Shown piece after piece: positions 1-64,000 of a DNA stretch of 64,000 nt (within the stretch, counting starts at the first letter, position 1; each line of letters begins with the position of its first letter). The position numbers were made by a program, and so were the translations under genes. The notes beneath the pieces are model-generated. The model worked only from the letters and a program-made list of their open reading frames with translations. It did not search any database and was not told the origin of the DNA. The stretch comes from Candidatus Krumholzibacteriota bacterium (GTDB lineage: Bacteria; Krumholzibacteriota; Krumholzibacteriia; Krumholzibacteriales; Krumholzibacteriaceae): contig JAFGCX010000034.1 in NCBI GenBank assembly GCA_016932415.1, positions 73,002 to 137,001 of the forward strand, read 5' to 3'.

Positions 1-1
1 C

Positions 2-784
2 GTCCTTCTTCTTTTTCTGACCGCCGGTATATTTTTCAACAGGGATCTTCTCCGCGTCGAGGATGAGACGAGGCGCCCCGGTCTGTTTCTCGCGCTGATA
101 TGGATATTCGCCCTGCCTGCCGCTTATGTACTGATAGATTTTCAGATAATATCGAGGTATCTCATCCCGGTCTCTCCCTTCATAATCATTTTCGCGACAG
201 GGTCGATCGTGATCTTCTCCGGCCGGCATATCAGAAGAAGGACGAATCTGTTACTGACCGTCTTCGCCGCGGCCGTCATCGCGCAGAACATACTTTTTCT
301 CAATCTCTTCGTAGTGGGACCGACCAGGGATTTTTCGCGGGGGCTCGAGGATGTCCTCGTGAAGATCGGCATATACCTTTCTGAAAACTCCGATCCCGGA
401 GATGTGATAGCAGCTCCCGATATAGGGGCAGTAGGATATTTTTCAGGAAGAAAGATCCTGGATCTCGGAGGTCTGGTCACTCCGGAGATAAATAAAATGC
501 GTTCAAAGGTAGACTACGAGACGCTTATAGAAAGGGGAGACTATCTTCCCCTTGGAGCGGATTACTTTCTCGACCGCAGCAGAGTGCCGGTGAGGTTCAG
601 CGGTCGTGTCATCCGCGGCGTACTTTTTACTCCAGTGATGAGCGGCACGGTCGCCAACCTTGGGATAAGGCAACCGGGGGAAGTGACTTATGTCCTGTAT
701 CGACTTGACAGACCCTCGGGTGACGGCGGGTCGGAACTGCCCGGTGTGCCGGAAGAAAAGAGTCTTGATGCGCGGAAGATCTGA
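2..784 (+). CDS. C-terminal part of a membrane glycosyltransferase-like protein (5' partial)
   Basis: The reading frame is open from the left edge, so the start lies outside the window. The first ~100 visible residues are hydrophobic segments with the stretch SRYLIPVSPFIIIFA, typical of the late transmembrane helices of GT-C (ArnT/PMT-like) sugar transferases. A soluble tail of ~150 residues follows, containing DVIAAPDIGAVGYFSG and LDLGGLVTPE, a pattern I associate with uncharacterised bacterial family-39-like glycosyltransferases. The catalytic N-terminus is not visible, so the enzyme type is inferred. It would act in the inner membrane on polyprenyl-phosphate sugars, which fits the envelope genes that follow. 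A methyltransferase starts 48 bases downstream on the same strand. Confidence 0.6.
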   Translation, partial: VLLLFLTAGIFFNRDLLRVEDETRRPGLFLALIWIFALPAAYVLIDFQIISRYLIPVSPFIIIFATGSIVIFSGRHIRRRTNLLLTVFAAAVIAQNILFLNLFVVGPTRDFSRGLEDVLVKIGIYLSENSDPGDVIAAPDIGAVGYFSGRKILDLGGLVTPEINKMRSKVDYETLIERGDYLPLGADYFLDRSRVPVRFSGRVIRGVLFTPVMSGTVANLGIRQPGEVTYVLYRLDRPSGDGGSELPGVPEEKSLDARKI

Positions 785-832
785 TCTGCCCGATACTGTC
801 GCGGCAGGACCTGAATTCCAGATGGAGGAAAG

Positions 833-1639
833 ATGCTGAAGCTTCCGGAACCGGTGATCCCTGGCGATATCCCCGCGGAAAAGGTCCCGAGCCTTCTCAG
901 TAACTGGTTTCTTGGTTCGAAAGCCAGAAGGTATCTGAGCAGAAGGCGATTCGTGACGGTAACGGGATTACTTCCGGAAGTTTCGCGGGGAAGGGCTCTC
1001 GATATAGGCTGCGGCTGGGGATATAACCTCTTTCTGCTGAGATCGAGAGGTTTCGCGACCTGGGGTATAGATATAGTCCAGAACGATTTCTTCGCCGCCA
1101 GGAGGATAGCCGACGCGAACGGTTATTCGAATAATCTCCTTGGAGCCGATATGAGCGCGCTGCCGTTTGACGGCTGTTCTTTTGACGCGGTCACTGCTGT
1201 CGAGACTTTTGAACATGTATTCCATCCCGATCGGCCCGATGCTGTCCGGGAAGTGGCCAGAGTCCTCAGGAGAGGCGGAAGGTTCGTTCTCTCGACTCCG
1301 AATTACTATTCCCTCGTCGAAGCGGGGAAACGATTGATAGTGCGTCTGCCCCTTATGAAAAAAATCTTCCCCCCGATGTGCTACCCGGTCTCTGATATCG
1401 AGAGAAGCGATTATCATCCATACAGCTATCACCGGCCGTCGCGATATTCAGAGATAAGAGCCCTCCTCGAGGAGGAAGGCTTTGAGATCACCGAGGTAAA
1501 GAAAATAATATTCGTCTGGAAATCTGTCCCTGATCTGTTTTTTGCTCCCTGCGCCGCTCTTGAGGCGGTTCTCGAGAGGTTGCCGTTCCTTAAGGATCTC
1601 GCAAGCACTCTTGTAGTATCGGCAGTAAAAAAACAGTAA
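833..1639 (+). CDS. Class I SAM-dependent methyltransferase
   Basis: 268 residues. Motif I for S-adenosylmethionine binding is clear: ALDIGCGWGYNLFLLRSRG at about residues 55-73. An acidic motif II (WGIDIVQNDF) and a motif like LPFDGCSFDAVTAVETFEHV follow, as in the Methyltransf_11 family. The C-terminal ~100 residues (from STPNYYSLVEAGKRL) resemble small-molecule or sugar/lipid methyltransferases. The ATG is preceded by GGAGG at a good distance. The substrate cannot be told from sequence; the preceding glycosyltransferase-like gene suggests a polysaccharide or lipid-linked sugar. It is separated from the dcw cluster by a long promoter region and probably forms a unit with the upstream gene. 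Confidence 0.8.
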   Translation: MLKLPEPVIPGDIPAEKVPSLLSNWFLGSKARRYLSRRRFVTVTGLLPEVSRGRALDIGCGWGYNLFLLRSRGFATWGIDIVQNDFFAARRIADANGYSNNLLGADMSALPFDGCSFDAVTAVETFEHVFHPDRPDAVREVARVLRRGGRFVLSTPNYYSLVEAGKRLIVRLPLMKKIFPPMCYPVSDIERSDYHPYSYHRPSRYSEIRALLEEEGFEITEVKKIIFVWKSVPDLFFAPCAALEAVLERLPFLKDLASTLVVSAVKKQ

Positions 1640-1782
1640 GGTCCAGGACCGGGCCTTCGCGGTAGATCACCGCCCACGTCAAAGCAATTCCCGGATTCTC
1701 TCTCCCCCACATGGAACGCCGCGTCGATTCCCGGCCGGCATCCCTGATCGCTTGAAAGGAAGATCATTTTTTCTCTTTTTAC

Positions 1783-1797
1783 TGGGAGAAAGTGGGA
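1783..1797 (+). promoter_or_regulatory. Distal pair of TGGGA repeats (possible second MraZ site)
   Basis: TGGGA at 1783-1787 and again at 1793-1797, the same 10-bp period as the main operator about 120 bp downstream. MraZ proteins bind direct TGGGN repeats with 5-bp spacers. Two repeats make a weaker case than four; it could be an auxiliary site that permits looping, or chance. Confidence 0.4.
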
Positions 1798-1822
1798 AAT
1801 CAGTGTTTTTTTCGCGGTTTTA

Positions 1823-1852
1823 TTGAAAAATAATTCAATTATTACGTATCTT
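1823..1852 (+). promoter_or_regulatory. Candidate upstream sigma-70-type promoter of the dcw cluster
   Basis: TTGAAA (1823-1828) is followed after 18 bp by TATCTT (1847-1852) inside an AT-rich stretch. The spacer holds a perfect palindrome, AATAATT-C-AATTATT (1829-1843). It lies between the two groups of TGGGA repeats. Tentative; the promoter at 1909-1936 is the stronger candidate. Confidence 0.3.
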
Positions 1853-1908
1853 ATTATATAACAACACAATAAAAATCAACAAAAAACAGACACAATCGGT
1901 ATTTTCCC

Positions 1909-1936
1909 TTGACATGGTGGGAAAAAATGGGATAAA
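1909..1936 (+). promoter_or_regulatory. Promoter of the mraZ-dcw cluster
   Basis: A consensus -35 TTGACA (1909-1914) and a -10-like GATAAA (1931-1936) are separated by 16 bp. The spacer and -10 are covered by the MraZ repeats, so MraZ binding would exclude RNA polymerase. This leaves a leader of roughly 90 nt before mraZ. Confidence 0.55.
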
Positions 1937-1952
1937 GTGGGGCGCAATGGTA
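1918..1952 (+). promoter_or_regulatory. MraZ operator (MRB): four TGGGN-type repeats at 10-bp spacing
   Basis: TGGGA (1918-1922), TGGGA (1928-1932), TGGGG (1938-1942) and a degenerate TGGTA (1948-1952) are each separated by exactly 5 bp. This is the architecture of the MraZ-binding repeats known upstream of mraZ in other bacteria. The repeats overlap the core promoter, so the simplest reading is autorepression of the whole dcw transcript. Confidence 0.85.
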
Positions 1953-2033
1953 GAAAAACAGGTTGATATTGTATCAACTCAGAGTTATTGACAGATCAAT
2001 TAATGAATCAATAGTCACTGGTTTGGAAGTTTG

Positions 2034-2471
2034 ATGATGCAGAATTTTCTGGGAAATTTCGATTGTACCCTTGATTCGAAAGGGCGACTTATGATCCCGG
2101 CCCGTTTCAGGCACCAGATCCCCGAAGCTTCCGGTGGTGAATATGTCATCAGCATGGGAAAAGACAGATGCCTGAATCTTTATCCTCTGAAAGAGTGGGA
2201 CGAAGTCGTAGTCAAAAAACTGCATGAACTCCCATCGGGTCCGGAAAAAAGGCAGTATATCCGTTTTTACAGCCGGAAATCACGGACGGTCAACCTCGAC
2301 AAATCCGGACGGATAGCTATACCTGCGAATTTTCTTGAAGCGATAGGGAATCCGGGGAAAGTCGTCGTTGTCGGAGTCCTCAACTATCTGGAGATCTGGA
2401 CTCCAGAGGATCATGCCAAGATGAGCAAAGATGGAGACGAGGCGTTTCTTGAGGGCGATTGGGAATACTAG
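2034..2471 (+). CDS. mraZ: Transcriptional regulator MraZ
   Basis: About 145 residues with the two tandem SpoVT-AbrB-like domains of MraZ: LDSKGRLMIPARFR near the N-terminus and LDKSGRIAIPANFLEAIG near residues 87-104, each carrying the family's DxxGR core. MraZ forms a ring-shaped oligomer that binds TGGGN repeats upstream of its own gene and tunes the division cluster. Start choice: TTG at 2031, ATG at 2034 and ATG at 2037 are all in frame; GGAAG at 2025-2029 fits an ATG, with 2037 best spaced. It is the first gene of the dcw cluster and sits directly below its presumed operator. The C-terminus (EGDWEY) is short and acidic. Confidence 0.95.
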   Translation: MMQNFLGNFDCTLDSKGRLMIPARFRHQIPEASGGEYVISMGKDRCLNLYPLKEWDEVVVKKLHELPSGPEKRQYIRFYSRKSRTVNLDKSGRIAIPANFLEAIGNPGKVVVVGVLNYLEIWTPEDHAKMSKDGDEAFLEGDWEY

Positions 2472-2485
2472 TGCGGGAGAGGGCA

Positions 2486-2863
2486 ATGAGAGTATACCGT
2501 ACCGAATGCGAGGGAGTCTCGATACTGAGGTTGTCCGGAGAGGTGAGAAGCGAGGAGGCACGGATGCTCCTAGATTTCATCGAAGAAACGACATCCTCCA
2601 GGCAGGAAGGGTATATTCTCGATTTTCAGGGCGTCGAGCATGTCAACTATCACGTATTCGAACTTTTCGAAGAATGGTTTTCCGTTCACCCGGACGTCCT
2701 GATAAGCGGTTTGAGCGATTATATCCTTGATATCCTGGCCTTCGTCCGAAAAGGGGACACCATACCTGTTTTTTCCGACTGGAGAACAGCTTTTCGTTGC
2801 CTGAAGGCAGGGAGCAGAAGACTCTCTCCTTCCGGCGCGCGCGAGCTCGTCGCCAGTTGCTGA
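2486..2863 (+). CDS. STAS-domain protein (anti-sigma-factor-antagonist-like) inserted in the dcw cluster
   Basis: 125 residues from the ATG at 2486, which has a GGGAGAGGG ribosome site; in-frame TTG/GTG codons upstream overlap the end of mraZ and are less likely. The pattern VSILRLSGEVRSEEARMLLD, then GYILDFQGVEHVNYHVFELF, matches the beta-alpha order of STAS domains (SpoIIAA/RsbV-like). In SpoIIAA the phosphorylated serine follows the DFxGV(x)xxDSSG element; here the corresponding place reads GVEHVNYH, so the phospho-acceptor serine seems to be missing. It lies between mraZ and rsmH, where most dcw clusters have nothing, and ends 17 bases before the rsmH start, so co-transcription is near certain. 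Its function in division is unknown. Confidence 0.6.
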   Translation: MRVYRTECEGVSILRLSGEVRSEEARMLLDFIEETTSSRQEGYILDFQGVEHVNYHVFELFEEWFSVHPDVLISGLSDYILDILAFVRKGDTIPVFSDWRTAFRCLKAGSRRLSPSGARELVASC

Positions 2864-2880
2864 ATTGGAGAACCGCGCAA

Positions 2881-3789
2881 GTGCATCATATTCCGGTCAT
2901 GCTCGAACAGGTTGTAAGTCTTCTGATCACGGATCCGGATGGAAGATACGTTGATTGTACGCTGGGTCTTGGTGGACATTCGCTCAGAATACTCGATACT
3001 GCCGGCAGCCGGATGGAGATAACAGGAATAGACAGGGATCTGGACGCGATCGAGGAAGCGAAAAGACGTCTGATGAAGTTTGGAAGAAGAATGAATTATA
3101 TCCATGGCAATTTCGCCGATATCGACCTGCTTCTGGCGGGTGGAAAATACGAAGGATTCCTATTTGATCTCGGGCTTTCCTCATTTCAGATATCTGACAG
3201 AAAGAGGGGGTTCAGCTATCTCGACGACCGTCCTCTCGACATGTGCATGGGAAGCGGGGGAGGTTCTGTCATAAAGCTTCTCGCCACGGCATCCGAGGGC
3301 GAGTTACATAGAATAATCAGGGATTATGGAGAGGAAAGAAAAGGAAGAGGCATAGCCAGGACGATCGTCAGGATCAGGGGGGAAAAAGAGATCAAAACCA
3401 CAGGCCAGCTCCGGTCGATCGTTGAGATGGCCGTGCCTTCCGGACATCTTATCAATTCTCTTTCGAGGGTTTTCCAGGCTTTCAGGATATGGGCCAACAA
3501 AGAACTGGAGAATCTTGAAGCGGTCCTTCCCAAAGCCGTCGAAATGCTGATGCCTGGCGGGCGGATCGTGGTCATGAGTTACCACTCACTTGAAGACCGA
3601 ATCGTAAAAAATTTTTTTAGAAGTGAAGAGAAAGGGTGTATATGCCCTTCTGATTTTCCGGTCTGTAATTGTGGGAAAAAACCCGAGTTGAAAGTGCTCA
3701 CCCGGCGCCCGATGATTCCCGGCGATGATGAGATCGCCGCTAACAGCAGGGCAAGGAGCGCCAGACTCAGGGCTGCAGAGAGGTTGTAA
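2881..3789 (+). CDS. rsmH: 16S rRNA (cytosine-1402-N4) methyltransferase RsmH
   Basis: 302 residues from GTG at 2881, giving the canonical beginning VHHIPVMLEQV; GGAG lies 10 bases upstream. The frame is open further upstream but would overlap the STAS gene, and the family starts at H(I/T)PVML. Family signatures: the SAM site DCTLGLGGHS, IDRDLDAIEEA, the GFLFDLGLSSFQ block, and VMSYHSLEDRIVK followed by the short cysteine-containing CICPSDFPVCNCG insert and the C-terminal RSARLRAAERL. The enzyme methylates N4 of C1402 in the ribosomal P site; its position after mraZ is conserved across bacteria although it plays no direct part in division. The ftsL-like gene begins 2 bases after its stop. Confidence 0.95.
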   Translation: MHHIPVMLEQVVSLLITDPDGRYVDCTLGLGGHSLRILDTAGSRMEITGIDRDLDAIEEAKRRLMKFGRRMNYIHGNFADIDLLLAGGKYEGFLFDLGLSSFQISDRKRGFSYLDDRPLDMCMGSGGGSVIKLLATASEGELHRIIRDYGEERKGRGIARTIVRIRGEKEIKTTGQLRSIVEMAVPSGHLINSLSRVFQAFRIWANKELENLEAVLPKAVEMLMPGGRIVVMSYHSLEDRIVKNFFRSEEKGCICPSDFPVCNCGKKPELKVLTRRPMIPGDDEIAANSRARSARLRAAERL

Positions 3790-3791
3790 CG

Positions 3792-4217
3792 ATGAAAAGT
3801 AAGAAAAATTATGTCGACCATGTTTCCATCGTGCTGAGAAGGACTTTTGAAGGCAAATTGAGTCCGATGAATTTCCTCCTGATCCTCGGCTTCTTCTCAA
3901 GCCTCGTCATGCTTTACATATCGCTTCACGTGCATTTTTATTCCCTGTCGGAAAAGATTAGCGAGGGTGAAGAAAGAGTGGAGATGCTGCGAGAGGAAAA
4001 AATCTATCTTACCGCTGAACAGGACAGGCTGACTTCCCACGAAAGAATCATACCTATCGTTCAGGATCTTGGTTTCAGGGCCGGTTACTCGAGCGAGATA
4101 AACCGCGTGGCATTGTATGAGGATCATAGAAAGTTCAGCAATGAAGCCCCCTTCTGGGCGCAGGCGCAGGCGGCGGGAATCGGTCTTTCAAGTCCGTTGT
4201 TCAAGCCGGAGCGTTGA
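3792..4217 (+). CDS. ftsL: FtsL-like division protein
   Basis: 141 residues. A basic N-terminus is followed by one transmembrane segment (about residues 27-45, FLLILGFFSSLVMLYISLHV) and a periplasmic coiled coil rich in Glu/Leu (SEKISEGEERVEMLREEK), then the conserved-type ending RIIPIVQDLGFR. FtsL sequences diverge fast, so the call rests on this topology, on size and on position between rsmH and ftsI. With FtsQ (and FtsB where present) it would form the bitopic complex that activates FtsW-FtsI. The last ~35 residues, rich in Ala/Gln/Pro, extend beyond the usual coiled coil. Its stop overlaps the ftsI start (TGATG), indicating translational coupling. Confidence 0.8.
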   Translation: MKSKKNYVDHVSIVLRRTFEGKLSPMNFLLILGFFSSLVMLYISLHVHFYSLSEKISEGEERVEMLREEKIYLTAEQDRLTSHERIIPIVQDLGFRAGYSSEINRVALYEDHRKFSNEAPFWAQAQAAGIGLSSPLFKPER

Positions 4218-6367
4218 TGGCAAAGAAATTTCCAGAATGGCGGTTGCGCCTCGTGTCGGTCCTGGCGGCCGTGATCGTCTGTGTCCTCTTTTACCGGATA
4301 ATCCAGGTTCAGATAATTCGTCACAAGTCATACAAGGAGATAGCTCTCAACCAGTGGCACCTGAAAGTAAAGTGGCAGGCTCGCAGGGGTACTATTTTTG
4401 ACAGAAGGGGTTATCCTCTCGCTGTTTCGTACAAATCGTACGATATAGGGATCACTCCGGCGGATTTTCCCGAATCAGAAGAAGCTGTGAAGTATCTCGC
4501 GGACGTTCTTGGCAGGGACAGAAAATCGATCAGACGTATCCTGAAACAGAAAGAGAGGTATATTCCTCTTGCCAAGGGAGTGAACCTGACCGGGGAAGCC
4601 GAAGCGAGGCTTTCTTCACTTTCAGGGATAAAGATCGATTCATTTCCGGAGAGGCTTAATCCTCTAAGTTCTATCGCTCCTGGATTCATCGGTACAATAG
4701 ACAGGAATGGCAAGGGCATGGGAGGGATCGAAAGCGCTTTCCAGGATGATCTCGGCGGAGTCGACGGATGGCTGCTCATAAACCGGGATGCCAGGGACCA
4801 TACTTTCAAACCGGTCAATGCTCCGGGGATGGCGCCGATCGATGGAAAGGACATCTACCTTACTATCGATTCGAGGATCCAGTCTATCGTCGATTTCGAA
4901 CTTCAGCAGGGCGTGGATAAATACGGGGCTGCCGGGGGAGTAGCCCTGATAGTCGATCCTTCCAACGGTGATATAATCGCGATCTCTGAAAAAAAGGGGG
5001 AACGCGATAAGACCGGATCAGATGAATACAATGTGGGCAAACTGTTTTCGACGAGCTGTATCTATGAACCTGGATCGACATTCAAACTGATCACCGGAGC
5101 CTTTCTCCTCGAATCGAAGATGGTAGAACCGTACGATGTTTTTTACGGAGAAAAGGGAACGGCGGATTTTGAATTCGGAAAATTCAAGGACGATCATCCC
5201 GGAGACTGGATGACCTACAAGGAATCGTTCGTTCATTCAAGCAACATATGCACGATAAAAGCTGTCAAGGACGCCGAGATCCAGAAATTCTACAGTTTTC
5301 TGCTGAGGATCGGATTCGGAAGCAGGACAAGCATAGATCTTCCCGCTGAATCAAAGGGCAGACTGCAGGACCCTTCGTTATGGTCGGGACGTTCGCTGGC
5401 AAGTATCGCGATAGGTCAGGAGATCGGCGTGACTCCGATCCAGATGGCAATGGCATACTGCGCGCTGGCCAACGGGGGGACGCTTCTTGTTCCGAGAGTC
5501 GCGTTGATGAAGAGAGACGTTCTTGACGATGAGGTAGAACAAATTCCCGTCATAGAGGTCCGCAGGGTGCTCTCACCGGGAACTGTCGAGACCCTTGTCG
5601 ATTTCTGCAAGGATGTGATCAGGGAGGGGACGGGGTCAAAAGCAGCCGTAGACGGGATCGATATCGCGGGAAAGACAGGAACCGCACAGAAATCAGACCA
5701 GTACGGATATGTCGACGGGAAGTATGTCGCTTCATTCATTGGATTTGCTCCCGCGGAAGACCCGCGCATGGTATGTCTCGTGATGCTCGATGAACCGGAG
5801 TACCTCTATCACTATGGCGGTTCATCATCGGCGGTGATCTTCAAAAAGATCATAGAGGGAGTAAATCTCTCCACTGATCTTTTTGTCGATGGAAAATACA
5901 GTGATTTCGCGATCGGGTACAAAAAAGGAAAAAGGAACAAAGCACCGAATTTTCTCAGATTGAATGTTTCTGAGGCGGAAGAGCTCGCTTCGAAAAGTAA
6001 AGTCGGAATCGTCTATTCCCATGACGCGGGAGAAGTTTTTTCCCAGATACCGGGTCCCGGAACTCTGTTATCCGATGATGAACAGGTCATCCTTTCATTT
6101 TACCCGGTCAATAGAGATGAACTGGCCAAAGTAAACGTACCTGATCTGACAGGTCTTTCCATCAGGAAAGCCAGGAGGATGCTTCTCGAATGCGGTCTGA
6201 AAAGCATAATCAGGGGAACTGGCACGGTCAGGTCACAATCGCCGGGCGCGGGAAAGTCGATCAACGCAGGAAGCGTCATAAAACTTGATTGCAGACCTGT
6301 CAATACCGGTCTGAAAGGGCTGGCTATGAATATTAAGAATAAAATAAAAGCGGGAGAAATCGATTGA
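4217..6367 (+). CDS. ftsI: Penicillin-binding protein 2/3 (FtsI) with two C-terminal PASTA domains
   Basis: 716 residues. One N-terminal membrane anchor (about residues 10-30), a PBP-dimer domain (~50-220) and a transpeptidase domain carrying the three active-site motifs: S287-T-F-K290, S341-S-N343 and K486-T-G-T489. Two PASTA-like repeats follow; the second begins at VNVPDLTGLSIRKARRML. The septal transpeptidase cross-links peptidoglycan made by FtsW. PASTA repeats are usual in Gram-positive PBP2x and SpoVD and occur in several diderm phyla, but proteobacterial FtsI lacks them; they may sense nascent glycan or muropeptides. The ATG at 4217 overlaps the ftsL stop by one base; a TTG one codon upstream is less likely. 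Confidence 0.95.
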   Translation: MAKKFPEWRLRLVSVLAAVIVCVLFYRIIQVQIIRHKSYKEIALNQWHLKVKWQARRGTIFDRRGYPLAVSYKSYDIGITPADFPESEEAVKYLADVLGRDRKSIRRILKQKERYIPLAKGVNLTGEAEARLSSLSGIKIDSFPERLNPLSSIAPGFIGTIDRNGKGMGGIESAFQDDLGGVDGWLLINRDARDHTFKPVNAPGMAPIDGKDIYLTIDSRIQSIVDFELQQGVDKYGAAGGVALIVDPSNGDIIAISEKKGERDKTGSDEYNVGKLFSTSCIYEPGSTFKLITGAFLLESKMVEPYDVFYGEKGTADFEFGKFKDDHPGDWMTYKESFVHSSNICTIKAVKDAEIQKFYSFLLRIGFGSRTSIDLPAESKGRLQDPSLWSGRSLASIAIGQEIGVTPIQMAMAYCALANGGTLLVPRVALMKRDVLDDEVEQIPVIEVRRVLSPGTVETLVDFCKDVIREGTGSKAAVDGIDIAGKTGTAQKSDQYGYVDGKYVASFIGFAPAEDPRMVCLVMLDEPEYLYHYGGSSSAVIFKKIIEGVNLSTDLFVDGKYSDFAIGYKKGKRNKAPNFLRLNVSEAEELASKSKVGIVYSHDAGEVFSQIPGPGTLLSDDEQVILSFYPVNRDELAKVNVPDLTGLSIRKARRMLLECGLKSIIRGTGTVRSQSPGAGKSINAGSVIKLDCRPVNTGLKGLAMNIKNKIKAGEID

Positions 6368-7848
6368 AGCTGTCGGAACTTGCAAAAGATCTGGAGATCA
6401 GGGAAAAACGTCATTTCGCTGACGTGGATATAACAGCTATTTCTTCTGACTCAAGAAAGGTCGAGGAAGGGTCGCTCTTTGTCGCGATTAAGGGATACAC
6501 GGTAGACGGGCATGATTTTACGCGCGCGGCTGTCGAATCCGGCGCCTCGGCGATAGTGTCAGAGCGCCCGGTCGAGCATCCCGTACCTGTGATCGTAGTC
6601 AGTGACTCGGCGAAGGCGGGAGCCCATATGGCCAGGCGATTCTACGGGGATCCCGCTTCGGGGATATTCCTTGCCGGGATCACCGGGACAAACGGCAAGA
6701 CATCGACAGCATTTTTTCTGAGATCGATACTTGAGACAGGTATGGGAGCTTCAGGGATCATCGGAACGATAGGATTCGGGTCCTCCAATGATATTCTGCC
6801 TACCGCAAATACTACTCCCGATTCGCTCGAGCTTTTTTCCATACTTGCCGGTTTCGTAGCCGGGGGATGCAGTTCAGCCGTCATGGAGGTCAGCTCGCAC
6901 GCCGCTGTCCAGGGCAGGATAAGCGAGATCGAGTTCGACGCGGGGATTTTTACCAATATCACGCGGGATCATCTTGATTTTCACGGTACCCTGGAAAAAT
7001 ACATGGCAGCCAAGGAGACACTGGCTGAAAGTCTTGTTTCGCCGGGGAGGAAGAAACCTCCAGGATTGCTCGTCTATAATACCGATGACAGGTATGTAAA
7101 CGAAATCGGTGAAAGATTCCAGGGCAGAAAGATCTCTTTCGGTTTTTCCAGAGGAGCGGGAGTTCGCGCCGAATCCTTGCTCGCCGATATCAGCGGTACA
7201 AGGTTCTCACTCGTCACGGACAGGGAGCGTATCGGCATCAAGCTTAACCTCCATGGCAGGTTTTCCGCGTATAACGCTCTCGGAGCTGCTGCCGCCGCGC
7301 TGGAAGCGGGGATATCCGTGGAACAGATAAAAGAAGGGCTTGAAAAGATATTAAAAGTGCCTGGCCGGTTCCAGGTCATCAGGCGTGAGGGCCTGCCGAC
7401 CGTGGTGATCGATTATGCCCATACACCCGATGCTCTTGAAAATCTCCTGGGATTCTGCAGAGAACTCGGTAATGAAAAAGTCATAACAGTCTTCGGCTGC
7501 GGAGGGGATCGCGACAGGGGGAAACGCCCGATGATGGGCGCCGTCGCCGCCAGGTTGAGCGACAGGGTCTTTATAACGAGTGATAATCCAAGGTCGGAAG
7601 ACCCGGAGAAGATAATAAACGATATCCTTGAGGGGATCAAGGATCGATCTGCCGCTATAGAGGTAGAGATAGACCGCGCGATTGCTATTAAGAAAGCGAT
7701 CGGAGGTTCGTCGGCGGGCGATCTTGTCGTGATAGCGGGTAAGGGCCATGAAGATTACCAGGTCCTCGGTACGGGAAAAATAGATTTCAGCGATTCTGGA
7801 GAAGCGGAAAAAGCGTTGAGTGAGATGGAGGATGGATATCAAAACTGA
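6364..7848 (+). CDS. murE: UDP-MurNAc-L-Ala-D-Glu:meso-diaminopimelate ligase
   Basis: 494 residues from a TTG start that overlaps the ftsI stop (ATTGA); GGGAG lies 6 bases upstream. Mur-ligase features: an N-terminal UDP-binding domain, the ATP loop GITGTNGKTSTAF (~residues 109-121), the histidine-containing central domain (MEVSSHA, TRDHLDFHG) and the C-terminal ligase domain. The substrate-selecting motif DNPRSEDP near residue 407 is the DNPR form that binds meso-diaminopimelate rather than lysine. It adds the third amino acid of the stem peptide in the cytoplasm. The dapL-like gene at 47.8 kb agrees with meso-DAP wall chemistry. Confidence 0.97.
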   Translation: MKLSELAKDLEIREKRHFADVDITAISSDSRKVEEGSLFVAIKGYTVDGHDFTRAAVESGASAIVSERPVEHPVPVIVVSDSAKAGAHMARRFYGDPASGIFLAGITGTNGKTSTAFFLRSILETGMGASGIIGTIGFGSSNDILPTANTTPDSLELFSILAGFVAGGCSSAVMEVSSHAAVQGRISEIEFDAGIFTNITRDHLDFHGTLEKYMAAKETLAESLVSPGRKKPPGLLVYNTDDRYVNEIGERFQGRKISFGFSRGAGVRAESLLADISGTRFSLVTDRERIGIKLNLHGRFSAYNALGAAAAALEAGISVEQIKEGLEKILKVPGRFQVIRREGLPTVVIDYAHTPDALENLLGFCRELGNEKVITVFGCGGDRDRGKRPMMGAVAARLSDRVFITSDNPRSEDPEKIINDILEGIKDRSAAIEVEIDRAIAIKKAIGGSSAGDLVVIAGKGHEDYQVLGTGKIDFSDSGEAEKALSEMEDGYQN

Positions 7849-9247
7849 TCTCGAATGGATAAGCAGTTCGCTGGGCAAAACGGGTCCTCAGGATGGACTC
7901 TTTTCCCGGATCATCGTCGAGGGCGTCGCGATCGATTCAAGAAAGGAATGCGATGGCAAGCTCTTTGTCGCGATAACCGGCGAGAAGACCGATGGACATC
8001 TCTACGTCAGCGAGGCGGTATCGAAGGGAGCTCGCGCGTTGCTGGTCGAAAGCGGAAGGGAAGAGAGGATAAGGAATGAGAATCCCGGTATTCCGGTCCT
8101 TGATTTTCCCGATACTATTGCCGCTTTGGCGACGCTGGCGCGTAAATGGTGTGAAAAAACCGAGCCTGGTGTACTCGGTATCACAGGTAGTGCCGGAAAG
8201 ACCGGAATGAAGGAACTTGCCGCTTCAGCCCTCTCCGCCGGGTATGCAGTTCACGCGACCGAGGGGAATCTTAACAACCATATCGGAGTTCCTCTTACGA
8301 TTCTGGCAATGCCTGAAGATGCCCGGCTGCTGGTCGTCGAAATGGGAGCGAGCAGAAAAGGTGACATAAAGCATCTTACTTCGATCGTCCGGCCACGGGT
8401 CGGCATCATAACCAATATAGGATATGGACATCTTGAGCATTTCGGTTCGCTCAAGGGTGTCGCCTCGGCGAAAGCCGAACTGATCCAGGCTCTTGACAGC
8501 GACGGGACAGCTGTATTGCCAGCCGATGATGAATTCCTGGAGTTTCTCCGGAAAAAGACAGACGCGGCAGTACTGACTTTCGGCTTTAACGAGGGAGCTG
8601 ACTATCGCGTGGAAGATATTGAAAAGAAGGAAACGCCGGGATACCGGTTCACAATCGCCGGCTCGGCGATGGAGACATACATGTACGGGAAGCATCATCT
8701 CGTCAATGCTGCCGCGGTCGTTGCGGCGGCCTCGGTATTCGGGGTCTCTCCTTCAAGTGTCGCCGGGGCCATTTCCCATCAGGAGGGGGTCGCCGGAAGA
8801 GGGACTGTCTTCGATATAGGCGGGATCATTTTTGTCGACGACTCCTATAATTCAAATCCGACATCACTGAGAATAGCGATAGAGGCTTTCATGGAGATGC
8901 CGGTCAGTGGAAAAAGATGGTTCGTACTCGGGGATATGCTTGAACTGGGAGAATCGAGCCGGGACCTTCATATAGAGATGGGTGAGTTGTGCGGAAAGGC
9001 AGGAGTGGACGGATTGCTCACTCTCGGTAATTTTACCGTCGAATTGAGCAGAGCGGCGGCCATCCAGAGGAAAGCCCCTGAAAATATCAGCCACTTCATA
9101 GATACCGGGAAACTGGCGACATATCTCGATTCATTTCTCAACGAAGGCGACTGCGTCCTTGTCAAGGGATCAAGGGGAATGCATATGGAGAAGGTAATCG
9201 AGGAGATGGAAAGAAGGAAAGAGACTGAAAAAAGGAGTGTTGGCTGA
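7832..9247 (+). CDS. murF: UDP-MurNAc-tripeptide:D-Ala-D-Ala ligase MurF
   Basis: 471 residues from ATG 7832, overlapping the end of murE by 17 bases. A GTG at 7820 is in frame and possible, because the GGAGG directly abuts ATG 7832. Mur-ligase signatures: SRKECDGKLFVAITGEKTDGH, the ATP loop GITGSAGKTGMKE (a typical MurF GSxGKT form), NNHIGVPLT and DDSYNSNPTSL near residue 340. It finishes the cytoplasmic UDP-MurNAc-pentapeptide by adding D-Ala-D-Ala. No ddl gene lies in the window, so the dipeptide must be made elsewhere. The stop overlaps the mraY ATG (TGATG). Confidence 0.96.
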   Translation: MDIKTDLEWISSSLGKTGPQDGLFSRIIVEGVAIDSRKECDGKLFVAITGEKTDGHLYVSEAVSKGARALLVESGREERIRNENPGIPVLDFPDTIAALATLARKWCEKTEPGVLGITGSAGKTGMKELAASALSAGYAVHATEGNLNNHIGVPLTILAMPEDARLLVVEMGASRKGDIKHLTSIVRPRVGIITNIGYGHLEHFGSLKGVASAKAELIQALDSDGTAVLPADDEFLEFLRKKTDAAVLTFGFNEGADYRVEDIEKKETPGYRFTIAGSAMETYMYGKHHLVNAAAVVAAASVFGVSPSSVAGAISHQEGVAGRGTVFDIGGIIFVDDSYNSNPTSLRIAIEAFMEMPVSGKRWFVLGDMLELGESSRDLHIEMGELCGKAGVDGLLTLGNFTVELSRAAAIQRKAPENISHFIDTGKLATYLDSFLNEGDCVLVKGSRGMHMEKVIEEMERRKETEKRSVG

Positions 9248-10332
9248 TGTTGTACCATCTTCTCTATCCCTTGAAAGAATATTTTTTCGCGTTCAACGTT
9301 TTCCGATACATCACGTTCAGAGCCGCTTATGCCACAGTCACCGCTTTGCTGATCTGTTTCATAATCGGTCCGAAAATGATCCGTTGGCTGGAAAAATTCC
9401 AGATCGGACAGAGGATAAGGGACGAGGTGCCGGAGAGGCATATTCAAAAAGAAGGGACTCCGACGATGGGCGGAGTCCTGATGATAGCGGCGATCATAAT
9501 CCCGACCCTTCTCTGGGCGAACCTTGCGAATCCATATATACAACTGGTCACGGTAGTCACTATCTGGACGGGACTGATAGGATTCGTCGATGACTATCTC
9601 AGCGTCGTGAAAAAGCGCGACAAGGGACTGGTCGGAAGGTACAAACTCCTCGGCCAGCTACTATTCGGAGCGGCTCTCGGGATCTATCTGCTTCTCAATC
9701 CACTTGTAAGTGAAGGGATCACCCGAACGGCGGTACCTTTTTTCAAGGATCTTTATATTGACTGGGGTTTCTTCTACATCCCACTCGTAATGATCGTCAT
9801 CACGGGTACCTCCAACGCGGTGAACCTGACCGATGGTCTCGACGGGCTGGCGACGGGAGTGGCGGCTTTCTGTTTTCTCGCATTCGCCCTTCTTGCCTAT
9901 TTAAGCGGTAATATGGTCTTTTCAGAATACCTCAATATAACTTACCAGGAAGGCGCGGGAGAACTGACGATCTATTGCATGTCAGTTGTCGGAGCAGCGC
10001 TCGGCTTTCTCTGGTTCAACACGCATCCGGCGCAGATATTCATGGGCGACACGGGGTCGCTCGCGTTGGGTGGAGCCCTCGGTACTGTCGCGGTATTGCT
10101 GAAAAGCGAACTTCTTCTGATCATTTTCGGTGGCGTATTTGTCGCTGAAGCCGTTTCCGTCATATGCCAGGTCGCTTCATTCCGCCTGACGGGAAAACGG
10201 ATATTCAGGATGGCCCCCCTTCATCATCATTTTGAACTGAAAGGGTGGACAGAAGGGCAGGTAGTCGTCCGGTTCTGGATAATATCAGCGCTTCTTCTGC
10301 TTCTTGGTATGAGTACGTTGAAGCTTCGTTGA
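9247..10332 (+). CDS. mraY: Phospho-MurNAc-pentapeptide transferase MraY
   Basis: 361 residues, about ten transmembrane helices. Conserved blocks: PTMGGVLM, the aspartate-rich FVDDYLSVVKKR, TDGLDGLATG, FMGDTGSLALGG and the terminal MAPLHHHFELKGW, all MraY hallmarks. It moves phospho-MurNAc-pentapeptide onto undecaprenyl phosphate in the inner membrane, giving lipid I. The uppP gene at 34.6 kb recycles the lipid carrier used here. It is coupled to murF by a one-base overlap, with a 56-base gap to murD that contains a small hairpin but no U-tract. Confidence 0.98.
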   Translation: MLYHLLYPLKEYFFAFNVFRYITFRAAYATVTALLICFIIGPKMIRWLEKFQIGQRIRDEVPERHIQKEGTPTMGGVLMIAAIIIPTLLWANLANPYIQLVTVVTIWTGLIGFVDDYLSVVKKRDKGLVGRYKLLGQLLFGAALGIYLLLNPLVSEGITRTAVPFFKDLYIDWGFFYIPLVMIVITGTSNAVNLTDGLDGLATGVAAFCFLAFALLAYLSGNMVFSEYLNITYQEGAGELTIYCMSVVGAALGFLWFNTHPAQIFMGDTGSLALGGALGTVAVLLKSELLLIIFGGVFVAEAVSVICQVASFRLTGKRIFRMAPLHHHFELKGWTEGQVVVRFWIISALLLLLGMSTLKLR

Positions 10333-10388
10333 TAGGAAGGAAACGATTCGGCGAGAGGCCTGTTCGCCAGAGAGGATAAATCGATCGA

Positions 10389-11741
10389 ATGAATCGCGGA
10401 ACAAGAAAAAAGGTACTTGTGCTAGGGTTGGCAAGAAGCGGGCAGGCCGCTTTGCGTCTGCTCGCCTGCGAAGGTCTTGAGGTCAGGGGTGCCGATGATG
10501 ACAGGTCGGCGAATATTCCCGGAGACCTCGGAGAGATCGAGGTCTTTACCGGAGATCTCGGGCCGGAAATCCTCGACGGTGTGGGCGAGATAGTTATAAG
10601 TCCGGGAATAAACCTCGATCATCCAGTCATCAGGGAAGCTTCCGGGATGAATATCCCTTTCATCGGAGAACTCGAGCTTGCCTCAAGGTACGCCAGAGCG
10701 CCGGTAATCGCCGTGACAGGCACTAACGGAAAGTCCACCACCGTAGCGATGATTGGAGAGATCCTCCAGGATGATGGCCGCGATGTCATAGTCGCCGGAA
10801 ATACGGGGACTCCGTTCAGTTCTGTGGCGACCAAGCTCGGTCCGGACGGTATTTATGTTATCGAAGCAAGCAGTTTTCAACTGGAGACTATCAGGGCATT
10901 TCATGCCGTCTCGGCAGGTATTCTTAATCTGACCCCCGATCATCTCGATAGATATGAGAGTCTTGAAGATTATTATGAAATAAAAAACCGGATTATCGAA
11001 AACAGCGGTCCGGAAGACCTGTTTTTTTATAACGCTGATGATCAGCGCTGTTCTTCAATAGCCGGCGATTTTAGAGGCAGGACAGCGCCTTTTTCAGCGA
11101 GCAAGGCATGCAGCGGAGGAGTATTCCTCGACGGGACGCATCTGATCCGCTCGATCCACGGAGAGATGGAAGAGATCGTGATCGAGAAGAAAGAGATCGG
11201 AGTCATAGGCAGGCACAACCTTGAGAACGCCATGGCGGCGGTAGCAGCACTACAGGGTCTCGGCGTCGCCAGGGAGTCGTGCGAAAAAGCCCTGCGGAAT
11301 TTCAGGGGATTAAGGCACAGGATGGAAAAGATCGCCGAGATCGGCGGTGTCGCGTATTACAACGATTCAAAGGCAACAAATGTCGAAGCAGCTGTAAAAT
11401 CGCTTTCGGGGCTTTCAGGTAAAGTCGTTTTGATAGCCGGTGGTTACGACAAGGGAAGCGATTATTCGATCTTCAGGGAGGTCCTCCCATCGATCAGATC
11501 GATCATTACGATAGGAAAGGCCGCTCCCCTGATAGAAGATGCGCTGAAGGGAATGATTGAGATTGAGCGGGCCGGATCAATGATGGATGCGGTAAGAAAA
11601 GGATCTGAAAAGGCTCTTGAAGGGGACATGGTGGTCCTTTCTCCCGCCTGCGCCAGTTTCGACATGTTCAGGGACTTTGAGGAACGTGGAGATGTGTTCA
11701 GGGATTGCGTCCTTAAGCTTGGGGGCCAGGAGGGTGACTAA
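10389..11741 (+). CDS. murD: UDP-MurNAc-L-alanine:D-glutamate ligase MurD
   Basis: 450 residues. An N-terminal Rossmann-like domain (VLVLGLARSGQAALRLL), the ATP loop VTGTNGKSTTVAM at about residues 111-123, the NLTPDHLDRY block, NLENAMAAVAA, and YNDSKATNVEAA in the C-terminal domain. It adds D-glutamate to UDP-MurNAc-L-Ala. The preceding 56-base gap is the largest inside the dcw cluster, and the nearest purine-rich site (AGAGGA, 10371-10376) is rather far from the ATG, so initiation may be weaker here. Its end overlaps the ftsW GTG by 8 bases. Confidence 0.96.
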   Translation: MNRGTRKKVLVLGLARSGQAALRLLACEGLEVRGADDDRSANIPGDLGEIEVFTGDLGPEILDGVGEIVISPGINLDHPVIREASGMNIPFIGELELASRYARAPVIAVTGTNGKSTTVAMIGEILQDDGRDVIVAGNTGTPFSSVATKLGPDGIYVIEASSFQLETIRAFHAVSAGILNLTPDHLDRYESLEDYYEIKNRIIENSGPEDLFFYNADDQRCSSIAGDFRGRTAPFSASKACSGGVFLDGTHLIRSIHGEMEEIVIEKKEIGVIGRHNLENAMAAVAALQGLGVARESCEKALRNFRGLRHRMEKIAEIGGVAYYNDSKATNVEAAVKSLSGLSGKVVLIAGGYDKGSDYSIFREVLPSIRSIITIGKAAPLIEDALKGMIEIERAGSMMDAVRKGSEKALEGDMVVLSPACASFDMFRDFEERGDVFRDCVLKLGGQEGD

Positions 11742-12906
11742 AAAATCGAAATATGACCTGACTCTTTTCTGTGTGACGCTTCTTCTCGTCTCTCTGGGCC
11801 TTATTATGGTCTTTTCAGCCAGCAACGTTATCGGCAGGGAAAAATTCAAGTCGTCGTTTTTCTTTATGCAGAACCATATGATAAGGGTCGCTATAGGACT
11901 CTGCTGTTTTTTCATCTTCACCAGGATACCGGTGAGAATATACCGGAAGTCATCTGTCTGGATACTTGTCACCGGGATTATTCTTCTGGCGGCGTTGTTT
12001 GTTTTTGGCAGGAACGTCAGGGGCTGCAACCGGTGGCTGCCTCTTTTCTCCTTCATGCTCCAACCGGTAGAGGTCGCGAAATTCGCTCTCATCATATATA
12101 TAGCTTCAACGATAACGGAAAGCCGGAAAAAGATCAAAAGGCTGAAAGACGGTTTTCTTCCGCTGATGGGAGTCGTTCTGTTGATCGCTCTCCTTGTGGG
12201 GTTACAGCCGAATCTCAGCAACTCGATCCTCATCATCATGCTTTCGTTCGTTCTGATCTTTATCGGCGGATGCAGGCTTGTCCATCTTCTCTCCTTTGGC
12301 GCCGGGCTGATAGCGGTAGCAGTGCCCGTTCTGTACAGTTTTGATCATGTCCGCGAGAGAGTCTCCGTTCTCTTCAACAGCGGAGTGGACGCTCAGGGAG
12401 CCGGATATCATATCAACCAGTCACTGATCGCCCTCGGATCGGGGTTCATTTTCGGGGCGGGTCCCGGTAATGGACATCAGAAATTCAATTATCTGCCAGA
12501 TGCCCATACGGATTTCATCTATTCGATAATCGGCGAAGAACTGGGGATAGTCGGAACAGCCACGGTCCTTATCCTGTTTTTCGTGATCTTCAGAAGAGCG
12601 GTAAGGATCGCGAAGCGGGCGAATAATGATTTCGGATATCTTTTGTCGATAGGGATCGGACTGATGATCTTCTCGACAGCGCTTATAAATATTTCCATGA
12701 CGCTCGGATTGATCCCCGTGGCGGGGTTGCCACTTCCATTCGTGAGCTACGGAGGATCGTCTCTTGTCACTTCCCTGTCGGCGATGGGGATCCTGCTGAG
12801 TATCTCCTCTTCCGGAAGGGATCAACAGGGAGCGACAAAGAGGATCGCTTCCGCGGCCCGGTCAAGAATCTACGCGAGAAAGGTCGCCCAAGAGGAGACG
12901 CGATGA
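11734..12906 (+). CDS. ftsW: Septal peptidoglycan polymerase FtsW (SEDS family)
   Basis: 390 residues from GTG 11734. The frame continues upstream inside murD, but only the GTG gives a normal N-terminus (a short basic leader, then DLTLFCVTLLLVSLGLIMVFSAS); GGAGG directly abuts it. About ten transmembrane helices; SEDS motifs GCNRWLPLF, PVEVAKFALIIY, INQSLIALGSGFIFGAGPGNGHQK, HTDFIYSIIGEELG and LPLPFVSYGGSSL. With the FtsI transpeptidase it polymerises lipid II at the septum. Its stop overlaps the murG start in ATGA. Confidence 0.96.
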   Translation: MTKKSKYDLTLFCVTLLLVSLGLIMVFSASNVIGREKFKSSFFFMQNHMIRVAIGLCCFFIFTRIPVRIYRKSSVWILVTGIILLAALFVFGRNVRGCNRWLPLFSFMLQPVEVAKFALIIYIASTITESRKKIKRLKDGFLPLMGVVLLIALLVGLQPNLSNSILIIMLSFVLIFIGGCRLVHLLSFGAGLIAVAVPVLYSFDHVRERVSVLFNSGVDAQGAGYHINQSLIALGSGFIFGAGPGNGHQKFNYLPDAHTDFIYSIIGEELGIVGTATVLILFFVIFRRAVRIAKRANNDFGYLLSIGIGLMIFSTALINISMTLGLIPVAGLPLPFVSYGGSSLVTSLSAMGILLSISSSGRDQQGATKRIASAARSRIYARKVAQEETR

Positions 12907-14027
12907 GAGTGGTATTCGCCGGCGGTGGAACAGGCGGACATGTCTATCCAGCACTTGCGGTCGCCGACAGGCTCGCCGAGTTGGATCCCCGGTTCGAAGC
13001 GCTCTTCATCGGGACAAGATCAGGCCTCGAATCGAAAATTGTACCTGAAAACGGATACAGGATCGAGTTTATCAGTTCACGAGGAGTGAGGGGGAAGGGA
13101 ATAACGGGAAAGATAATAAATATGGCGAGTCTCGGGATGGGAGTATTCCAGTCTTCTCTGCTGCTGAGAAGATTCGATCCGGACCTGGTCTTCGGTTCAG
13201 GAGGATACGCAAGTGCCGCTGTCGTATTCGCGGCGTGGCTCCAGAGGCGCAGGATAGTGCTCCAGGAGCAGAATTCCGTTCCCGGCATGGCCAATCGTTT
13301 TCTTTCTCCTTGCGCGGACAGGATATATCTCGGGTTTGAGAAGGCCGCGTCATATCTGAAAAAGAAAAGAGGAGTAGTATTCACCGGTAACCCGATCCGA
13401 AAAAGTATCAACGAGAGTGCTGGCGATCCGGCATCTGTCTTCGGATTGAACGGCGATCTGCCTGTCCTGCTGGTATTCGGGGGTAGCCAGGGAGCCAGCA
13501 CTCTTAACAAAGCGGCTGTTGAATACCTGCTGGCAAATGAGGGTATCCAAGGGATCATTCAGACGGGGAAACGGGATTTTGATGAAGTAAAAGAGAGACT
13601 CGAGCCCGCGGGGAACAGGGTTCATGTCTCTGAATATATATCAAGGATATCAGACGCGTACGGGGCCGCCGATATAGCGCTGGCAAGATCGGGCGCGCTG
13701 AGTGTATCGGAACTTATAGCAGTGAGGCTTCCCGCCGTCCTCGTACCATACCCGTGGTCGGTGGACGATCACCAATTATATAACGCCAGCGCTGTCGTCG
13801 AGAAAGGCGGCGCGGTCATGATCCCTGATTCTGAACTTGACGGGAAGAGCCTCGATGTGGCGATATCCGGGATCCTTCAGACCGGGGGCAGGATCGAAAA
13901 GATGAAAGAGGTCCTTGGAGGGATATCCAGGATCGATTCGACCGGATTTATCGCGGGCGATATTATTGAAATGATAGGGCTGCCGGGACGCCATTCGGAA
14001 GGCGAAAACCGGGAAGAAGGTAAATAG
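12903..14027 (+). CDS. murG: Lipid II synthase MurG (UDP-GlcNAc transferase)
   Basis: 374 residues, GT28 family. The glycine-rich loops FAGGGTGGHVYPALAVAD (residues 5-22) and GSGGYASAAVV are present, as are EQNSVPGMANRFLSP, LVFGGSQGASTLN and the UDP-GlcNAc site ALARSGALSVSELIAVRLPAVLVPYP. It adds GlcNAc to lipid I on the cytoplasmic face of the membrane. The ATG overlaps the ftsW stop (ATGA), and murC starts one base after its stop. The C-terminal ~15 residues are charged and poorly conserved in type. Confidence 0.97.
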   Translation: MRVVFAGGGTGGHVYPALAVADRLAELDPRFEALFIGTRSGLESKIVPENGYRIEFISSRGVRGKGITGKIINMASLGMGVFQSSLLLRRFDPDLVFGSGGYASAAVVFAAWLQRRRIVLQEQNSVPGMANRFLSPCADRIYLGFEKAASYLKKKRGVVFTGNPIRKSINESAGDPASVFGLNGDLPVLLVFGGSQGASTLNKAAVEYLLANEGIQGIIQTGKRDFDEVKERLEPAGNRVHVSEYISRISDAYGAADIALARSGALSVSELIAVRLPAVLVPYPWSVDDHQLYNASAVVEKGGAVMIPDSELDGKSLDVAISGILQTGGRIEKMKEVLGGISRIDSTGFIAGDIIEMIGLPGRHSEGENREEGK

Positions 14028-14028
14028 G

Positions 14029-15423
14029 ATGGCCGGGAAGAAAAAAATAATGCTCGGGTCAGCGAGACATATTCATTTTGTGGGAATCGGTGGAATCGGT
14101 ATGAGCGGGATCGCCGAAGTCCTTCTTAATCTTGATTTCATCGTCAGCGGCTCCGATCTCCAGCTGTCCCAGGTGACCGATCATCTTGAATCGGTCGGAG
14201 CGACGATCTATGAAGGACACTCAGGCGAGAATATAAAGGATGCCGACATCGTAGTAGTGTCTTCGGCAGTGCCATCGGGCAATCCGGAGATCGTAGCGGC
14301 GAAAGAGAACCAGATACCTCTGATACCCCGTTCCGATATGCTTGGTGAACTGATGAAGATCAGGACGGGGATAGCTATTGCCGGTGCCCATGGCAAGACC
14401 ACGACGACGTCCCTCGCCGCGGTCGTTCTTCAGGAAGCGGGTCTCGATCCGACTGTAGTGGTGGGCGGAAAGTTGAAAAGCCTTAATACTAACGCCAAAC
14501 TCGGAACAGGGGATTTCCTTGTCGCCGAAGTCGATGAAAGTGACGGGAATTTTGTCCGGCTCTCACCGGCGATAGCTCTCATTACCAATATTGACGCTGA
14601 ACATCTCGATTTCTATGGAAGCCTCGACAGAATATGCGATGCATTCGTAAGTTTTGCCAGGCAGGTGCCTTTCATAGGCACGGTGATCTGTTGTATAGAT
14701 GATCCCCAGATCAGGGGGATCCTTCCACGGATCGACAGGACGATCATTACGTACGGGTTCGGAAGCGATGCCGACATCAGGGGTGAGATACTGGATTATC
14801 AATCTGATGGAACGAGATTCAGGGTCTTTACGGGAGATGTCGAGACGGGAGAGATATTCATAAAGTTGCCTGGGAGTCACAATGTTCTCAATGCCCTCGG
14901 GGTCGTCGCGCTCGCCCATGTCCTCGATATAGATTTCAGGCACATGAAAAAGGCTCTTTCCGGATTCAAGGGTGTAGGAAGGCGTTTTGAAACGAAAGGG
15001 ACGGCGGCCGGAGTACTCGTGATCGATGATTACGGTCACCATCCGACTGAAGTGAAAGCGGCAGTAGAAACAGCGCGCAGAAGTTTTGACAGGAGAGTGG
15101 TAGTAGTTTTTCAACCTCATAGATTCACAAGGACAAGGGATCTTCATAATCGTTTTGAAGGTGTGTTTCAGGCGGCGGACGAGGTTTTTGTCACATCTGT
15201 ATATCCCGCGGGAGAACATCCCATACCGGGAGTGGAAGGGGAACTTGTCTACAGGAGCGCGCTTAAGGGCGGCGTAAAAAAGATCACCTATTACCCTGAA
15301 TGGGATGACCTCAGGAAAGCGGTATTCGAATCGATGGGGGAAGGAGATCTTCTCCTCACTCTTGGCGCGGGGGATATTTTCAGACTAGGCGAGGAATTTT
15401 TAAGAGAAAAGGAAGAGAATTGA
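14029..15423 (+). CDS. murC: UDP-MurNAc:L-alanine ligase MurC
   Basis: 464 residues. HFVGIGGIGMSGIAEVL at the N-terminus is the MurC nucleotide-binding block; then GAHGKTTTTSLAA (ATP loop, ~residues 120-132), VDESDGNF, NIDAEHLDFYG, and DDYGHHPTEVKA plus FQPHRFTRT in the C-terminal domain. First ligase of the stem peptide. In many bacteria murB or ddl follows murC; here ftsQ follows directly with a one-base overlap, so UDP-MurNAc formation (MurB) must be encoded elsewhere. Confidence 0.97.
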   Translation: MAGKKKIMLGSARHIHFVGIGGIGMSGIAEVLLNLDFIVSGSDLQLSQVTDHLESVGATIYEGHSGENIKDADIVVVSSAVPSGNPEIVAAKENQIPLIPRSDMLGELMKIRTGIAIAGAHGKTTTTSLAAVVLQEAGLDPTVVVGGKLKSLNTNAKLGTGDFLVAEVDESDGNFVRLSPAIALITNIDAEHLDFYGSLDRICDAFVSFARQVPFIGTVICCIDDPQIRGILPRIDRTIITYGFGSDADIRGEILDYQSDGTRFRVFTGDVETGEIFIKLPGSHNVLNALGVVALAHVLDIDFRHMKKALSGFKGVGRRFETKGTAAGVLVIDDYGHHPTEVKAAVETARRSFDRRVVVVFQPHRFTRTRDLHNRFEGVFQAADEVFVTSVYPAGEHPIPGVEGELVYRSALKGGVKKITYYPEWDDLRKAVFESMGEGDLLLTLGAGDIFRLGEEFLREKEEN

Positions 15424-16181
15424 TGGTCAAAGGTAAAAAGTCGCGGTTGATGAAAAGAAAGAAGACTTCGCGTGTCAGCATCAGGACCATGGTTGTGGCG
15501 GGGATTTCGGTCGTTGCTGCCGGCTCCATCGCTTATCTCGTCTTTTTCACTTCGATCTTCGAGATCAGGGAGATCAGGCTGCATGGTGGAAGGTATCTTC
15601 CGATAGATTCCCTCAGGATCGCCGCTGATGGTTATCTCGGGAAAAATATTTTTACCTTCGGCGGCGATGAATTTAAAAAGTCAATGACCTCTTTTCAGGA
15701 GATCAGCACGGTGAGTTTCAGACGCAGACTGTTTCATACCGTTGATTGCTACCTTCACGAACGGACTCCGGTAGCGCTCATAGCGATCGATGAGATGGCC
15801 GGTGTCGACGCGTTTGGAACAGTCATTCCACAGAGAGCCGGTTCGGTATCATGGGATGTCGATCTACCGGTCATCACGGGGATAGAACCGGGCGAGATCT
15901 TCGAGGAAAGTGGAAAGATCAAGATAGCAAGCGCTCTCGAGATACTTGGATTGCTGAAGGATTTCGGGTTTTCGCCGGCCGAGGAGCTCTCCGAGATCCA
16001 TCTCGACAGCTATGACGTTGTTCTCGTATGGATGGGAGGGGGGACGGAGATACAGATAGGTAAAAAGCGTTTTCATGAAAGGATCAGGAATTTCAGGGCG
16101 GTATATGATGCTTTGGGAGAAGCGGGGACTTTTCCCAAATCGATAGATCTGAGATTTGAACGGCAGGTAGTCATTCGTTGA
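15423..16181 (+). CDS. ftsQ: Division protein FtsQ (POTRA domain)
   Basis: 252 residues from ATG 15423, overlapping the murC stop by one base; a TTG one codon upstream is possible. A very basic cytoplasmic tail (KGKKSRLMKRKKTSR), one transmembrane helix (about residues 21-43), then a POTRA domain beginning IFEIREIRLHGGRYLPIDSLR and the FtsQ/DivIB beta domain, with RTPVALIAIDE as the usual landmark. It links FtsL/FtsB to the rest of the divisome. The assignment rests on topology, the POTRA pattern and location before ftsA. Confidence 0.88.
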   Translation: MVKGKKSRLMKRKKTSRVSIRTMVVAGISVVAAGSIAYLVFFTSIFEIREIRLHGGRYLPIDSLRIAADGYLGKNIFTFGGDEFKKSMTSFQEISTVSFRRRLFHTVDCYLHERTPVALIAIDEMAGVDAFGTVIPQRAGSVSWDVDLPVITGIEPGEIFEESGKIKIASALEILGLLKDFGFSPAEELSEIHLDSYDVVLVWMGGGTEIQIGKKRFHERIRNFRAVYDALGEAGTFPKSIDLRFERQVVIR

Positions 16182-16208
16182 CAGGCAGGAGGAGGTGCAG
16201 GATCTGAT

Positions 16209-17435
16209 ATGAATCCGGAATACCTGGTAAGTGTCGATATCGGGACGACGAAAATAGCAGTACTCGTCGGTGAGTTCAGTGAGGAAGGGAAGATGAAGGT
16301 CATCGGGGCGGCGAGCGAACCGTCAGCGGGTATACGAAAAGGCAGCGTCGTCGATCTGGAAGAAGCGGCTTTATCGTTGCAGCGATCGGTAGAGCGGGCT
16401 TCCAGGATGGCAGGTGTGGAGATCGAAGGTGTATGCGCCGGTATCTCGGGACCAAGGATCGGCAGCATAAACAGCGGCGGACTCGTCACCATCAACAGGA
16501 TGAGTAATGAAGTCACATCGGCGGACGTCGCCAGGGTCACTGAAAAAGCGGGGAACATCACACTTCCCGCGGATATGGAAGTAGTTCATATCCTGCCCCA
16601 GGATTTTACAGTCGATTCCCAGACAGGGATCAAGGATCCTATAGGGATGGCCGGATTGAAACTGGGAGCCGAGGTCCATCTTGTCACGGCAGAGACGGCG
16701 CATATGGAGAATCTGGTAAAAATCTTTGAGAAATGCGGGCTGGATCTGATAAACGCGGTATTTCTTCCGGTAGCGTCGGCCGAAGCAGTCCTTTCAAAGG
16801 AAGAAAAAGAATCGGGATCTCTTCTGATAGATATCGGAGGAGGGATAACGGACTTTGCTTTTTATTACGGAGGATCGGTGCGGGCGAGTGGAGTGATACC
16901 TGCCGGGGGAGACAATATAACGAGGGATCTCGCCATCGGGTTGAGAGTCTCGGAGAGGGTCGCAGAGGATATCAAGATACGTCACGGTCTCGCGCTCGAA
17001 TCGATGGCGGGAGAGGATGAGATATTCGTCATGCCGGGAAACCAGGAAAACGGTGGGAGGGAGATAAGGAAACAGATCGCCGCGGCGATCATCGAACCGC
17101 GCTGCGAGGAGTTGTTCAGCATGGTCAAGGCTGTCGTATCAGCAAACAGATATTATTCGATGATGGGGGCGGGAGTAATCATAACCGGTGGAGGGTCGAA
17201 GGTCATGGGAATGAGAAGCGTCGCTTCCCAGGTATTTGACATGCCGGTTCGCAGGGGAGTCCCTTCCGGACTGGACGGGCTTTTCGAGATCGTGAGTGAG
17301 GAATCCTGGAGCGCGGGAGTAGGGCTGCTTCAGTTCGAAAGCGACCGGTTACGGCGCGAAGAGGCAGGTAAAAAGGCGCAAAACAGTATTGACTGGATGT
17401 TTAAAAGTATCAGGAAAATCGCGAGTCTCTTTTAA
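16209..17435 (+). CDS. ftsA: Cell division protein FtsA (actin-like FtsZ membrane tether)
   Basis: 408 residues. Actin-family phosphate loops [16 protein letters not shown] (residues 5-20) and [15 protein letters not shown] (~205-219), the adenosine motif [12 protein letters not shown], and the 1C subdomain typical of FtsA ([17 protein letters not shown]). The C-terminus ends in a short basic/hydrophobic stretch ([14 protein letters not shown]), the amphipathic membrane-targeting helix. GGAGGAGG precedes the ATG. It tethers FtsZ filaments to the membrane. ftsZ begins 31 bases after its stop. Confidence 0.96.
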
Positions 17436-17466
17436 CGGGGCCGCGAAAACCAGAAGGGAGCGGATA

Positions 17467-18615
17467 ATGAGGTTTGAATTCGATGAGATCAACGAGCTTG
17501 CTCATCTGCGGGTGATAGGTGTCGGGGGAGCAGGTGGAAACGCCATTAACAGAATGATCTCGGCAGGTCTTCAGGGCGTCGAGTTTGTCGCTGTCAATAC
17601 CGATGCCCAGGTCCTTGAGCTTTCCCAGGCGCACAAGAAGATGCAGATCGGTGGCAGATTGACCAAGGGGCTTGGATCGGGTGGAAATCCTGAAGTAGGA
17701 AGAAAAGCGATAGAAGAGGATGAAGACCTTATAAGGGAAATGATCGACGGAGCTGACATGGTCTTTGTCACCGCCGGGATGGGCGGAGGGACCGGGACCG
17801 GCGCGTCGCCCTTTGTCGCGAGGATTGCCCGGGAACTCGGCGCTCTTACAGTCGGTATAGTCACCAGGCCTTTTTCCTTTGAGGGAAAACGCAGGGAAAA
17901 GCAGGCGCTTGAGGGGATAGAAGCGTTTAAAAACGAAGTCGACACGATGATAGTCATCCAGAATGACAGGCTTCTCTCTCTTGTCCCGGACAACACTCCA
18001 CTGGCAAAGGCTTTCTCGAAAGCTGATGAAGTCCTTCATCACGCGACAAAAGGTATATCGGATCTTATCATGACTCCCGGTCTGATAAATCTTGATTTTG
18101 CCGATGTCCGTTCGATCATGAGCGGTATGGGAGACGCCCTTATGGGGACAGGGACCGCCGAAGGCGAGAACCGGGCCGTCGAAGCGGCGAGGATCGCCCT
18201 GAGCAGCCCTCTTCTCGACGATATCTCGATCAAGGGTGCCAAAGGCGTTCTTGTCAACATAACGGGCGACGAGAATATGTCTCTGCACGAAGTCTCCAGG
18301 GCTACGGCGATCATCAGCGAGGAAGCGGGGGAAGAGGCCAATGTCATCTTCGGCGCCGTTATCAACAAGGAAGGATCCAAGAGTCTCAGCGTCACCGTGA
18401 TCGCGACCGGTTTCGAGACCCGCGAAAGAGAGATAATGCCTTCGTTCGTCGAGCAAAACGCGGGCAGAAGTGTCTTTGATATTGAAAACAGTTCAAAAAA
18501 ACCTGATAATGCGGTAGATATTCATGAAGAGAGAGAATACGATCTGGTAGCTTCCGGTTGCGGTAGTTCCCAGAACCTTGATATTCCGACTTTTCTACGC
18601 AAGCAGCTTGATTGA
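17467..18615 (+). CDS. ftsZ: Tubulin-like division GTPase FtsZ
   Basis: 382 residues from ATG 17467 with GGGAG upstream; the frame is open into ftsA but the homologous N-terminus is at 17467. [17 protein letters not shown] starts the nucleotide-binding domain; the tubulin signature GGGTGTG is at residues 106-112; the T7 loop reads [11 protein letters not shown]. The extreme C-terminus [12 protein letters not shown] is the conserved peptide that binds FtsA. The linker between globular core and peptide is short (~45 residues). It polymerises into the Z-ring. An open 348-codon frame on the opposite strand has no family features and is a shadow. Confidence 0.98.
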
Positions 18616-18632
18616 TGAGCAGGTGATCTATT

Positions 18633-20282
18633 TTGTCGATTTGGGGAAGGATATTCGGACTCGAAAAAAATCCCGAGTATGAGCTTGGTATTGAGTATTT
18701 CAATCAGGGAAAGTACGGCCTGGCGGTAGAAGCGCTTGAAAAGGCTATTACAGACCTCGGGCCGAGTGATCCTGTCTACGCGCTCGGGATGTTCTACGCT
18801 GCTGAATCGCACGTCCATCTTGGAACCGCGCTTTTTCACTCGGGAGATCTTGACGGAGCGTTCAGGCATTTTGAGATCGCGGTCAGGGAGAATCCGACAT
18901 ATCCTGATCTATACTACCGTATGGGCGTGATCTACCACCAGAGGGGCAGCCTGGAAGAAGCTGTCGCGATGCTTGAAAAAGCGATCGATCTTAACAGCAG
19001 CTATTTTGAAGCTGTCTGTTACCTCGGGATCATTCTGCACGAAAAAGGCGAGACAGAGGATGCCGACGAGGTCCTTGCAAAAGCGCTCGAACTTGTCGCT
19101 GAGAATCCTTCACCGATAAGTAAATTCCTTAGCGATCATATGGCCAGCAGGGAGACGGATATTCCTCCACTGGCAAGGATAAGGGAATATGTAAAAGCCG
19201 ACTCGGAATTCGAGATCTGCGTAAAAGACGGGATCGAAGCGTACAACACCGGTGATTTCACGCTGGCGATATCCGCGTTCAGGGATGCTTCGGCACTACA
19301 TCCCGATTATGCCGATATCAGGTTCAAGCTGGGACTTTCTCTTTTGCGCGGCGAGCAAAGATCGGAAGCACGGAAGGAACTTCATAACGCTCTTGAGATA
19401 AATGAGAGTTATACCGAAGCAAGGTTTTATCTCGGTATCGCGTACCTCGATGAGAAAATGTTCCGGGAAGCACTGCCTCACTTCGAACAGGCCGTGAGGG
19501 AGAAACCAGGGTACGCGGACCTTCAGTGCTATCTTGGCGCCACATATTTTTATCTGGGAGAGATCGCGAAAGGGCGTTCTTCCCTCGAGGAATCCCTGAG
19601 AATATCCCCGCATTATTCAAAGGCTGAATACTACTACGGCCTTCTTCTGTACGAGTCAGGGGAAAAGGAAAAAGCGATAGAATATCTGTCGCGCGGGATC
19701 GGTGATCATGACAAGCCGGACAATGCCGATATAAGCCTGGCTCTGGTCCATCTGCGCGAGGATAATCTTGAAGAAGCGATGTATGTCCTTAAGGAAATAC
19801 TGAAGACCGGCGGGGAAAGCGCGGATATACTGTATTTTATCGGCGACGTCTATATGCGGATGAAGAGGACAGGAGAAGCTGAAGAATTTTTCAGGAGATC
19901 GCTGGCGATAAACAGTCACTATACGCGCGCCAGAGAGAAACTGGCGTCAATCCTGATCAGGCGGGAAGAATATCAGCAGGCCGAAGAACTTCTCGAAAGC
20001 AACGGAGATAATTTCGCCGACCTTTACAAGATCATGGGGGATATTCAATTCTATAAGGGAAATCTTGGGCAGGCTGAGACCTATTACAGGAAAAGCCTGA
20101 AAATCAATTCAGAATACAGTGAAGCTATCATCTCGCTGGCCCTGACGATCAGGAAAAAAGGATCGGATAAAGAGGCGGAAGAGCTACTGAGGAATCTTCT
20201 AAAGTTCGATCCCGAGAATGTCGTCGCGAGGAATCTTGTCGGCGATGGCGCGATCGGCCTCGATCGTAAAAGATCGCTGTGA
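18633..20282 (+). CDS. TPR-repeat protein downstream of ftsZ
   Basis: 549 residues from a TTG start with AGGTGA 7 bases upstream. No signal peptide or membrane segment is visible. Most of the chain is tetratricopeptide repeats with the usual A/G/Y spacing, for example YYRMGVIYHQRGSLEEAVAM, ARFYLGIAYLDEKMFREALP and LYKIMGDIQFYKGNLGQAET, at least 11 by eye. The N-terminal IWGRIFGLEKNPEYELGIEYF is a short lead-in. It is a protein-interaction scaffold without catalytic motifs, 17 bases after ftsZ and likely co-transcribed with it and with the radical SAM gene. A role at the divisome is inference from position only. Confidence 0.75.
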   Translation: MSIWGRIFGLEKNPEYELGIEYFNQGKYGLAVEALEKAITDLGPSDPVYALGMFYAAESHVHLGTALFHSGDLDGAFRHFEIAVRENPTYPDLYYRMGVIYHQRGSLEEAVAMLEKAIDLNSSYFEAVCYLGIILHEKGETEDADEVLAKALELVAENPSPISKFLSDHMASRETDIPPLARIREYVKADSEFEICVKDGIEAYNTGDFTLAISAFRDASALHPDYADIRFKLGLSLLRGEQRSEARKELHNALEINESYTEARFYLGIAYLDEKMFREALPHFEQAVREKPGYADLQCYLGATYFYLGEIAKGRSSLEESLRISPHYSKAEYYYGLLLYESGEKEKAIEYLSRGIGDHDKPDNADISLALVHLREDNLEEAMYVLKEILKTGGESADILYFIGDVYMRMKRTGEAEEFFRRSLAINSHYTRAREKLASILIRREEYQQAEELLESNGDNFADLYKIMGDIQFYKGNLGQAETYYRKSLKINSEYSEAIISLALTIRKKGSDKEAEELLRNLLKFDPENVVARNLVGDGAIGLDRKRSL

Positions 20283-20289
20283 GGTCCCC

Positions 20290-21858
20290 TTGAACTTGCC
20301 CTCATCCAGCCGCAAATCAAAAAACCCTGATATAAGGGAAACATTCCTCGACAGATATCCATCAGTCCCAAAGAGGTCTCCTTCCATATATGTCGGTTAT
20401 CCAGCAAGATACAGTATCGGGATGTCGAATCTCGGTCTGCATTTCATCTACCGGGCCCTTGCTTCGAGGGGGACGATGAATGTCGAACGGTTTTTTTCCG
20501 ATTCAGTCCCCGGGACTTATGAGACCGGAGCAGATATTTCACAGGCAGAAGCACTGCTTTTCACCATCTCGTATGAAGAAGATTACCTCGAACTTATAAG
20601 AATGCTTTCCAGCTCGGGAATTGAACCGCTTCGAACGAAGAGGAAAGAAGGGCCGCTGATCATAGCCGGTGGTCCGGCGATAAGCGCCAACCCCCTCCCT
20701 CTTTCCAATATAGTCGATGCCGCGGCCCTGGGAGAGGGAGAGTTGATCATTGAAGATCTGGCCGGCATTCTCGAGAACCCTCGAAATGAAAGCCGATCAT
20801 CCCGGATCGACAAGATGGGGGCGATCGATGGTATCTATATTCCATCGATACCGGAAAAAGTGCCGGTAATAATGAGGGGATCTCCAGCCAGCTTATTTCC
20901 GTATTCATCGATACTCTCCTCCGGGGCTGTTTTTCCCGACACACTCCTTATAGAGACGGGAAGGGGATGCACTGGAAACTGCGGGTTCTGTCTTGCCAGG
21001 GTCCTTTACAGCCCGTACAGGGCGACGCCGGTCGAGTCGATAGGCGCTCTTCTCGAAAAGACCGCCGGAAGAGTCGAAAAGATCGGTCTGGTCAGCACGG
21101 CGGTCACGTCTCATCCCGATTTCGGCAAGATCATAGAAATGATCCTTCGATACCGGCTGAAGGCTGGATTCAGTTCATTAAAGGCGGAAGATCTTGACAG
21201 GGAAAAAGTGATGATGATAGCCAGTACCGGGGTCCGCTCTGCAAGCCTCGCCCCGGAATCAGGGAGCGAACAGGCGCGTTTCAGGCTTGGCAAGAAGGTA
21301 GGTGACGATGTCTATATTAACGCAGTAAAAGAACTTGCGTCGAACGGAATCACTAACATAAACCTCTACATGTTGACAGGGTATCCCGGAGAAGACGGAA
21401 CGCTGTTCGATGAGACAAGAAGATTTCTCACCAGGATCAGGGATGTTTCGGGAAGAAGCAGGATAACTCTTCATACCAATCTTGTCGTTCCAAAACCATG
21501 GACTCCTTTTCAATTCTACCCGATTCCCTCCGAACGGGAACTTGGCAGAAGGTTTGCGGCCATTTCCGGGATCTGCAGGGAGACGGGGATCGTCTCGCAA
21601 TCGAAATCGATCCGTTCTTCCCTGAGGCAGGCTGTCCTTTCGATCGGTGGAGTTGATGTGGGAGAAGCACTTATCAGATATTCAAGAGGCCGTATCTCAT
21701 GGAAAAAAGCCCTTTCAGAAAACAGGATCGATCCGGAGGGTATACACCGTGAAAGAGGGATAGAGCGGCCGCTTCCCTGGGAAGAGCTGACAGGCGAGGG
21801 AACAAACGAAAAACTGGTCAGAAGATACAGGGGGATCGCGGCCGAGGGGAAAAGGTGA
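20290..21858 (+). CDS. Radical SAM protein with N-terminal B12-binding-like domain
   Basis: 522 residues from TTG 20290 with GAGG 5 bases upstream; upstream in-frame codons lie inside the TPR gene. The radical SAM cluster motif is C227-TGN-C231-GF-C234. Upstream, IYVGYPARYSIGMSNLGLHFIYRAL and IIAGGPAISANPLPLSNIVDAAALGEGE have the pattern of the N-terminal domain of YgiQ/TIGR03960-type proteins, a degenerate cobalamin-binding fold. The family often occurs beside RNase G and ribosome genes, and rpmB follows here on the other strand. The reaction is unknown; tRNA or rRNA modification is only a guess from the company such genes keep. Confidence 0.75.
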   Translation: MNLPSSSRKSKNPDIRETFLDRYPSVPKRSPSIYVGYPARYSIGMSNLGLHFIYRALASRGTMNVERFFSDSVPGTYETGADISQAEALLFTISYEEDYLELIRMLSSSGIEPLRTKRKEGPLIIAGGPAISANPLPLSNIVDAAALGEGELIIEDLAGILENPRNESRSSRIDKMGAIDGIYIPSIPEKVPVIMRGSPASLFPYSSILSSGAVFPDTLLIETGRGCTGNCGFCLARVLYSPYRATPVESIGALLEKTAGRVEKIGLVSTAVTSHPDFGKIIEMILRYRLKAGFSSLKAEDLDREKVMMIASTGVRSASLAPESGSEQARFRLGKKVGDDVYINAVKELASNGITNINLYMLTGYPGEDGTLFDETRRFLTRIRDVSGRSRITLHTNLVVPKPWTPFQFYPIPSERELGRRFAAISGICRETGIVSQSKSIRSSLRQAVLSIGGVDVGEALIRYSRGRISWKKALSENRIDPEGIHRERGIERPLPWEELTGEGTNEKLVRRYRGIAAEGKR

Positions 21859-21894
21859 TCATCACGTTCAGGCGGATGAACCGGCTTGATGGTC

Positions 21895-21925
21895 AAAAAA
21901 AGACCGGAAACAACAATTTCCGGTC
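21895..21925 (-). terminator. Intrinsic terminator of rpmB (minus strand)
   Basis: A perfect 9-bp inverted repeat, GACCGGAAA (21902-21910) and TTTCCGGTC (21917-21925), with a 6-base loop. On the minus strand it is followed by seven Ts (21901-21895), the classic Rho-independent form. There is no T run on the plus side, so it serves rpmB and not the radical SAM gene. Confidence 0.85.
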
Positions 21926-21959
21926 AGAAATCCCAGAGGAACAGGGTGCCAGAATGATG

Positions 21960-22151
21960 TCAAAGGACTTTCTTAGCAGCTCCGCTCCTGATGCAGTTGG
22001 TACAGACGTAAGTCTTTTTCATCTTGCCGGCGATCTCTATCCTGATCTTCTGAAGGTTCGGAAGCCAGCGCCTTTTGGTCAGGTTGTGGGCATGGCTTAC
22101 ATTATTGCCAGTCATGGGTTTCTTCCCGCAGATGGCACATTCTTTACTCAT
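21960..22151 (-). CDS. rpmB: 50S ribosomal protein bL28
   Basis: 63 residues, encoded alone on the minus strand. Zinc-binding C+ form: C5-AI-C8 near the N-terminus and VCTNC with two further cysteines near the C-terminus. [20 protein letters not shown] is the standard L28 rRNA-binding core. AAGGAG lies shortly upstream of the ATG. It has its own promoter and terminator and is divergent from recG, an arrangement frequent for rpmB. Confidence 0.97.
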
Positions 22152-22192
22152 AGCATTTCTCCTTATATATTCTTATTAGCAAAAGATTATAT

Positions 22193-22221
22193 AATCTAGA
22201 GGATAATAACAGATTTGGCAA
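22193..22221 (-). promoter_or_regulatory. Promoter of rpmB; -10 lies in a 14-bp palindrome shared with the recG side
   Basis: On the minus strand, TTGCCA (22221-22216) and TAGATT (22198-22193) are 17 bp apart. The -10 overlaps the perfect palindrome AGATTATATAATCT (22184-22197), which also contains TATAAT on each strand. A plus-strand promoter for recG from the same palindrome is possible, but I find no good -35 for it. Confidence 0.5.
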
Positions 22222-22228
22222 GTGTTTT

Positions 22229-24328
22229 ATGGAAAAAGAGATCTTTGATAAAAATATTCTTTCAGGCAGCAGCCAGTATGTAAAGGGAGTAGGACCCGCC
22301 AGACAGGTCCTGCTTTCCAGACTTGGGATCGAGACGGTAGAAGACCTGCTGTCGCACTACCCGCGGGATTATTACGACAGGTCGGAGTTGAAAAAGATCA
22401 ACAATCTGGAGGAAGGCAGACGGACCGGTTTCACCGGTACTGTGCTCGCAGTTTCGAACAGGAGACTCGGTCCGAGGCGGTCGCTCCTGACTGTCGCTGC
22501 CGGAGACGAGACGGGGATAATCAACCTGGTATTCTTTAACCAACCGTACCTCGAGAAACAGTTCAGACAGGGGCTTCAGATAGTAGCCAGCGGAACACCC
22601 CAGTCATACAGGGGGCAGAAGCAGATCGTCGCTCCCGAATACGAGATCATAGCCGGCGAACTGGGAGATGATCTGATCCACACCGGAAGGATCGTGCCGG
22701 TATATCCCCTGACAGCTGGAATATCCCAGAGGATGATCAGAAGGATAATCAGATCGGCGATTGAAAAGAGCGAAGGGATGATAGCGGAAAATCTGCCTGA
22801 ACGGCTGATGAAATCTATGCACCTACCGGGCAGAGCTGAGGGGATCAGGCAGATCCACTATCCCGATGACTGGAAATCTCTGGAAAGGACGGTCCGTCGG
22901 TTCAAGTTTGAAGAGGTCTTTTTCCTCCATCTCCTGATCCACCAGCGGAGGAAGCTTTTCACCGGAGGAAGGCCTAGACCGACTCTGGTCCGTCCATTTA
23001 GACTGGTAGATGCTTTCATCGATTCTCTTCCGTTCCATCTGACAGAAGCTCAGAAAAGAGTCCTCTCAGAGATCGAGAACGATATTACCGGCAAGAGGGG
23101 TCTTGGCAGGCTGCTTCAGGGAGATGTGGGAAGCGGAAAGACGATAGTGGGAATCGTTGCCATGCTGATGGCGGTGAGCAGTGGATATCAGGCGGCGATG
23201 ATGGTACCGACCGAGATCCTGGCCGAGCAGCACGCTCAAAAGATAAGGGAATATCTCAAGGACCTTTCGGTCAATGTGGAGCTTCTGATCGGCTCGATGA
23301 GACCCTCTGAAAAAATGGCGATAAATGAACGACTCGCCGATGGTTCGATAGATATCGTCATAGGGACGCAGACGCTTATACAGGATGGAATATCGTTCAG
23401 GGACCTGGGGCTCGCCGTTATCGACGAACAGCACCGGTTCGGCGTAAAACAGAGAGCCAGACTGGGAAAAGGAGATACGATCCCGCATTTTCTCGTGATG
23501 ACCGCCACACCGATACCGAGATCCCTCGCCCAGACTGTATACGGAGACCTCGACCTGTCGATCATAGATGAACTTCCGCTGGGCAGGAGAAGGGTCAGGA
23601 CCGAGATAGTAGAGTATGGCGGGAGGGAGAAGGTATTCCAGAGGATAAGGGAAATATTCGATTCCGGGAAACAGGCGTTCATACTCTATCCACTGGTGGA
23701 AGAAAACGAGAAAAGTGATCTGAAAGCTGCCGTAGACGAATACGAAAGGTTGCAGAAAGGGGAATTCGCCGGTTATTCGATCGGTCTTCTGCACGGAAGG
23801 ATGAGTTTTGAGGAAAAATCGAAAGCGATAGAGATGTTCCGTGAAGGAAAGATAAGCGGGCTGGTCACTACTACCGTGATCGAAGTGGGAGTCGATATTC
23901 CCAATGCGACAGCTTTACTGGTAAACCATCCGGAAAGATTCGGACTGGCCCAGCTTCATCAGCTCAGAGGCAGGGTCGGCCGCGGTGGGGACGAAGGTGA
24001 ATGTTACCTCGTACCAGGCGATAACGCGGGAAGCGGCAGCAGCAGAAGGCTCGTTTTTTTTGCGGGGAATGACGACGGGTTCAAAGTCGCCGAAATGGAC
24101 CTTAAAATGAGAGGACCGGGAGAGATATGGGGTCTGAGACAGTCCGGATATCCAACTTTCAGACTTATCAACCCCCTTTCCGATAAGGAACTCGTAGAAA
24201 GGTCGTGGAGTGAAAGCCTCGCCATACTGCAGGAGGACCCTCATCTGGAAAAGAAAGAAAACGAGGTTGTCTCAAGCTATTATCACGGTTATTATAAGAA
24301 AAAAATGGAAATCGCCGACATAGGTTGA
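22229..24328 (+). CDS. recG: ATP-dependent DNA helicase RecG
   Basis: 699 residues, normal length. An N-terminal wedge domain with OB fold (GFTGTVLAVSNRR), then helicase motifs: Walker A GDVGSGKTIV at about residues 298-307, the RecG-type DEQHRFGVKQR box, TATPIPRSL, GLLHGRMSFEEK, TTVIEVGVDIPNAT and QLRGRVGRG; the C-terminal TRG-like motif is followed by the final wedge-contact segment. It reverses stalled replication forks and remodels branched DNA. It begins 77 bases from the divergent rpmB gene. Confidence 0.97.
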   Translation: MEKEIFDKNILSGSSQYVKGVGPARQVLLSRLGIETVEDLLSHYPRDYYDRSELKKINNLEEGRRTGFTGTVLAVSNRRLGPRRSLLTVAAGDETGIINLVFFNQPYLEKQFRQGLQIVASGTPQSYRGQKQIVAPEYEIIAGELGDDLIHTGRIVPVYPLTAGISQRMIRRIIRSAIEKSEGMIAENLPERLMKSMHLPGRAEGIRQIHYPDDWKSLERTVRRFKFEEVFFLHLLIHQRRKLFTGGRPRPTLVRPFRLVDAFIDSLPFHLTEAQKRVLSEIENDITGKRGLGRLLQGDVGSGKTIVGIVAMLMAVSSGYQAAMMVPTEILAEQHAQKIREYLKDLSVNVELLIGSMRPSEKMAINERLADGSIDIVIGTQTLIQDGISFRDLGLAVIDEQHRFGVKQRARLGKGDTIPHFLVMTATPIPRSLAQTVYGDLDLSIIDELPLGRRRVRTEIVEYGGREKVFQRIREIFDSGKQAFILYPLVEENEKSDLKAAVDEYERLQKGEFAGYSIGLLHGRMSFEEKSKAIEMFREGKISGLVTTTVIEVGVDIPNATALLVNHPERFGLAQLHQLRGRVGRGGDEGECYLVPGDNAGSGSSRRLVFFAGNDDGFKVAEMDLKMRGPGEIWGLRQSGYPTFRLINPLSDKELVERSWSESLAILQEDPHLEKKENEVVSSYYHGYYKKKMEIADIG

Positions 24329-24355
24329 TTCAGGATCCATAGAAGGGAGAGCCTG

Positions 24356-24904
24356 TTGATATCGAGAAGTGAAGCCATGAGACTCGTCGAAAAGAAACTG
24401 ACCAAAAAGAATCTCGTTAAACATGTCCTTGCCGTAGAAGCCATTATGCGAAAACTTGCCGGGAGGTTCGATCAGGACCCTGAACTATGGGGACTTGCCG
24501 GATTGCTTCACGACCTTGATTATGAGGATACATTCGAATCTCCGGAAAGACATGGATATCTCACCGTGGATATTTTAAAGGAAATGGATGTGCCTGCCGA
24601 GATCGGCCAGGCGATCCTGGCCCACGCGGGCCAGGTCGAGTGTAAATCTCTGATGGATAAGGCTATATACTGTTCTGACCCAGTTACTGGCTTGATTGTT
24701 GCATCAGCACTGATGCATCCCGAAAAGAGCCTGGCTGCTACCGATGCCGGATTTGTCGGGAAGCGTTTCAGTGAAAAGAGGTTTGCCGCGGGCGCAAACC
24801 GCGAGGCTATTGCAAGATGTAACGAGTTGGGTCTTGATTTGCACGAGTTTCTCGAGATATCGATCGAAGCGATGAGGGGTATCTCGGATCAACTTGGATT
24901 ATAG
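24356..24904 (+). CDS. HD-domain (HDIG-type) phosphohydrolase-like protein
   Basis: 182 residues from TTG 24356; ATG 24377 is an alternative. The pattern KKNLVKHVLAVEAIMRKLA, then GLLHDLDYEDT and later AILAHAGQVE and AIYCSDPVTGLIVAS, matches small bacterial HD hydrolases: a histidine on the first helix, the HD pair, a later histidine and a final aspartate. Such proteins act on nucleotides or phosphate esters; the substrate cannot be read. It follows recG closely and may be co-transcribed. Confidence 0.75.
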   Translation: MISRSEAMRLVEKKLTKKNLVKHVLAVEAIMRKLAGRFDQDPELWGLAGLLHDLDYEDTFESPERHGYLTVDILKEMDVPAEIGQAILAHAGQVECKSLMDKAIYCSDPVTGLIVASALMHPEKSLAATDAGFVGKRFSEKRFAAGANREAIARCNELGLDLHEFLEISIEAMRGISDQLGL

Positions 24905-24948
24905 AGTCTGCGCGTCGGGCCCATCCAGTAACTTTAAGGAGTGGACAG

Positions 24949-25518
24949 ATGATCGTCACCTGCGGCGGATGTCAGACAAAATATATGCTGGGAGATGAAA
25001 AGATCCCGAATAAGGGGATAAGGGTCAGGTGTCCAAAATGCCAGTTCGTCTGGCGGTTGACCCAGGCTGCTCCCGAACCGGTCTTTGAAGTGAGCAGAAG
25101 CAGCTTCGACTCCGAACCGGCAATATCGGAGAGACAGGCAAGTGGTTGGGCGGCAGGTGAAAGCAAGGCTTCAGCTGTCATAGCCGAACCCGAGGTCTCG
25201 GAGATGGAAAAAGAGTTTGTCATCTCGGAGCCTGAGCCTGAAAAGGAACCTGAGCTCAGGGAGACACCCGAACAGCAGAAAAAAAGAGACCGGACTAAAA
25301 GGTTGGCAAGGGTCTTTGTAAGTGATATCCTGATCTACAATCAGGAGAAGCGAGATCACGCTCTCTCGGAGGGGAATCTGATGACAGCTCTCGGGCCGGA
25401 GATTAAAAAAGCCTGGGAAGCGTACAAGGAAAAAGTGGGGACGGATATCGTCGAATCGAATGAGTATTTCCGTAATGCCCTTAATGAGATTCTCGCCGAC
25501 GGGCAGAAAGTATTCTGA
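24949..25518 (+). CDS. Zinc-ribbon (MJ0042-type) protein with acidic linker
   Basis: 189 residues. The N-terminal 40 residues are a MJ0042-type zinc ribbon: CGGCQTKYMLGDEKI, then VRCPKCQFVWRL, with two CxxC pairs. A Glu/Pro-rich disordered stretch (about residues 45-115, with repeats of EPE and KEPE) leads to a C-terminal helical segment (VFVSDILIYNQEKRDHAL...). In other bacteria this ribbon is fused to regulatory or membrane modules; the C-terminal part is unfamiliar to me. Possible scaffolding with the ATPase encoded 8 bases downstream is inferred from the tight spacing. AAGGAG precedes the ATG. Confidence 0.7.
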   Translation: MIVTCGGCQTKYMLGDEKIPNKGIRVRCPKCQFVWRLTQAAPEPVFEVSRSSFDSEPAISERQASGWAAGESKASAVIAEPEVSEMEKEFVISEPEPEKEPELRETPEQQKKRDRTKRLARVFVSDILIYNQEKRDHALSEGNLMTALGPEIKKAWEAYKEKVGTDIVESNEYFRNALNEILADGQKVF

Positions 25519-25526
25519 TTACTGGC

Positions 25527-26351
25527 GTGAATAAAAAATCTTTATATATTCTGAACCTTGCTCCTGATGTTTACTCCAGGTTCTTCAGCGGGGCGGGCCT
25601 GCCTGATGATATCGACGTGAAAGTCTACAAGACTTTCCCCGGTTTTATGAAGGGTTTTCAGGCCCGAACAGAGGATTCACCGAATATAATAATGTTTCTC
25701 CGGCAAGCGAGGTTCGATTGCGCCAAGGCCCGTTCGTTGAGATTATCCGACCTGGATTCGCCGATCTATATCGTATCTGACTCATGTGACGAGAAGACCT
25801 ATCTGATGTACCTTTCGATGGGGATAAACGGTATTATCACGCCTCCATTCAGCAAGGTCGATGTCCACGCGGTACTCAACGGCCGGAGCGAAAGGGAGTT
25901 GCTTTTTCCCCGGAATAACGACCTTATTAAAGAAGGCCAGGTCAGGCTTGATTTTCTCGTTCCAAGCAAACTCTCAAGAATACTTGGTGTAAACCGCCTG
26001 GTCTCCTTTCTCGCCACCGAATTCGGTTTTCCCAGTGAAGAATGCAGAGTCAACCTGCCGATGGTTATGGATGAAGCGCTGAGCAACGCGATCGAACACG
26101 GGAATAACGGAAATGAAGAACTTAAAGTACACGTGCGGATATATATCAGTTCCAGCCGGATCATCATACAGGTTGAAGACCAGGGTGACGGATTCATACC
26201 TGAAAATATAGATGACCCGAGAGACCAGGAAAATATTTACAAGGGGTCAGGCAGAGGTATTTATCTGATCAAAGAGATAATGGACAAGGTCACATTCAGG
26301 AAGGGCGGGCGGCTCATAGAGATCGAAAAGATTAATCCACTCAGCAGTTGA
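25527..26351 (+). CDS. RsbW-like ATPase with degenerate receiver-like N-terminus
   Basis: 274 residues from GTG 25527, with no clear ribosome site. The C-terminal ~140 residues form a GHKL ATPase of the HATPase_c_2 (RsbW/SpoIIAB) type: N-box DEALSNAIEHGN (~residues 185-196), G1 VEDQGDGF and G2 GSGRGIYLIKEIMD. No phospho-histidine (DHp) helix is present, so it is not a classical sensor kinase. The first ~115 residues resemble a response-regulator fold, with no acidic pocket that I can recognise. RsbW-type kinases sequester partners and phosphorylate STAS antagonists. The window has one STAS gene, at 2.5 kb; a functional link is speculation. Confidence 0.7.
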   Translation: MNKKSLYILNLAPDVYSRFFSGAGLPDDIDVKVYKTFPGFMKGFQARTEDSPNIIMFLRQARFDCAKARSLRLSDLDSPIYIVSDSCDEKTYLMYLSMGINGIITPPFSKVDVHAVLNGRSERELLFPRNNDLIKEGQVRLDFLVPSKLSRILGVNRLVSFLATEFGFPSEECRVNLPMVMDEALSNAIEHGNNGNEELKVHVRIYISSSRIIIQVEDQGDGFIPENIDDPRDQENIYKGSGRGIYLIKEIMDKVTFRKGGRLIEIEKINPLSS

Positions 26352-26376
26352 TTCGATCATCGCGCGATCTTCCTAT

Positions 26377-26820
26377 TTACTTTTCTCCCCATTTCTCACG
26401 GGATATCTTGTCAAGAAGGCCGTCGATCTGGTTTTTGATCCTGTCATTCTGGTCAGGTTCGAAAAGGACCTTCTTTATACGGCCGTCTTCGTCTTTTTTT
26501 ACGTATCGAAGAGCTTTTATATTTTCAAGCGGCATAAGGATATCTTTGCTTACCCTGACCTCGATACTCCTGTCATCAAGGTTTTTGTCGTTGCTGTTGA
26601 AGGGGTGCATACCCATGCCCCATCCGTGAACGAACATCGAACATATTATCGCCCGGAAGGTGTTCTGGCGCTGAATCGAATCAAGTTCAAACGTGTCCTG
26701 GAATTTTTCCATCATCCCGTCTATGACGATCTGCAGTTTATTAAGGACCTCTTGTTTCGGTTCTGTATTAAGAAGCCTGTGGAAAACCTCTTTCAGGATT
26801 CTTTCTGTTATTTCCATCAT
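26377..26820 (-). CDS. Hypothetical protein, convergent to the RsbW-like gene
   Basis: 147 residues on the minus strand; ATG 26820 or the adjacent ATG 26817, both behind a GGGGG tract; a TTG at 26832 is also in frame. No family is recognised. Mostly helical, charged, no signal peptide. Visible segments: an N-terminal helix EITERILKEVFHRLL, a central IICSMFVHGWGMGMHPF with clustered Met/Gly/His, and a Lys/Asp-rich C-terminus. Ordinary codon use and the opposite orientation to both neighbours support a real gene, but this is the least certain CDS of the region. Confidence 0.5.
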   Translation of the reverse strand: MMEITERILKEVFHRLLNTEPKQEVLNKLQIVIDGMMEKFQDTFELDSIQRQNTFRAIICSMFVHGWGMGMHPFNSNDKNLDDRSIEVRVSKDILMPLENIKALRYVKKDEDGRIKKVLFEPDQNDRIKNQIDGLLDKISREKWGEK

Positions 26821-27062
26821 ACCCCCAGTCAAGCGCGACTTCCAGAGCGACTACGATTGCCGATGAATTTAAAAACTGTCTGTCAGTCGTAAATATGCAA
26901 AAAGAATACCAATATACGATCTCTCCCCGTTTGCTGCTCCCTTTAGGTCATTGATCATACCGGTGAGGGTCCGTAATCGGCAGTCAAGGAAGGAGCGCCG
27001 ATATGAAAATGGCACAATTCTGGCTTGAATGCGTGTAAGAGATTCATCAGAGGGGAGATATA

Positions 27063-27479
27063 TTGCAGTCTACTATTGAAATCACCATTTTCATGCAAAA
27101 AGCGATATATTACTGCAGCAGATTGATTGCTGCCAGAGGTGTCCTCGAACTTACCGACAGGATGCTTAACTTCGAGGTCTCTTCGCTCGACGCTTCTTTC
27201 GGGATAAAGAATGTCTCCGTAGACCTGACTGACGTGACCGATATCAGGATCGAGGCAGGAGACCTTAATCCGAGAGTAGTCCTCTGCACGGTCGCTAGGA
27301 ATTATGAATTCGTCCTGTCCGGCGGACAGGAACTCTATGACAGGCTCAGGGATCTCGTTGCCACGCCTGGAGAGATAGCTATGAGGAGGGATAGAGCCCT
27401 GTTGACACTGACATGCAATTGCGGCCGGGAGATCGACGCCCATTATAGATTCTGCCCCTGGTGCGGCACGAAATTATGA
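27063..27479 (+). CDS. Small GRAM/PH-like protein with C-terminal zinc ribbon
   Basis: 138 residues from a TTG start behind GGGGAG. Residues ~15-100 alternate beta strands (GVLELTDRMLNFEVSS, VSVDLTDVTDIRIEA, YEFVLSGGQELYDRL) in the manner of GRAM or bacterial PH domains. The C-terminal ~25 residues hold a zinc ribbon, CNCGREIDAHYRFCPWCG, with four cysteines. No signal peptide, so cytosolic or membrane-peripheral. The domain call is by pattern only. It stands alone between an uncharacterised minus-strand gene and a lipoprotein. Confidence 0.55.
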   Translation: MQSTIEITIFMQKAIYYCSRLIAARGVLELTDRMLNFEVSSLDASFGIKNVSVDLTDVTDIRIEAGDLNPRVVLCTVARNYEFVLSGGQELYDRLRDLVATPGEIAMRRDRALLTLTCNCGREIDAHYRFCPWCGTKL

Positions 27480-27507
27480 CCTGCCAGCGAAATATATATT
27501 TTTTCAG

Positions 27508-27536
27508 TTGTTAAAACCTTCCCATTTTATTACATT
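27508..27536 (+). promoter_or_regulatory. Promoter candidate for the small lipoprotein gene
   Basis: TTGTTA (27508-27513), a 17-bp spacer and TACATT (27531-27536). The gene starts about 55 bases downstream behind GGAGG. Moderate consensus match. Confidence 0.45.
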
Positions 27537-27590
27537 CTTCTCAGATGGTTTACCGCCTGTTCCAAAGTTGATAATCGGCAGGAGGTCGTT

Positions 27591-27944
27591 ATGAGGCGGA
27601 TCGTTGGGTCTATATTTACAATAAGTTTAATAATGCTTTTATTTGTACCAGGGTGCAAAGATTCTCAATCTTCAGCCGAAACAGGTTTTGAGCTGTCGAC
27701 GACTAACTGCGTAGCGATAGGTATCCATGTTCATATCGATGACGAATATCAGGGATTGGCATCAGCCGAGCAGCCTCAGTTTTTCGCTCTTCCAGCAGGC
27801 ACTTATCATCTTTACGCGCGCAGCAACGCCAGCACTTCGGTTGTTATCGATCCCTTGTGCTGGTCGATGGAGATCTCGATCTCGGACGGGAATATAACCG
27901 AGGTGGTCCTCGATTGCACCAACACGATTCCGTGTGAGGATTGA
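27591..27944 (+). CDS. Small putative lipoprotein
   Basis: 117 residues. Short basic start, a hydrophobic segment and the box LLFVPGC around residue 22. Proline at -2 is unusual for a lipobox, so processing is likely but not certain. The mature part has four further cysteines (positions ~40, 87, 107, 115 by eye) and beta-strand-like repeats; I recognise no family. It has its own promoter candidate and a strong terminator, so it is probably monocistronic. The context is envelope and signalling genes. Confidence 0.6.
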   Translation: MRRIVGSIFTISLIMLLFVPGCKDSQSSAETGFELSTTNCVAIGIHVHIDDEYQGLASAEQPQFFALPAGTYHLYARSNASTSVVIDPLCWSMEISISDGNITEVVLDCTNTIPCED

Positions 27945-27981
27945 AGCGGAAGAACTCATCGGGCCAATAATCGCAGATTAC

Positions 27982-28017
27982 AAAGCTCTTTCTCAATTTC
28001 AGGGAAAGAGCTTTTTT
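27982..28017 (+). terminator. Intrinsic terminator after the lipoprotein gene
   Basis: An 11-bp perfect stem, AAAGCTCTTTC (27982-27992) with GAAAGAGCTTT (28004-28014), an 11-base loop and a run of six Ts ending at 28017. It isolates the next transcription unit from upstream reading. Confidence 0.9.
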
Positions 28018-28086
28018 ACAAGGTTGCCCTGCAGACGTAAATGCAAGTAATATAACAAGATAAAAAACGATTTGAGGGGAAAAAGG

Positions 28087-28101
28087 TGGCACATTAATTG
28101 C
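28087..28101 (+). promoter_or_regulatory. Sigma-54 (-24/-12) promoter upstream of mglA
   Basis: TGGCAC (28087-28092), a 5-base spacer, then TTGC (28098-28101): an exact match to the core of the RpoN consensus, with GG and GC at the required 12-base distance. With C28101 as -12, transcription begins at 28113. No equally good element was found elsewhere in the intergenic regions. Sigma-54 promoters need an AAA+ activator; two are encoded at 58.8 and 60.8 kb. Confidence 0.75.
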
Positions 28102-28112
28102 GCATGCAGTTG

Positions 28113-28240
28113 ATGTCGGGGTGGATTATTCCTGATTCTAACGAAGTAATAACACCCTAGCTCAAGTGACGTTAGCCTGCTCCGGATTCTGCTTCCTTCG
28201 TCTGTGCATCGAGTGAGTGGGATGGAAGCTGCCCCGACAT
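28113..28240 (+). ncRNA. Candidate structured 5' leader of mglA
   Basis: Outer stem P1: ATGTCGGGG (28113-28121) pairs perfectly with CCCCGACAT (28232-28240), 9 bp. Inside it are two 6-bp perfect stems: CTAACG (28138-28143)/CGTTAG (28170-28175) and GCTTCC (28191-28196)/GGAAGC (28224-28229). The result is a closed three-stem junction. The ribosome site GGAG (28251-28254) lies 10 bases beyond P1. It matches no riboswitch class I know. A competing 5-bp pairing (CGAAG 28142-28146 with CTTCG 28196-28200) hints at alternative folds. Folding was done by eye only. Confidence 0.45.
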
Positions 28241-28263
28241 AAAATTATAAGGAGATCATCAAG

Positions 28264-29388
28264 ATGGCAGTCTATAACTATGCAGGTGGAGAGATCAATG
28301 TCAAGATAGTCTATTATGGCCCGGGAGTAAGCGGGAAAACTACGAATCTTGAACTTATGTATTCGAAACTACCCAGAGAGAACAAGGGAAAGATGGTTTC
28401 GATGAAGACCCGTACTGACAGGACCCTTTTCTTTGATTTTCTTCCGATTGAAATAGGCGATTTCAAGGGGATGAAAGTGCGTTTCCTCCTGTACACGGTA
28501 CCAGGCCAGGTCTACTATAACGCCACCCGGAGACTTGTCCTCAAGGGAGTCGACGCGGTAGTCTTTGTCGCTGATTCTTCTCCAGGCAAGATGGATGAGA
28601 ACATCGAGAGTCTTCATAATCTTGAGGAAAATCTCAACGAGCTTGGAATGTCACTCAGCACGATACCATGGATAATCCAGTACAACAAGCGCGACATCGA
28701 AGGATGCATAAGCAGAGATGTGCTTGATATAGAACTGAACACATGGAACGCCGACGCGATAGAATCAGTAGCCGTGACGGGTCAGGGAGTCTATGAGACT
28801 TTCGAGGGTATAGCAAGAAAAGTCTTTGAATCACTGAAGGATATGCTGAGCGAATCGGAACCGGAAGAAGAACCGGTGGACGAGGAGCCTGAAGATGAAG
28901 ATATCAATGTCGAGATAGTTGCTCAGGGTATATCAAGGAATCAAAGCTCAGGGACGGATGAGAGCGAGTCTTTAGGTTACGCAGAGGAGAGAGAAGAGGA
29001 GCACGAGTCTGTCTCTGAGTTTGTAGAAAATGTCCTCAAGGAAGGCGATCTGCCTGAGAACAGCATAGATCTGGGAGCAACCAGGGGAGGATACGAGGAG
29101 TACGGACACGTCGTGGAACTCGGTGGCACGGGGGCGGAGGGTGAAGCTGAGGAGGCTCCAAAGATGACAGTAGCGGTCGAAGAGAAGAAACCCGACTTTA
29201 TAACCGACCCACTCGATAATCTGTCGGAAAATGGACCCCGGGCGGATTCTGATAGCAGTGACGGTGAAATGCTTATATCGGACGAATCGTTCGAGAAGCT
29301 GGTGACGATTCCAGTCGAGCTGACAGAAGACCAGGTCAGAAACAACATCCCGGTCAAAGTCATTCTCGAGATCAAGGTGACACCCTGA
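28264..29388 (+). CDS. mglA: MglA-family small GTPase with long acidic C-terminal extension
   Basis: 374 residues. The first ~195 are an MglA-type Ras-like GTPase: G1 loop GPGVSGKTTN (G19-N28), G3 TVPGQ (T78-Q82, with T in place of the usual Asp), G4 NKRD (N141-D144). R53 and Q82 fall at the same positions as the catalytic pair known in Myxococcus MglA. MglA sets cell polarity for motility and surface systems. Unusual is the tail of ~180 residues, very rich in Glu/Asp, ending in a more ordered block (LISDESFEKLVTIPVELTEDQV...ILEIKVTP). No MglB (roadblock) partner is encoded nearby. Expression is probably from the sigma-54 promoter at 28087-28101. Confidence 0.88.
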   Translation: MAVYNYAGGEINVKIVYYGPGVSGKTTNLELMYSKLPRENKGKMVSMKTRTDRTLFFDFLPIEIGDFKGMKVRFLLYTVPGQVYYNATRRLVLKGVDAVVFVADSSPGKMDENIESLHNLEENLNELGMSLSTIPWIIQYNKRDIEGCISRDVLDIELNTWNADAIESVAVTGQGVYETFEGIARKVFESLKDMLSESEPEEEPVDEEPEDEDINVEIVAQGISRNQSSGTDESESLGYAEEREEEHESVSEFVENVLKEGDLPENSIDLGATRGGYEEYGHVVELGGTGAEGEAEEAPKMTVAVEEKKPDFITDPLDNLSENGPRADSDSSDGEMLISDESFEKLVTIPVELTEDQVRNNIPVKVILEIKVTP

Positions 29389-29396
29389 TCCGGCGG

Positions 29397-29412
29397 AGAC
29401 CGAGGCCGGTCT
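29397..29412 (+). other. Hairpin right after mglA
   Basis: AGACCG (29397-29402) and CGGTCT (29407-29412) form a 6-bp stem with a 4-base loop, 8 bases after the mglA stop. There is no T-run, so it is not a standard terminator; it could stabilise the mRNA end or assist Rho-dependent termination. Confidence 0.4.
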
Positions 29413-29542
29413 GATATCTCCGTTCAGGCACACTCCCCGCGATTCCCCTCACTTAAATATTCCTTGACCGGCAACCAAAATAAGACGAAGATATATAACG
29501 GGTCCAGTGATGCTGATCCGGAATTTTGCCTGGAGAGGAAGT

Positions 29543-29923
29543 ATGCCTAAAATACTTATTGTCGACGATGAAGCGAATGTCAGAATGCTCTACAGGGAGG
29601 AACTTCAGAATGACGGTTACGAGACTGTTCTGGCAGAGAATATCAGTGAAGCGATAGCTTCTGTCAAGAATGACGCTCCTGATCTTGTCATTCTCGATAT
29701 CAAACTGGACAAAGAAAGTGGAATAGATGCCCTGACAAAGATCATGGAGCAGCGCAAGGACCTGCCGGTGATCCTTAATTCGGCCTATTCAGTGTATAAG
29801 GATAATTTCCAGACATGGGCAGCTGACGCATATATAGTGAAATCAGTCGATCTTGATCCTCTGAAGGAAAAGATCAGGGAACTGCTGGACAGGAAAGCAA
29901 AGACCGGAGAATCAGAGGTTTAG
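29543..29923 (+). CDS. CheY-like single-domain response regulator
   Basis: 126 residues from ATG 29543 with AGAGGAAG upstream; in-frame codons further upstream lack a ribosome site. A complete receiver: acidic pair D8-D9, phospho-acceptor D52 (LVILDIKL), S80 as the switch Ser/Thr, and K100 in the VKS loop. No output domain, so it acts by protein contact, as CheY does. No kinase lies next to it. It follows mglA by 154 bases and is coupled to the outer-membrane-like gene 2 bases downstream. A link to the MglA module is inferred from position. Confidence 0.88.
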   Translation: MPKILIVDDEANVRMLYREELQNDGYETVLAENISEAIASVKNDAPDLVILDIKLDKESGIDALTKIMEQRKDLPVILNSAYSVYKDNFQTWAADAYIVKSVDLDPLKEKIRELLDRKAKTGESEV

Positions 29924-29925
29924 CG

Positions 29926-30357
29926 ATGTCAAGGATCCAGGCGGTCATTTTCATCCTGTTGATCCTGTCAGCCGGTCGTCTGGCCGGGCAGGAACCGGTG
30001 GCCGGGAGTGTATTCGAAGATTATCTCAATCCCTCCACACAGGCACGGTATCTGAATCTTCCCGGGTTGTCGTTCAACAGTTCGATGGGATTCAGTTACT
30101 CATCATACGGTAACGACAGATCTCAGGGATATGGTTACTATATGGGGCACATCAGCTACAGGCTTGGTCCCGACTGGTCGCTTAACTGTGATATCGGCGT
30201 TCGGACAACGATGATGGCTTCGGATGGTATGCGGGAAAGCTCTGAACTGTTTATTCCAAATTTTGACCTTACCTACCGGCCGAGCAGCAAACTTATGATA
30301 AGTTTCCAGTACAGGCAGTACCAGTACCCGGCTGGTTCGAGGTATCTCTTCAGGTGA
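29926..30357 (+). CDS. Exported beta-rich protein, unknown
   Basis: 143 residues. A cleavable signal peptide (MSRIQAVIFILLILSAGRLAG, likely cut near residue 21). The mature part alternates short aromatic-rich strands (SFNSSMGFSYSSYG, GYGYYMGHISYRLGPDWSLN, DLTYRPSSKLMISFQYRQYQY) like a small outer-membrane barrel or a fragment of one. No family name can be given. It begins 2 bases after the receiver gene and ends 50 bases before the next lipoprotein start, so the three are probably co-transcribed. Confidence 0.6.
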   Translation: MSRIQAVIFILLILSAGRLAGQEPVAGSVFEDYLNPSTQARYLNLPGLSFNSSMGFSYSSYGNDRSQGYGYYMGHISYRLGPDWSLNCDIGVRTTMMASDGMRESSELFIPNFDLTYRPSSKLMISFQYRQYQYPAGSRYLFR

Positions 30358-30407
30358 TCCGCCCTGCGTCCGTTTCAGAGAGGAAATCGGTAAAAGGGAT
30401 GATCAAA

Positions 30408-30797
30408 ATGAAAAAAAGACCATTACTCTCGATATGCTCTGCCTTGATATTCATGCTTTTTCTTGCTTCCTGTGGCGATGAACTTACCGAACCGATCTAT
30501 GACGGATACACGCTGCAGGGGACAGTGATCGATGATCTGAGCGGAGAACCTCTTGAAGATGTCGAAGTGCTTACAGGGTGGGAGAGTTCGTTTGAGTTCA
30601 GATCCCACTCCCTGACTGATTCAGAGGGTTGTTTCGTCTTCCATGGGTTTCCGGGAACGATGCCGAGCCGAGAGGTCTTCCGGTTCGAGAAAGAAGGGTA
30701 TCGGCCGAATGAGGTCCCGGCCAGCACGGCGACCAGAAAAGCATCTTTCAGGTATCATCTGCAGGTCCGAATGACCGCCGAAGATGATATCTCCTGA
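30408..30797 (+). CDS. Lipoprotein with carboxypeptidase-regulatory-like (CarboxypepD_reg) domain
   Basis: 129 residues from ATG 30408 (ATG 30399 possible). A textbook lipobox, LFLASC, near residue 22. The mature part begins GDELTEPIYDGYTLQGTVIDD, then GEPLEDVEV and SHSLTDSEGCFVFHGFPG: the beta-sandwich pattern of CarboxypepD_reg domains, common in surface proteins of the Bacteroidetes and related groups. Probably attached to a membrane and facing the periplasm or the outside. It is the third gene of the cheY-like unit. Confidence 0.7.
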   Translation: MKKRPLLSICSALIFMLFLASCGDELTEPIYDGYTLQGTVIDDLSGEPLEDVEVLTGWESSFEFRSHSLTDSEGCFVFHGFPGTMPSREVFRFEKEGYRPNEVPASTATRKASFRYHLQVRMTAEDDIS

Positions 30798-30926
30798 TCT
30801 CCGGAAGGAATCGCGTTCGCTGATGAACGGAGCGAAGTTCCTGCCACAATCGGGAAGCGGGAGCCCGCTCGGCTCGCCGTGCTGATTCGATCTGTTACTA
30901 AACTCTTTACCGCTTCTGGAAATCCC

Positions 30927-30955
30927 TTGACAACAGGCTGTTACTCGGCTAGCCT
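30927..30955 (+). promoter_or_regulatory. Promoter candidate for the TPR-wzi unit
   Basis: A perfect -35 TTGACA (30927-30932), 17-bp spacer and TAGCCT (30950-30955), which matches the -10 at three of six positions. The TPR gene starts 50 bases downstream. The 208-base gap also holds two hairpins (TTCGCT 30816-30821/AGCGAA 30831-30836; AGCGG 30856-30860/CCGCT 30865-30869) without T-runs. Confidence 0.4.
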
Positions 30956-31005
30956 GCCAGCAGGAACAAGTCTTGACGTACTGAATTCCCGAGGGGAGTC
31001 TATAT

Positions 31006-32163
31006 ATGAAATTACGCTGGGACAAGCTGCTTGAATTCACCAGGGGTGAGGTCAAGGAAGAGAGCAGAGAAATAGCCCGGCTGAGAAGAAAGTATGATTC
31101 CGGCGAAGCCGGAGTCGGCGAGATCCTCGAGCTTGCCAGGTATCTTTTTGAAAAAAAGGAAACGAAGATCTCGGAAAGACTGTTAAACGAACTTCTTACT
31201 CATCCCGACATAGATGAACCGGCGTTGTTCGATATATGTTCTCTCTTCGAAAGGGCGGGGAATTATGACGCTGCCTATTGCGGATATGAAAAATATTGCG
31301 AATTGTCAAGCGGCGACGCGATGCCTTTGTACCGCATGGGCAGGCTTCTCGAGATGCAGGGAAAACTCGATGAAGCGATAGACCTGCATAACAGGGCGCT
31401 TGCTCTTGAGCCTGAAAACCCGGAATGCTTCTACAGGCTCGGTGTCGCCTTTACAAAGTGCCGGAATTTTGATGAAGCGGAGAAGAATTACAGAAAAGCC
31501 CTCGAACTCGATCCGACTCATTCGAAGTCATACACAAATCTGGGGTATATACTTGATCTTGGCGGAAGGAGAAACGCAGCCCTTCAGCAGTTCCGTAAGG
31601 CTGTCCAGCATAATCCTAAAAGCGCTGAAGCTCATTTCAATCTTGGAGCCCTTTATGGGGAAGAAGGTGACCGCCAGCAGGCGATCAAGGAATTCCGGAT
31701 CGGACTGGAGATCGATTCCAACTGCATAGAGGGACATTATAATCTGGGAGTGGCTCTTATCAACGAAGGCAGATATGACGATGCCAGAGATGAATTCAAA
31801 AGGATCCTGAAGATAGAAGGTGATAATGTAAACGCTCTCTTTTATCTCGGGTTGATATATTACCGCAAGGGGGTCTACGCGAAGGCTTTGAAATATCTTC
31901 AGCATGCCGTCAGGTTGAACCCTGGAAATTCGACGATTCTTTACTACCTTGGCGAATCGTATAACAAGCTGGAACAGCCCGACAAGGCGCAGGAATATTT
32001 CAAGAGAGTCGCAGAAATAAATCCGGCGGATCAAAGAGTATATTTCAGCATGGGCATTTCCTACGAAAAGCAGGATGACAAGAGGAAAGCAAGGGAATGG
32101 TACCGGATGGCTGAAAATGAAAGATCATTGAAAATGGGGGAGTCACACCGGATAACAGGATGA
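31006..32163 (+). CDS. TPR-repeat protein
   Basis: 385 residues, no signal peptide. At least eight tetratricopeptide repeats of 34 residues between ~residues 95 and 375 with consensus-like units (YRMGRLLEMQGKLDEAIDLHN, FYRLGVAFTKCRNFDEAEKNYRKALELDP cut at various points, HYNLGVALINEGRYDDARDEF). It ends with a short polar tail. A scaffold protein with no enzymatic motif. The stop overlaps the start of the Wzi-like gene in ATGA, so the two are translationally coupled and may assemble the same envelope machine. Confidence 0.8.
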   Translation: MKLRWDKLLEFTRGEVKEESREIARLRRKYDSGEAGVGEILELARYLFEKKETKISERLLNELLTHPDIDEPALFDICSLFERAGNYDAAYCGYEKYCELSSGDAMPLYRMGRLLEMQGKLDEAIDLHNRALALEPENPECFYRLGVAFTKCRNFDEAEKNYRKALELDPTHSKSYTNLGYILDLGGRRNAALQQFRKAVQHNPKSAEAHFNLGALYGEEGDRQQAIKEFRIGLEIDSNCIEGHYNLGVALINEGRYDDARDEFKRILKIEGDNVNALFYLGLIYYRKGVYAKALKYLQHAVRLNPGNSTILYYLGESYNKLEQPDKAQEYFKRVAEINPADQRVYFSMGISYEKQDDKRKAREWYRMAENERSLKMGESHRITG

Positions 32164-33710
32164 GGAGTGCGAATTCGATATTGATGATCCTGTTGATCGC
32201 GGGGGCTTCTTTACTTTTCTCTCCCGAAGCGGTTTACTCCTCAGATGAGAATATAGAGGCAGGTTCCTGGGTCTATTCAGCCCTGAGATCGTTCGAACTC
32301 GCCGGGTTTGTAAATCTTCCCCCCGATATTCCATTTACAAGAACAGAGGTCGAATACCATCTCAATACGATCCTGGAAAGGCTCGGAGACGATGGAGAAA
32401 AACTATCGCCAAGGCTTGATTTTCTGCTGGAACGTCTTAAAAAGGAATTCCTGGGAAAGGAAAAGAAGCCGACCGGGCGCGAAGACACTCCGCTGTGGTC
32501 GATACGCGAAGGGAAGAGATATCTTCTTTTTGATCTAGCAGCAGGCAGTACCGTCCAGAAAAGGCCCGAGAGAGACAACGGTGAGGTCGACGGCCTCGCG
32601 ATTCCTTCGATCCTTGCCGATCTTGGACAGGGGGTGACCTTTTTCACTTCGTACAGGCTGAAGATGCAGCCGGAACGTGATTCAAATACCGCTGGCGTAA
32701 AACCATCGGCGCGTGAAAGATCGTTTCGCGGATTGACCTCCGAATACGAGAGGGCCTATCTGTCGATAACCGGAGACAGATGGAGGGTGCTGATAGGGCG
32801 TGACCATATCAACTGGGGTAACGGGAGAGATGAGGGACTTGTGATATCACGCAGCGCCGGGTCCCTGGACCAGGCAGGTGTTTCGGTTTCGCTCGGAAGA
32901 TTCAGACTGACGACTCTCCAGGTATTACTTGATCCGCAGAGCCGCAGACGCATGGCCGGCCACCGGCTGACGGTACGTCTTCCCGCCGGCGCGTGGCTTG
33001 GCGTAAGCGAAACGGTATTGTACTCCGGCAGAGACCTTGATTATTCCTACCTTCTGCCCGCGGGTTCTTATTACGCCAACCAGTACAACGAAAGAGACGA
33101 TGATAATATACTTGTAGGAATCGACTGGAAGATACCCCTGTTCAAAAGTGTCATTACGTACGGTGAACTGTTGATAGACGATTTTCAGTATGAAGATCGT
33201 GGAGATGCTCCGGACAGGCTTGGTTACGATGTCTGCGTCGAAGGCCGCTTGTGCTGTTGGGGAAGGGAGATAGAACTTGGCGCGGAATATACCCGTATCG
33301 ACATCTTCACGTACGCTCACAAGGAAGATCTCCTTACCCGTTACGTCACCGGAAATGGCGATCAGTACCTGAACCCGCCCATAGGGTCTCCCCTGGGACC
33401 TGATTCCGACAGGTGGAGGGTCAGAGCCGCCGCCGCGGTACATAGAAGAGTCGTAATATCGACCGCTTTCGAATATGTCAGGAGAGGTGAGGGGAATGAC
33501 TTCAGGGAGTGGGACAGGACAGAGGATCCCGACCCGGCCTTTCCCAGCGGGGCTCTTACGATAGAGAGGGATCTATCGCTCACCGCATCTCTCGACCTCG
33601 GCAGGGGATCTCTTGTCCGCGCCGGAGGAGGGATAAGGGTCATCGACGGTCCCGGGGATGATGATGAAGAGACGGGATTTGGATGGTTTGAAATTCTCCT
33701 GGATTTTTAG
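32160..33710 (+). CDS. Wzi-like outer-membrane capsule-assembly family protein
   Basis: 516 residues with a signal peptide cut near residue 26 (FSPEAVYSS). An N-terminal helical domain (SALRSFELAGFVNLPPDIPFTRTEV) precedes a long barrel region of amphipathic strands. The blocks RVLIGRDHINWGNG, MAGHRLTVRLPAGAWLGVSE and ITYGELLIDDFQYE follow the pattern I know from Wzi-family (capsule assembly) barrels. Wzi is a lectin-like barrel that anchors capsular polysaccharide. It is coupled to a TPR gene and directly followed by prenyltransferase and uppP genes; a surface-polysaccharide role is inferred. Confidence 0.6.
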   Translation: MRSANSILMILLIAGASLLFSPEAVYSSDENIEAGSWVYSALRSFELAGFVNLPPDIPFTRTEVEYHLNTILERLGDDGEKLSPRLDFLLERLKKEFLGKEKKPTGREDTPLWSIREGKRYLLFDLAAGSTVQKRPERDNGEVDGLAIPSILADLGQGVTFFTSYRLKMQPERDSNTAGVKPSARERSFRGLTSEYERAYLSITGDRWRVLIGRDHINWGNGRDEGLVISRSAGSLDQAGVSVSLGRFRLTTLQVLLDPQSRRRMAGHRLTVRLPAGAWLGVSETVLYSGRDLDYSYLLPAGSYYANQYNERDDDNILVGIDWKIPLFKSVITYGELLIDDFQYEDRGDAPDRLGYDVCVEGRLCCWGREIELGAEYTRIDIFTYAHKEDLLTRYVTGNGDQYLNPPIGSPLGPDSDRWRVRAAAAVHRRVVISTAFEYVRRGEGNDFREWDRTEDPDPAFPSGALTIERDLSLTASLDLGRGSLVRAGGGIRVIDGPGDDDEETGFGWFEILLDF

Positions 33711-34535
33711 ATGCGCAGATTTCTCAAGATCATACTGATAATCCGGCCTCACAATGTTGCTGCCGCAGTTCTCTGCGTGAGCGCCGGCTTTGTGCTTGCC
33801 TCTTCGACAGGGGATATTCCGATCGCGCTCCTGACAGCGGTAGCCCTTGTAACAGCCGCCGGAAATGTCATCAATGATTACTATGATCTCGATATAGATT
33901 CGATTAACAAACCTCGCAGAGCGATTCCATCAGGCTCAGTGTCGGCCAGCCAGGCGAGGGTGATTTATATTATCCTCCTAGCGGCGGCTGCCGCGCTTCT
34001 TATGTTGCTCGATCCCGTAGCCCGCGTATGGATAATCGCGTGGATCGTCACGCTGCACATATATTCAGCCTTCCTTAAAAGAATGTATCTCAGCGGAAAT
34101 CTGGCCGTCTCACTCGTTACGGGAAGCGGTTTCCTCCTTGGCTCGTACTCGGGAGGGAGTATGGCAGCCGGAGTATTTCCATCTGTCTGCACCGCTTTAT
34201 TCGTTCTTGGAAGAGAGCTGGTCAAGGATTGCGAGGATCTTGACGGAGATGCCAGGTGTGGAGCCCGCACCGTGCCGGCAGTCTCGGGCAGAAAGCCGGC
34301 GCTGAGGTCCGCGGCCCTGATATTTTTATTTCTTGCCGTCCTCTTTCCGGCAGCGGGGATCGTCGGGCTTTATAACCATATATATACTGGATTAATGTTT
34401 ATTTCTGTCTTGCCGATACTTGTCTTATCGGCGATATTCTCGTTACGCGGAAAGTACCATGCTCTTTCCAGCCTTCTTCTTAAACTGGGGATGTTTTTCG
34501 GTATCCTCGCTTTTTTATTCGGTTCGACAGGCTAG
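33711..34535 (+). CDS. UbiA-family prenyltransferase, resembling archaeal (S)-2,3-di-O-geranylgeranylglyceryl phosphate synthase
   Basis: 274 residues, about eight or nine transmembrane helices. Two Mg-diphosphate motifs: NDYYDLDIDSINKPRRAIPSG near residues 62-80 and GRELVKDCEDLDGD near residues 168-181. The extended forms (NxPxRPIPSG-like, GREixKDxEDxxGD) are those I associate with archaeal-type geranylgeranylglyceryl-phosphate geranylgeranyltransferases rather than UbiA or MenA. The enzyme would join an isoprenoid diphosphate to a glycerol-1-phosphate-derived ether. It starts right after the Wzi stop. Menaquinone-type prenylation is the main alternative. Confidence 0.7.
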   Translation: MRRFLKIILIIRPHNVAAAVLCVSAGFVLASSTGDIPIALLTAVALVTAAGNVINDYYDLDIDSINKPRRAIPSGSVSASQARVIYIILLAAAAALLMLLDPVARVWIIAWIVTLHIYSAFLKRMYLSGNLAVSLVTGSGFLLGSYSGGSMAAGVFPSVCTALFVLGRELVKDCEDLDGDARCGARTVPAVSGRKPALRSAALIFLFLAVLFPAAGIVGLYNHIYTGLMFISVLPILVLSAIFSLRGKYHALSSLLLKLGMFFGILAFLFGSTG

Positions 34536-34559
34536 ATCAACGAGAAGGGTGATCGTTAT

Positions 34560-35387
34560 ATGTCATTTGAGATGATAAATGTATTGATTCTGGCCGTGAT
34601 ACAGGGTGTGACGGAATTTCTGCCTGTCAGTTCATCAGGCCACCTTGTTCTGGCCGAATCGATTCTCGGCAGTCCCGTCGGAAGAGGGCAGGGATCCCTG
34701 ATGTTCGAGATTGCGGTCCATACCGGAACGCTCGGCGCGGTAATTGTGATATACCGGGAACGGGCCAGATCCCTGTTGAGCGCCCTGTTCCAATGGGTAT
34801 CGGGTGCTTTTAAAAGTGATGAGGGAAATATCGGGGAACTTCGCTACCTGGTATGGATACTTCTTGGATCGCTACCTGCCGCTGTAGTGGGGATATTCCT
34901 TCGCGTCCACATCGTCAGATTTTTTGATTCCCCCGTCCTGACTTCAGTCTGTCTTCTTGTGACAGGTTTCTTCCTGCTTTTCTCCAGAAGGCGATCGGGC
35001 GATTCCGATCTGACCTGGAAGATCGTCCTGTTGATCGGGGCCGCCCAGGCAGTGGCTATTCTCCCCGGATGTTCAAGAAGCGGGTGGACGATTACCGCGG
35101 CGCTTCTTGCCGGCGTGGGATTCAGAAAGGCTGCCGAGTTTTCATTTTTTCTTTCGATCCCCGCGGTGCTCGGCGCCCTTCTGCTCGAACTTATCAATGG
35201 AGAGGCTGTATTTACAAGCATGGGGGTCATATATCTTTTGACCGGGATGATCGCCGCCTTCGGGTCTGGATTACTCGCGTTAAGACTGCTCATCTATCTT
35301 CTCGAAAAAGGCAGGCTTTACAGGTTTTCGTGGTACCTGTTACCGGCGGCAACGGCCGCCCTGTGGTATTTTATAAAGACCGGGTGA
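34560..35387 (+). CDS. uppP: Undecaprenyl-diphosphatase UppP/BacA
   Basis: 275 residues, about eight transmembrane helices. Signatures: QGVTEFLPVSSSGHLVL at residues ~15-31 and PGCSRSGWTITAALLAGVGF near residues 168-187, containing the conserved Ser/Arg catalytic set. It removes the terminal phosphate of undecaprenyl diphosphate so that the carrier can be reused for peptidoglycan and other polymers. It is placed between an isoprenoid transferase and valS and is the likely end of the wall/lipid unit starting with the TPR gene. Confidence 0.95.
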   Translation: MSFEMINVLILAVIQGVTEFLPVSSSGHLVLAESILGSPVGRGQGSLMFEIAVHTGTLGAVIVIYRERARSLLSALFQWVSGAFKSDEGNIGELRYLVWILLGSLPAAVVGIFLRVHIVRFFDSPVLTSVCLLVTGFFLLFSRRRSGDSDLTWKIVLLIGAAQAVAILPGCSRSGWTITAALLAGVGFRKAAEFSFFLSIPAVLGALLLELINGEAVFTSMGVIYLLTGMIAAFGSGLLALRLLIYLLEKGRLYRFSWYLLPAATAALWYFIKTG

Positions 35388-35431
35388 GAGATCAGCATCA
35401 TTGAGGCGACTTCACCATTCAGGAGTCGTTG

Positions 35432-35460
35432 TTGACCAGGAACGCGCTCTGTGATAGATT
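35432..35460 (+). promoter_or_regulatory. Promoter of valS
   Basis: TTGACC (35432-35437), 17-bp spacer, TAGATT (35455-35460), 45 bases before the valS ATG. The same -10 hexamer is seen before rpmB and at 60391. I see no T-box or other leader structure in this short leader. Confidence 0.6.
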
Positions 35461-35504
35461 TAATCTTTTGAAAATACGGGCCTGACCAGAATCAAGGAGT
35501 GACA

Positions 35505-38204
35505 ATGCTCGACAAGGTCTATGATCCGGCATCGATAGACAAAAAATGGAGCCGGATATGGGCGGAAAAAGATGTATTCCACGCCGGTGGCCGTTCCGGC
35601 AAGCCTTCTTATTCGATAATACTGCCGCCGCCGAATGTGACCGGAAAACTGACTGTCGGACACGCTCTGGGAACGACTGTCCAGGATATATTGATAAGAT
35701 GGAAGAGACTTCGCGGATTTGACGCCCTCTGGCTTTCCGGGACAGACCACGCTGGGATCGCGACTCAGAACGTAGTCGAAAAGGCATTGAGGGAGCGGGG
35801 GATCGAAAGGTCTGACCTGGGCAGGGAAAAATTCCTTGAAGAATGCTGGAAATGGAAAGAGCAATATCACGGAAGGATAGTCGAACAGCTTGAGAGGCTT
35901 GGAGCATCGCTCGACTGGAGCAGAGAGGCCTTTACTCTGGACCCCGGAGTATCGCGCGCTGTCAGAAAGGTATTCGTCTCTCTTTATGAGGAGGGAGCGA
36001 TCTACAGGGGAAGGTATATAGTCAACTGGTGTCCTTCCTGCCAGACGGCGATCTCGGATGAAGAGGTGGATTTCAGGGAAGAAGACTCGAAACTCTATTA
36101 TATCAGATATCCATTTACGGACAGGCAGGGGGGCGTCACTGTCGGTACGACAAGGCCCGAGACAATGCTCGGTGATGTCGCCGTGGCCATGAGTCCCGAA
36201 GACCCGCGCGCCGGTGAGTTCAAGGGACTCACCGTGCGGCTACCCCTGACAGACAGGGATATTCCGATAATCTTCGATGAAGCAGTCGATCCCCAGTTCG
36301 GTACCGGATTTCTTAAAGTCACGCCATCCCACGACTCGACGGATTTCGAAATCGGCCTGAGGCACCGGCTCGACCCCGTCACCGTGATCGACAGGCAGGG
36401 GAAGATGAACGATGATGCGGGAGCTTTTGCCGGAATGGATATTCTTACCGCCCGAAAAGCGGTCCTGTCGGAACTTGAAAAAAACGGTTTTCTCGAGAAG
36501 ATAGATGACTACAGGCACTCGGTCGGGCATCACGACAGATGCGGGGTCGTAATCGAACCATATATATCCAGGCAGTGGTTTTTGAAGATGGAGCAGCTGG
36601 CAGCTCCAGCCATATCGGCGGTAGTCGACGGAGAAATAGGGTTTTTCCCCGTTCGATGGAAAAATATCTACCTTAGCTGGATGGAGAATATCAGGGACTG
36701 GTGCATATCAAGACAACTCTGGTGGGGCCACAGGATCCCCGTTTGGTACTGCGGCGACTGCAACGCGGAGATAGTCTCGATGGACGATCCCACCGAATGT
36801 ACGCTCTGCGGGAGCTCTGTTCTGAGCCAGGATGAGGATGTCCTGGACACATGGTTCTCCTCATGGCTATGGACTTTTTCGCCGATGGGGTGGCCCGATG
36901 AGACAAAGGACCTGGAAAGATTCCATCCTACCGACGTTCTTGTGACCGGGGGGGATATCATTTTCTTCTGGGTCGCCAGGATGATAATGGCTTCACTGAA
37001 GTTCAGGAAAGAGATCCCCTTTTCTTCAGTCTACATCACCGGAATAGTAAGGGATGCAAAGGGTCGAAAGATGAGCAAGTCGCTCGGCAACTCCCCCGAT
37101 CCTATCGATATCATAGAGAATAACGGAGCAGATGCTTTTCGTTTCTCTCTCATGATGCTTTCACCTCCCGGCCAGGATATCATGTTCGATGAGAAAAAGG
37201 TCGAAGTCGGCAGGCATTTCGCCAACAAGATATGGAACGCCACGCGTTTTGTCACGGGCCAGGGTGGAAGCGATCTGGATCTATTCGGAGGGCGGGTAGA
37301 TCCCGACCAGGATGATCCCGTGATAGACCTCTTCGGGGCCCTTTATGGCAGAGAACCGGCGGGAGAAATCCGATTCGGATGGGAGGACAGGTGGATCCTG
37401 AGCCGGCTGGCGACGAGATTCGGGGAATTCGAGAAGAATCTTGATTCTTTCAGGTTTGACGAAGCGGTCAAAACGATCTATGATTTCTTCTGGCATGAGT
37501 TCTGTGACTGGTATCTCGAACTTTCAAAGCCGGCGTTCCGCGAAGGGGGAGAAAGAAGTGCCGGAGCGGCAGTGGCGGTGAGGGCGGTACTGGGAGTATC
37601 AATGGTGATGCTTCATCCGGTGATGCCGTTCATATCAGAGGAGATATGGAGCATGCTCTCTGAAGATCCTCCTCTTCTCGCGGGATATCATTTTCAGGGG
37701 ATCGACGGAAGGCTTGTCGATACCGGTCTTGAAGAGGATGTCATCGTATTCAGGGAGATCGTGACCAGCATTAGAAACCTCAGACAGAGTTTCAATATTC
37801 CACATCAGCAAGAGGTAAAGGTCATAATTAACTGCGAACAGGGAAAGTCGCTTCCCGAAAAGCTTTCCCGATTCAGCAGCCAGATAGCCCTGATGACCAC
37901 GGCAGGTTCGCTTCATATAGCGGAAGGGGCGGAGAAACCAGGAGCCAGCGCGGCGGCAGGCCACGCGTCAATAGAGATATACCTTCCCCTCGAGGGGATC
38001 ATCGATATAGAGGCTGAAAAGGCCAGGATCGAGAAGGAGCTTGGAAAACTGGCAATCGAATGTGATAAGATAGGCGCGAGACTCTCGGGTGGCGGATTCG
38101 CGAAAAAGGCTCCTGCCGAAGTGGTTGAAAGGGAAAAGACAAGATTCGAGGAGATGTCTGACAAGAGAAGCAGGCTGGAAAGAATACTGGAGGACCTCCG
38201 GTGA
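35505..38204 (+). CDS. valS: Valyl-tRNA synthetase
   Basis: 899 residues from ATG 35505 with AAGGAG upstream (a GTG two codons earlier is less likely). Class I features: the HIGH-type motif TVGH at residues 50-53 in PPPNVTGKLTVGHALG, a large editing (CP1) domain with GTTRPETMLGDVAVA, WCISRQLWWGHRIPVW, and KMSKS at residues 522-526. A C-terminal coiled-coil arm (DIEAEKARIEKELGKLA) characteristic of ValS. It charges tRNA-Val in the cytoplasm. Its stop overlaps the GTG of rodZ (GTGA). Confidence 0.98.
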   Translation: MLDKVYDPASIDKKWSRIWAEKDVFHAGGRSGKPSYSIILPPPNVTGKLTVGHALGTTVQDILIRWKRLRGFDALWLSGTDHAGIATQNVVEKALRERGIERSDLGREKFLEECWKWKEQYHGRIVEQLERLGASLDWSREAFTLDPGVSRAVRKVFVSLYEEGAIYRGRYIVNWCPSCQTAISDEEVDFREEDSKLYYIRYPFTDRQGGVTVGTTRPETMLGDVAVAMSPEDPRAGEFKGLTVRLPLTDRDIPIIFDEAVDPQFGTGFLKVTPSHDSTDFEIGLRHRLDPVTVIDRQGKMNDDAGAFAGMDILTARKAVLSELEKNGFLEKIDDYRHSVGHHDRCGVVIEPYISRQWFLKMEQLAAPAISAVVDGEIGFFPVRWKNIYLSWMENIRDWCISRQLWWGHRIPVWYCGDCNAEIVSMDDPTECTLCGSSVLSQDEDVLDTWFSSWLWTFSPMGWPDETKDLERFHPTDVLVTGGDIIFFWVARMIMASLKFRKEIPFSSVYITGIVRDAKGRKMSKSLGNSPDPIDIIENNGADAFRFSLMMLSPPGQDIMFDEKKVEVGRHFANKIWNATRFVTGQGGSDLDLFGGRVDPDQDDPVIDLFGALYGREPAGEIRFGWEDRWILSRLATRFGEFEKNLDSFRFDEAVKTIYDFFWHEFCDWYLELSKPAFREGGERSAGAAVAVRAVLGVSMVMLHPVMPFISEEIWSMLSEDPPLLAGYHFQGIDGRLVDTGLEEDVIVFREIVTSIRNLRQSFNIPHQQEVKVIINCEQGKSLPEKLSRFSSQIALMTTAGSLHIAEGAEKPGASAAAGHASIEIYLPLEGIIDIEAEKARIEKELGKLAIECDKIGARLSGGGFAKKAPAEVVEREKTRFEEMSDKRSRLERILEDLR

Positions 38205-39145
38205 ACGAGGATAAAAAAGAAGAGAAGGAAGAAAAGAACGAAAAAGAGATCATCGCGGAATCCCTCGATATAAAAGGGGAAAAGACCGTCGGCGAGATCC
38301 TCCTGTCCGCGAGGGAAAGATCGGGGTTGAGTCTCGACGCGGTCAGTCTTGAGACGAGGCTGCCAAAAAAATCGCTTGAATATCTTGAGACTGATAATTT
38401 TGAAGCGATACCGGCAAAGGTTTATGTGACCGGTTTCCTGAGAACGTACGCCGGCGTCCTCGGCCTTGACGTGCAGCAGATCCTGAGCAAGTATGAAGTC
38501 CAGACAGGGCAGACCCATCGCAGCAAGGGGGATTGCTGGGAGATAGAAGAGAGTACGGTCGAGGAAACGCTGGCCTCTCCCAGGATCTTCAGAAAATATC
38601 TCCTTCCTGTAATCGGGCTAGGGATCATTATCGCAATCGTGATCTGGCTGGCGGTGAGAACGGGAAGCGACAGTGTCGAATTGCCGGATGATTTTCCGAT
38701 TGCCACCGGGCAGGGAGTCACCGCAGGGCAGGAACTTCCGATCGATGAGTCCGGCGGAGGGGACGCCGAGTCTTCAGGTGAAGTGCTTCAACCCGAAGAG
38801 GTCGAAGCGAAACAACCCGTATCTTCTCAATCTTCTCCGGCGCGCGATGAGAATAACAGTGAGTTTGAACTGAAGATCATCGCCGGCAGGGAGGATACGA
38901 CCTGGTTTGATATCGTGATCTACACAAGCGTCGATTCGAGACCGGACAGTATCTTACGTGATTTCATCCTGTTCCCCGGACAGGTCGAATCGATCAGGAC
39001 TAACCGATCGGTTTTTTTCAGGACTATCGGTAATGCCGGCGGGTTTACGATGGAACGAAGCGGAAAGAGACTTCCCTCCTTCGGTAGAAAAGGCGTCGTA
39101 AGAAAAAATATTACAATTACCGGCACCGATATCATCAACGATTAG
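38201..39145 (+). CDS. rodZ: RodZ-like membrane cytoskeletal regulator (HTH, TM, DUF4115)
   Basis: 314 residues from a GTG overlapping the valS stop. A Lys/Glu-rich N-terminal tail, then a Cro/RodZ-type HTH (VGEILLSARERSGLSLDAVS, KSLEYLETDNFEAIPAKVYVTGFLRTYA; ~residues 30-85), a single transmembrane helix (~residues 130-152), and a periplasmic DUF4115-like beta domain at the C-terminus. RodZ links MreB to the elongation machinery; no mreB or rodA is visible in this window. The charged N-terminal tail of ~25 residues is an addition to the family. Confidence 0.88.
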   Translation: MNEDKKEEKEEKNEKEIIAESLDIKGEKTVGEILLSARERSGLSLDAVSLETRLPKKSLEYLETDNFEAIPAKVYVTGFLRTYAGVLGLDVQQILSKYEVQTGQTHRSKGDCWEIEESTVEETLASPRIFRKYLLPVIGLGIIIAIVIWLAVRTGSDSVELPDDFPIATGQGVTAGQELPIDESGGGDAESSGEVLQPEEVEAKQPVSSQSSPARDENNSEFELKIIAGREDTTWFDIVIYTSVDSRPDSILRDFILFPGQVESIRTNRSVFFRTIGNAGGFTMERSGKRLPSFGRKGVVRKNITITGTDIIND

Positions 39146-39231
39146 AAACAGTTTCCGGCAGGCAGGATCCCCTGCGCCCTGGCTGGTCTGCCGGCCAGAA
39201 TCCCTTCTGTCCGGAACTGAAGATTTGGTTC

Positions 39232-41250
39232 ATGCCTATTATGACGCAATACAGGATCAGTACTGATTATTCCCTGACCGGAGATCAGCCTCAGGCGGTC
39301 GAACTACTTCTCGACGGGATCGCGAGGGGGAAGAAACACCAGACCCTTCTCGGGGTGACCGGATCGGGAAAGACTTTTACGATAGCGAACGTGATCGCCA
39401 GGTCACAGCTGCCAGCACTGGTGATCTCGCATAACAAGACTCTCGCTGCGCAGCTCTATGGCGAATTCACATCTCTTTTCCCTGAAAGCGCCGTGGAATA
39501 TTTCATCAGCTATTATGATTATTATCAACCCGAAGCCTTTATCCCATCGACCGATACCTATATCGAAAAGGATGTCTCGATCAACGATGATATCGACAGG
39601 ATGAGACTTCGAGCTACCGGGTCGCTGATGACAAGAAAGGATGTCATCGTCGTTGCAAGCGTCTCCTGCATATACGGTCTCGGATCGCCGGAGTCATTCG
39701 CAAGGATGACGTTTTCTCTCAAGGAGGGAGAAGAGTTCGGCCGTGACCGTCTTCTCAGGAAACTCGTCAATATCAGGTACAGGAGAAGTGATATCGATTT
39801 TGTAAGAGGGAGCTTCCGGGTCAGGGGGGATACGATCGACCTGATGCCTTCCTACATGGAGAAGGCCCTGAGGATAGAAATGTTTGACGATCAGGTAGAG
39901 AGGATCTCGGTGATCGACCCCGTTTCCGGCAAGATCGAGCGCAGGGCTCCTGAGATCTCCGTTTTTCCTTCTTCGCATTTTGTCGTATCGGAAGAAAGTA
40001 TCGGTTCCGCCGTTGAGGCCATAAGGGCAGACCTTGAGACCAGGGTGGCAGAGCTCAAAAATAACGGGTTCGATTACGAAGCCAGGAGACTTGCCACGAG
40101 GACAAAGTACGATATCGAGATGATGCTTGAGATGGGGTACTGTACCGGGATTGAGAATTATTCGAGATATTTCACGGGACGCTCTCCCGGTGAGAGGCCT
40201 GCAACGCTGATAGATTATTTTCCCGATGATTTTCTTGTCGTTATCGACGAATCGCACGTGACCATTCCTCAGATAAGAGCGATGTACAACGGGGACAGGA
40301 GCAGGAAGCAGACACTTGTAGAACATGGATTCAGGCTTCCTTCAGCTCTCGATAACAGGCCTCTCAAATTCGACGAGTTCGATTCGGTGATCGACAGGTT
40401 CATATATGTCTCGGCTACACCATCGGAATATGAACTGGAGAAGTGCCACGGGGAGATCGTTGAACAGATAGTAAGACCGACAGGCCTGCTCGATCCCCGG
40501 ATCGAAGTCCGGCCGGTGGAGGGGCAGGTTGACGATCTTGTCGGCGAAATACGCAAAAGAGTAGAAAAAAGACAGAGGATCCTAGTCACTACGCTTACAA
40601 AAAGGATGGCCGAGGATCTTACCGCGTACCTTGAAAAACTCGGGATAAAGGTACGTTATCTCCACAGCGATATCCACGCCCTCGACCGGATGGAGATCCT
40701 CAGGGACCTTCGCTATGGCGAGTTCGACGTGCTGGTCGGTATCAACCTCCTGCGCGAAGGGCTCGATCTGCCTGAAGTCACGCTTGTCGCGGTGCTTGAT
40801 GCGGACAAGGAGGGATTCCTGAGATCACGAACATCACTGATCCAGACTGCCGGCAGGGCGGCAAGACATACCGACGGCACAGTGATCTTCTACGCGGATC
40901 GCGTTACCGGATCGATGGAGAAAGCGATCGAGGAGACGAACAGGAGAAGGGAAAAACAGGAGGAGTATAACTTAAGATATGGCATCGAACCCCGGTCGAT
41001 AATCAAATCGATCGAAGAAGTCCGGATCTCCACTTCAGTCGCTGACGCGAAGAGCAGGGAGAAAAAACCTGTCGCCGATGACCTGTTATTACCGATTGAT
41101 ATCGATGATCCGCGCCTTATAGAAATAATGGAGATCGAGATGAGGAAGGAAGCGGACGCGCTGAATTTCGAAAAAGCGGCAAGCATCAGGGACAGGATAG
41201 AGGAGATCAGGATGAATCTAAGCAGGAGGCAAAGGCGTGCGGACCCATGA
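39232..41250 (+). CDS. uvrB: UvrABC excision nuclease subunit B
   Basis: 672 residues from ATG 39232 (ATG 39241 also possible; neither has a strong ribosome site). Walker A GVTGSGKT at residues 41-48, the beta-hairpin region YYDYYQPEAFIPSTDTYIEK, DESHVTIPQ, TATPSEYE-type motif SATPSEYELE, and the C-terminal UVR coiled-coil that binds UvrC (EMRKEADALNFEKAASIRDR). It is the damage-verifying helicase of nucleotide excision repair. It ends overlapping nadC. Confidence 0.98.
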   Translation: MPIMTQYRISTDYSLTGDQPQAVELLLDGIARGKKHQTLLGVTGSGKTFTIANVIARSQLPALVISHNKTLAAQLYGEFTSLFPESAVEYFISYYDYYQPEAFIPSTDTYIEKDVSINDDIDRMRLRATGSLMTRKDVIVVASVSCIYGLGSPESFARMTFSLKEGEEFGRDRLLRKLVNIRYRRSDIDFVRGSFRVRGDTIDLMPSYMEKALRIEMFDDQVERISVIDPVSGKIERRAPEISVFPSSHFVVSEESIGSAVEAIRADLETRVAELKNNGFDYEARRLATRTKYDIEMMLEMGYCTGIENYSRYFTGRSPGERPATLIDYFPDDFLVVIDESHVTIPQIRAMYNGDRSRKQTLVEHGFRLPSALDNRPLKFDEFDSVIDRFIYVSATPSEYELEKCHGEIVEQIVRPTGLLDPRIEVRPVEGQVDDLVGEIRKRVEKRQRILVTTLTKRMAEDLTAYLEKLGIKVRYLHSDIHALDRMEILRDLRYGEFDVLVGINLLREGLDLPEVTLVAVLDADKEGFLRSRTSLIQTAGRAARHTDGTVIFYADRVTGSMEKAIEETNRRREKQEEYNLRYGIEPRSIIKSIEEVRISTSVADAKSREKKPVADDLLLPIDIDDPRLIEIMEIEMRKEADALNFEKAASIRDRIEEIRMNLSRRQRRADP

Positions 41251-42085
41251 ACAGGCGGTAGATACTGCCGTACGAAGAGCCCTTGAAGAAGACCGGGCCT
41301 TCGAGGACTTGACGTCAAGGCTCCTTGTCGGCGGCCGTATGGCAGGGCGTGGAGCGATCGTGGCGAGGAGAGAGGGAATAATTTCCGGACAGGATGCCGC
41401 CATGGCATCGTTCAGGTGCCTCGACGATTCTATCGAATATGACGTCGTCATTCCTGATGGAGGAAAAGCGGGGGCGGGATGCGAAGTGGCAAGGATGTCA
41501 GGCCGGTACGCGGCAATCCTGTCGGCAGAGAGGACTGCGTTGAATTTTCTTGGACACCTTTCAGGGATAGCTACTCTGACGTCCGAGTATGTCCTCCGGA
41601 CTGGTGATACGGGGATTAGGATACTCGATACCCGAAAGACGATTCCGGGAATGAGGATCCTGGAAAAAAAGGCTGTAGCGGATGGGGGGGGAGTAAATCA
41701 TCGTCCTGATCTCGCTTCATATATCCTTGTAAAGGAAAACCATATAGCGGCAGCAGGCGGGATAGAGGCGGCAGTCGAGATACTCGGCCGGCAGATCACC
41801 GACGCTGAAATTGAGGTCTCCTCTCTGAAGGAATTCAATGCCCTCAGACCGGATCCGCCGGCAAGGATCATGCTTGACAATTTTTCTCCTGGGATGATAG
41901 ACGAAGCTGTTGCCAGTATGGCCGGATGGGAAGGGCGAAAACCGGAGATCGAAGTCTCAGGAGGGATCGATCTTGAAAATATTTCCTCATACCTTATAGA
42001 GGGAGTCGACTTTATATCGGTCGGAAGACTTACCTCCTCCGCCCCATCCCTCGACCTGAGCCTACTGCTGGAAGGTGCGGTATGA
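41237..42085 (+). CDS. nadC: Nicotinate-nucleotide pyrophosphorylase (carboxylating) NadC
   Basis: 282 residues from GTG 41237, placed 8 bases after GGAGG and overlapping uvrB by 14 bases. Signatures: RALEEDRAFEDLTS, ERTALNFLGHLSGIAT, ILDTRKTIPGMRILEKKAV, NHRPDLASYILVKENHI and IEVSGGIDLENI. It converts quinolinate and PRPP to nicotinate mononucleotide in de novo NAD synthesis. Its stop overlaps the birA ATG (ATGA-type), so the two are coupled. Confidence 0.96.
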   Translation: MRTHEQAVDTAVRRALEEDRAFEDLTSRLLVGGRMAGRGAIVARREGIISGQDAAMASFRCLDDSIEYDVVIPDGGKAGAGCEVARMSGRYAAILSAERTALNFLGHLSGIATLTSEYVLRTGDTGIRILDTRKTIPGMRILEKKAVADGGGVNHRPDLASYILVKENHIAAAGGIEAAVEILGRQITDAEIEVSSLKEFNALRPDPPARIMLDNFSPGMIDEAVASMAGWEGRKPEIEVSGGIDLENISSYLIEGVDFISVGRLTSSAPSLDLSLLLEGAV

Positions 42086-42897
42086 CTGCCTGTGATGATT
42101 TCAGATTGGATGACGGTTGTGAATGGGAAGAACTCCATCCGGCAAGGTTGCTCGGTATGATGGCTTCCACCCGGCTGGGCAGGACAGTGACTCTGTATGA
42201 TGAGATCGATTCGACGAACAGGGCCGCCGCCGAAGCGGCGGCAGGCGGAGCTCCGGAGGGAGCGGTGTTCATAGCGCGGAGGCAATATGCCGGCAGGGGA
42301 AGAAAGGGCAGGGATTGGGTCGCAACAGAAGATGGCAGCCTCGTTTTTTCGATAATTCTCAGGCCATCGCGGTCGCCCGAATCACTCACCACGCTTCTCG
42401 CTCTGGCAGTGGCCCGGACTGTAGACAGGATATCGCCTGAACTTGAAACATCGATAAAATGGCCGAATGATATATTCATCGATGGGAAAAAAGCCGCGGG
42501 GATCCTGGCCGAATCCAAGGGAAATGACGTCATCGTCGGGACAGGGATAGATATAAACGAGACTATTGATGATTTCCCCGAATGGCTGAGGGAGATCGCC
42601 GTTTCTCTCAGGATCGTCTCGGGAATGAGGTTTGACAGGGGAAAGATACTTGCCGGGATAATCGCAGAGCTTGAGGATCTCTACTCCAGATGGGAGAGGG
42701 AGGGATTGAGCGTTTTGAAGTTCGATGTAGAAAGAAAACTTCTCTGGAAGGGGATGGAAGCCTCGATCGATACAGGTGCCGGAATTTTTTCGGGAGTGAT
42801 CACCGGTATCACCTCCGAAGGTTATCTCAGGATGATCTCGGCCGGGGGAGAGGAGATCTTTCAGACTGGTGATGTCGCAGCGAAAGCCGGAGGATAG
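42082..42897 (+). CDS. birA: Biotin-[acetyl-CoA-carboxylase] ligase BirA (catalytic form)
   Basis: 271 residues. The biotin/ATP site GRGRKGRDW (~residues 74-82), IDSTNRAAAEAA, IKWPNDIFIDGKKAAGIL and GTGIDIN. A C-terminal SH3-like domain (EGYLRMISAGGEEIFQTGDV) is present. The N-terminal HTH of bifunctional BirA repressors is missing, so this is a group I ligase without DNA-binding function. It is coupled to nadC, with coaX starting immediately after its stop. Confidence 0.94.
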   Translation: MTACDDFRLDDGCEWEELHPARLLGMMASTRLGRTVTLYDEIDSTNRAAAEAAAGGAPEGAVFIARRQYAGRGRKGRDWVATEDGSLVFSIILRPSRSPESLTTLLALAVARTVDRISPELETSIKWPNDIFIDGKKAAGILAESKGNDVIVGTGIDINETIDDFPEWLREIAVSLRIVSGMRFDRGKILAGIIAELEDLYSRWEREGLSVLKFDVERKLLWKGMEASIDTGAGIFSGVITGITSEGYLRMISAGGEEIFQTGDVAAKAGG

Positions 42898-43641
42898 ATG
42901 AAAAGAATACTCGTTTTCGACAGGGGTAATAACAGCCTAAAAGCAGCTCTTTTCATCTCGGGAGCGATCGCGGAAAGATGGAACTGTTCCCCCGGGCATG
43001 ATCAGGACGTGATCGATGGGATCATCGAGGAATCGGTCCCGGATGCTGTAGCGTTTTCAAGCGTCGTTCCCGGTTGGGACAGGTCTCTCTTTTCCTGTTC
43101 CAGACGCAGTGGCTGCGATGATATTCTCAAGGTGGGGATCGAAAGTGAATTGCCATTCAGGGTACTGACCGACGAGGGTTCGTCGATCGGTACTGACAGG
43201 ATCTGCGCTGCTGCCGGCGTGGTGGAGGAGGGATCCTCCGAGGCTGTCATAATCGATGCAGGTACTGCGGTGACCGTGGACCTGCTTTCCCGGGAAGGAT
43301 TCAAGGGAGGGGCAATCTTCCCCGGGCTTGCTCTGCTGCTTTCTTCTCTTCATACCGGTACAGCTGCTCTTCCCCTGCTCTCTACGGGTGGTGATTTTTC
43401 TCCTCCACCGGGGAAATCAACCACCGGGGCGATAATGGCGGGGGTACACTTCGGGTTCATAGGGGCTGTAAAGGAGCTAGTCGCGAGGACTATTGCTTCC
43501 CACGGTGGGGATATCGATATTTTTCTGACCGGCGGAAGCGCCGGACTGCTGAAAGAATATCTGCCGGCAGAAACGAGAGAAGCCCCCGACCTGGTCCTGA
43601 AGGGCCTTCACCTGATATATCTTTCCACAAGGGAGAGATGA
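42898..43641 (+). CDS. coaX: Type III pantothenate kinase CoaX
   Basis: 247 residues, the ASKHA-fold CoaX family. VFDRGNNSLKAALF at the N-terminus (the DxGNT position reads DRGNN), GTDRICAAAGV, IDAGTAVTVDLL (the second phosphate motif) and GKSTTGAIMAGVHFG. First step of CoA synthesis; panB and panC at 50.5-52.3 kb supply pantothenate. The ATG follows the birA stop without a gap, and BirA and CoaX are frequent partners. The R in DRGNNS replaces a more common I/V, a small deviation. Confidence 0.9.
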   Translation: MKRILVFDRGNNSLKAALFISGAIAERWNCSPGHDQDVIDGIIEESVPDAVAFSSVVPGWDRSLFSCSRRSGCDDILKVGIESELPFRVLTDEGSSIGTDRICAAAGVVEEGSSEAVIIDAGTAVTVDLLSREGFKGGAIFPGLALLLSSLHTGTAALPLLSTGGDFSPPPGKSTTGAIMAGVHFGFIGAVKELVARTIASHGGDIDIFLTGGSAGLLKEYLPAETREAPDLVLKGLHLIYLSTRER

Positions 43642-43693
43642 TGAAAGTACGTGTAGACACCGATCCCCCTGCCGCCTTTCCGTCTGAGAGATA

Positions 43694-43739
43694 TCCGCAC
43701 GCCATTACTTAAAATAATTCTCAGCGGAGACTTTTTTTT
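43694..43739 (+). terminator. Weak intrinsic terminator candidate after coaX
   Basis: TCCGC (43694-43698) can pair with GCGGA (43724-43728) over a 25-base loop, and a run of eight Ts (43732-43739) follows three bases later. A 6-bp alternative stem CTGAGA/TCTCAG (43684-43689/43719-43724) competes. Plausible because the groES promoter begins right after it. Confidence 0.35.
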
Positions 43740-43740
43740 C

Positions 43741-43769
43741 TTGAAAAAAAATCCTTTTCACAATATATT
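43741..43769 (+). promoter_or_regulatory. Sigma-70-type promoter of groES-groL
   Basis: TTGAAA (43741-43746), 17-bp spacer, TATATT (43764-43769): five of six matches in the -10. The CIRCE element begins 15 bases downstream, where HrcA would block initiation or early elongation. Confidence 0.75.
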
Positions 43770-43784
43770 ATGGCTCCCGATTGA

Positions 43785-43811
43785 GTAGCACTCCGGGGTG
43801 TTGAGTGCTAA
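43785..43811 (+). promoter_or_regulatory. CIRCE heat-shock operator (HrcA binding site)
   Basis: GTAGCACTC (43785-43793), 9-base spacer, GAGTGCTAA (43803-43811); consensus is TTAGCACTC-N9-GAGTGCTAA, with one mismatch at the first base. It implies negative heat-shock control by HrcA, whose gene is not in this window. Confidence 0.92.
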
Positions 43812-43864
43812 CGTAAAGTTAATAAAAAATTTACAGATGGCTAAAATTAAAAAAGGAGGGTGAA

Positions 43865-44152
43865 ATGAAAATTACGCCACTGGCCGACAGGGTCCTGGTA
43901 AAGCCTGTAGATCCTGTGGAAGTAAAGAAGAGCGGGATAATAATCCCCGATACTGCCAAGGAAAAACCCCAGGAGGGTCAGATCATCGCGGTAGGAAAGG
44001 GCCGGATGAACGAGAATACCGGGGAGAGGATCGCTCTTGAAGTCAAAAAAGGCGACAAGGTCCTCTACGGAAAATATTCCGGTACCGAGATCACAGTCGA
44101 TGACAAGGAATACCTTATATTAAGAGAAAGCGATATTCTTGCTATCGTTTAG
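43865..44152 (+). CDS. groES: Co-chaperonin GroES
   Basis: 95 residues, standard length. [31 protein letters not shown] (mobile loop that docks GroEL), [14 protein letters not shown] and the C-terminal [14 protein letters not shown] very strong ribosome site (AAAGGAGGG) precedes the ATG. It caps the GroEL ring. First gene of the CIRCE-controlled operon, 23 bases before groL. Confidence 0.98.
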
Positions 44153-44169
44153 CCTGCAGGAAGGAGTGA

Positions 44170-45816
<1,647 letters not shown>

Positions 45817-45840
45817 GGATCGTCCGCCGTAGTTCGCAGA

Positions 45841-45877
45841 CAGGCGCCCCGGATATTATCCGGAGCGCCTGTTTCTT
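45841..45877 (+). terminator. Intrinsic terminator of groES-groL
   Basis: CAGGCGC-C-CCGGA (45841-45853) pairs with TCCGG-A-GCGCCTG (45859-45871), one C/A mismatch in a 12-bp stem, 5-base loop, then TTTCTTT. Strong. Confidence 0.85.
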
Positions 45878-45887
45878 TAGAATTCGC

Positions 45888-45916
45888 TTGAAATCTCCCG
45901 GGAATATTAATATTTT
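45888..45916 (+). promoter_or_regulatory. Promoter candidate for the large lipoprotein gene
   Basis: TTGAAA (45888-45893), 17-bp spacer, TATTTT (45911-45916), about 100 bases before the GTG start. The rest of the 200-base gap after groL has no other signal that I can see. Confidence 0.45.
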
Positions 45917-46019
45917 ACAACCGATAAGAGATTAAAATGATCTGGCATATAATGCTGGAAGAGAGCGGGATCAGATTCCGCTGACAGAGTTTGCCTGGAC
46001 ATAAACCTGGAGGTCTCAA

Positions 46020-47720
46020 GTGAACCGGTGGAAGAGAGTCGGGCCGTGGATGTTGATTCTGGGATTTTCGTTTTACATGGTAATATTTGCTGGCTGCGAA
46101 GACAATTCCAGTAATGTCATTCCGGAGAATCCCGATCTGGAAACGCTCAATATAATATGCCACGATCTGTCCCCCAGGCCTGGAGCCGAAGCCACGCTTA
46201 CGGTGCAGGTCGATGGCTACAGCCCCGATGGCGCTTGGCCTGTTTACACATGGGAAGCCGAGGGAGGATCGTTTCCCGAGGGAAATTCCGGCATATCGAT
46301 AAAGTGGACGACTCCCGAAGACCCCGGAATTTACAGGGTCTCAGTAATGGGAAGCCTCGAAGGAGTGACAGATACCATATCCAAGTATGTCATGGTGAGG
46401 AATTTCGACGAACTCTATACGGGGAGGATATTCAACTGTTCCCCGATCTTTCATTTCGGCGCGCTTTACTTTTTCGCAGAAGCCGGCGCGGTATCGCCCA
46501 GGGACATTTCTTTTCTCGGTTTTCATTGTTACAGATATTCAGTGTCAGGAAACGTGACCCTGGTATCAAATACTGAAGAGTCTGTCGGAGGTGGTCTGTT
46601 CCTGAAATTAAATACCTCGGGAAACACCGTCTCGGGCTCTTTTATAAGGAATTATTTCCCGACCCTTGTGCAGCAGAGACTCGAAGTATGGATCTTCCCT
46701 CTGGCCTTCGGTGACAAGTTCAATATAACGCGCGATGGCGGAGGGATAGTACCAAGGATGAACCAGCATATAACTCCCGAGCAGGATCAATTCGGGCAGA
46801 AGGTAGTATGGGAAGCAAGGATAGTGGGCGACCGCCCGGACGGGACCCAGGACCTCTCGAATATCGGGTTCTGGAACAGGGTTGCCAATGACACGATCTA
46901 CGTTACCAACAGCCACGATTCGATGACTGTCCAGCAGGGTGTCGATCTCAAGGTCATCCACCGGTATTACAATAATATCAAACCTGTCATGACTCCGTCA
47001 GGTGACACTTTGATCTATTTCGTCGATACAACGGGAGTCTTCGAACCGTGCAAGATGGGGATCGAAGACAATCCGGTGGTATCTTCAAGAAAAGCGATGA
47101 TGATCAGCGACGAGGAAGGTATCTTCGAGCAGGCTGGTATCAACATAAATCGCAGTACCCTTTTCATGTGGAACAAGACTTTTGATCTCCTGGGGTTTAT
47201 TTCGCGGTCGAGACAGCTCTGTTTCCTCGATTACAAGAACGAGACCGTCACAGTAGTCGATGGCGTGGAAAATATCAAGGAATTCGCCTGGTCTCCCGAC
47301 GAATCGGAATGCGCCGTCGTGAATGATGAGGGCATATGGAGAGTAAGTGTGGCGGGCGCCGTTTCGAACGCGCCGGTCTATGTCAAGGAGAGATCGACCG
47401 ATGAGATCATAGGGATCAACTGGTCTCCGAATATTGAGGATCCCAAGATCGGATTCAGGATGGTCAGGAAAGGAAAGACTGTAGAGGATTCCTATTCCGC
47501 TCTCGTTCTGTGCATGCTCAATACGGGGATCAACGTCTATGCCTCGCCGAGCATCAACTGGTTCTCTACGTATGAACTGAGTTACACATATTCCGATTAT
47601 TCGTATATGAGGATCTTTTTCACTGACGAGGAAGAGATATACGCGCCATTCCCGACTCCTGCTTGGTCAGGAGACCCGGACAGAAATGTGGAATGCGCGA
47701 TCTTCCACAGTTATGAATAG
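46020..47720 (+). CDS. Large lipoprotein with Ig/PKD-like and beta-propeller-like regions
   Basis: 566 residues from GTG 46020 behind GGAGG. Signal peptide with lipobox VIFAGC (residue ~25). Residues ~45-125 look like an Ig/PKD sandwich (VYTWEAEGGSFPEGNSG, WTTPEDPGIYRVSV). The central part is beta-rich and unfamiliar. In the C-terminal third, EFAWSPDESECAVVNDEGIWRV and GINWSPNIEDPKIGFRMV resemble TolB-like propeller blades. No enzyme motif. Probably a periplasm- or surface-facing lipoprotein; it stands alone between groL and dapL, and its function is unknown. Confidence 0.7.
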   Translation: MNRWKRVGPWMLILGFSFYMVIFAGCEDNSSNVIPENPDLETLNIICHDLSPRPGAEATLTVQVDGYSPDGAWPVYTWEAEGGSFPEGNSGISIKWTTPEDPGIYRVSVMGSLEGVTDTISKYVMVRNFDELYTGRIFNCSPIFHFGALYFFAEAGAVSPRDISFLGFHCYRYSVSGNVTLVSNTEESVGGGLFLKLNTSGNTVSGSFIRNYFPTLVQQRLEVWIFPLAFGDKFNITRDGGGIVPRMNQHITPEQDQFGQKVVWEARIVGDRPDGTQDLSNIGFWNRVANDTIYVTNSHDSMTVQQGVDLKVIHRYYNNIKPVMTPSGDTLIYFVDTTGVFEPCKMGIEDNPVVSSRKAMMISDEEGIFEQAGININRSTLFMWNKTFDLLGFISRSRQLCFLDYKNETVTVVDGVENIKEFAWSPDESECAVVNDEGIWRVSVAGAVSNAPVYVKERSTDEIIGINWSPNIEDPKIGFRMVRKGKTVEDSYSALVLCMLNTGINVYASPSINWFSTYELSYTYSDYSYMRIFFTDEEEIYAPFPTPAWSGDPDRNVECAIFHSYE

Positions 47721-47755
47721 GTCTCCAGGGGCGAAAAACGGAGAAGAGAAACCAG

Positions 47756-48916
47756 ATGCAATCAAAGAGGCTCGGTGAACTTCCTCCATACCTGTTTGTC
47801 GAAATGGACAGAAGCAAGGCCGCGATGGTCAAAAGCGGCCGCAGCGTGCTGGATCTGGGCATCGGGGATCCCGATCTGGGAGCTTCCAGACCACTGAAAG
47901 ACGCTCTAGTTAGCGCTCTTGACAACGCAAGATACGACAGGTATCCCTCGGACCGTGGACTTCCACTTCTTGTAGAGGCCATAAAGGAATGGGCAAAAAG
48001 AGAACATGGCACCGCGCTCTCGGATGACGAGATCCTGGTCACTATCGGCAGCAAGGAAGCGATAGCCCACCTTCCACTTGCCGTCACGGATCCGGGCGAT
48101 GTAATACTCATACCCGACCCGGGATATCCCGTTTACAATTCGTCAGCGGTATTTGCCGGAGCTGAACCGTACAGGATGCCACTGCTTGATTCGAACCGGT
48201 TCTGGCCTGATCTCGGCAAGGTAGATAAGAAGGTCCTCAGCCGGGCGCGGCTCGCGATATTCAATTATCCGAATAATCCGACTTCCGCTTCCGCCACGGA
48301 GGATATGTTCCTTGGCGCGCTGAAGGTCATTTCTGAAAACGATATAATAATGGTCAACGACGCCGCATACAGTGAAATAGTATTCGATCGGGAACCTTCA
48401 GCGCTTTTTCCCTTAGCAAAGCGGGAGGGCGCTTCCTATATCGAGTTCTTCTCCTTTTCAAAGACTTTGTCGATTACTGGATGGAGAGTCGGATTTGCCG
48501 TCGGTTCTCCCGAAGTTGTATCGGCTCTGGCAAGACTCAAAGCCAACATCGATTCGGGAGTCTTCAGCGCTCTTCAGGAAGCGGTAGCTTCCGTGTTGAA
48601 CGGTCCGTATAAAAAGGTCAGATCGGGGATCATCGATGAATACAGGGAAAGAAGAGACCTGCTTGCCACAAGCCTGAGGCAGGCCGGGTTCGATTTCAGG
48701 ATCCCGGACGCGACATTCTATTTCTGGATCCCCATCCCCGGGGGAGGCAGTTCGATTGATTTCTGTGGACACCTGTTGGAAGAGACCGGTATAGTAGCCA
48801 CTCCCGGCGTCGGATTCGGAATGTATGGAGAAGGATATTTCAGGCTTTCCCTGACAGCTCCGACCGCGACGATAAGGGAAGCCGGTAAGAAATTTATTGA
48901 ATTCACAAAAAAATAA
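47756..48916 (+). CDS. dapL: LL-diaminopimelate aminotransferase (DapL-like)
   Basis: 386 residues, fold-type I PLP enzyme. LPPYLFVEMDRSKAAM and LDLGIGDPDLGAS at the start are DapL hallmarks; YPSDRGLPLLVEAIKEW, NYPNNPTSA and the PLP-lysine motif SFSKTLSITGWRVGF (near residue 236). DapL makes LL-diaminopimelate from tetrahydrodipicolinate in one step, replacing the acyl-dependent dap steps. This agrees with the DNPR meso-DAP motif of MurE here. A general aspartate/alanine-type transaminase is the alternative. It is followed by folB after 21 bases. Confidence 0.82.
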   Translation: MQSKRLGELPPYLFVEMDRSKAAMVKSGRSVLDLGIGDPDLGASRPLKDALVSALDNARYDRYPSDRGLPLLVEAIKEWAKREHGTALSDDEILVTIGSKEAIAHLPLAVTDPGDVILIPDPGYPVYNSSAVFAGAEPYRMPLLDSNRFWPDLGKVDKKVLSRARLAIFNYPNNPTSASATEDMFLGALKVISENDIIMVNDAAYSEIVFDREPSALFPLAKREGASYIEFFSFSKTLSITGWRVGFAVGSPEVVSALARLKANIDSGVFSALQEAVASVLNGPYKKVRSGIIDEYRERRDLLATSLRQAGFDFRIPDATFYFWIPIPGGGSSIDFCGHLLEETGIVATPGVGFGMYGEGYFRLSLTAPTATIREAGKKFIEFTKK

Positions 48917-48937
48917 CCACGATTCAGGAGGTAGTCC

Positions 48938-49303
48938 TTGCTAGATGAAAAGGTCGTTCTTAAAGGGATCACCGTCTTCGGATATTATGGAGTATCACCT
49001 ACCGAGCGTGAGGTCGGCCAGAAATTACAGATCGATGTAGAGTATTCTCACGATTTTACAAAAGCTTGCGTAAGCGATTCTCTCGAAGATACGGTAAATT
49101 ACGAGAGAGTCTATTCGAAAGTCATGGAAACAGTTGAAAAAAACAGGTTCAATCTGCTCGAGACTCTTGCCGAATCGATCTGCAATGATATTCTCGAAGA
49201 TTTTCCGATAAGCAGGATCAGGACTGAAATCAGAAAACTCACTTTACCTTTTCCAAACAGCCTCGATCATGTCGCAGTCATCGTTGAACGAGAAAAGAAA
49301 TAG
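48938..49303 (+). CDS. folB: Dihydroneopterin aldolase FolB
   Basis: 121 residues from a TTG start 6 bases after GGAGG. GYYGVSPTEREVGQKLQIDVEY is the substrate-site region (usually GHHGVxxxERxxGQ), VNYERVYSKVMETVE and NLLETLAESICNDIL follow; the C-terminus PFPNSLDHVAVIVER is typical. It converts dihydroneopterin to 6-hydroxymethyl-dihydropterin in folate synthesis. It overlaps folK by 35 bases, and both are in the usual folB-folK order. No folP or folE is in the window. Confidence 0.9.
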   Translation: MLDEKVVLKGITVFGYYGVSPTEREVGQKLQIDVEYSHDFTKACVSDSLEDTVNYERVYSKVMETVEKNRFNLLETLAESICNDILEDFPISRIRTEIRKLTLPFPNSLDHVAVIVEREKK

Positions 49304-49811
49304 AAGCGGCCTCGCCGACGTAATCGTATCCCTCGGATCCAATCTTGGAGATCGGGAATGGAACGTGATCCGCGGCAACAGATGTCTCGGCGGCTATGAT
49401 GGGATCGAACCCCTCCTTTTCAGTTCACTGTATGAGAGCAAGCCGGAAGGAGAAGGTTTCTCCGGCGACTTCGTAAATGCCGTCTCTCTTGTAAGGACTG
49501 CCCATCCTCCCGGCCGGTTTCTTGATATATGCCAGGAGGTGGAGATCCGCTCAGGCCGCGTACGCTCCTCCGTGACAAGGGACAGGACTCTCGATATAGA
49601 TATCATCCTTTTTGGAGGACTTGAGATCGATAGCGACCGGTTGAGGGTCCCGCATCCCTTGTTCAAAAAAAGGACTTTTGTTCTCAGGCCTCTCCTTGAG
49701 ATCGTTCCAGGGCTCCATCTTCCGCCCTTTATGACTTCCGTGGCCGAAGCCCTTGAGGCTCTCGGGGACTCGATTGAGACTCGAAAGATATCATCCAGGG
49801 CGATTATCTAA
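49269..49811 (+). CDS. folK: 2-amino-4-hydroxy-6-hydroxymethyldihydropteridine diphosphokinase FolK
   Basis: 180 residues. VSLGSNLGDREWN at the N-terminus, FSSLYESKPEG, FVNAVSLVRT, RDRTLDIDIILFGG and VPHPLFKKRTFVLRPL: complete HPPK signatures. It uses ATP to pyrophosphorylate the FolB product. ATG 49269 overlaps folB by 35 bases; TTG 49284 would shorten the N-terminus by five residues and is possible. Confidence 0.95.
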   Translation: MSQSSLNEKRNRSGLADVIVSLGSNLGDREWNVIRGNRCLGGYDGIEPLLFSSLYESKPEGEGFSGDFVNAVSLVRTAHPPGRFLDICQEVEIRSGRVRSSVTRDRTLDIDIILFGGLEIDSDRLRVPHPLFKKRTFVLRPLLEIVPGLHLPPFMTSVAEALEALGDSIETRKISSRAII

Positions 49812-49878
49812 ACCAATTGATTCATAAACAGTTGGATTGATATTGACATCGAAGTCCTTTTTGACTACCGTAGATGTC

Positions 49879-50556
49879 ATGGATGATTTCAGGGAAAAAC
49901 TGCTGCTCAGCGGCATCAGGTATATTTCAATCGAGGGAAATGTCGGGGCTGGCAAGACGACTCTGGCCAGGTTGATAGCAGGCGAGACAGATGCCAGGCT
50001 TTTTCTTGAGGACGTCGACGACAATCCTTTCATAGAAAAATTCTACCAGGATATGCAGGGGTACGCCTTTCAGGCCCAGATATTCTTTCTGTTGAACAGG
50101 TACAGGCAACAGGTCGAGATCGCTCAGCAGGATCTCTTTGCCGATCTTATGATAGCCGATTACCTTTTCGCCAAGGATACGATCTACGCGCACGCTGTAC
50201 TCGGAGATGATGAACTGGTCCTTTATAACAGGCTTCATTCGATGCTGGAACCGAGGATCGTAAACCCCGATCTCGTCATCTACCTGCAGGCCGATCCTGA
50301 AGTGCTGGTTCACAGAATAAAGAAAAGGGGGAGGGGGTTCGAAAAGGGAATCAACGAGGATTATCTGGCCGGACTTAACGATGCCTTCAATCATTTTTTC
50401 TTTCATTATGACGACACACCTCTGCTGATCATCAATACAGACGCCATCGATTTCACGAAACACAGGGAACAGCTGGAAGATATATTTACCAGGATCACTG
50501 AGAAATCGGAAGGGACACGCTACTATTTCCCTTCGTGGGAAGGGGACCAGTCGTGA
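49879..50556 (+). CDS. Deoxynucleoside kinase (deoxyadenosine/deoxyguanosine kinase family)
   Basis: 225 residues from ATG 49879; a TTG at 49837 would add 14 residues, and neither has a strong ribosome site. The P-loop EGNVGAGKTTLARL is near residue 18, followed by the FLEDVDDNPF block, YAFQAQIFFLLNRYRQQ, and IADYLFAKDTIYA, the family's equivalent of the DRY region. RIKKRGRGFEKGINEDYL forms the lid. These kinases salvage purine (or pyrimidine) deoxynucleosides. It is coupled to panB by a GTGA overlap. Confidence 0.88.
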   Translation: MDDFREKLLLSGIRYISIEGNVGAGKTTLARLIAGETDARLFLEDVDDNPFIEKFYQDMQGYAFQAQIFFLLNRYRQQVEIAQQDLFADLMIADYLFAKDTIYAHAVLGDDELVLYNRLHSMLEPRIVNPDLVIYLQADPEVLVHRIKKRGRGFEKGINEDYLAGLNDAFNHFFFHYDDTPLLIINTDAIDFTKHREQLEDIFTRITEKSEGTRYYFPSWEGDQS

Positions 50557-51380
50557 TAAAAAAAGTCACAAAAAGCACTATTATGAAAATGAAGAAGACC
50601 GGTGACAAGATCGCCGCGATTACATCGTATGATTTTCTGACGACGAGACTGATAGATGAGACGGGAATAGATCTTATCCTCGTTGGCGATTCACTTGGAA
50701 TGGTCATCATGGGGTATGAGAACACGATTCCGGTGACAATGGAGGAGATCATTCATCATCTCAAGGCGGTATCGAGAGCCAGGCCGAAAGCTCTCGTAGT
50801 GGGTGATCTTCCCTTTATGTCCTATCAGGCGAGCGTGGAAGATGCTGTCAGAAACGCCGGGCGGCTCGTAAAGGAGGGAGGCGCGGAAAGTGTCAAGCTT
50901 GAAGGGGGCGAGAGATATGTCCAGGTCATTGAAGCGATAGTGAACGCGTCTATCCCGGTCGTAGGGCATCTTGGACTTACTCCGCAGTCTCTTCATCAGA
51001 TGGGTGGTTACAGGATACAGGGCCGTGACAACGAATCGGCGGAAAAGATGGTCAGGGAAGCAAAAGCCCTTGAGAACGCCGGTTGTTTCGCTATCGTTCT
51101 CGAAGGTATTCCGTGGACTCTCGCCGGGCAGATAACAGCCAGTGTATCGATACCCACCATAGGGATCGGAGCGGGAGCGCATTGTGACGGACAGGTGCTG
51201 GTCCTGAACGATATGCTCGGTATCCATGAAAAACCCCTGCCAAAATTCGTCAAGGTGTACGATCAGCTCGGCGAAAGGATAAAAAAAGCTGTTTCAGCAT
51301 ATGTAACGGAAGTCAAGGATGGCAGTTTTCCGACTATAGAGCATAGTTATTCCGGGAAAAAAAAGAATTCTGAAGAGTGA
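50553..51380 (+). CDS. panB: 3-methyl-2-oxobutanoate hydroxymethyltransferase PanB
   Basis: 275 residues from GTG 50553, which has AAGGGG 7 bases upstream and overlaps the preceding stop; a GTG six codons earlier is possible. Signatures: ITSYDFLTTRLIDETGIDLIL cut as two blocks here, VGDSLGMVIMGYENTIPVT, VGDLPFMSYQ, VKLEGG, GHLGLTPQSLHQMGGYRIQG and IGIGAGAHCDGQVLVLNDMLG. First step of pantothenate synthesis. panC follows 6 bases later. Confidence 0.97.
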   Translation: MIKKVTKSTIMKMKKTGDKIAAITSYDFLTTRLIDETGIDLILVGDSLGMVIMGYENTIPVTMEEIIHHLKAVSRARPKALVVGDLPFMSYQASVEDAVRNAGRLVKEGGAESVKLEGGERYVQVIEAIVNASIPVVGHLGLTPQSLHQMGGYRIQGRDNESAEKMVREAKALENAGCFAIVLEGIPWTLAGQITASVSIPTIGIGAGAHCDGQVLVLNDMLGIHEKPLPKFVKVYDQLGERIKKAVSAYVTEVKDGSFPTIEHSYSGKKKNSEE

Positions 51381-51386
51381 TCCGCG

Positions 51387-52289
51387 ATGAAAAAGTTTAA
51401 ATCAGCTTCCGAGATCCGCAAGGCAATCGTTGAAATCAGAAAAACAGGGAAGAAGATCGGTTTTGTTCCGACAATGGGGGCTCTTCATGAAGGGCATATC
51501 AGCCTGGTGAAGATGGCAGGAAGTGTCTCTGACATGGTAGTCAGTTCGATTTTCGTTAATCCCGTACAGTTCGGTGAGGGCGAGGATTTTGAAAAATATC
51601 CGAGAGATGAGGGCCGCGACTGTGAGATCCTGCGCGAAAACGGGTGCGATCTTGTATTTATTCCCGATGCCTCCGATCTGTTTTCCGGATCCAGGAGGAT
51701 CGGGATATCGATCGACGGACTGGCCGATAACCTCTGCGGGTATTCAAGACCGGGGCATTTCGAAGGTGTCCTGCTGATCGTAGCCAAGCTTTTTAACATT
51801 CTTACTCCCGATTTTGCCTTTTTCGGTCAGAAAGACGCTCAACAAGCGCTCATAATACAGAGGATGGCCGCTGATCTGGATTTCCCAGTGAGGATAATGA
51901 TCGGTCCGACAGTAAGGGAAGAAGACGGGCTCGCCCTGAGTTCAAGGAATATCTATCTGTCGATGGCTGACCGCCAGCGCGCGACAGGGATGATAATTGG
52001 ATTGAGAGAAGCTTTTTCCAGAGCGCGCGGTGGAGAGAGAGATTCCAGCGTCTTGAAGGATATAGTGACTGGCAGAATGAAAGATTCAGGTTTTGAGATC
52101 GACTACGTCGAAATTGTCGATGCAGAGTCCCTTCGACCTGTGGGAAAGACCGATGGAACGGTTCTCATGGCAGCCGCTGGACATCTTTCAGGCACGAGGT
52201 TGATAGACAATATTGTCTTTCGGATATCGGCCGATCGCGTTGAGGAAGTACTTCCGGAATTTCACCGTTGGAGCAGATATGAAGAATGA
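51387..52289 (+). CDS. panC: Pantothenate synthetase PanC
   Basis: 300 residues. FVPTMGALHEGHISLVK contains the HIGH-type ATP site, SIFVNPVQFGEGEDF, YSRPGHFEGVLLIVAKLFN, FFGQKDAQQALIIQRMA and LALSSRNIYLS (KMSKS equivalent). It joins pantoate and beta-alanine with ATP. It forms a panB-panC pair, and coaX at 42.9 kb continues the route to CoA. It overlaps the glmU start by 11 bases. Confidence 0.97.
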   Translation: MKKFKSASEIRKAIVEIRKTGKKIGFVPTMGALHEGHISLVKMAGSVSDMVVSSIFVNPVQFGEGEDFEKYPRDEGRDCEILRENGCDLVFIPDASDLFSGSRRIGISIDGLADNLCGYSRPGHFEGVLLIVAKLFNILTPDFAFFGQKDAQQALIIQRMAADLDFPVRIMIGPTVREEDGLALSSRNIYLSMADRQRATGMIIGLREAFSRARGGERDSSVLKDIVTGRMKDSGFEIDYVEIVDAESLRPVGKTDGTVLMAAAGHLSGTRLIDNIVFRISADRVEEVLPEFHRWSRYEE

Positions 52290-53025
52290 CAGAGATATCG
52301 CGGCGGTAATCCTTGCCGCGGGCCAGGGGACAAGAATGAATTCCGACCTGGCCAAGGTGCTGCACAAGGTCGCGGGAAAGAGCATGATAAGACATGTCAT
52401 CGATGCTGTCAGTTCTCTTTCGCCTGAAAGACTGATCGTCGTGGTGGGGCATCAGGCTGAAGCGGTAAAAGAAGAATCCCGGGGCGGGAAAGTCAGGTTC
52501 GCGCTGCAATCGGAACGTCTTGGGACCGGCCACGCCGTCCTGCAGGCTCAGCCGCTGCTTGATGATTTTTCAGGTACTGTGATGGTACTGACCGGGGATA
52601 CGCCGATGCTGAGAGGCAGTACGCTTCGGGCTCTTCTTGAGCATCATATCGGGGAAAAAGCGTCGGCTACCGTCCTGTCGGCCGTCTTCGACGAGGCTGG
52701 CGGATATGGCAGAATAGTAAAGGATGAGAAGGACCAATTCCTGAAGATCGTCGAGGACAGAGACGCGTCAGAAGAGGAAAAGGCTATCAGGGAGATAAAC
52801 AGCGGGATTTTCTGTTTTCAGTCGGAAGACCTCTTCCCAGCTCTGAGGAGGGTGGGAAGGGGAAATAAACAGAAAGAATATTATCTTACCGACGTGATAG
52901 GGATCCTTAGGGAGGATGGAAAGAAGACAGCAGTGTTTCTCTGTGGTGACGGCGTAGAAGTCAGAGGGATCAATGATATCGAGCAGTTGAAGGAAGCGGA
53001 GAGGTTGATGATAAAAGATGGATAG
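52279..53025 (+). CDS. glmU: GlmU-type UTP:GlcNAc-1-phosphate uridyltransferase, N-terminal domain only
   Basis: 248 residues from ATG 52279 (GGAG upstream); the frame is open earlier but would overlap panC further. The nucleotidyltransferase motif AAVILAAGQGTRMNSDLAKVL at the N-terminus, VVVGHQAEAV, LGTGHAVLQAQPLL, LTGDTPML, GGYGRIV and EINSGIFCF match GlmU. Full GlmU has ~450 residues, with a left-handed beta-helix acetyltransferase; that half is completely absent here, and the next gene starts inside the last codons. It would make UDP-GlcNAc from GlcNAc-1-P, so GlcN-1-P acetylation must come from another protein. Confidence 0.85.
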   Translation: MKNDRDIAAVILAAGQGTRMNSDLAKVLHKVAGKSMIRHVIDAVSSLSPERLIVVVGHQAEAVKEESRGGKVRFALQSERLGTGHAVLQAQPLLDDFSGTVMVLTGDTPMLRGSTLRALLEHHIGEKASATVLSAVFDEAGGYGRIVKDEKDQFLKIVEDRDASEEEKAIREINSGIFCFQSEDLFPALRRVGRGNKQKEYYLTDVIGILREDGKKTAVFLCGDGVEVRGINDIEQLKEAERLMIKDG

Positions 53026-53515
53026 TATCTACGCTCCCTGGAGGAGCAGGTATTTTACGATGGAAAAACAGGATGGATGTCTCCTTTGCGATATTCAGAA
53101 AGAGAAGGACGACGCGAAGGCCGGGATATTGAAAAGGGGAAAAAACTGGTTCGTATTGATCAATCTTTTTCCATATACAAGCGGTCATATAATGGTAGTC
53201 GCGTGCCGGCACATTGGAAAGGTCTCCGATATTACCGAAGAAGAGGGCAAGGATCTTGTCGCTTTTCTTTCTCTCGGCGAAAAGGCGATAAATGCGGTGT
53301 ACAGGCCCGACGCGATGAATATAGGCGTGAATCTCGGCTCATCGGCCGGCGCCGGCATCGTTGGACATCTTCATTTTCACCTTGTTCCGAGATGGAATGG
53401 AGATACGAATTTCATGACGGCAATATCCGGTACTAGAGTAGTCTCTGAAGATCCAGAGGAAAGTTTTAAAAAACTCATTTCTTTCTTTTCGGAAACGGAT
53501 CTCGACTGGTCCTGA
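53018..53515 (+). CDS. HIT-family nucleotide hydrolase/transferase (Ap4A-phosphorylase-like)
   Basis: 165 residues. YAPWRSRYFTM at the N-terminus, C-LLC-type metal pair (CLLC), LINLFPYTSGHIMVV, and the histidine triad HLHFHLVPR at about residues 108-116, followed by WNGDTNFM. This layout is that of the HIT branch related to Ap4A phosphorylase. It handles dinucleoside polyphosphates or adenylated compounds. It overlaps the glmU-like gene by 8 bases. Confidence 0.88.
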   Translation: MDSIYAPWRSRYFTMEKQDGCLLCDIQKEKDDAKAGILKRGKNWFVLINLFPYTSGHIMVVACRHIGKVSDITEEEGKDLVAFLSLGEKAINAVYRPDAMNIGVNLGSSAGAGIVGHLHFHLVPRWNGDTNFMTAISGTRVVSEDPEESFKKLISFFSETDLDWS

Positions 53516-53551
53516 TGGACTATCAGGGCAGAAGGCATCAGGGGGGATTCG

Positions 53552-53986
53552 GTGGCAAGGAGAAAAAAGGCAGCCTGGCGAAAAGTGATATCCGCTAAAT
53601 CTGCCGGAATAGCGGCGGTTTTTGTTGTAATGGGTATTTCTCTTTCTGTAAGATGGTCCGGTGCCGGGAAACATCTGACGGGGATCGAAGAACCTTTTGA
53701 GATGGAGGTCCTCAACGGCACGGGAGAACCCGGGCTTGCCAGGATGATAACCAGGCAGCTCAGGATGGCGGGGGTCGATGTCGTGCTGGAAGGGAACGCG
53801 TCCCGCTTCGATTTCAAGGAATCGTTGCTGATAGACAATAGAAACAATCCGGCCCTCATGAAAAAGCTCGCCAGGCGATTCGGCTGCAGAAGAGTCTTAA
53901 AACAGCAGAGAAATTATTCCGAAGTAGATGTGACTCTGATAATAGGATGGGACAGGGATAGATTGAAGATCGGAGAAGAGAGATGA
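53552..53986 (+). CDS. Membrane-anchored LytR_C-domain protein
   Basis: 144 residues from GTG 53552, with a G-rich ribosome site. A strongly basic N-terminus (ARRKKAAWRK), one transmembrane helix (~residues 17-34), then a domain starting FEMEVLNGTGEPGLARMITRQL and VDVVLEGNASRFDF, the pattern of the LytR_C (LytR/CpsA/Psr C-terminal) domain, with DVTLIIGWD at the end. The LCP catalytic domain is absent, so this is a stand-alone domain of unknown role at the envelope. Confidence 0.72.
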   Translation: MARRKKAAWRKVISAKSAGIAAVFVVMGISLSVRWSGAGKHLTGIEEPFEMEVLNGTGEPGLARMITRQLRMAGVDVVLEGNASRFDFKESLLIDNRNNPALMKKLARRFGCRRVLKQQRNYSEVDVTLIIGWDRDRLKIGEER

Positions 53987-54028
53987 ACGAAAGCAATCAA
54001 AGAGGAGTGATGATGGAGGTCATGTCCG

Positions 54029-54295
54029 GTGAATAAAAGACGAATAGGCCTGGTCGCGATGGTGTTTTTCCTCGGTGTAATCCTCGGGGGCGTGGTAGGC
54101 GAGACAATCGGTCTTCTTCTCCCTGAAGGTAACCTGATCCGTGATCTTTTTGTCTCGGGCAAGGAGATCCAGATAGGACCTGTATATTGTAACCTTATAG
54201 TTATGACATTTACGTTCGGATTTTCCATTAAAGTCAATCTTGTCAGTGTCCTTGGTATCATACTGATGGCATTTCTGCTGAAATGGTATTGTTAG
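54029..54295 (+). CDS. Small membrane protein, DUF4321-like
   Basis: 88 residues from GTG 54029, with GGAGG 9 bases upstream. Three hydrophobic segments (GLVAMVFFLGVILGGVVGETIGL; LIVMTFTFGFSI; VNLVSVLGIILMAFLL) with the GxxLG-VGE pattern that I remember from DUF4321 proteins of 80-90 residues. Function unknown. Placed between the LytR_C protein and tatA and overlapping tatA's upstream in-frame codons. Confidence 0.6.
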   Translation: MNKRRIGLVAMVFFLGVILGGVVGETIGLLLPEGNLIRDLFVSGKEIQIGPVYCNLIVMTFTFGFSIKVNLVSVLGIILMAFLLKWYC

Positions 54296-54309
54296 AAGGG
54301 AAGGGTATA

Positions 54310-54555
54310 ATGTCTCTGCTGTCGATATTTTCCGGATACAGACCGGAGTTTCTTCTGATAGGACCGCTCGGGTGGTCTGAACTTCTCATTATTCTGGTGA
54401 TCGTCCTGATCTTTTTCGGTCCCAGGAGGCTGCCTGAAGTCGCCGAGGCGATAGGAAAATCGCTTCAGAAGTTTAAAAAAGCTTCCCGCGACGTCAAGAA
54501 TGAGATCGAATCGGAAAAGATGAAGATATCTGAAGATGACGACAAAAAAGGGTAG
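54310..54555 (+). CDS. tatA: Twin-arginine translocase subunit TatA/E
   Basis: 81 residues from ATG 54310 behind AAGGG; an in-frame ATG at 54283 overlaps the previous gene. LGWSELLIILVIVLIFFGPRRLP is the TatA signature: one N-terminal membrane helix, the FGP hinge, then an amphipathic helix (EVAEAIGKSLQKFKKASRD) and a charged C-terminal tail. It forms the translocation pore for folded proteins. No tatC is next to it. The last plus-strand gene before the convergent minus-strand pair. Confidence 0.93.
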   Translation: MSLLSIFSGYRPEFLLIGPLGWSELLIILVIVLIFFGPRRLPEVAEAIGKSLQKFKKASRDVKNEIESEKMKISEDDDKKG

Positions 54556-54731
54556 GTCCTTTTACGCGGCCACCTTTATCATCTGATCTCCGCCGGTATC
54601 CGGTCCGGGTGGTATAAGGCGCGCGTACCTTTCCTAATACGGCATATTGCAGGCGCGGGAGGCCTGGAAGCGGGTATCTATCGATGCATGGGCTTTATCT
54701 GCCCGCGAACGACTTGATCCGAAAAGCGGTT
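54556..54731. other. Intergenic region between tatA and ppiD-like gene (convergent)
   Basis: 176 bases between two convergent stops. I see GC-rich short repeats (CCGGTATCCGGTCCGG) but no stem followed by a T-run in either direction, and no open frame with a ribosome site. Termination here is therefore not explained by a simple intrinsic signal. Confidence 0.4.
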
Positions 54732-56534
54732 TTAATTCAAAGTCACTTCCCGCATGTCGACGATGTCGGCTTTTTCTCTCAGTTCCTGGTACCATTCAGC
54801 GAGATATTTCGAAGTCTCTTCCTGTAACATCTGGTTGAGTATATCCTGCCGCTGTCTGGCGAATTCGTTCATGTCGGGAGAGGATTTCGAGATGACTCTT
54901 ATTATGTACCAGGTTTCATTTCCCTCGACAGGGATACTGAAACTGTCTACGGGAAGGACGCGGCAAGCTTCGGAAAATCCGGTGCCGGCGCCTATTCCCG
55001 TAATGCTGTCATCTATCTTGAAGGGGCCTGTCTCCTTGAACTGAAGTTCGCGCGAATGCGCGACAGCCTCGAGATCGCCGCTTGTGAGAGCTTCTTTTCT
55101 TATAGTTTCGGCCAATCTTCGTGCTTCAGCTTTTCTGTGCTCGAATCGCAACCGCTGGGAGATCTCTTCTCTTACTTCGTCGAGTTTTCTGGCCCTTTCG
55201 GCGATCGCTTCGACCACCTTGACGTAGTATACTGAATTCTCGACCTCGATCGGAGAGCTGATGCTTCCGATCTTATGGTTGAAAGCGAAGTTGACGATCC
55301 TTGGAAGATATCCGTAATCCTTGATGAAGATTCCATGCGTGAAAGGCTCGACATCTACAGTCTCGAGCCCGAACGATCCGGCTCCCTGTTCAAATCCCTT
55401 TTCCTTTATCGCCGCGGTAAGATCCTGAAGAAGAGTGGAAAGCGAGTCGATAGTCTCGTAGCCAGGTTCGACCTTCATGAGTATATGGGAAGCCCTTACC
55501 TGTTCTTCTCCATCGACGACCTTTTTTTCCTCTGTCCTGATCAGATGGTAACCGAAAGAGGTGCGCACAGGCATGCTTATTTCTCCGATCCCCAGATCGA
55601 ATGCCGTTTCTGTGAATATACTGTCGAGGCCTGTCCTTCCAAAAAATCCGAGATCGCCGCCCTTCTGGGCCGAGACATAATCGTCAGAGTTTATTCGCGC
55701 CGATTCGGCAAAATCCTCTCCATCGACGATTTCTTTTCTTATCTCTTCCATCTGAATCCTGACATCCTCTTCGTCAAGCAGTGTAGGCTCCTTCTTTATG
55801 TCGATGAGATGGATCTTTCTCTTCTCCGGTTCGAGATAATCATCCTTATGCTTCTCGTAGAATTGTACTATCTGATCTTCATCCGGCATATATGAAGGGT
55901 CATCCTCGCCGAAGGGAACACTGATGTACCTGGCGTTGATCTCCTCGTTCTGCCTGTTGAACCTGTCAAGGATGGCATCCTGCGGTATATGAGTCATTGA
56001 GATAAGATAGGTCTCCAGTTTCATCGAAGGGAGCACTGAAAAGCCCCATTTTTCCAGTTCTGACCAGTCGGCCTGCGGGTCGGAAAGAGCCTGCAGGTAA
56101 GCCTGGTAATCAAAATCACCTTTTTCATCTACAAACGTCTGCCGCAGCTGAGGATGTGGAGTGCGCCGCAGGAACGCGACCAGCTCGTTATCGGTAACGG
56201 TTATGCCAAGTTTTTTGATCTCTCTGTCGAGAAGGATCTCCTGGATAACGTTCTCCCAGGACTGTTCGAGGATCATATGCTGGTCGGTCGCGCTGAGTTC
56301 ATAGCTTTCGCCACGCTGCATTTTGACCTGATTGTAGATCTCCTGATATTTATTCGAATATAATCTTCGTGGTATCTCGATACCGTTGATCTTTCCGACG
56401 ATATCCGGTTCGGAGTTCTCGTTCCCGTCACCCGTCCTTAAATTCATCCCCCAGATACCAAAAATCGATACGACGAATGCAACCACGACGATCCACAGGA
56501 TGGTCTTGGTATTTTCCCTCATCTGTCTCAACAT
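54732..56534 (-). CDS. Membrane-anchored peptidyl-prolyl isomerase/chaperone (PpiD/SurA-type)
   Basis: 600 residues from ATG 56534 with AGAGGG 8 bases upstream; a TTG at 56573 would add 13 residues. One N-terminal transmembrane helix (ILWIVVVAFVVSIFGIWG), then a SurA_N-type helical domain (IEIPRRLYSNKYQEI, WENVIQEILLDREIKKLGITVTDNELV cut here) and a parvulin domain near residues 255-345 (DFAESARINSDDYVSAQKGGDLGFFGRTGL region) with RASHILMKVEP as a second parvulin-like block. This is the PpiD arrangement. It helps proteins leaving the Sec channel in the periplasm. Followed by rlmN upstream on the same strand (~110 bases away), with separate signals. Confidence 0.85.
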   Translation of the reverse strand: MLRQMRENTKTILWIVVVAFVVSIFGIWGMNLRTGDGNENSEPDIVGKINGIEIPRRLYSNKYQEIYNQVKMQRGESYELSATDQHMILEQSWENVIQEILLDREIKKLGITVTDNELVAFLRRTPHPQLRQTFVDEKGDFDYQAYLQALSDPQADWSELEKWGFSVLPSMKLETYLISMTHIPQDAILDRFNRQNEEINARYISVPFGEDDPSYMPDEDQIVQFYEKHKDDYLEPEKRKIHLIDIKKEPTLLDEEDVRIQMEEIRKEIVDGEDFAESARINSDDYVSAQKGGDLGFFGRTGLDSIFTETAFDLGIGEISMPVRTSFGYHLIRTEEKKVVDGEEQVRASHILMKVEPGYETIDSLSTLLQDLTAAIKEKGFEQGAGSFGLETVDVEPFTHGIFIKDYGYLPRIVNFAFNHKIGSISSPIEVENSVYYVKVVEAIAERARKLDEVREEISQRLRFEHRKAEARRLAETIRKEALTSGDLEAVAHSRELQFKETGPFKIDDSITGIGAGTGFSEACRVLPVDSFSIPVEGNETWYIIRVISKSSPDMNEFARQRQDILNQMLQEETSKYLAEWYQELREKADIVDMREVTLN

Positions 56535-56644
56535 CTTTTCGACCCTCTTTGTAAATTTTAAAAAAAAGCGCAATATATCGTATTAAAGTATCATATCGAC
56601 AAGGGAAGCGCAAATGTTTTAAGAAGGATAAGGATGACAGCCTG

Positions 56645-57691
56645 TTATCTTTTTCTTCTCATCCTGAGCTGTCCGCACGCGGCGTCGATATCGTTTCCCT
56701 GGCTTCTTCTTACCGTTACCGCCGGAGCCCTTGGAAGAAGCAGTTTTATGAAGCTGTCTATAGCTTTTTCAGACGGCCTTCTGAATGGGCAACCATTCCA
56801 CTCGTTGAACGGGATCAGGTTGATCTTAAAAGGCCTCCCTTCAGTCATCGATGAAAGGGCCAGGGCATCTTCCCTTGAATCGTTTATCCCCGAAATCAGT
56901 ATGTATTCGAGTGTCGTTCTCGTCTTTCTCCTGACGGCGAATCTCTCGGCAGCGTCAAGGACCTCATTGACGTCTCCGGCCGCCGGCATCAGCCTCCTTC
57001 TCACCTCATTATTCGTGGCATTCAGGGAGACGGCAAGACCGAATTTCAGGGGGGAGGCTGCTATCGAGTCGATCTGTTCGGGAAATCCGGCTGTGCTTAC
57101 AGTTATCCTTTTCTCTCCAAGGGCAAAAGCGTCGATCTCATTTATGACGGAGATAGCCCTGCCTGTATTCTCGAAGTTCAGGAGGGGATCCCCCATCCCC
57201 ATAAAGACGATATTGTATCTTCTCCGGGGGGGGATATGGGCCTTTTTGAAGAAGAGTATCTGATTGAGGATCTCGTCCGCCCTGAGGTTCCGCTCAAAAC
57301 CGCCTGATCCTGTCGCGCAGAAAGCGCAACCGAGCGGGCACCCGATCTGACTCGATATACAGACGGTGAAGACTCCCCGCGCCTCCATGATGACCGATTC
57401 TATGAGATGGCCGTCGTCGGTGGTGAAAAGAAACTTCTGGCTCTTATCTTCTTTCGAGGCTAAACTTCCGTTGACTTTAAGGCTTGTTATCAGGAAATGC
57501 TCGTCGAGGCGGGTCCTGAGGGCGACGGATAGATTCGTCATTTCCTGGAAATCCGTGGCGCCTTTCTGATAAAGCCATTGGATGATCTGGGTGGCTCGGT
57601 GTCTTTTTTCACCCAGGCCGGTCACAGTCTCATAGATGCCATTGATCGGGAGGTTCTTTATATTTTCTTTTACCGTCTCGTAATTACTCAT
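56645..57691 (-). CDS. rlmN: Dual-specificity 23S rRNA/tRNA methyltransferase RlmN
   Basis: 348 residues from ATG 57691 (no clear ribosome site; a start further upstream would overlap the divergent gene). Radical SAM motif GCPLGCAFCATG (CxxxCxxC), with preceding TVCISSQI, the GMGDPLLNFEN block, VSLNATNNEVRRRLMP and the C-terminal AACGQL whose Cys forms the methyl-bridge. It methylates C2 of A2503 in 23S rRNA and A37 in some tRNAs. Divergent from the Ppx/GppA-like gene, with only 29 bases between starts, so the promoters must overlap. Confidence 0.96.
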   Translation of the reverse strand: MSNYETVKENIKNLPINGIYETVTGLGEKRHRATQIIQWLYQKGATDFQEMTNLSVALRTRLDEHFLITSLKVNGSLASKEDKSQKFLFTTDDGHLIESVIMEARGVFTVCISSQIGCPLGCAFCATGSGGFERNLRADEILNQILFFKKAHIPPRRRYNIVFMGMGDPLLNFENTGRAISVINEIDAFALGEKRITVSTAGFPEQIDSIAASPLKFGLAVSLNATNNEVRRRLMPAAGDVNEVLDAAERFAVRRKTRTTLEYILISGINDSREDALALSSMTEGRPFKINLIPFNEWNGCPFRRPSEKAIDSFIKLLLPRAPAVTVRRSQGNDIDAACGQLRMRRKR

Positions 57692-57720
57692 GACAGGGAA
57701 TGATAAGTAAAGTCGAAGAG

Positions 57721-58812
57721 ATGTCCAATACAAAAAACGATATAAGAGGGTGCATAGATATAGGGAGCAGTTATTTCAGGCTCCTCGTGGCAAGGGGATC
57801 ATTCTCCTGTGTGGCTGAACGCGCAGTCGCCGCCAAGCCGGCCACAGGGAATTTCCCGGAGTATCCCGATCTGATGACGCAACGAACGCCAGAGATATTC
57901 CCGTTGCATGAATCGCGGCTGTATGTCGGCTGGGGGGCCGATCTTGAGGAAACGGGGGTGATCGGTCCGGAGATGATCGAGGAAGCTGAAAAAGCGCTGG
58001 CGCGGCTTGTCGGGGAAGCGGCTCGCGCTGGATGCGCCGAGCCGGTGATCGTCGCTACCAATACGCTCAGGAGAGCGGCCAACAGAAAGTATATTGCCTC
58101 GAGGTTCGAGAAGATAGCCGGCCGGCCGGTATCGGTCCTGACCCACCGGGGAGAGGCCGAATTCGCCATCGCTGGCGCGGCTTCACTGTTGGAAAAAAAC
58201 AAGGATATCATCCTTTTCGATCCGGGAGGGACGAGTACCGAAGCCGCATGGACGGATGCTGGAAAGATCAGCGGTTTTTCGCGATTTCTGACAGGGACAC
58301 ACAGCGTGGACCGGCTGATCCGCCGTCATCACAGGGGTGGTTACCGCCAGAACTGGTTGAAATGCGTTGTGAGAAAAACTGTTCGGGATCTGATGCCTTT
58401 TATCGGATCGGCTTTGGGGGACTCGGGTGGGGTGATAAAGGGGGTTTCTCTCTTGTCTGAAAGAGTGGAAAGCTCTACAATACTTTTTACGGGGGGAACG
58501 GCTGTAAGCCAGGCAGTCTTTTTCCGGTATATGAATCGAACGCCGGTTTCTTTCAGTGAATTGACCGGTATGACGAGAGATGATCTCAGGTTGATCTCGA
58601 TGCGCCTGATGGGGATTTTGGGCAGGGGAAGCGTCAAGAGCCTGCCCCTGGAAATGGAGAGGATAAAGTTGATGATCCCGGGGCTGATCCTGATCGAGGC
58701 GATCACAGGCAGTCTCGGAATAGAGAGATATTTTGTTGTGACGCGAGACCTCCGGTGGGGAGTGATCCTTTCGGGAGGGATAATGCCGGGAGGGTATCGA
58801 ACAGATGAGTAA
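57721..58812 (+). CDS. Ppx/GppA-family phosphatase-like protein, altered motif 2
   Basis: 363 residues from ATG 57721; ATG 57700 is an alternative. Actin-like ASKHA fold: CIDIGSSYFRLLVARG (phosphate 1 loop), VATNTLRRAANR, THRGEAEFAIAGAA, and FDPGGTSTEAAW where the family normally has DIGGGSTE: the Gly-Gly-Gly is changed to Gly-Gly-Thr and I to P. Then SRFLTGTHSVDRLI. Family members hydrolyse polyphosphate or pppGpp. The changed loop suggests reduced activity or another substrate. It is coupled by an 8-base overlap to the NtrC-type regulator. Confidence 0.72.
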   Translation: MSNTKNDIRGCIDIGSSYFRLLVARGSFSCVAERAVAAKPATGNFPEYPDLMTQRTPEIFPLHESRLYVGWGADLEETGVIGPEMIEEAEKALARLVGEAARAGCAEPVIVATNTLRRAANRKYIASRFEKIAGRPVSVLTHRGEAEFAIAGAASLLEKNKDIILFDPGGTSTEAAWTDAGKISGFSRFLTGTHSVDRLIRRHHRGGYRQNWLKCVVRKTVRDLMPFIGSALGDSGGVIKGVSLLSERVESSTILFTGGTAVSQAVFFRYMNRTPVSFSELTGMTRDDLRLISMRLMGILGRGSVKSLPLEMERIKLMIPGLILIEAITGSLGIERYFVVTRDLRWGVILSGGIMPGGYRTDE

Positions 58813-60184
58813 GCAAGTCCTGATAGTCGATGATGAAGAGAGCATACGGAATTCCCTTGAGAAACTCCTCTCGTTCGAAAAATATGGCACATTTTCCGCG
58901 CCTGACGGAAGATCCGCCCTGGAACTTCTTCTGAAGGAGAGGATAGATATCGTCCTTCTCGACATTAAGATGCCAGGGATGGATGGGCTTGAGGTCCTCG
59001 GAAAGATCAAGGAGAGGCAGCCGGGGCTTCCCGTCGTGATAATCTCCGGACATGGAAACATCTCTACAGCGGTGGAAGCGACAAAACTCGGAGCTTTCGA
59101 TTTTATCGAAAAGCCGATCGATCTCGAAAGGCTTCTTCTGACGATAAGAAATGGTATCAGACAGGGAGATCTTTCCCGTCAGAACCTCATGCTCAAGAAG
59201 GAGGTAATAGGGAGGACAGAGATCATTGGTGAACATAAGGCGATCCTCGATATCCTCGCGACGATAGAAAGAGTCGCTCCGACCAATGCCAGAGTCCTCA
59301 TCACCGGAGAGAACGGGACTGGAAAGGAGATGGCTGCCAGGAAACTCTATGAGCAGAGTAATCGCAGCGACCAGCCGTTCATAGAGGTCAATTGCGCAGC
59401 GATACCGGAGGAGCTGATCGAAAGCGAACTGTTCGGACATGAGAAAGGTTCTTTCACCGGGGCGGTCTCGCAGAGAGTCGGAAAGTTTGAACTTGCTGAT
59501 GGTGGCACCCTTTTTCTTGACGAGGTGGGCGATATGAGCCTGTCAGCACAGGCAAAGGTCCTTAGAGTACTTCAGGAGGGGGTCTTTCAGCGCGTAGGGG
59601 GGTCAGAGACCAAGAAGGTCGATGTGAGAGTAATAGCGGCATCGAACAGAAACCTTATCGAGGAAGCAGAGAAAGGAAACTTTCGCGAAGATCTTTTTTA
59701 CAGGTTGAATGTTGTACCGGTAAAGATCCCACCTCTTCGGGAGAGAAAGACAGACATAAGGATTCTCTCCGAATATTTCATATCGTTGATATGCCAGGAT
59801 CTTGGAGTCACGCCAAAGAAGTTCTCCCCGGACGTATACGAAGTCTTTTTCGCCTACGCCTGGCCGGGAAATATCAGAGAGTTGAAAAACCTTATCGAAC
59901 GGCTTTGTATCCTTGTTCCCTCCGATACGATAGCAGCGGCGGATCTTCCTCTCTTCGAACTTGCCCATGAAACGGGAAGGTCGAACGATCCGTTTGAGGC
60001 GAGGACTTATCAGGATTTCAAAGATATTTCAGAGAAGGAATACCTGATAAGAAAACTGCGTGATAACAACGGGAACGTATCGCGTACAGCGAGAGAACTC
60101 GGGATGCAGAGAAGCAATCTTTATAAGAAGATCGAGAAATACCAGCTAGATGCCAGGCATGAGGACCGGTCCGGAGAAGAATGA
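58805..60184 (+). CDS. NtrC-family sigma-54-dependent response regulator
   Basis: 459 residues. Receiver domain: D9-D10 pocket and D53 (VLLDIKMPGMDG), with K in EKPIDLE; AAA+ domain ITGENGTGKEMAARKLY (Walker A), GSFTGA at residues 215-220 (A replaced by S, a known variation of GAFTGA), LADGGTLFLDEVGDM (Walker B); C-terminal Fis-type HTH NNGNVSRTARELGMQRSNLYKKI. It needs sigma-54 holoenzyme for transcription activation. No cognate histidine kinase is adjacent; its start overlaps the Ppx/GppA-like gene. A plausible activator for the 28087 promoter, though not shown. Confidence 0.93.
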   Translation: MSKQVLIVDDEESIRNSLEKLLSFEKYGTFSAPDGRSALELLLKERIDIVLLDIKMPGMDGLEVLGKIKERQPGLPVVIISGHGNISTAVEATKLGAFDFIEKPIDLERLLLTIRNGIRQGDLSRQNLMLKKEVIGRTEIIGEHKAILDILATIERVAPTNARVLITGENGTGKEMAARKLYEQSNRSDQPFIEVNCAAIPEELIESELFGHEKGSFTGAVSQRVGKFELADGGTLFLDEVGDMSLSAQAKVLRVLQEGVFQRVGGSETKKVDVRVIAASNRNLIEEAEKGNFREDLFYRLNVVPVKIPPLRERKTDIRILSEYFISLICQDLGVTPKKFSPDVYEVFFAYAWPGNIRELKNLIERLCILVPSDTIAAADLPLFELAHETGRSNDPFEARTYQDFKDISEKEYLIRKLRDNNGNVSRTARELGMQRSNLYKKIEKYQLDARHEDRSGEE

Positions 60185-60367
60185 CCCCGGAGATCAGGCA
60201 TGTGGTCAGTAAATTCGATGCTCCGGGCTGTTCGATGAGATGATTTTATATATATTCCGACTCTTTTTCCAGCTATTTTTACTCCGATAAGCTGTTAATA
60301 TATTGCGAAATAATTACGACAAACCGGTTAACCTCAATCCTGCCAATACTTTTTCATTATATTTTAT

Positions 60368-60396
60368 TTGACTTTATCCGATACTGATGTTAGATT
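60368..60396 (+). promoter_or_regulatory. Promoter before the small secreted protein / TPR-AAA+ unit
   Basis: TTGACT (60368-60373), 17-bp spacer, TAGATT (60391-60396). A palindrome GAAGCAT-G-ATGCTTC (60433-60447) lies in the leader just upstream of GGAGGAG. The rest of the 282-base gap after the NtrC-type gene is AT-rich without another clear signal. Confidence 0.5.
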
Positions 60397-60466
60397 CAAA
60401 GTGTGGGTGTTCAGGGTTTGATGTGTGTTCAAGAAGCATGATGCTTCAAGGGAGGAGATGGTACTG

Positions 60467-60781
60467 ATGAAGAGAATCACTCTTCTGCTTTTAGTGACAT
60501 CGTTCCTTACCATTTCAGCTTCTTCCGCTTTACTGGCTTCTTCGCCGGTCATCAGTGACAAGACTGCCTCTGTATCAGCGATGTTTTCCCGTCATCTTGT
60601 ATTCTTTCTGAGAACGCTTGATAAAAGGTATGTTCATCCCGGATCTGTTGACAATGATCGAGAAGACCCCATAGTCGGCGGCGATGCTGACGATCTTGCA
60701 GATGGAAGGATTGACCCCGATGACGATGATAACATATCGATTGTCATCCCAGGGGTACCGACAAAGAAAAATATATTTTAG
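60467..60781 (+). CDS. Small secreted protein of unknown function
   Basis: 104 residues from ATG 60467 (GGAGGAG at a suitable distance; ATG 60458 is too close to it). A signal peptide, MKRITLLLLVTSFLTISASSALLA, that would be cut after ~25 residues (shown in parts). The mature part has one amphipathic stretch (VSAMFSRHLVFFLRTLDKRY) and an acidic, low-complexity C-terminal region (VGGDADDLADGRIDPDDDDN) ending IVIPGVPTKKNIF. No family is recognised. It is placed 51 bases before the start of the giant sigma-54 activator, with which it is probably co-transcribed. Confidence 0.65.
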   Translation: MKRITLLLLVTSFLTISASSALLASSPVISDKTASVSAMFSRHLVFFLRTLDKRYVHPGSVDNDREDPIVGGDADDLADGRIDPDDDDNISIVIPGVPTKKNIF

Positions 60782-60832
60782 CGATTCTTTCGGGCGTTGT
60801 TTAACCTGATATGCCACGTTGGGAGTAAGCCG

Positions 60833-63800
60833 ATGCCAGACGACCCGCAAGGAAAAGGCGAGTTCGAATACGATAAAAACCAGCCTGGGAACCAGTACAA
60901 ATCTGTATGTTCCGAAGAGGAACTTGGAGATATGCACCTGGCAACGGAGAATTACACCGTCGCTCTTGAATATTATGAAAAAGCGCTTCAGAGGGTCCAT
61001 AAGCAGACCGGTGAACCGGGCGACCTTGTGCGGCTGTACAGGAAGATAAGCGACTGTTACAGGAAAAAAGGGCTTCTAAGGGAAGCATCGACCTTTCTCG
61101 AAAGCGCTTCCTCTCACTGTTCAGAAGAGGATCAGATAGGGAAGGGGACGATCGCCTGCAGAAGAGCGATCATAATGAGGGGCCAGGGGCAGATAAAAGA
61201 GGCTCTGAGGGAAGGTTGCGCTGCGTACAAGATCCTGCGAAAGAGCGATCAGCATAAAGAAGTAGCCCATACCCAGCTCCTTATAGCAAACTGTTATTTC
61301 AGGCTCGGCCAGCATGATGAGGCGGAACAGTTCTTTCTTGACGCGCTTTCATCATATCGGCGGATCAACGATTCCGTGGGAGAATCGTATGTCCTGAACA
61401 ATCTCGGGCTTTTCCATAAAAATGCCTGCCGCTGGGGCAGGGCCCTTCAGTTCCTCAACAAGGCTATGGCTATATGCGAGGAGATAGGGTTGAGCCAGCA
61501 CCGGGTACGAGTCACGCTGAATCTCGGTGTCGTGCATCTAAAGAAGAGGGATTTTGCAAACGCGGAAAGTTCGTTTTCAGCAGCGAGAGCGATGGCGAGC
61601 AGGATAGGCGATGAACTGAAATATACCCGGGCGACGCTGATGCTTGGCGTGAAGGAGACAAGGTGCGGAAACCTCATCGCCGCAGAAAAACATCTTCTTG
61701 AGGCAAGAGTCCTTGCCGAAAGACGAAATTACAGAAGAGAGATCGCTCTGGCCGATGAATTTGCCGGAGATCTGATGCTGATCAGGGGAGACATCAGCGG
61801 AGCGCTGGAGAATTACACGATCGCCCTTTCCGAGGCTAAGAAGATCTCACCGGTCAATGATATAGTGGCCGAAGTCGTGCGCAGGATAATGTATGTCCAT
61901 CTCATTCAGAAAAAGCCCCAGCAGGTCATATCGATGAGTGAAAACGCCATCGGGACCTGTAAAAAAGCGGGAGAACTGCACGAGATAGGTTACATGGAAA
62001 GGACTATAGGCCAGGCATATGCACTGATACACGATGACAATGCCGCCGAGAAGAAGATCAATCAGAGCATAAGGACTTTTCTTTCGGTGAATAATCCGTA
62101 CGACGCGCATATCTCCGGCGTCGCTCTCGGCGAACTTCTAATTAAACGCGGTGACAGGAAATCTGTCGTAATCGCGAGGAAGCTGGTCGGCGAGACGATA
62201 TCGTTCTTTGAGAGGAATGAGGAATTCAAAGACCTCGCCAACAGCCATTTTCTTCTCGCGAAGATCGAAGAGACGCTTGGAAACAGGGACGAAAGCCTTC
62301 TTCATATATATGAATCGGAACGTCTGGCCGAAGACTTGTGTGACCGTAACCTCAACCGGCGGCTGAGAAGGATGAGAAGGAAGATCGAGACCGATACGGC
62401 GGGGACGAGCCTGCATGCCGGCGGCGCCTTCAAAGTGCCGCAGGAGCTGTCAGGATGTTTCGTTCATGATCCGCACCTGCATTCCTATCTCGATTATATT
62501 CTTAGCGATATGATGAGAAAAGTCGCTGCCGGACACGGTTTTGTGGCGCTGGCCGGTTCAGGGACCACGGGTGAAAGACCTCTGGTCCTGGCGAGGAATG
62601 GAATATCGGAAGATAATACCTGCTCTCTCACTGACTGGTTCATGAAGAGAGAGGGAGTCGACCTTACCGAGAAATTCCTCATCACCGATACGCCCAAGGA
62701 CCGGAGAACAAAGGATGTAAGGGAATTACTCCCCGAAACCGATTCTCCCGTCTATTTCCATCCGATGGTGAAGGATGGAAGACCTTTCGGATTGATATTC
62801 TTCCAGTCGGAAAACGACGGAAGCAAGGCTCCCAGAGTAGGTTCGGTCTTTGATGTCGTTTCGACTTATGCCGGGTTTATCGGATTCCTGGTCAGAGGTA
62901 TCCTCGGGAATGACAACAATGTTGAAGAAGAGAAATTCGACAGGGGTAAATTCCAGAGGATAATAACCCGCAGCGACAGCATGCTGCGGATCCTCGACCT
63001 TGCGGAAAAAGTCGCCGGATCGGATTCAACCGTTCTTCTTATGGGTGAGACTGGAACTGGCAAGGGACTTATAGCGAAAGCTATTCACAGGCTGAGCACC
63101 CGGGGAAGCAGATCGTTCATCCATGTCAATTGCGCCGCTCTTCCCGAACAGCTTCTTGAGAGCGAACTTTTCGGTCATGTGAAGGGAGCTTTTACAGGAG
63201 CGGTGGCCGACAAGAAAGGCCTGCTTGCCGAAGCGGACGGGGGAACGATCTTTCTTGATGAGATCGATAAATCCCCGCTGTCTATCCAGGGAAAACTTCT
63301 GCAGTTCCTCGATTCCAGAATGATCAGGCCTGTCGGCGGAAACGAGATGATCGAAGTCGATGTCAGGTTGATATTCGCGTCGAAAATGGATCTGATATCA
63401 AAATGCAGCGACGGGACTGTCCTTGAGGATTTTTTCTACAGGATAAACGATTTCCCGATCACTGTTCCGCCTCTAAGGGACAGGATCGAAGATATCACCC
63501 TCCTTGCGGAGCATTACCTCAAACTATTCTGCGACGGAATGGGAAAGAAGATCGTGGGATTTTCCGAAGAAGCGGTCAGTTTTCTCAGAGGGAACAGATG
63601 GCCGGGGAATGTCCGCGAACTTGAGAAGATCATAAAAAGAGCAGTGATTCTTTCCAGCGATAATGGCGTGATTACGCCTGCTCAGTTGACTGTCGACGGC
63701 GCTGTCACCACAGGCAGGCCTTACGGGGAAGAGATGACTCTTCCTGAAAGAATAAGGGAACTGGAGGAAAAATCGGTCTCCGAAACACTGAAGGAGAATT

Positions 63801-63892
63801 CCTGGAACAGGAAAGCGGCGGCCGAGCAGCTCGGAATAAGTTATCCCACTCTTCTGAAAAAGATCAGGGATTTTGGCCTCTCTTCTGATTGA
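60833..63892 (+). CDS. Giant TPR-GAF-AAA+ sigma-54 activator with Fis HTH
   Basis: 1019 residues from ATG 60833 (GGGAG 7 bases upstream); a TTG at 60797 has no ribosome site. Order: TPR array (residues ~25-480; units such as LGDMHLATENYTVALEYYEKA and NNLGLFHKNACRWGRALQFL), a GAF-like domain (~530-680, with VALAGSGTTGERPLVLARNG), AAA+ domain with Walker A GETGTGKG near 738, GAFTGA at 785-790 and Walker B GGTIFLDEID, then a Fis HTH (NSWNRKAAAEQLGISYPTLLKKI). No receiver domain, so control is probably by ligand/peptide binding to TPR or GAF. Its target genes are unknown. Confidence 0.92.
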   Translation: MPDDPQGKGEFEYDKNQPGNQYKSVCSEEELGDMHLATENYTVALEYYEKALQRVHKQTGEPGDLVRLYRKISDCYRKKGLLREASTFLESASSHCSEEDQIGKGTIACRRAIIMRGQGQIKEALREGCAAYKILRKSDQHKEVAHTQLLIANCYFRLGQHDEAEQFFLDALSSYRRINDSVGESYVLNNLGLFHKNACRWGRALQFLNKAMAICEEIGLSQHRVRVTLNLGVVHLKKRDFANAESSFSAARAMASRIGDELKYTRATLMLGVKETRCGNLIAAEKHLLEARVLAERRNYRREIALADEFAGDLMLIRGDISGALENYTIALSEAKKISPVNDIVAEVVRRIMYVHLIQKKPQQVISMSENAIGTCKKAGELHEIGYMERTIGQAYALIHDDNAAEKKINQSIRTFLSVNNPYDAHISGVALGELLIKRGDRKSVVIARKLVGETISFFERNEEFKDLANSHFLLAKIEETLGNRDESLLHIYESERLAEDLCDRNLNRRLRRMRRKIETDTAGTSLHAGGAFKVPQELSGCFVHDPHLHSYLDYILSDMMRKVAAGHGFVALAGSGTTGERPLVLARNGISEDNTCSLTDWFMKREGVDLTEKFLITDTPKDRRTKDVRELLPETDSPVYFHPMVKDGRPFGLIFFQSENDGSKAPRVGSVFDVVSTYAGFIGFLVRGILGNDNNVEEEKFDRGKFQRIITRSDSMLRILDLAEKVAGSDSTVLLMGETGTGKGLIAKAIHRLSTRGSRSFIHVNCAALPEQLLESELFGHVKGAFTGAVADKKGLLAEADGGTIFLDEIDKSPLSIQGKLLQFLDSRMIRPVGGNEMIEVDVRLIFASKMDLISKCSDGTVLEDFFYRINDFPITVPPLRDRIEDITLLAEHYLKLFCDGMGKKIVGFSEEAVSFLRGNRWPGNVRELEKIIKRAVILSSDNGVITPAQLTVDGAVTTGRPYGEEMTLPERIRELEEKSVSETLKENSWNRKAAAEQLGISYPTLLKKIRDFGLSSD

Positions 63893-64000
63893 CCACCTTT
63901 CATTGATAAATGATCAACATAGCGATAGATATATTTCTGCACGTCATGAAGAATTTCTTTACATCCTGTCTCAGGTAATAAAGGGCAGGAAGACGGCAGT
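63893..64000. other. Unassigned right edge
   Basis: 108 bases after the last gene. Two minus-strand frames stay open to the edge for ~30 codons and one plus-strand frame of 23 codons lacks a ribosome site; none can be supported. No terminator was seen after the sigma-54 activator gene. Confidence 0.3.

Follow-up and report, generated by a model that had tools for sequence, protein, structure and literature searches.

GTPases of the MglA type determine cell polarity for both type IV pili and gliding, and their genes are usually, though not obligatorily, coupled to mglB. In the window analyzed here, a 64,000-nt stretch (bases 73002–137001 of contig 34) of a 3.11 Mb Krumholzibacteriota genome (38 contigs, assembled from uncultured material), an mglA gene stands behind what a sequence-only reading had taken for a sigma-54 promoter. 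Judged by mglA, the closest named relatives are assemblies of Candidatus Krumholzibacteriota. The locus raises the question of whether a polarity GTPase could depend on an activator, and thus on a signal, and of what the DNA between promoter and start codon contributes. Coordinates are window positions, and the features of the locus lie on the + strand.

An orphan long mglA in a genome with a canonical mglBA pair

The gene at 28264–29388 encodes a 374-aa protein with an MglA-type GTPase domain (Pfam Arf, 3.9e-6; supported by orthologs) and an acidic C-terminal extension of 180 aa. The MglA signatures are present as a P-loop, a TVPGQ motif with Thr78, and NKRD, at residues 19, 78 and 141, respectively. 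At its end, the tail (28846–29388) has a conserved stretch, which reads VTIPVELTEDQVRNNIPVKVILEIKV here and is a possible partner-binding motif. Since none of the nine neighbouring proteins scanned matched the roadblock domain, the long mglA has no adjoining mglB. Directly 3' of it lies a single-domain receiver protein (29507–29923), and several relatives were seen by eye to have a receiver-like neighbour as well.

The same genome also carries a canonical pair, mglB (roadblock) and an mglA of 192 aa, 13 nt apart, preceded by genes that we take to be dnaX, ebfC and recR. TGGCA[CT]-N5-TTGC is absent in front of this pair, so sigma-54 is not necessarily required for a polarity GTPase to be made. 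The earlier proposal that the polarity GTPase is activator-dependent therefore stands for the orphan long mglA and goes too far for polarity as such. Concerning the accompanying remark that mglA genes are usually thought constitutive, one paper on M. xanthus mglA (PMC3000849) nowhere uses that word in its main text.

A sigma-54 core conserved in front of the long mglA

The letters at 28087–28101 are TGGCACATTAATTGC, an exact TGGCAC-N5-TTGC as had been claimed, with the -24 element TGGCAC, the -12 element TTGC, and the GG and GC dinucleotides of the core 10 nt apart. The site was also described correctly as lying after a terminator and before mglA. Direct reading places the intrinsic terminator of the upstream gene at 27985–28017, where GCTCTTTC, an 11-nt loop and GAAAGAGC are followed by TTTTTT; a hairpin scanner with a loop limit of 8 missed it. 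By eye, most relatives in the window's own family (f1) have a similar hairpin in the same position. Sigma-54 transcripts usually start 12 nt past the -12 GC, which gives a predicted start at 28113.

The mglA site is the only exact core match in the window, and four matches with at most one mismatch were observed (1.73 expected). Genome-wide, there were 13 exact TGGCAC-N5-TTGC matches against 3 for a reversed-pattern control, and 16 TGGCAT-N5-TTGC matches against 5. On these counts, a single exact site in 3.1 Mb says little on its own; the mglA site is secure because the core is conserved at the same position before orthologous genes. All 33 long-mglA upstream regions, from five families of the class (f1, f2, f5, f7 and f8), carry it with at most one mismatch. 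Among the distinct leaders of f1, f2, f7 and f8, with identical leaders counted as one copy, this was true of 28/28, all keeping both GG and GC; one further f1 genome (L153) and four f5 genes (L145, L147, L148 and L150) also have the core. Two f3 genes (L102 and L146) show a version with two mismatches. The core was found in none of three f4 loci (L149, L151 and L152) and in 0/21 loci from other phyla (two-mismatch matches in four). Family f6 was left out of the survey, its matches being canonical-type or distant. L087 starts within the gene and has no upstream DNA, and L077 (102 bases) was excluded from upstream counts.

The absence of rpoN had been named as grounds for rejecting the promoter, and the gene is present (PF04552, 217 bits) with its RpoN box, ARRTVAKYRE, intact. 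There are 25 PF00158 matches in the genome, 21 of them with E below 1e-30, corresponding to ~ 20 sigma-54 activators. Core conservation across families and the presence of rpoN both back the earlier claim, and the mglA site is almost certainly a functional sigma-54 promoter as judged from sequence.

An upstream element shared with pilus promoters

Counting both patterns, the genome has 29 sigma-54 sites, of which 21 lie outside predicted reading frames and 13–243 nt 5' of a frame in the same direction. The products that follow include PilM, a type IV pilin, FliP, two GGDEF proteins and a polysaccharide export protein, and one further product has a weak match to a chemoreceptor signalling domain (30 bits, cut-off 34.6). 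Among the remaining eight sites, L135 was placed within a gene by the frame caller, yet it lies just 5' of a likely pilB start.

Activator sites of sigma-54 promoters typically lie about 100–200 bp upstream. At 27970–27982 we observed a putative enhancer, ATCGCAGATTACA, with the core GCANNTTNCA at -114 from the promoter. Only three of the 29 sites in the genome have GCANNTTNCA on the + strand between -96 and -114, namely those of mglA (-114), pilM (-114) and pilA (-96). It occurs at two more sites, at -22 in L005 and inverted at -209 before pilB (L135). A [TC]GCA core was found at -112 to -116 in 18 of 27 mglA upstream regions and one helical turn farther, at -125 to -127, in another five, while the strict element was in its slot in only 11 of 28. 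In relatives, pilM promoters have the sigma-54 core with at most one mismatch in 19/19 analysed loci and the strict element at -112 to -115 in 9 of 18 unmasked loci; for pilA promoters, the core is present at the same tolerance in 15/19 and the strict element at -95 or -96 in 7/19. The pilM survey excluded L169, for which there was no upstream DNA, and the weak paralogs L174–L179, and the pilA survey excluded L199–L209.

A weight matrix was built from 14 pilM and 15 pilA elements, with mglA kept out of training (pilM loci L163, with its spacing of +1 base, L161, which is masked, and L170–L172, and pilA loci L186, L190, L197 and L198, were not used). The best match per 300 bases fell between -130 and -105 in 19 of 27 mglA upstream regions, compared with 2.4 expected from position. 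In the window's own genome, mglA scored 11.4 bits, the top of 27 non-training sites (next, 9.4). In f1, the element lies just 5' of the terminator, so its conservation may in part have a different origin. The upstream TTGCA was also considered as a second sigma-54 promoter and rejected by eye, as there is no consistent GG 10 nt before it.

The pilus cluster has the order pilB-pilT-pilC-pilS-pilR-pilA, with pilS-pilR immediately 5' of pilA (pilB, pilT, pilC, pilS and pilR were named from domains and gene order), and PilR has REC, AAA+ and HTH_8 domains. The Geobacter pilA gene, which lies immediately 3' of pilR, is RpoN-dependent and under PilR control (PMC2725144). Given this precedent, the element shared with pilA and pilM, and the position of pilR by pilA, PilR is the leading candidate and probably the activator of the mglA promoter.

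A structured leader RNA between promoter and start codon

Across f1 and in part of f2, the 130 bases from promoter to start codon show striking conservation, and most of this stretch is taken up by a leader RNA of about 125 nt (28115–28238). Its 5' end, 2–3 nt past the predicted start, forms helix P1, in which GTCGGGGTGG (28115–28124) pairs with CTGCCCCGAC (28229–28238) over 10 pairs, with 96.4% of alignment cells paired. Enclosed by P1 are P2, a hairpin of variable sequence as seen by eye; a near-invariant junction motif, ACACCCTAGCTC (28152–28163), whose CACCC core is kept in alignments A1–A3; and P3, formed by CCTGCTC (28176–28182) and GAGTGGG (28215–28221), with 95.2% of cells paired. The loop segment GCTTCC (28191–28196) may form a pseudoknot, P4, with GGAAGC (28224–28229; 77.3% of cells paired). 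A Shine-Dalgarno sequence, AAGGAG, was read at 28249–28254, 10 nt past the end of P1.

P1 and P3 were found in agreement by RNAalifold and by an all-pairs scan. Covariation was assessed in set A3, which holds 17 of the 20 leaders in A2 (L047, L080 and L088 excluded). P1 shows two-sided changes at three pairs, with compensatory replacements of C-G by U-A in 5/17 rows and of G-C by A-U in one. Over P1, P3 and P4 together, 91.0% of cells pair, falling to 50.9–52.7% when the partner is slid by one base. Covariation was 0.186 against 0.142 ± 0.010 in shuffles, and double-change cells numbered 10 against 3.4, levels that 0/500 shuffles reached in either case; since shuffles ignore relatedness, the slid controls and the deep replacements weigh more.

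P3 is unformed in two f2 sequences (L046 and L050, which have gaps there), and P4 is absent by eye in five g12 leaders (L043, L044, L048, L049 and L082), leaving P1 alone as universal in the alignment. Some leaders of f7 and f8 build P1 from a different sequence (GGGGTAGC/GCTACCCC in L100), and the CACCC motif is still present in these families; the leader RNA was not seen in L096, L099 and L101, also from f7/f8. The single-sequence fold energy of the window RNA is ordinary (z -1.05). We are confident that the leader is a real structured RNA.

Conservation and distribution of the leader

Nine genomes with mglA, pilM and pilA leaders allowed a direct comparison across loci. The mglA leader had a mean identity of 0.61, 35 invariant columns and a structure conservation index of 0.57, compared with 0.32, 7 and 0.00 for the pilM leader, 0.46, 11 and 0.47 for the pilA leader, and 0.44, 12 and 0.18 for the DNA just 5' of the mglA promoter. 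The mglA leader stands above all these controls, and its conservation therefore does not come merely from close genomes. The index of the pilA leader also indicates that some leader structure is not special to mglA. Conserved hairpins were observed in the pilA leaders of the order (L180–L196) as well.

Model R1 found 22 matches in 21 of 80 genomes of the phylum, all linked to mglA: 19/20 genomes in f1, 2/5 in f2 and 0/55 elsewhere. The one f1 genome missed, G011, is 61% complete and has only a canonical-type mglA match. Each genome has a single match except G022, in which a second RNA copy (L124), close to the end of a contig, precedes the beginning of an mglA-like frame and may reflect a strain mixture in the assembly. 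Model R2 gave a single match in the window's own genome and weak matches exactly at the expected place in three other loci (L094, E 0.064; L097, E 0.14; L095, E 0.54; 136 kb). Outside the class, R2 matched in 0/17 genomes reached via non-class loci, a search that had no positive control and so shows little.

In f5, only 67–88 nt separate promoter and start codon, too little to accommodate the RNA. This family thus keeps the promoter while its leader is short, and sigma-54 control does not require the RNA. The simplest history would have sigma-54 control coming first, with the RNA added later or lost in some lineages.

Rfam had no match in the window, and a search of four leaders at E up to 5 returned only far sub-threshold matches, none near the gathering score; the best, on the antisense strand of L069, was to a long non-coding RNA family (E 0.005, half the gathering score). 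No tRNA was found in the window. The literature searched, which mostly did not extend to subscription papers, contained no report of an mglA sigma-54 promoter or of the leader RNA, and by title no paper in it was on MglA with sigma-54 or PilR with mglA. Among the matches listed for Krumholzibacteriota, no title concerned promoters, motility or RNA.

Proposed model and alternative explanations

Combining promoter, enhancer and leader, we propose that a PilR-type enhancer-binding protein would bind at 27970–27982 and, by DNA looping, activate sigma-54 RNA polymerase held at 28087–28101, so that transcription would start near 28113. The first 125 nt would fold into a P1-closed domain with the variable hairpin P2, the near-invariant ACACCCUAGCUC junction, P3 and the possible pseudoknot. 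This domain, ending 10 nt before the ribosome binding site, would tune mglA translation or stability on a ligand or protein cue. The product would be an additional MglA with a C-terminal extension, produced alongside the type IV pilus machine, with canonical MglA and MglB supplied by the housekeeping gene string. Taken as a whole, a PilR-type activator and sigma-54 combined with post-transcriptional control of the orphan mglA by the leader is a likely account. The polarity switch may thus be controlled twice, by promoter and by leader RNA. That the leader acts in cis on mglA is the reading towards which we lean.

More tentatively, and on the doubtful side, the leader could represent a new class of sensing RNA (a riboswitch or protein-responsive leader) gating a Ras-like polarity GTPase on a sigma-54/PilR promoter. 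It would then act as an AND gate, in which signalling of the pilus state makes the message and a second cue permits translation. Several candidate mechanisms were evaluated and set aside. A switch between P1 and an alternative helix (GGGGTG/CACCCT) was set aside as unproven: 95.1% of the cells of this helix pair, yet none of its pairs changes on both sides, and two rows change the 5' side (T9 to C) with the partner unchanged. Masking of the Shine-Dalgarno site by the leader was rejected, as its mean unpaired probability runs from 0.15 to 0.97 with no family pattern; this predicted openness is middling and inconsistent between species, and no switch mechanism is therefore visible. CsrA control was considered as well; the GGA of the P3 loop is not conserved (alignment A1, by eye).

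Other explanations of the locus were weighed against the same evidence. A chance sigma-54-like match, with mglA driven by read-through or another promoter, would be in keeping with the 13 exact matches in the genome, some of them within genes, but the 33/33 conservation of position and sequence across five families, the terminator upstream, and a consensus scan that found no sigma-70-like + strand site from 26000 to the mglA start at 28264 make this highly improbable. A DNA-level cause of the conserved block, such as repressor or activator sites 3' of the promoter, would suit conserved blocks that are sequence-only, CACCC among them; the compensatory changes in P1 and its rebuilding with other letters in f7/f8 speak against it, and we regard it as very unlikely. 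Frames of 6–45 aa are present and could in principle encode a leader peptide, an idea we find scarcely credible given that length, frame and start differ among relatives and that insertions do not come in threes.

Two alternatives accept the RNA and differ over what it does. It could be a stand-alone small RNA acting in trans, with mglA a downstream passenger of the shared promoter, as its beginning at the predicted start, its strong closing stem and its single copy would allow. In the window, however, P1 is not followed by a terminator-like run of U, the Shine-Dalgarno site comes just 10 nt later, and every copy found in the 80 genomes is linked to mglA, so that we consider this unlikely. It could also be a constitutive structure that stabilizes the message or enhances translation without sensing anything. 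A stem near the 5' end can shield a message from decay, P1 closes near that end, and a consistent competing helix was not found, the one alternative tried showing no two-sided changes; against this, near-invariant segments that look unpaired (ACACCCUAGCUC and GCUUCC) exceed what a protective stem needs. A purely stabilizing role is possible, and we would give it the lesser chance.

Relation to known systems and significance

The mglA locus resembles the PilR/RpoN pilA promoters described in Geobacter and Pseudomonas in its sigma-54 core and in having pilR beside pilA in the genome (PMC2725144, PMC6058289), and the pilS-pilR-pilA order here is that of such systems. What sets it apart is that an upstream element of one type stands before pilM and an mglA paralog as well as before pilA; mglA goes unmentioned in the main text of the paper on the Geobacter RpoN regulon (PMC2725144). 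Like M. xanthus MglA, the protein has a GTPase domain with Thr78 in TVPGQ (Thr78: PMC3000849). M. xanthus mglA is co-transcribed with mglB (PMC3000849), whereas the long mglA stands without mglB, encodes an extension of 180 aa, is preceded by a sigma-54 promoter of its own and has a structured leader. The absence of an adjoining mglB is shared with the orphan MglA proteins SofG and Bdellovibrio MglA (PMC4316618), a likeness of gene layout; in the present case, by contrast, a coupled mglBA occurs in the same genome, and the orphan comes with a separate sigma-54 promoter and an RNA leader.

Like riboswitches and other structured 5' leaders, the RNA has a conserved, covarying, aptamer-like fold with a P1-closed junction and invariant loops, and it is present as a single copy by one gene, just 5' of the ribosome binding site. 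Unlike them, it matches no Rfam family, shows no visible expression switch and is tied to one gene only.

The promoter reading is well supported, and the larger finding is the structured leader together with the shared pilus-type enhancer, neither of which the earlier reading had noted; past the promoter, the mechanism is inferred. If the model is true, the lineage splits the work between a housekeeping mglBA and an inducible orphan mglA in the pilus regulon, and an undescribed RNA forms a second layer of control on the orphan. The 125-nt RNA with its covarying core is a concrete target for which a ligand can be sought, and the short DNA element predicts a shared activator for pilA, pilM and mglA. 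The matching of a polarity protein to pilus expression would become testable in a little-known lineage.

Additional observations at sigma-54 promoters

A motif derived from 23 sigma-54 promoters of the genome, TGTAACNNNTTTTAA, had a log-likelihood of 59.9, compared with 40.6–47.6 in six mononucleotide-shuffled sets (which used fewer starts). It recurs at many of the genome's sigma-54 sites (L002–L014 and L125–L140), mostly 30–80 bases 5' of the -24 element, and could be a DNA-bending or common activator site. Between the putative enhancer and the mglA promoter lies an A-rich element, TATAACAAGATAAAAAACG (28051–28069), which matches this motif only weakly (7.8 bits), so that the motif is a side observation for mglA; a TTAAAAA-like stretch was seen by eye to recur in relatives. 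Another exact sigma-54 site lies just past the window end (C34:137809), and two AAA+ domains of sigma-54 activators were observed near that end, at 59222–59722 and 62960–63460.

Follow-up and report, generated by a model that had tools for sequence, protein, structure and literature searches.

A conserved structured RNA almost certainly lies upstream of mglA, which encodes a polarity GTPase, in the 64,000-nucleotide stretch of DNA analyzed here (the window). The best reading of the sequence comparisons is that this leader is a new orphan cis-regulatory RNA, riboswitch-like and belonging to no Rfam family. On this reading, the sigma-54-driven mglA transcript would begin with ~124–126 nt of structured leader RNA belonging to a new cis-regulatory family. 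The leader has one feature expected of a riboswitch: it is a structured 5′ UTR that is conserved ahead of its gene.

Sigma-54 promoters start transcription 12 nt past the −12 GC and require an enhancer-binding protein. A promoter of this type, TGGCACATTAATTGC, occupies positions 28087–28101 of the forward strand; it has the −24 GG and −12 GC elements at fixed spacing and gives a predicted transcript start at 28113. This agrees with the original prediction that the sigma-54 start coincides with the start of an RNA stem. The genome contains an rpoN gene, and a genome-wide count returned 26 sigma-54-type sites versus 3 for the reversed control pattern. Across the family and the order, the site is positioned ~165–185 bp upstream of the mglA ATG. 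Genes behind other sigma-54 sites in this genome (L101, L107, L110, L111, L106) encode REC-GGDEF, GAF-GGDEF, PilM, type IV pilin, and MCP-like proteins, which suggests a sigma-54 surface-motility regulon. Farther upstream, ~70–110 bp before the mglA promoter, is a terminator-like hairpin (AAAGCTCTTTCTC...GGGAAAGAGCTTTTTT, 27975–28020), with a conserved GCAGNTTACA on its 5′ side in many relatives. This hairpin may do no more than terminate the upstream lipoprotein-like gene, or it may also serve as an activator site.

The leader is enclosed by a stem. It had been described as 9 bp formed by ATGTCGGGG (28113–28121) and CCCCGACAT (28232–28240), and we find it at exactly these positions. Relatives do not keep its two outermost A-U pairs, and the conserved closing stem, P1, consists of a 5′ arm at 28115–28124 and a 3′ arm at 28229–28238, both read on the forward strand. 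Among 26 sequences from four families, 96% of P1 cells are paired and 6 of the 10 pairs show compensatory types, so the check proposed at the outset, for conservation and compensating changes in this stem, came out in its favor. This count includes four distant sequences whose arms were aligned manually; for L085 and L089, a single inserted base per sequence was excluded from the arms. Sliding the arms reduced the paired fraction to 36–54%. Two changes stand out most: L022 has CG in place of GC at a pair that is invariant elsewhere, and L025 has a P1 of 13 bp. In a tree-preserving simulation, 0 of 600 replicates reached the paired fraction of P1 or that of P3, an inner helix described below. 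Under this phylogeny-preserving null, the covariation score was significant for P1 (p = 0.03) and not for P3. When all column pairs were compared, covariation was strongest between columns 12/125, at the inner end of P1 (E = 0.12), a value obtained from 22 sequences with limited power. An alternative to P1, GGGGUG/CACCC, was rejected, as it is lost where the 5′ arm changes (L072, L082).

P1 is also constrained in position: it begins between +2 and +5 in 24 of 24 leaders measured, leaving 1–4 unpaired nucleotides at the 5′ end. The coincidence of stem and transcript start had been considered hard to put down to chance, and indeed a perfect stem of at least 9 bp starting at +1 to +5 arose in only 0.15% of dinucleotide shuffles of the UTR. 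The Shine-Dalgarno sequence AAGGAG (28249–28254, forward strand) follows 10 nt past P1, as had also been predicted, and precedes the ATG at 28264.

We searched 80 genomes of the phylum with a covariance model, R1, and found copies in 21: 19 of the 20 genomes of the family and two in the sister family. The single family member lacking a copy is 61% complete. Each genome, including that of the window, has one copy, apart from one MAG with copies on two contigs, both upstream of mglA; every copy found sits upstream of this gene. Between the window and eight relatives, leader identity is 76–92%, compared to 76–82% for the start of the coding sequence. The flanks are less conserved (38–77% for the spacer before the leader, 43–69% for the spacer after it, and 57–71% for upstream DNA). 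The leader is therefore as conserved as the mglA coding sequence, and conservation stops at the P1 arms. Family members share a sigma-54 site, a G[CU]CGGGG arm at +2 to +5, a leader of ~118–131 nt ending in CCCCG[GA]C or a close variant, and a Shine-Dalgarno sequence. Since leader lengths differ by non-multiples of three across relatives, the leader is not coding. A leader peptide starting from the ATG at 28113 was likewise rejected, with neither start codon nor frame kept and lengths shifting by 1–2 nt. In three sequences from families f7 and f8 (L023, L025, L028), a sigma-54 site, a P1-like stem, and a CUCACCCUGGCC-like block are present upstream of a distant mglA, with a shorter, diverged interior. 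These leaders are likely homologous and beyond the reach of the model.

Within P1, alignments reveal a conserved, apparently unpaired block, AACACCCTAGCTCAAGTGACG (28151–28171, forward strand), which reads AACACCCUAGCUCAAGUGACG as RNA. Its 15-mer core, ACACCCTAGCTCAAG, occurs with 0–1 mismatch at 15 sites in 78 genomes, and 14 of these 15 sites are in mglA leaders. The preceding region (28125–28150) is variable; a hairpin considered there, P2, was rejected (mean folding z +0.3, 22 sequences). On the 3′ side of the block, CCTGCTC (28176–28182) and GAGTGGG (28215–28221) form the 7-bp stem P3, with the family form CCUGCUC/GAGYGGG. In alignment A3, 98% of P3 cells are paired, with one-sided changes only. 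P4 connects the P3 loop, through GCTTCC (28191–28196), with GGAAGC in the segment 3′ of P3 (28224–28229); C28229 is common to P4 and the inner end of P1, and all four arms are on the forward strand. The cognate GCUUCC/GGAAGC arms pair better than non-cognate ones (p = 0.03), and 0 of 300 shuffles did as well. Judging from these pairings, P3 and P4 probably interleave as a pseudoknot. An unconstrained search for interleaved helices recovered both in about half of the family. The sister-family leader L087 has the same interleaved architecture in other sequence (CUCCG/CGGAG and GCUUC/GAAGC), and one clade (L076, L080, L083, L081, L082) has P4 in a shifted register (e.g., AGGAUG/CAUUCU, AGACU/GGUCU).

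This interior differs in part from the original prediction. Of the inner features, the stem at 28191–28196/28224–28229 is supported; a second hairpin is not conserved. Instead of a three-stem junction, we find a closing stem with a probable pseudoknot and a poorly structured variable 5′ region. The competing pairing put forward as a switch (28142–28146 with 28196–28200) is present in the window and gone in the nearest relative (CGAAA versus ATTCG). Single-sequence folding of the leader was no better than that of shuffled sequences (z = 0.05), and the evidence for structure is consequently comparative rather than thermodynamic.

The absence of any recognized riboswitch class, noted at the outset from sequence inspection, held at permissive thresholds as well. 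None of the 4227 models of Rfam 15 matched the window at the gathering cutoff, and at E ≤ 10 only chance matches to hsp17 and ceN47 appeared. The hsp17 thermometer match is weak and sub-threshold (15.8 bits against a cutoff of 45) and begins 3′ of the Shine-Dalgarno sequence. Nothing was detected over the leaders of ten relatives at E ≤ 1, and the Rfam models of c-di-GMP and cGAMP riboswitches gave no match at any threshold applied. In the literature searched, nothing relevant was found for mglA with riboswitch or leader RNA, and its papers on large RNA-discovery surveys do not mention this gene.

The window derives from Candidatus Krumholzibacteriota, and records of that name show near-identical gene order; its genes were assigned by domain only. 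The gene behind the leader (28264–29388, forward strand) encodes a 374-aa protein with an MglA domain at residues 1–192 and a C-terminal extension, and matches Pfam Arf. Its assignment as a polarity GTPase is upheld by homology to solved MglA chains over the GTPase domain (PDB MglA, E 2.7e-64). The extension (28840–29388) comprises ~180 aa and is acidic. A second MglA in the same genome (G000:C34:3939-4511) is 203 aa long and has neither such an extension nor such a leader. Downstream of mglA on the forward strand are two conserved neighbors, a response regulator receiver (29507–29923) and a TPR protein (31006–32163). Over 24949–32163 the gene order HATPase (RsbW-like), zinc-ribbon protein, lipoprotein-like, mglA, receiver, small protein, TPR is kept in the order.

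On balance, we lean towards a riboswitch-like cis-regulatory leader that acts on mglA translation. The conserved unpaired block and the pseudoknot could form a binding site for a signal, whether small molecule or protein, and folding of P1 and the pseudoknot would set the accessibility of the mglA ribosome site. No U-run terminator was found 3′ of P1, and P1 ends ~10 nt from the Shine-Dalgarno sequence, which together make translation the likely target. The predicted accessibility of the Shine-Dalgarno sequence (mean of 19 species, with partners that differ between species) is 0.61 in the full leader and drops to 0.43 without the P1 5′ arm; based on this decrease, our guess is that formation of P1 would turn translation on. 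No single alternative pairing that blocks the Shine-Dalgarno sequence is conserved among the species compared. The loop GCUUCC was rejected as an anti-Shine-Dalgarno element: it is complementary, but this complementarity shows no cognate specificity (p = 0.45) and exceeds that of shuffled loops by only ~2 SD. Such RNA control would be layered over sigma-54 control of the putative surface-motility regulon. This reading has weaknesses: the one-sided changes in P3, the moved P4 register in about five genomes of one clade, and a transcript start that is predicted. Across the 80 phylum genomes and mglA relatives, the element is so far confined to one phylum and one gene, fewer than most riboswitch classes. 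A more specific proposal, that a new riboswitch class so far found only in Krumholzibacteriota senses a surface-lifestyle signal and sets MglA translation, is possible but rather doubtful. A cyclic dinucleotide would be a natural ligand candidate, as sigma-54 sites in this genome also precede diguanylate cyclase genes.

Small-molecule riboswitches usually recur upstream of several genes. The single location of this element contrasts with that pattern, and its occurrence once per genome, only upstream of mglA, resembles that of autoregulated operons. Both features favor a leader bound by a regulator that recognizes the conserved block or pseudoknot and represses or activates translation, possibly an autogenous control by a product of the mglA neighborhood. 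However, the mglA and receiver proteins tested yielded no RNA-binding domain, no candidate binder emerged, and we consider this explanation unlikely. Even less probable is that P1 acts as a constitutive cap, a 5′-terminal stem that shields the mRNA from 5′-end-dependent decay and does not switch. The 1–4 unpaired nucleotides in all leaders measured would fit such a role, given that 5′ pyrophosphohydrolases require unpaired 5′ ends. The commonest case, three unpaired nucleotides, nonetheless suffices for RppH, which in B. subtilis requires at least two (PMC3997798), and a cap would account for neither the unpaired block that is conserved nor the P3/P4 sequences.

Two further explanations seem highly improbable to us. 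A processed trans-acting small RNA or an RNA thermometer, located in the leader by chance, would be compatible with a discrete structured unit beginning at the transcript 5′ end, but neither a terminator nor a U-run lies past P1, the Shine-Dalgarno sequence is predicted to be mostly open, and the sole thermometer match is the weak hsp17 hit past that sequence. Conservation at the DNA level, with protein-binding sites downstream of the sigma-54 promoter and an incidental stem, has an equally slim chance of being correct. It would agree with blocks conserved in sequence and with the weak formal covariation over all pairs in 22 sequences, but it is opposed by P1 pairing kept through compensatory changes across four families, by the fixed distance of P1 to the start, and by the end of conservation at the P1 arms.

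The leader is a well-bounded conserved RNA of no known family, placed where it could set how much of a front-rear polarity GTPase is made. Should it sense a ligand, this would be a surface-movement signal in a phylum represented here by metagenome assemblies alone. The leader is open to in vitro study without culturing the organism. We know of no earlier RNA-level control of a bacterial polarity switch; a riboswitch on mglA, if true, would to our knowledge be the first.

Several known systems resemble parts of this arrangement. The Myxococcus MglA/RomR/SgmX module (PMC3441718, PMC7519303) is partly alike: in M. xanthus, MglA and the TPR protein SgmX stimulate type IV pili (PMC7519303), and here an MglA GTPase has a response regulator and a TPR protein nearby, assigned at the domain level. 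It differs in that RNA leader control of mglA was not found in the literature searched. The c-di-GMP-I, c-di-GMP-II, and cGAMP (GEMM) riboswitches are linked to the leader by motility biology, two GGDEF genes sharing the sigma-54 sites of this genome, and riboswitch-controlled pili have a precedent in C. difficile, where c-di-GMP-II riboswitches regulate a type IV pilus cluster (PMC11477304); the leader, however, matches none of their Rfam models. With translational riboswitches in general, it has in common a closing stem, conserved unpaired nucleotides, a pseudoknot, a site just 5′ of the Shine-Dalgarno sequence, and no terminator, but it differs from them in having no known ligand, no defined alternative that sequesters the Shine-Dalgarno sequence, a single gene, and no Rfam sequence match. 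Finally, the stabilizing stem of the ompA 5′ UTR is also located near the 5′ end and leaves few unpaired nucleotides, whereas the stem of the mglA leader encloses a ~124-nt domain with conserved internal sequence.
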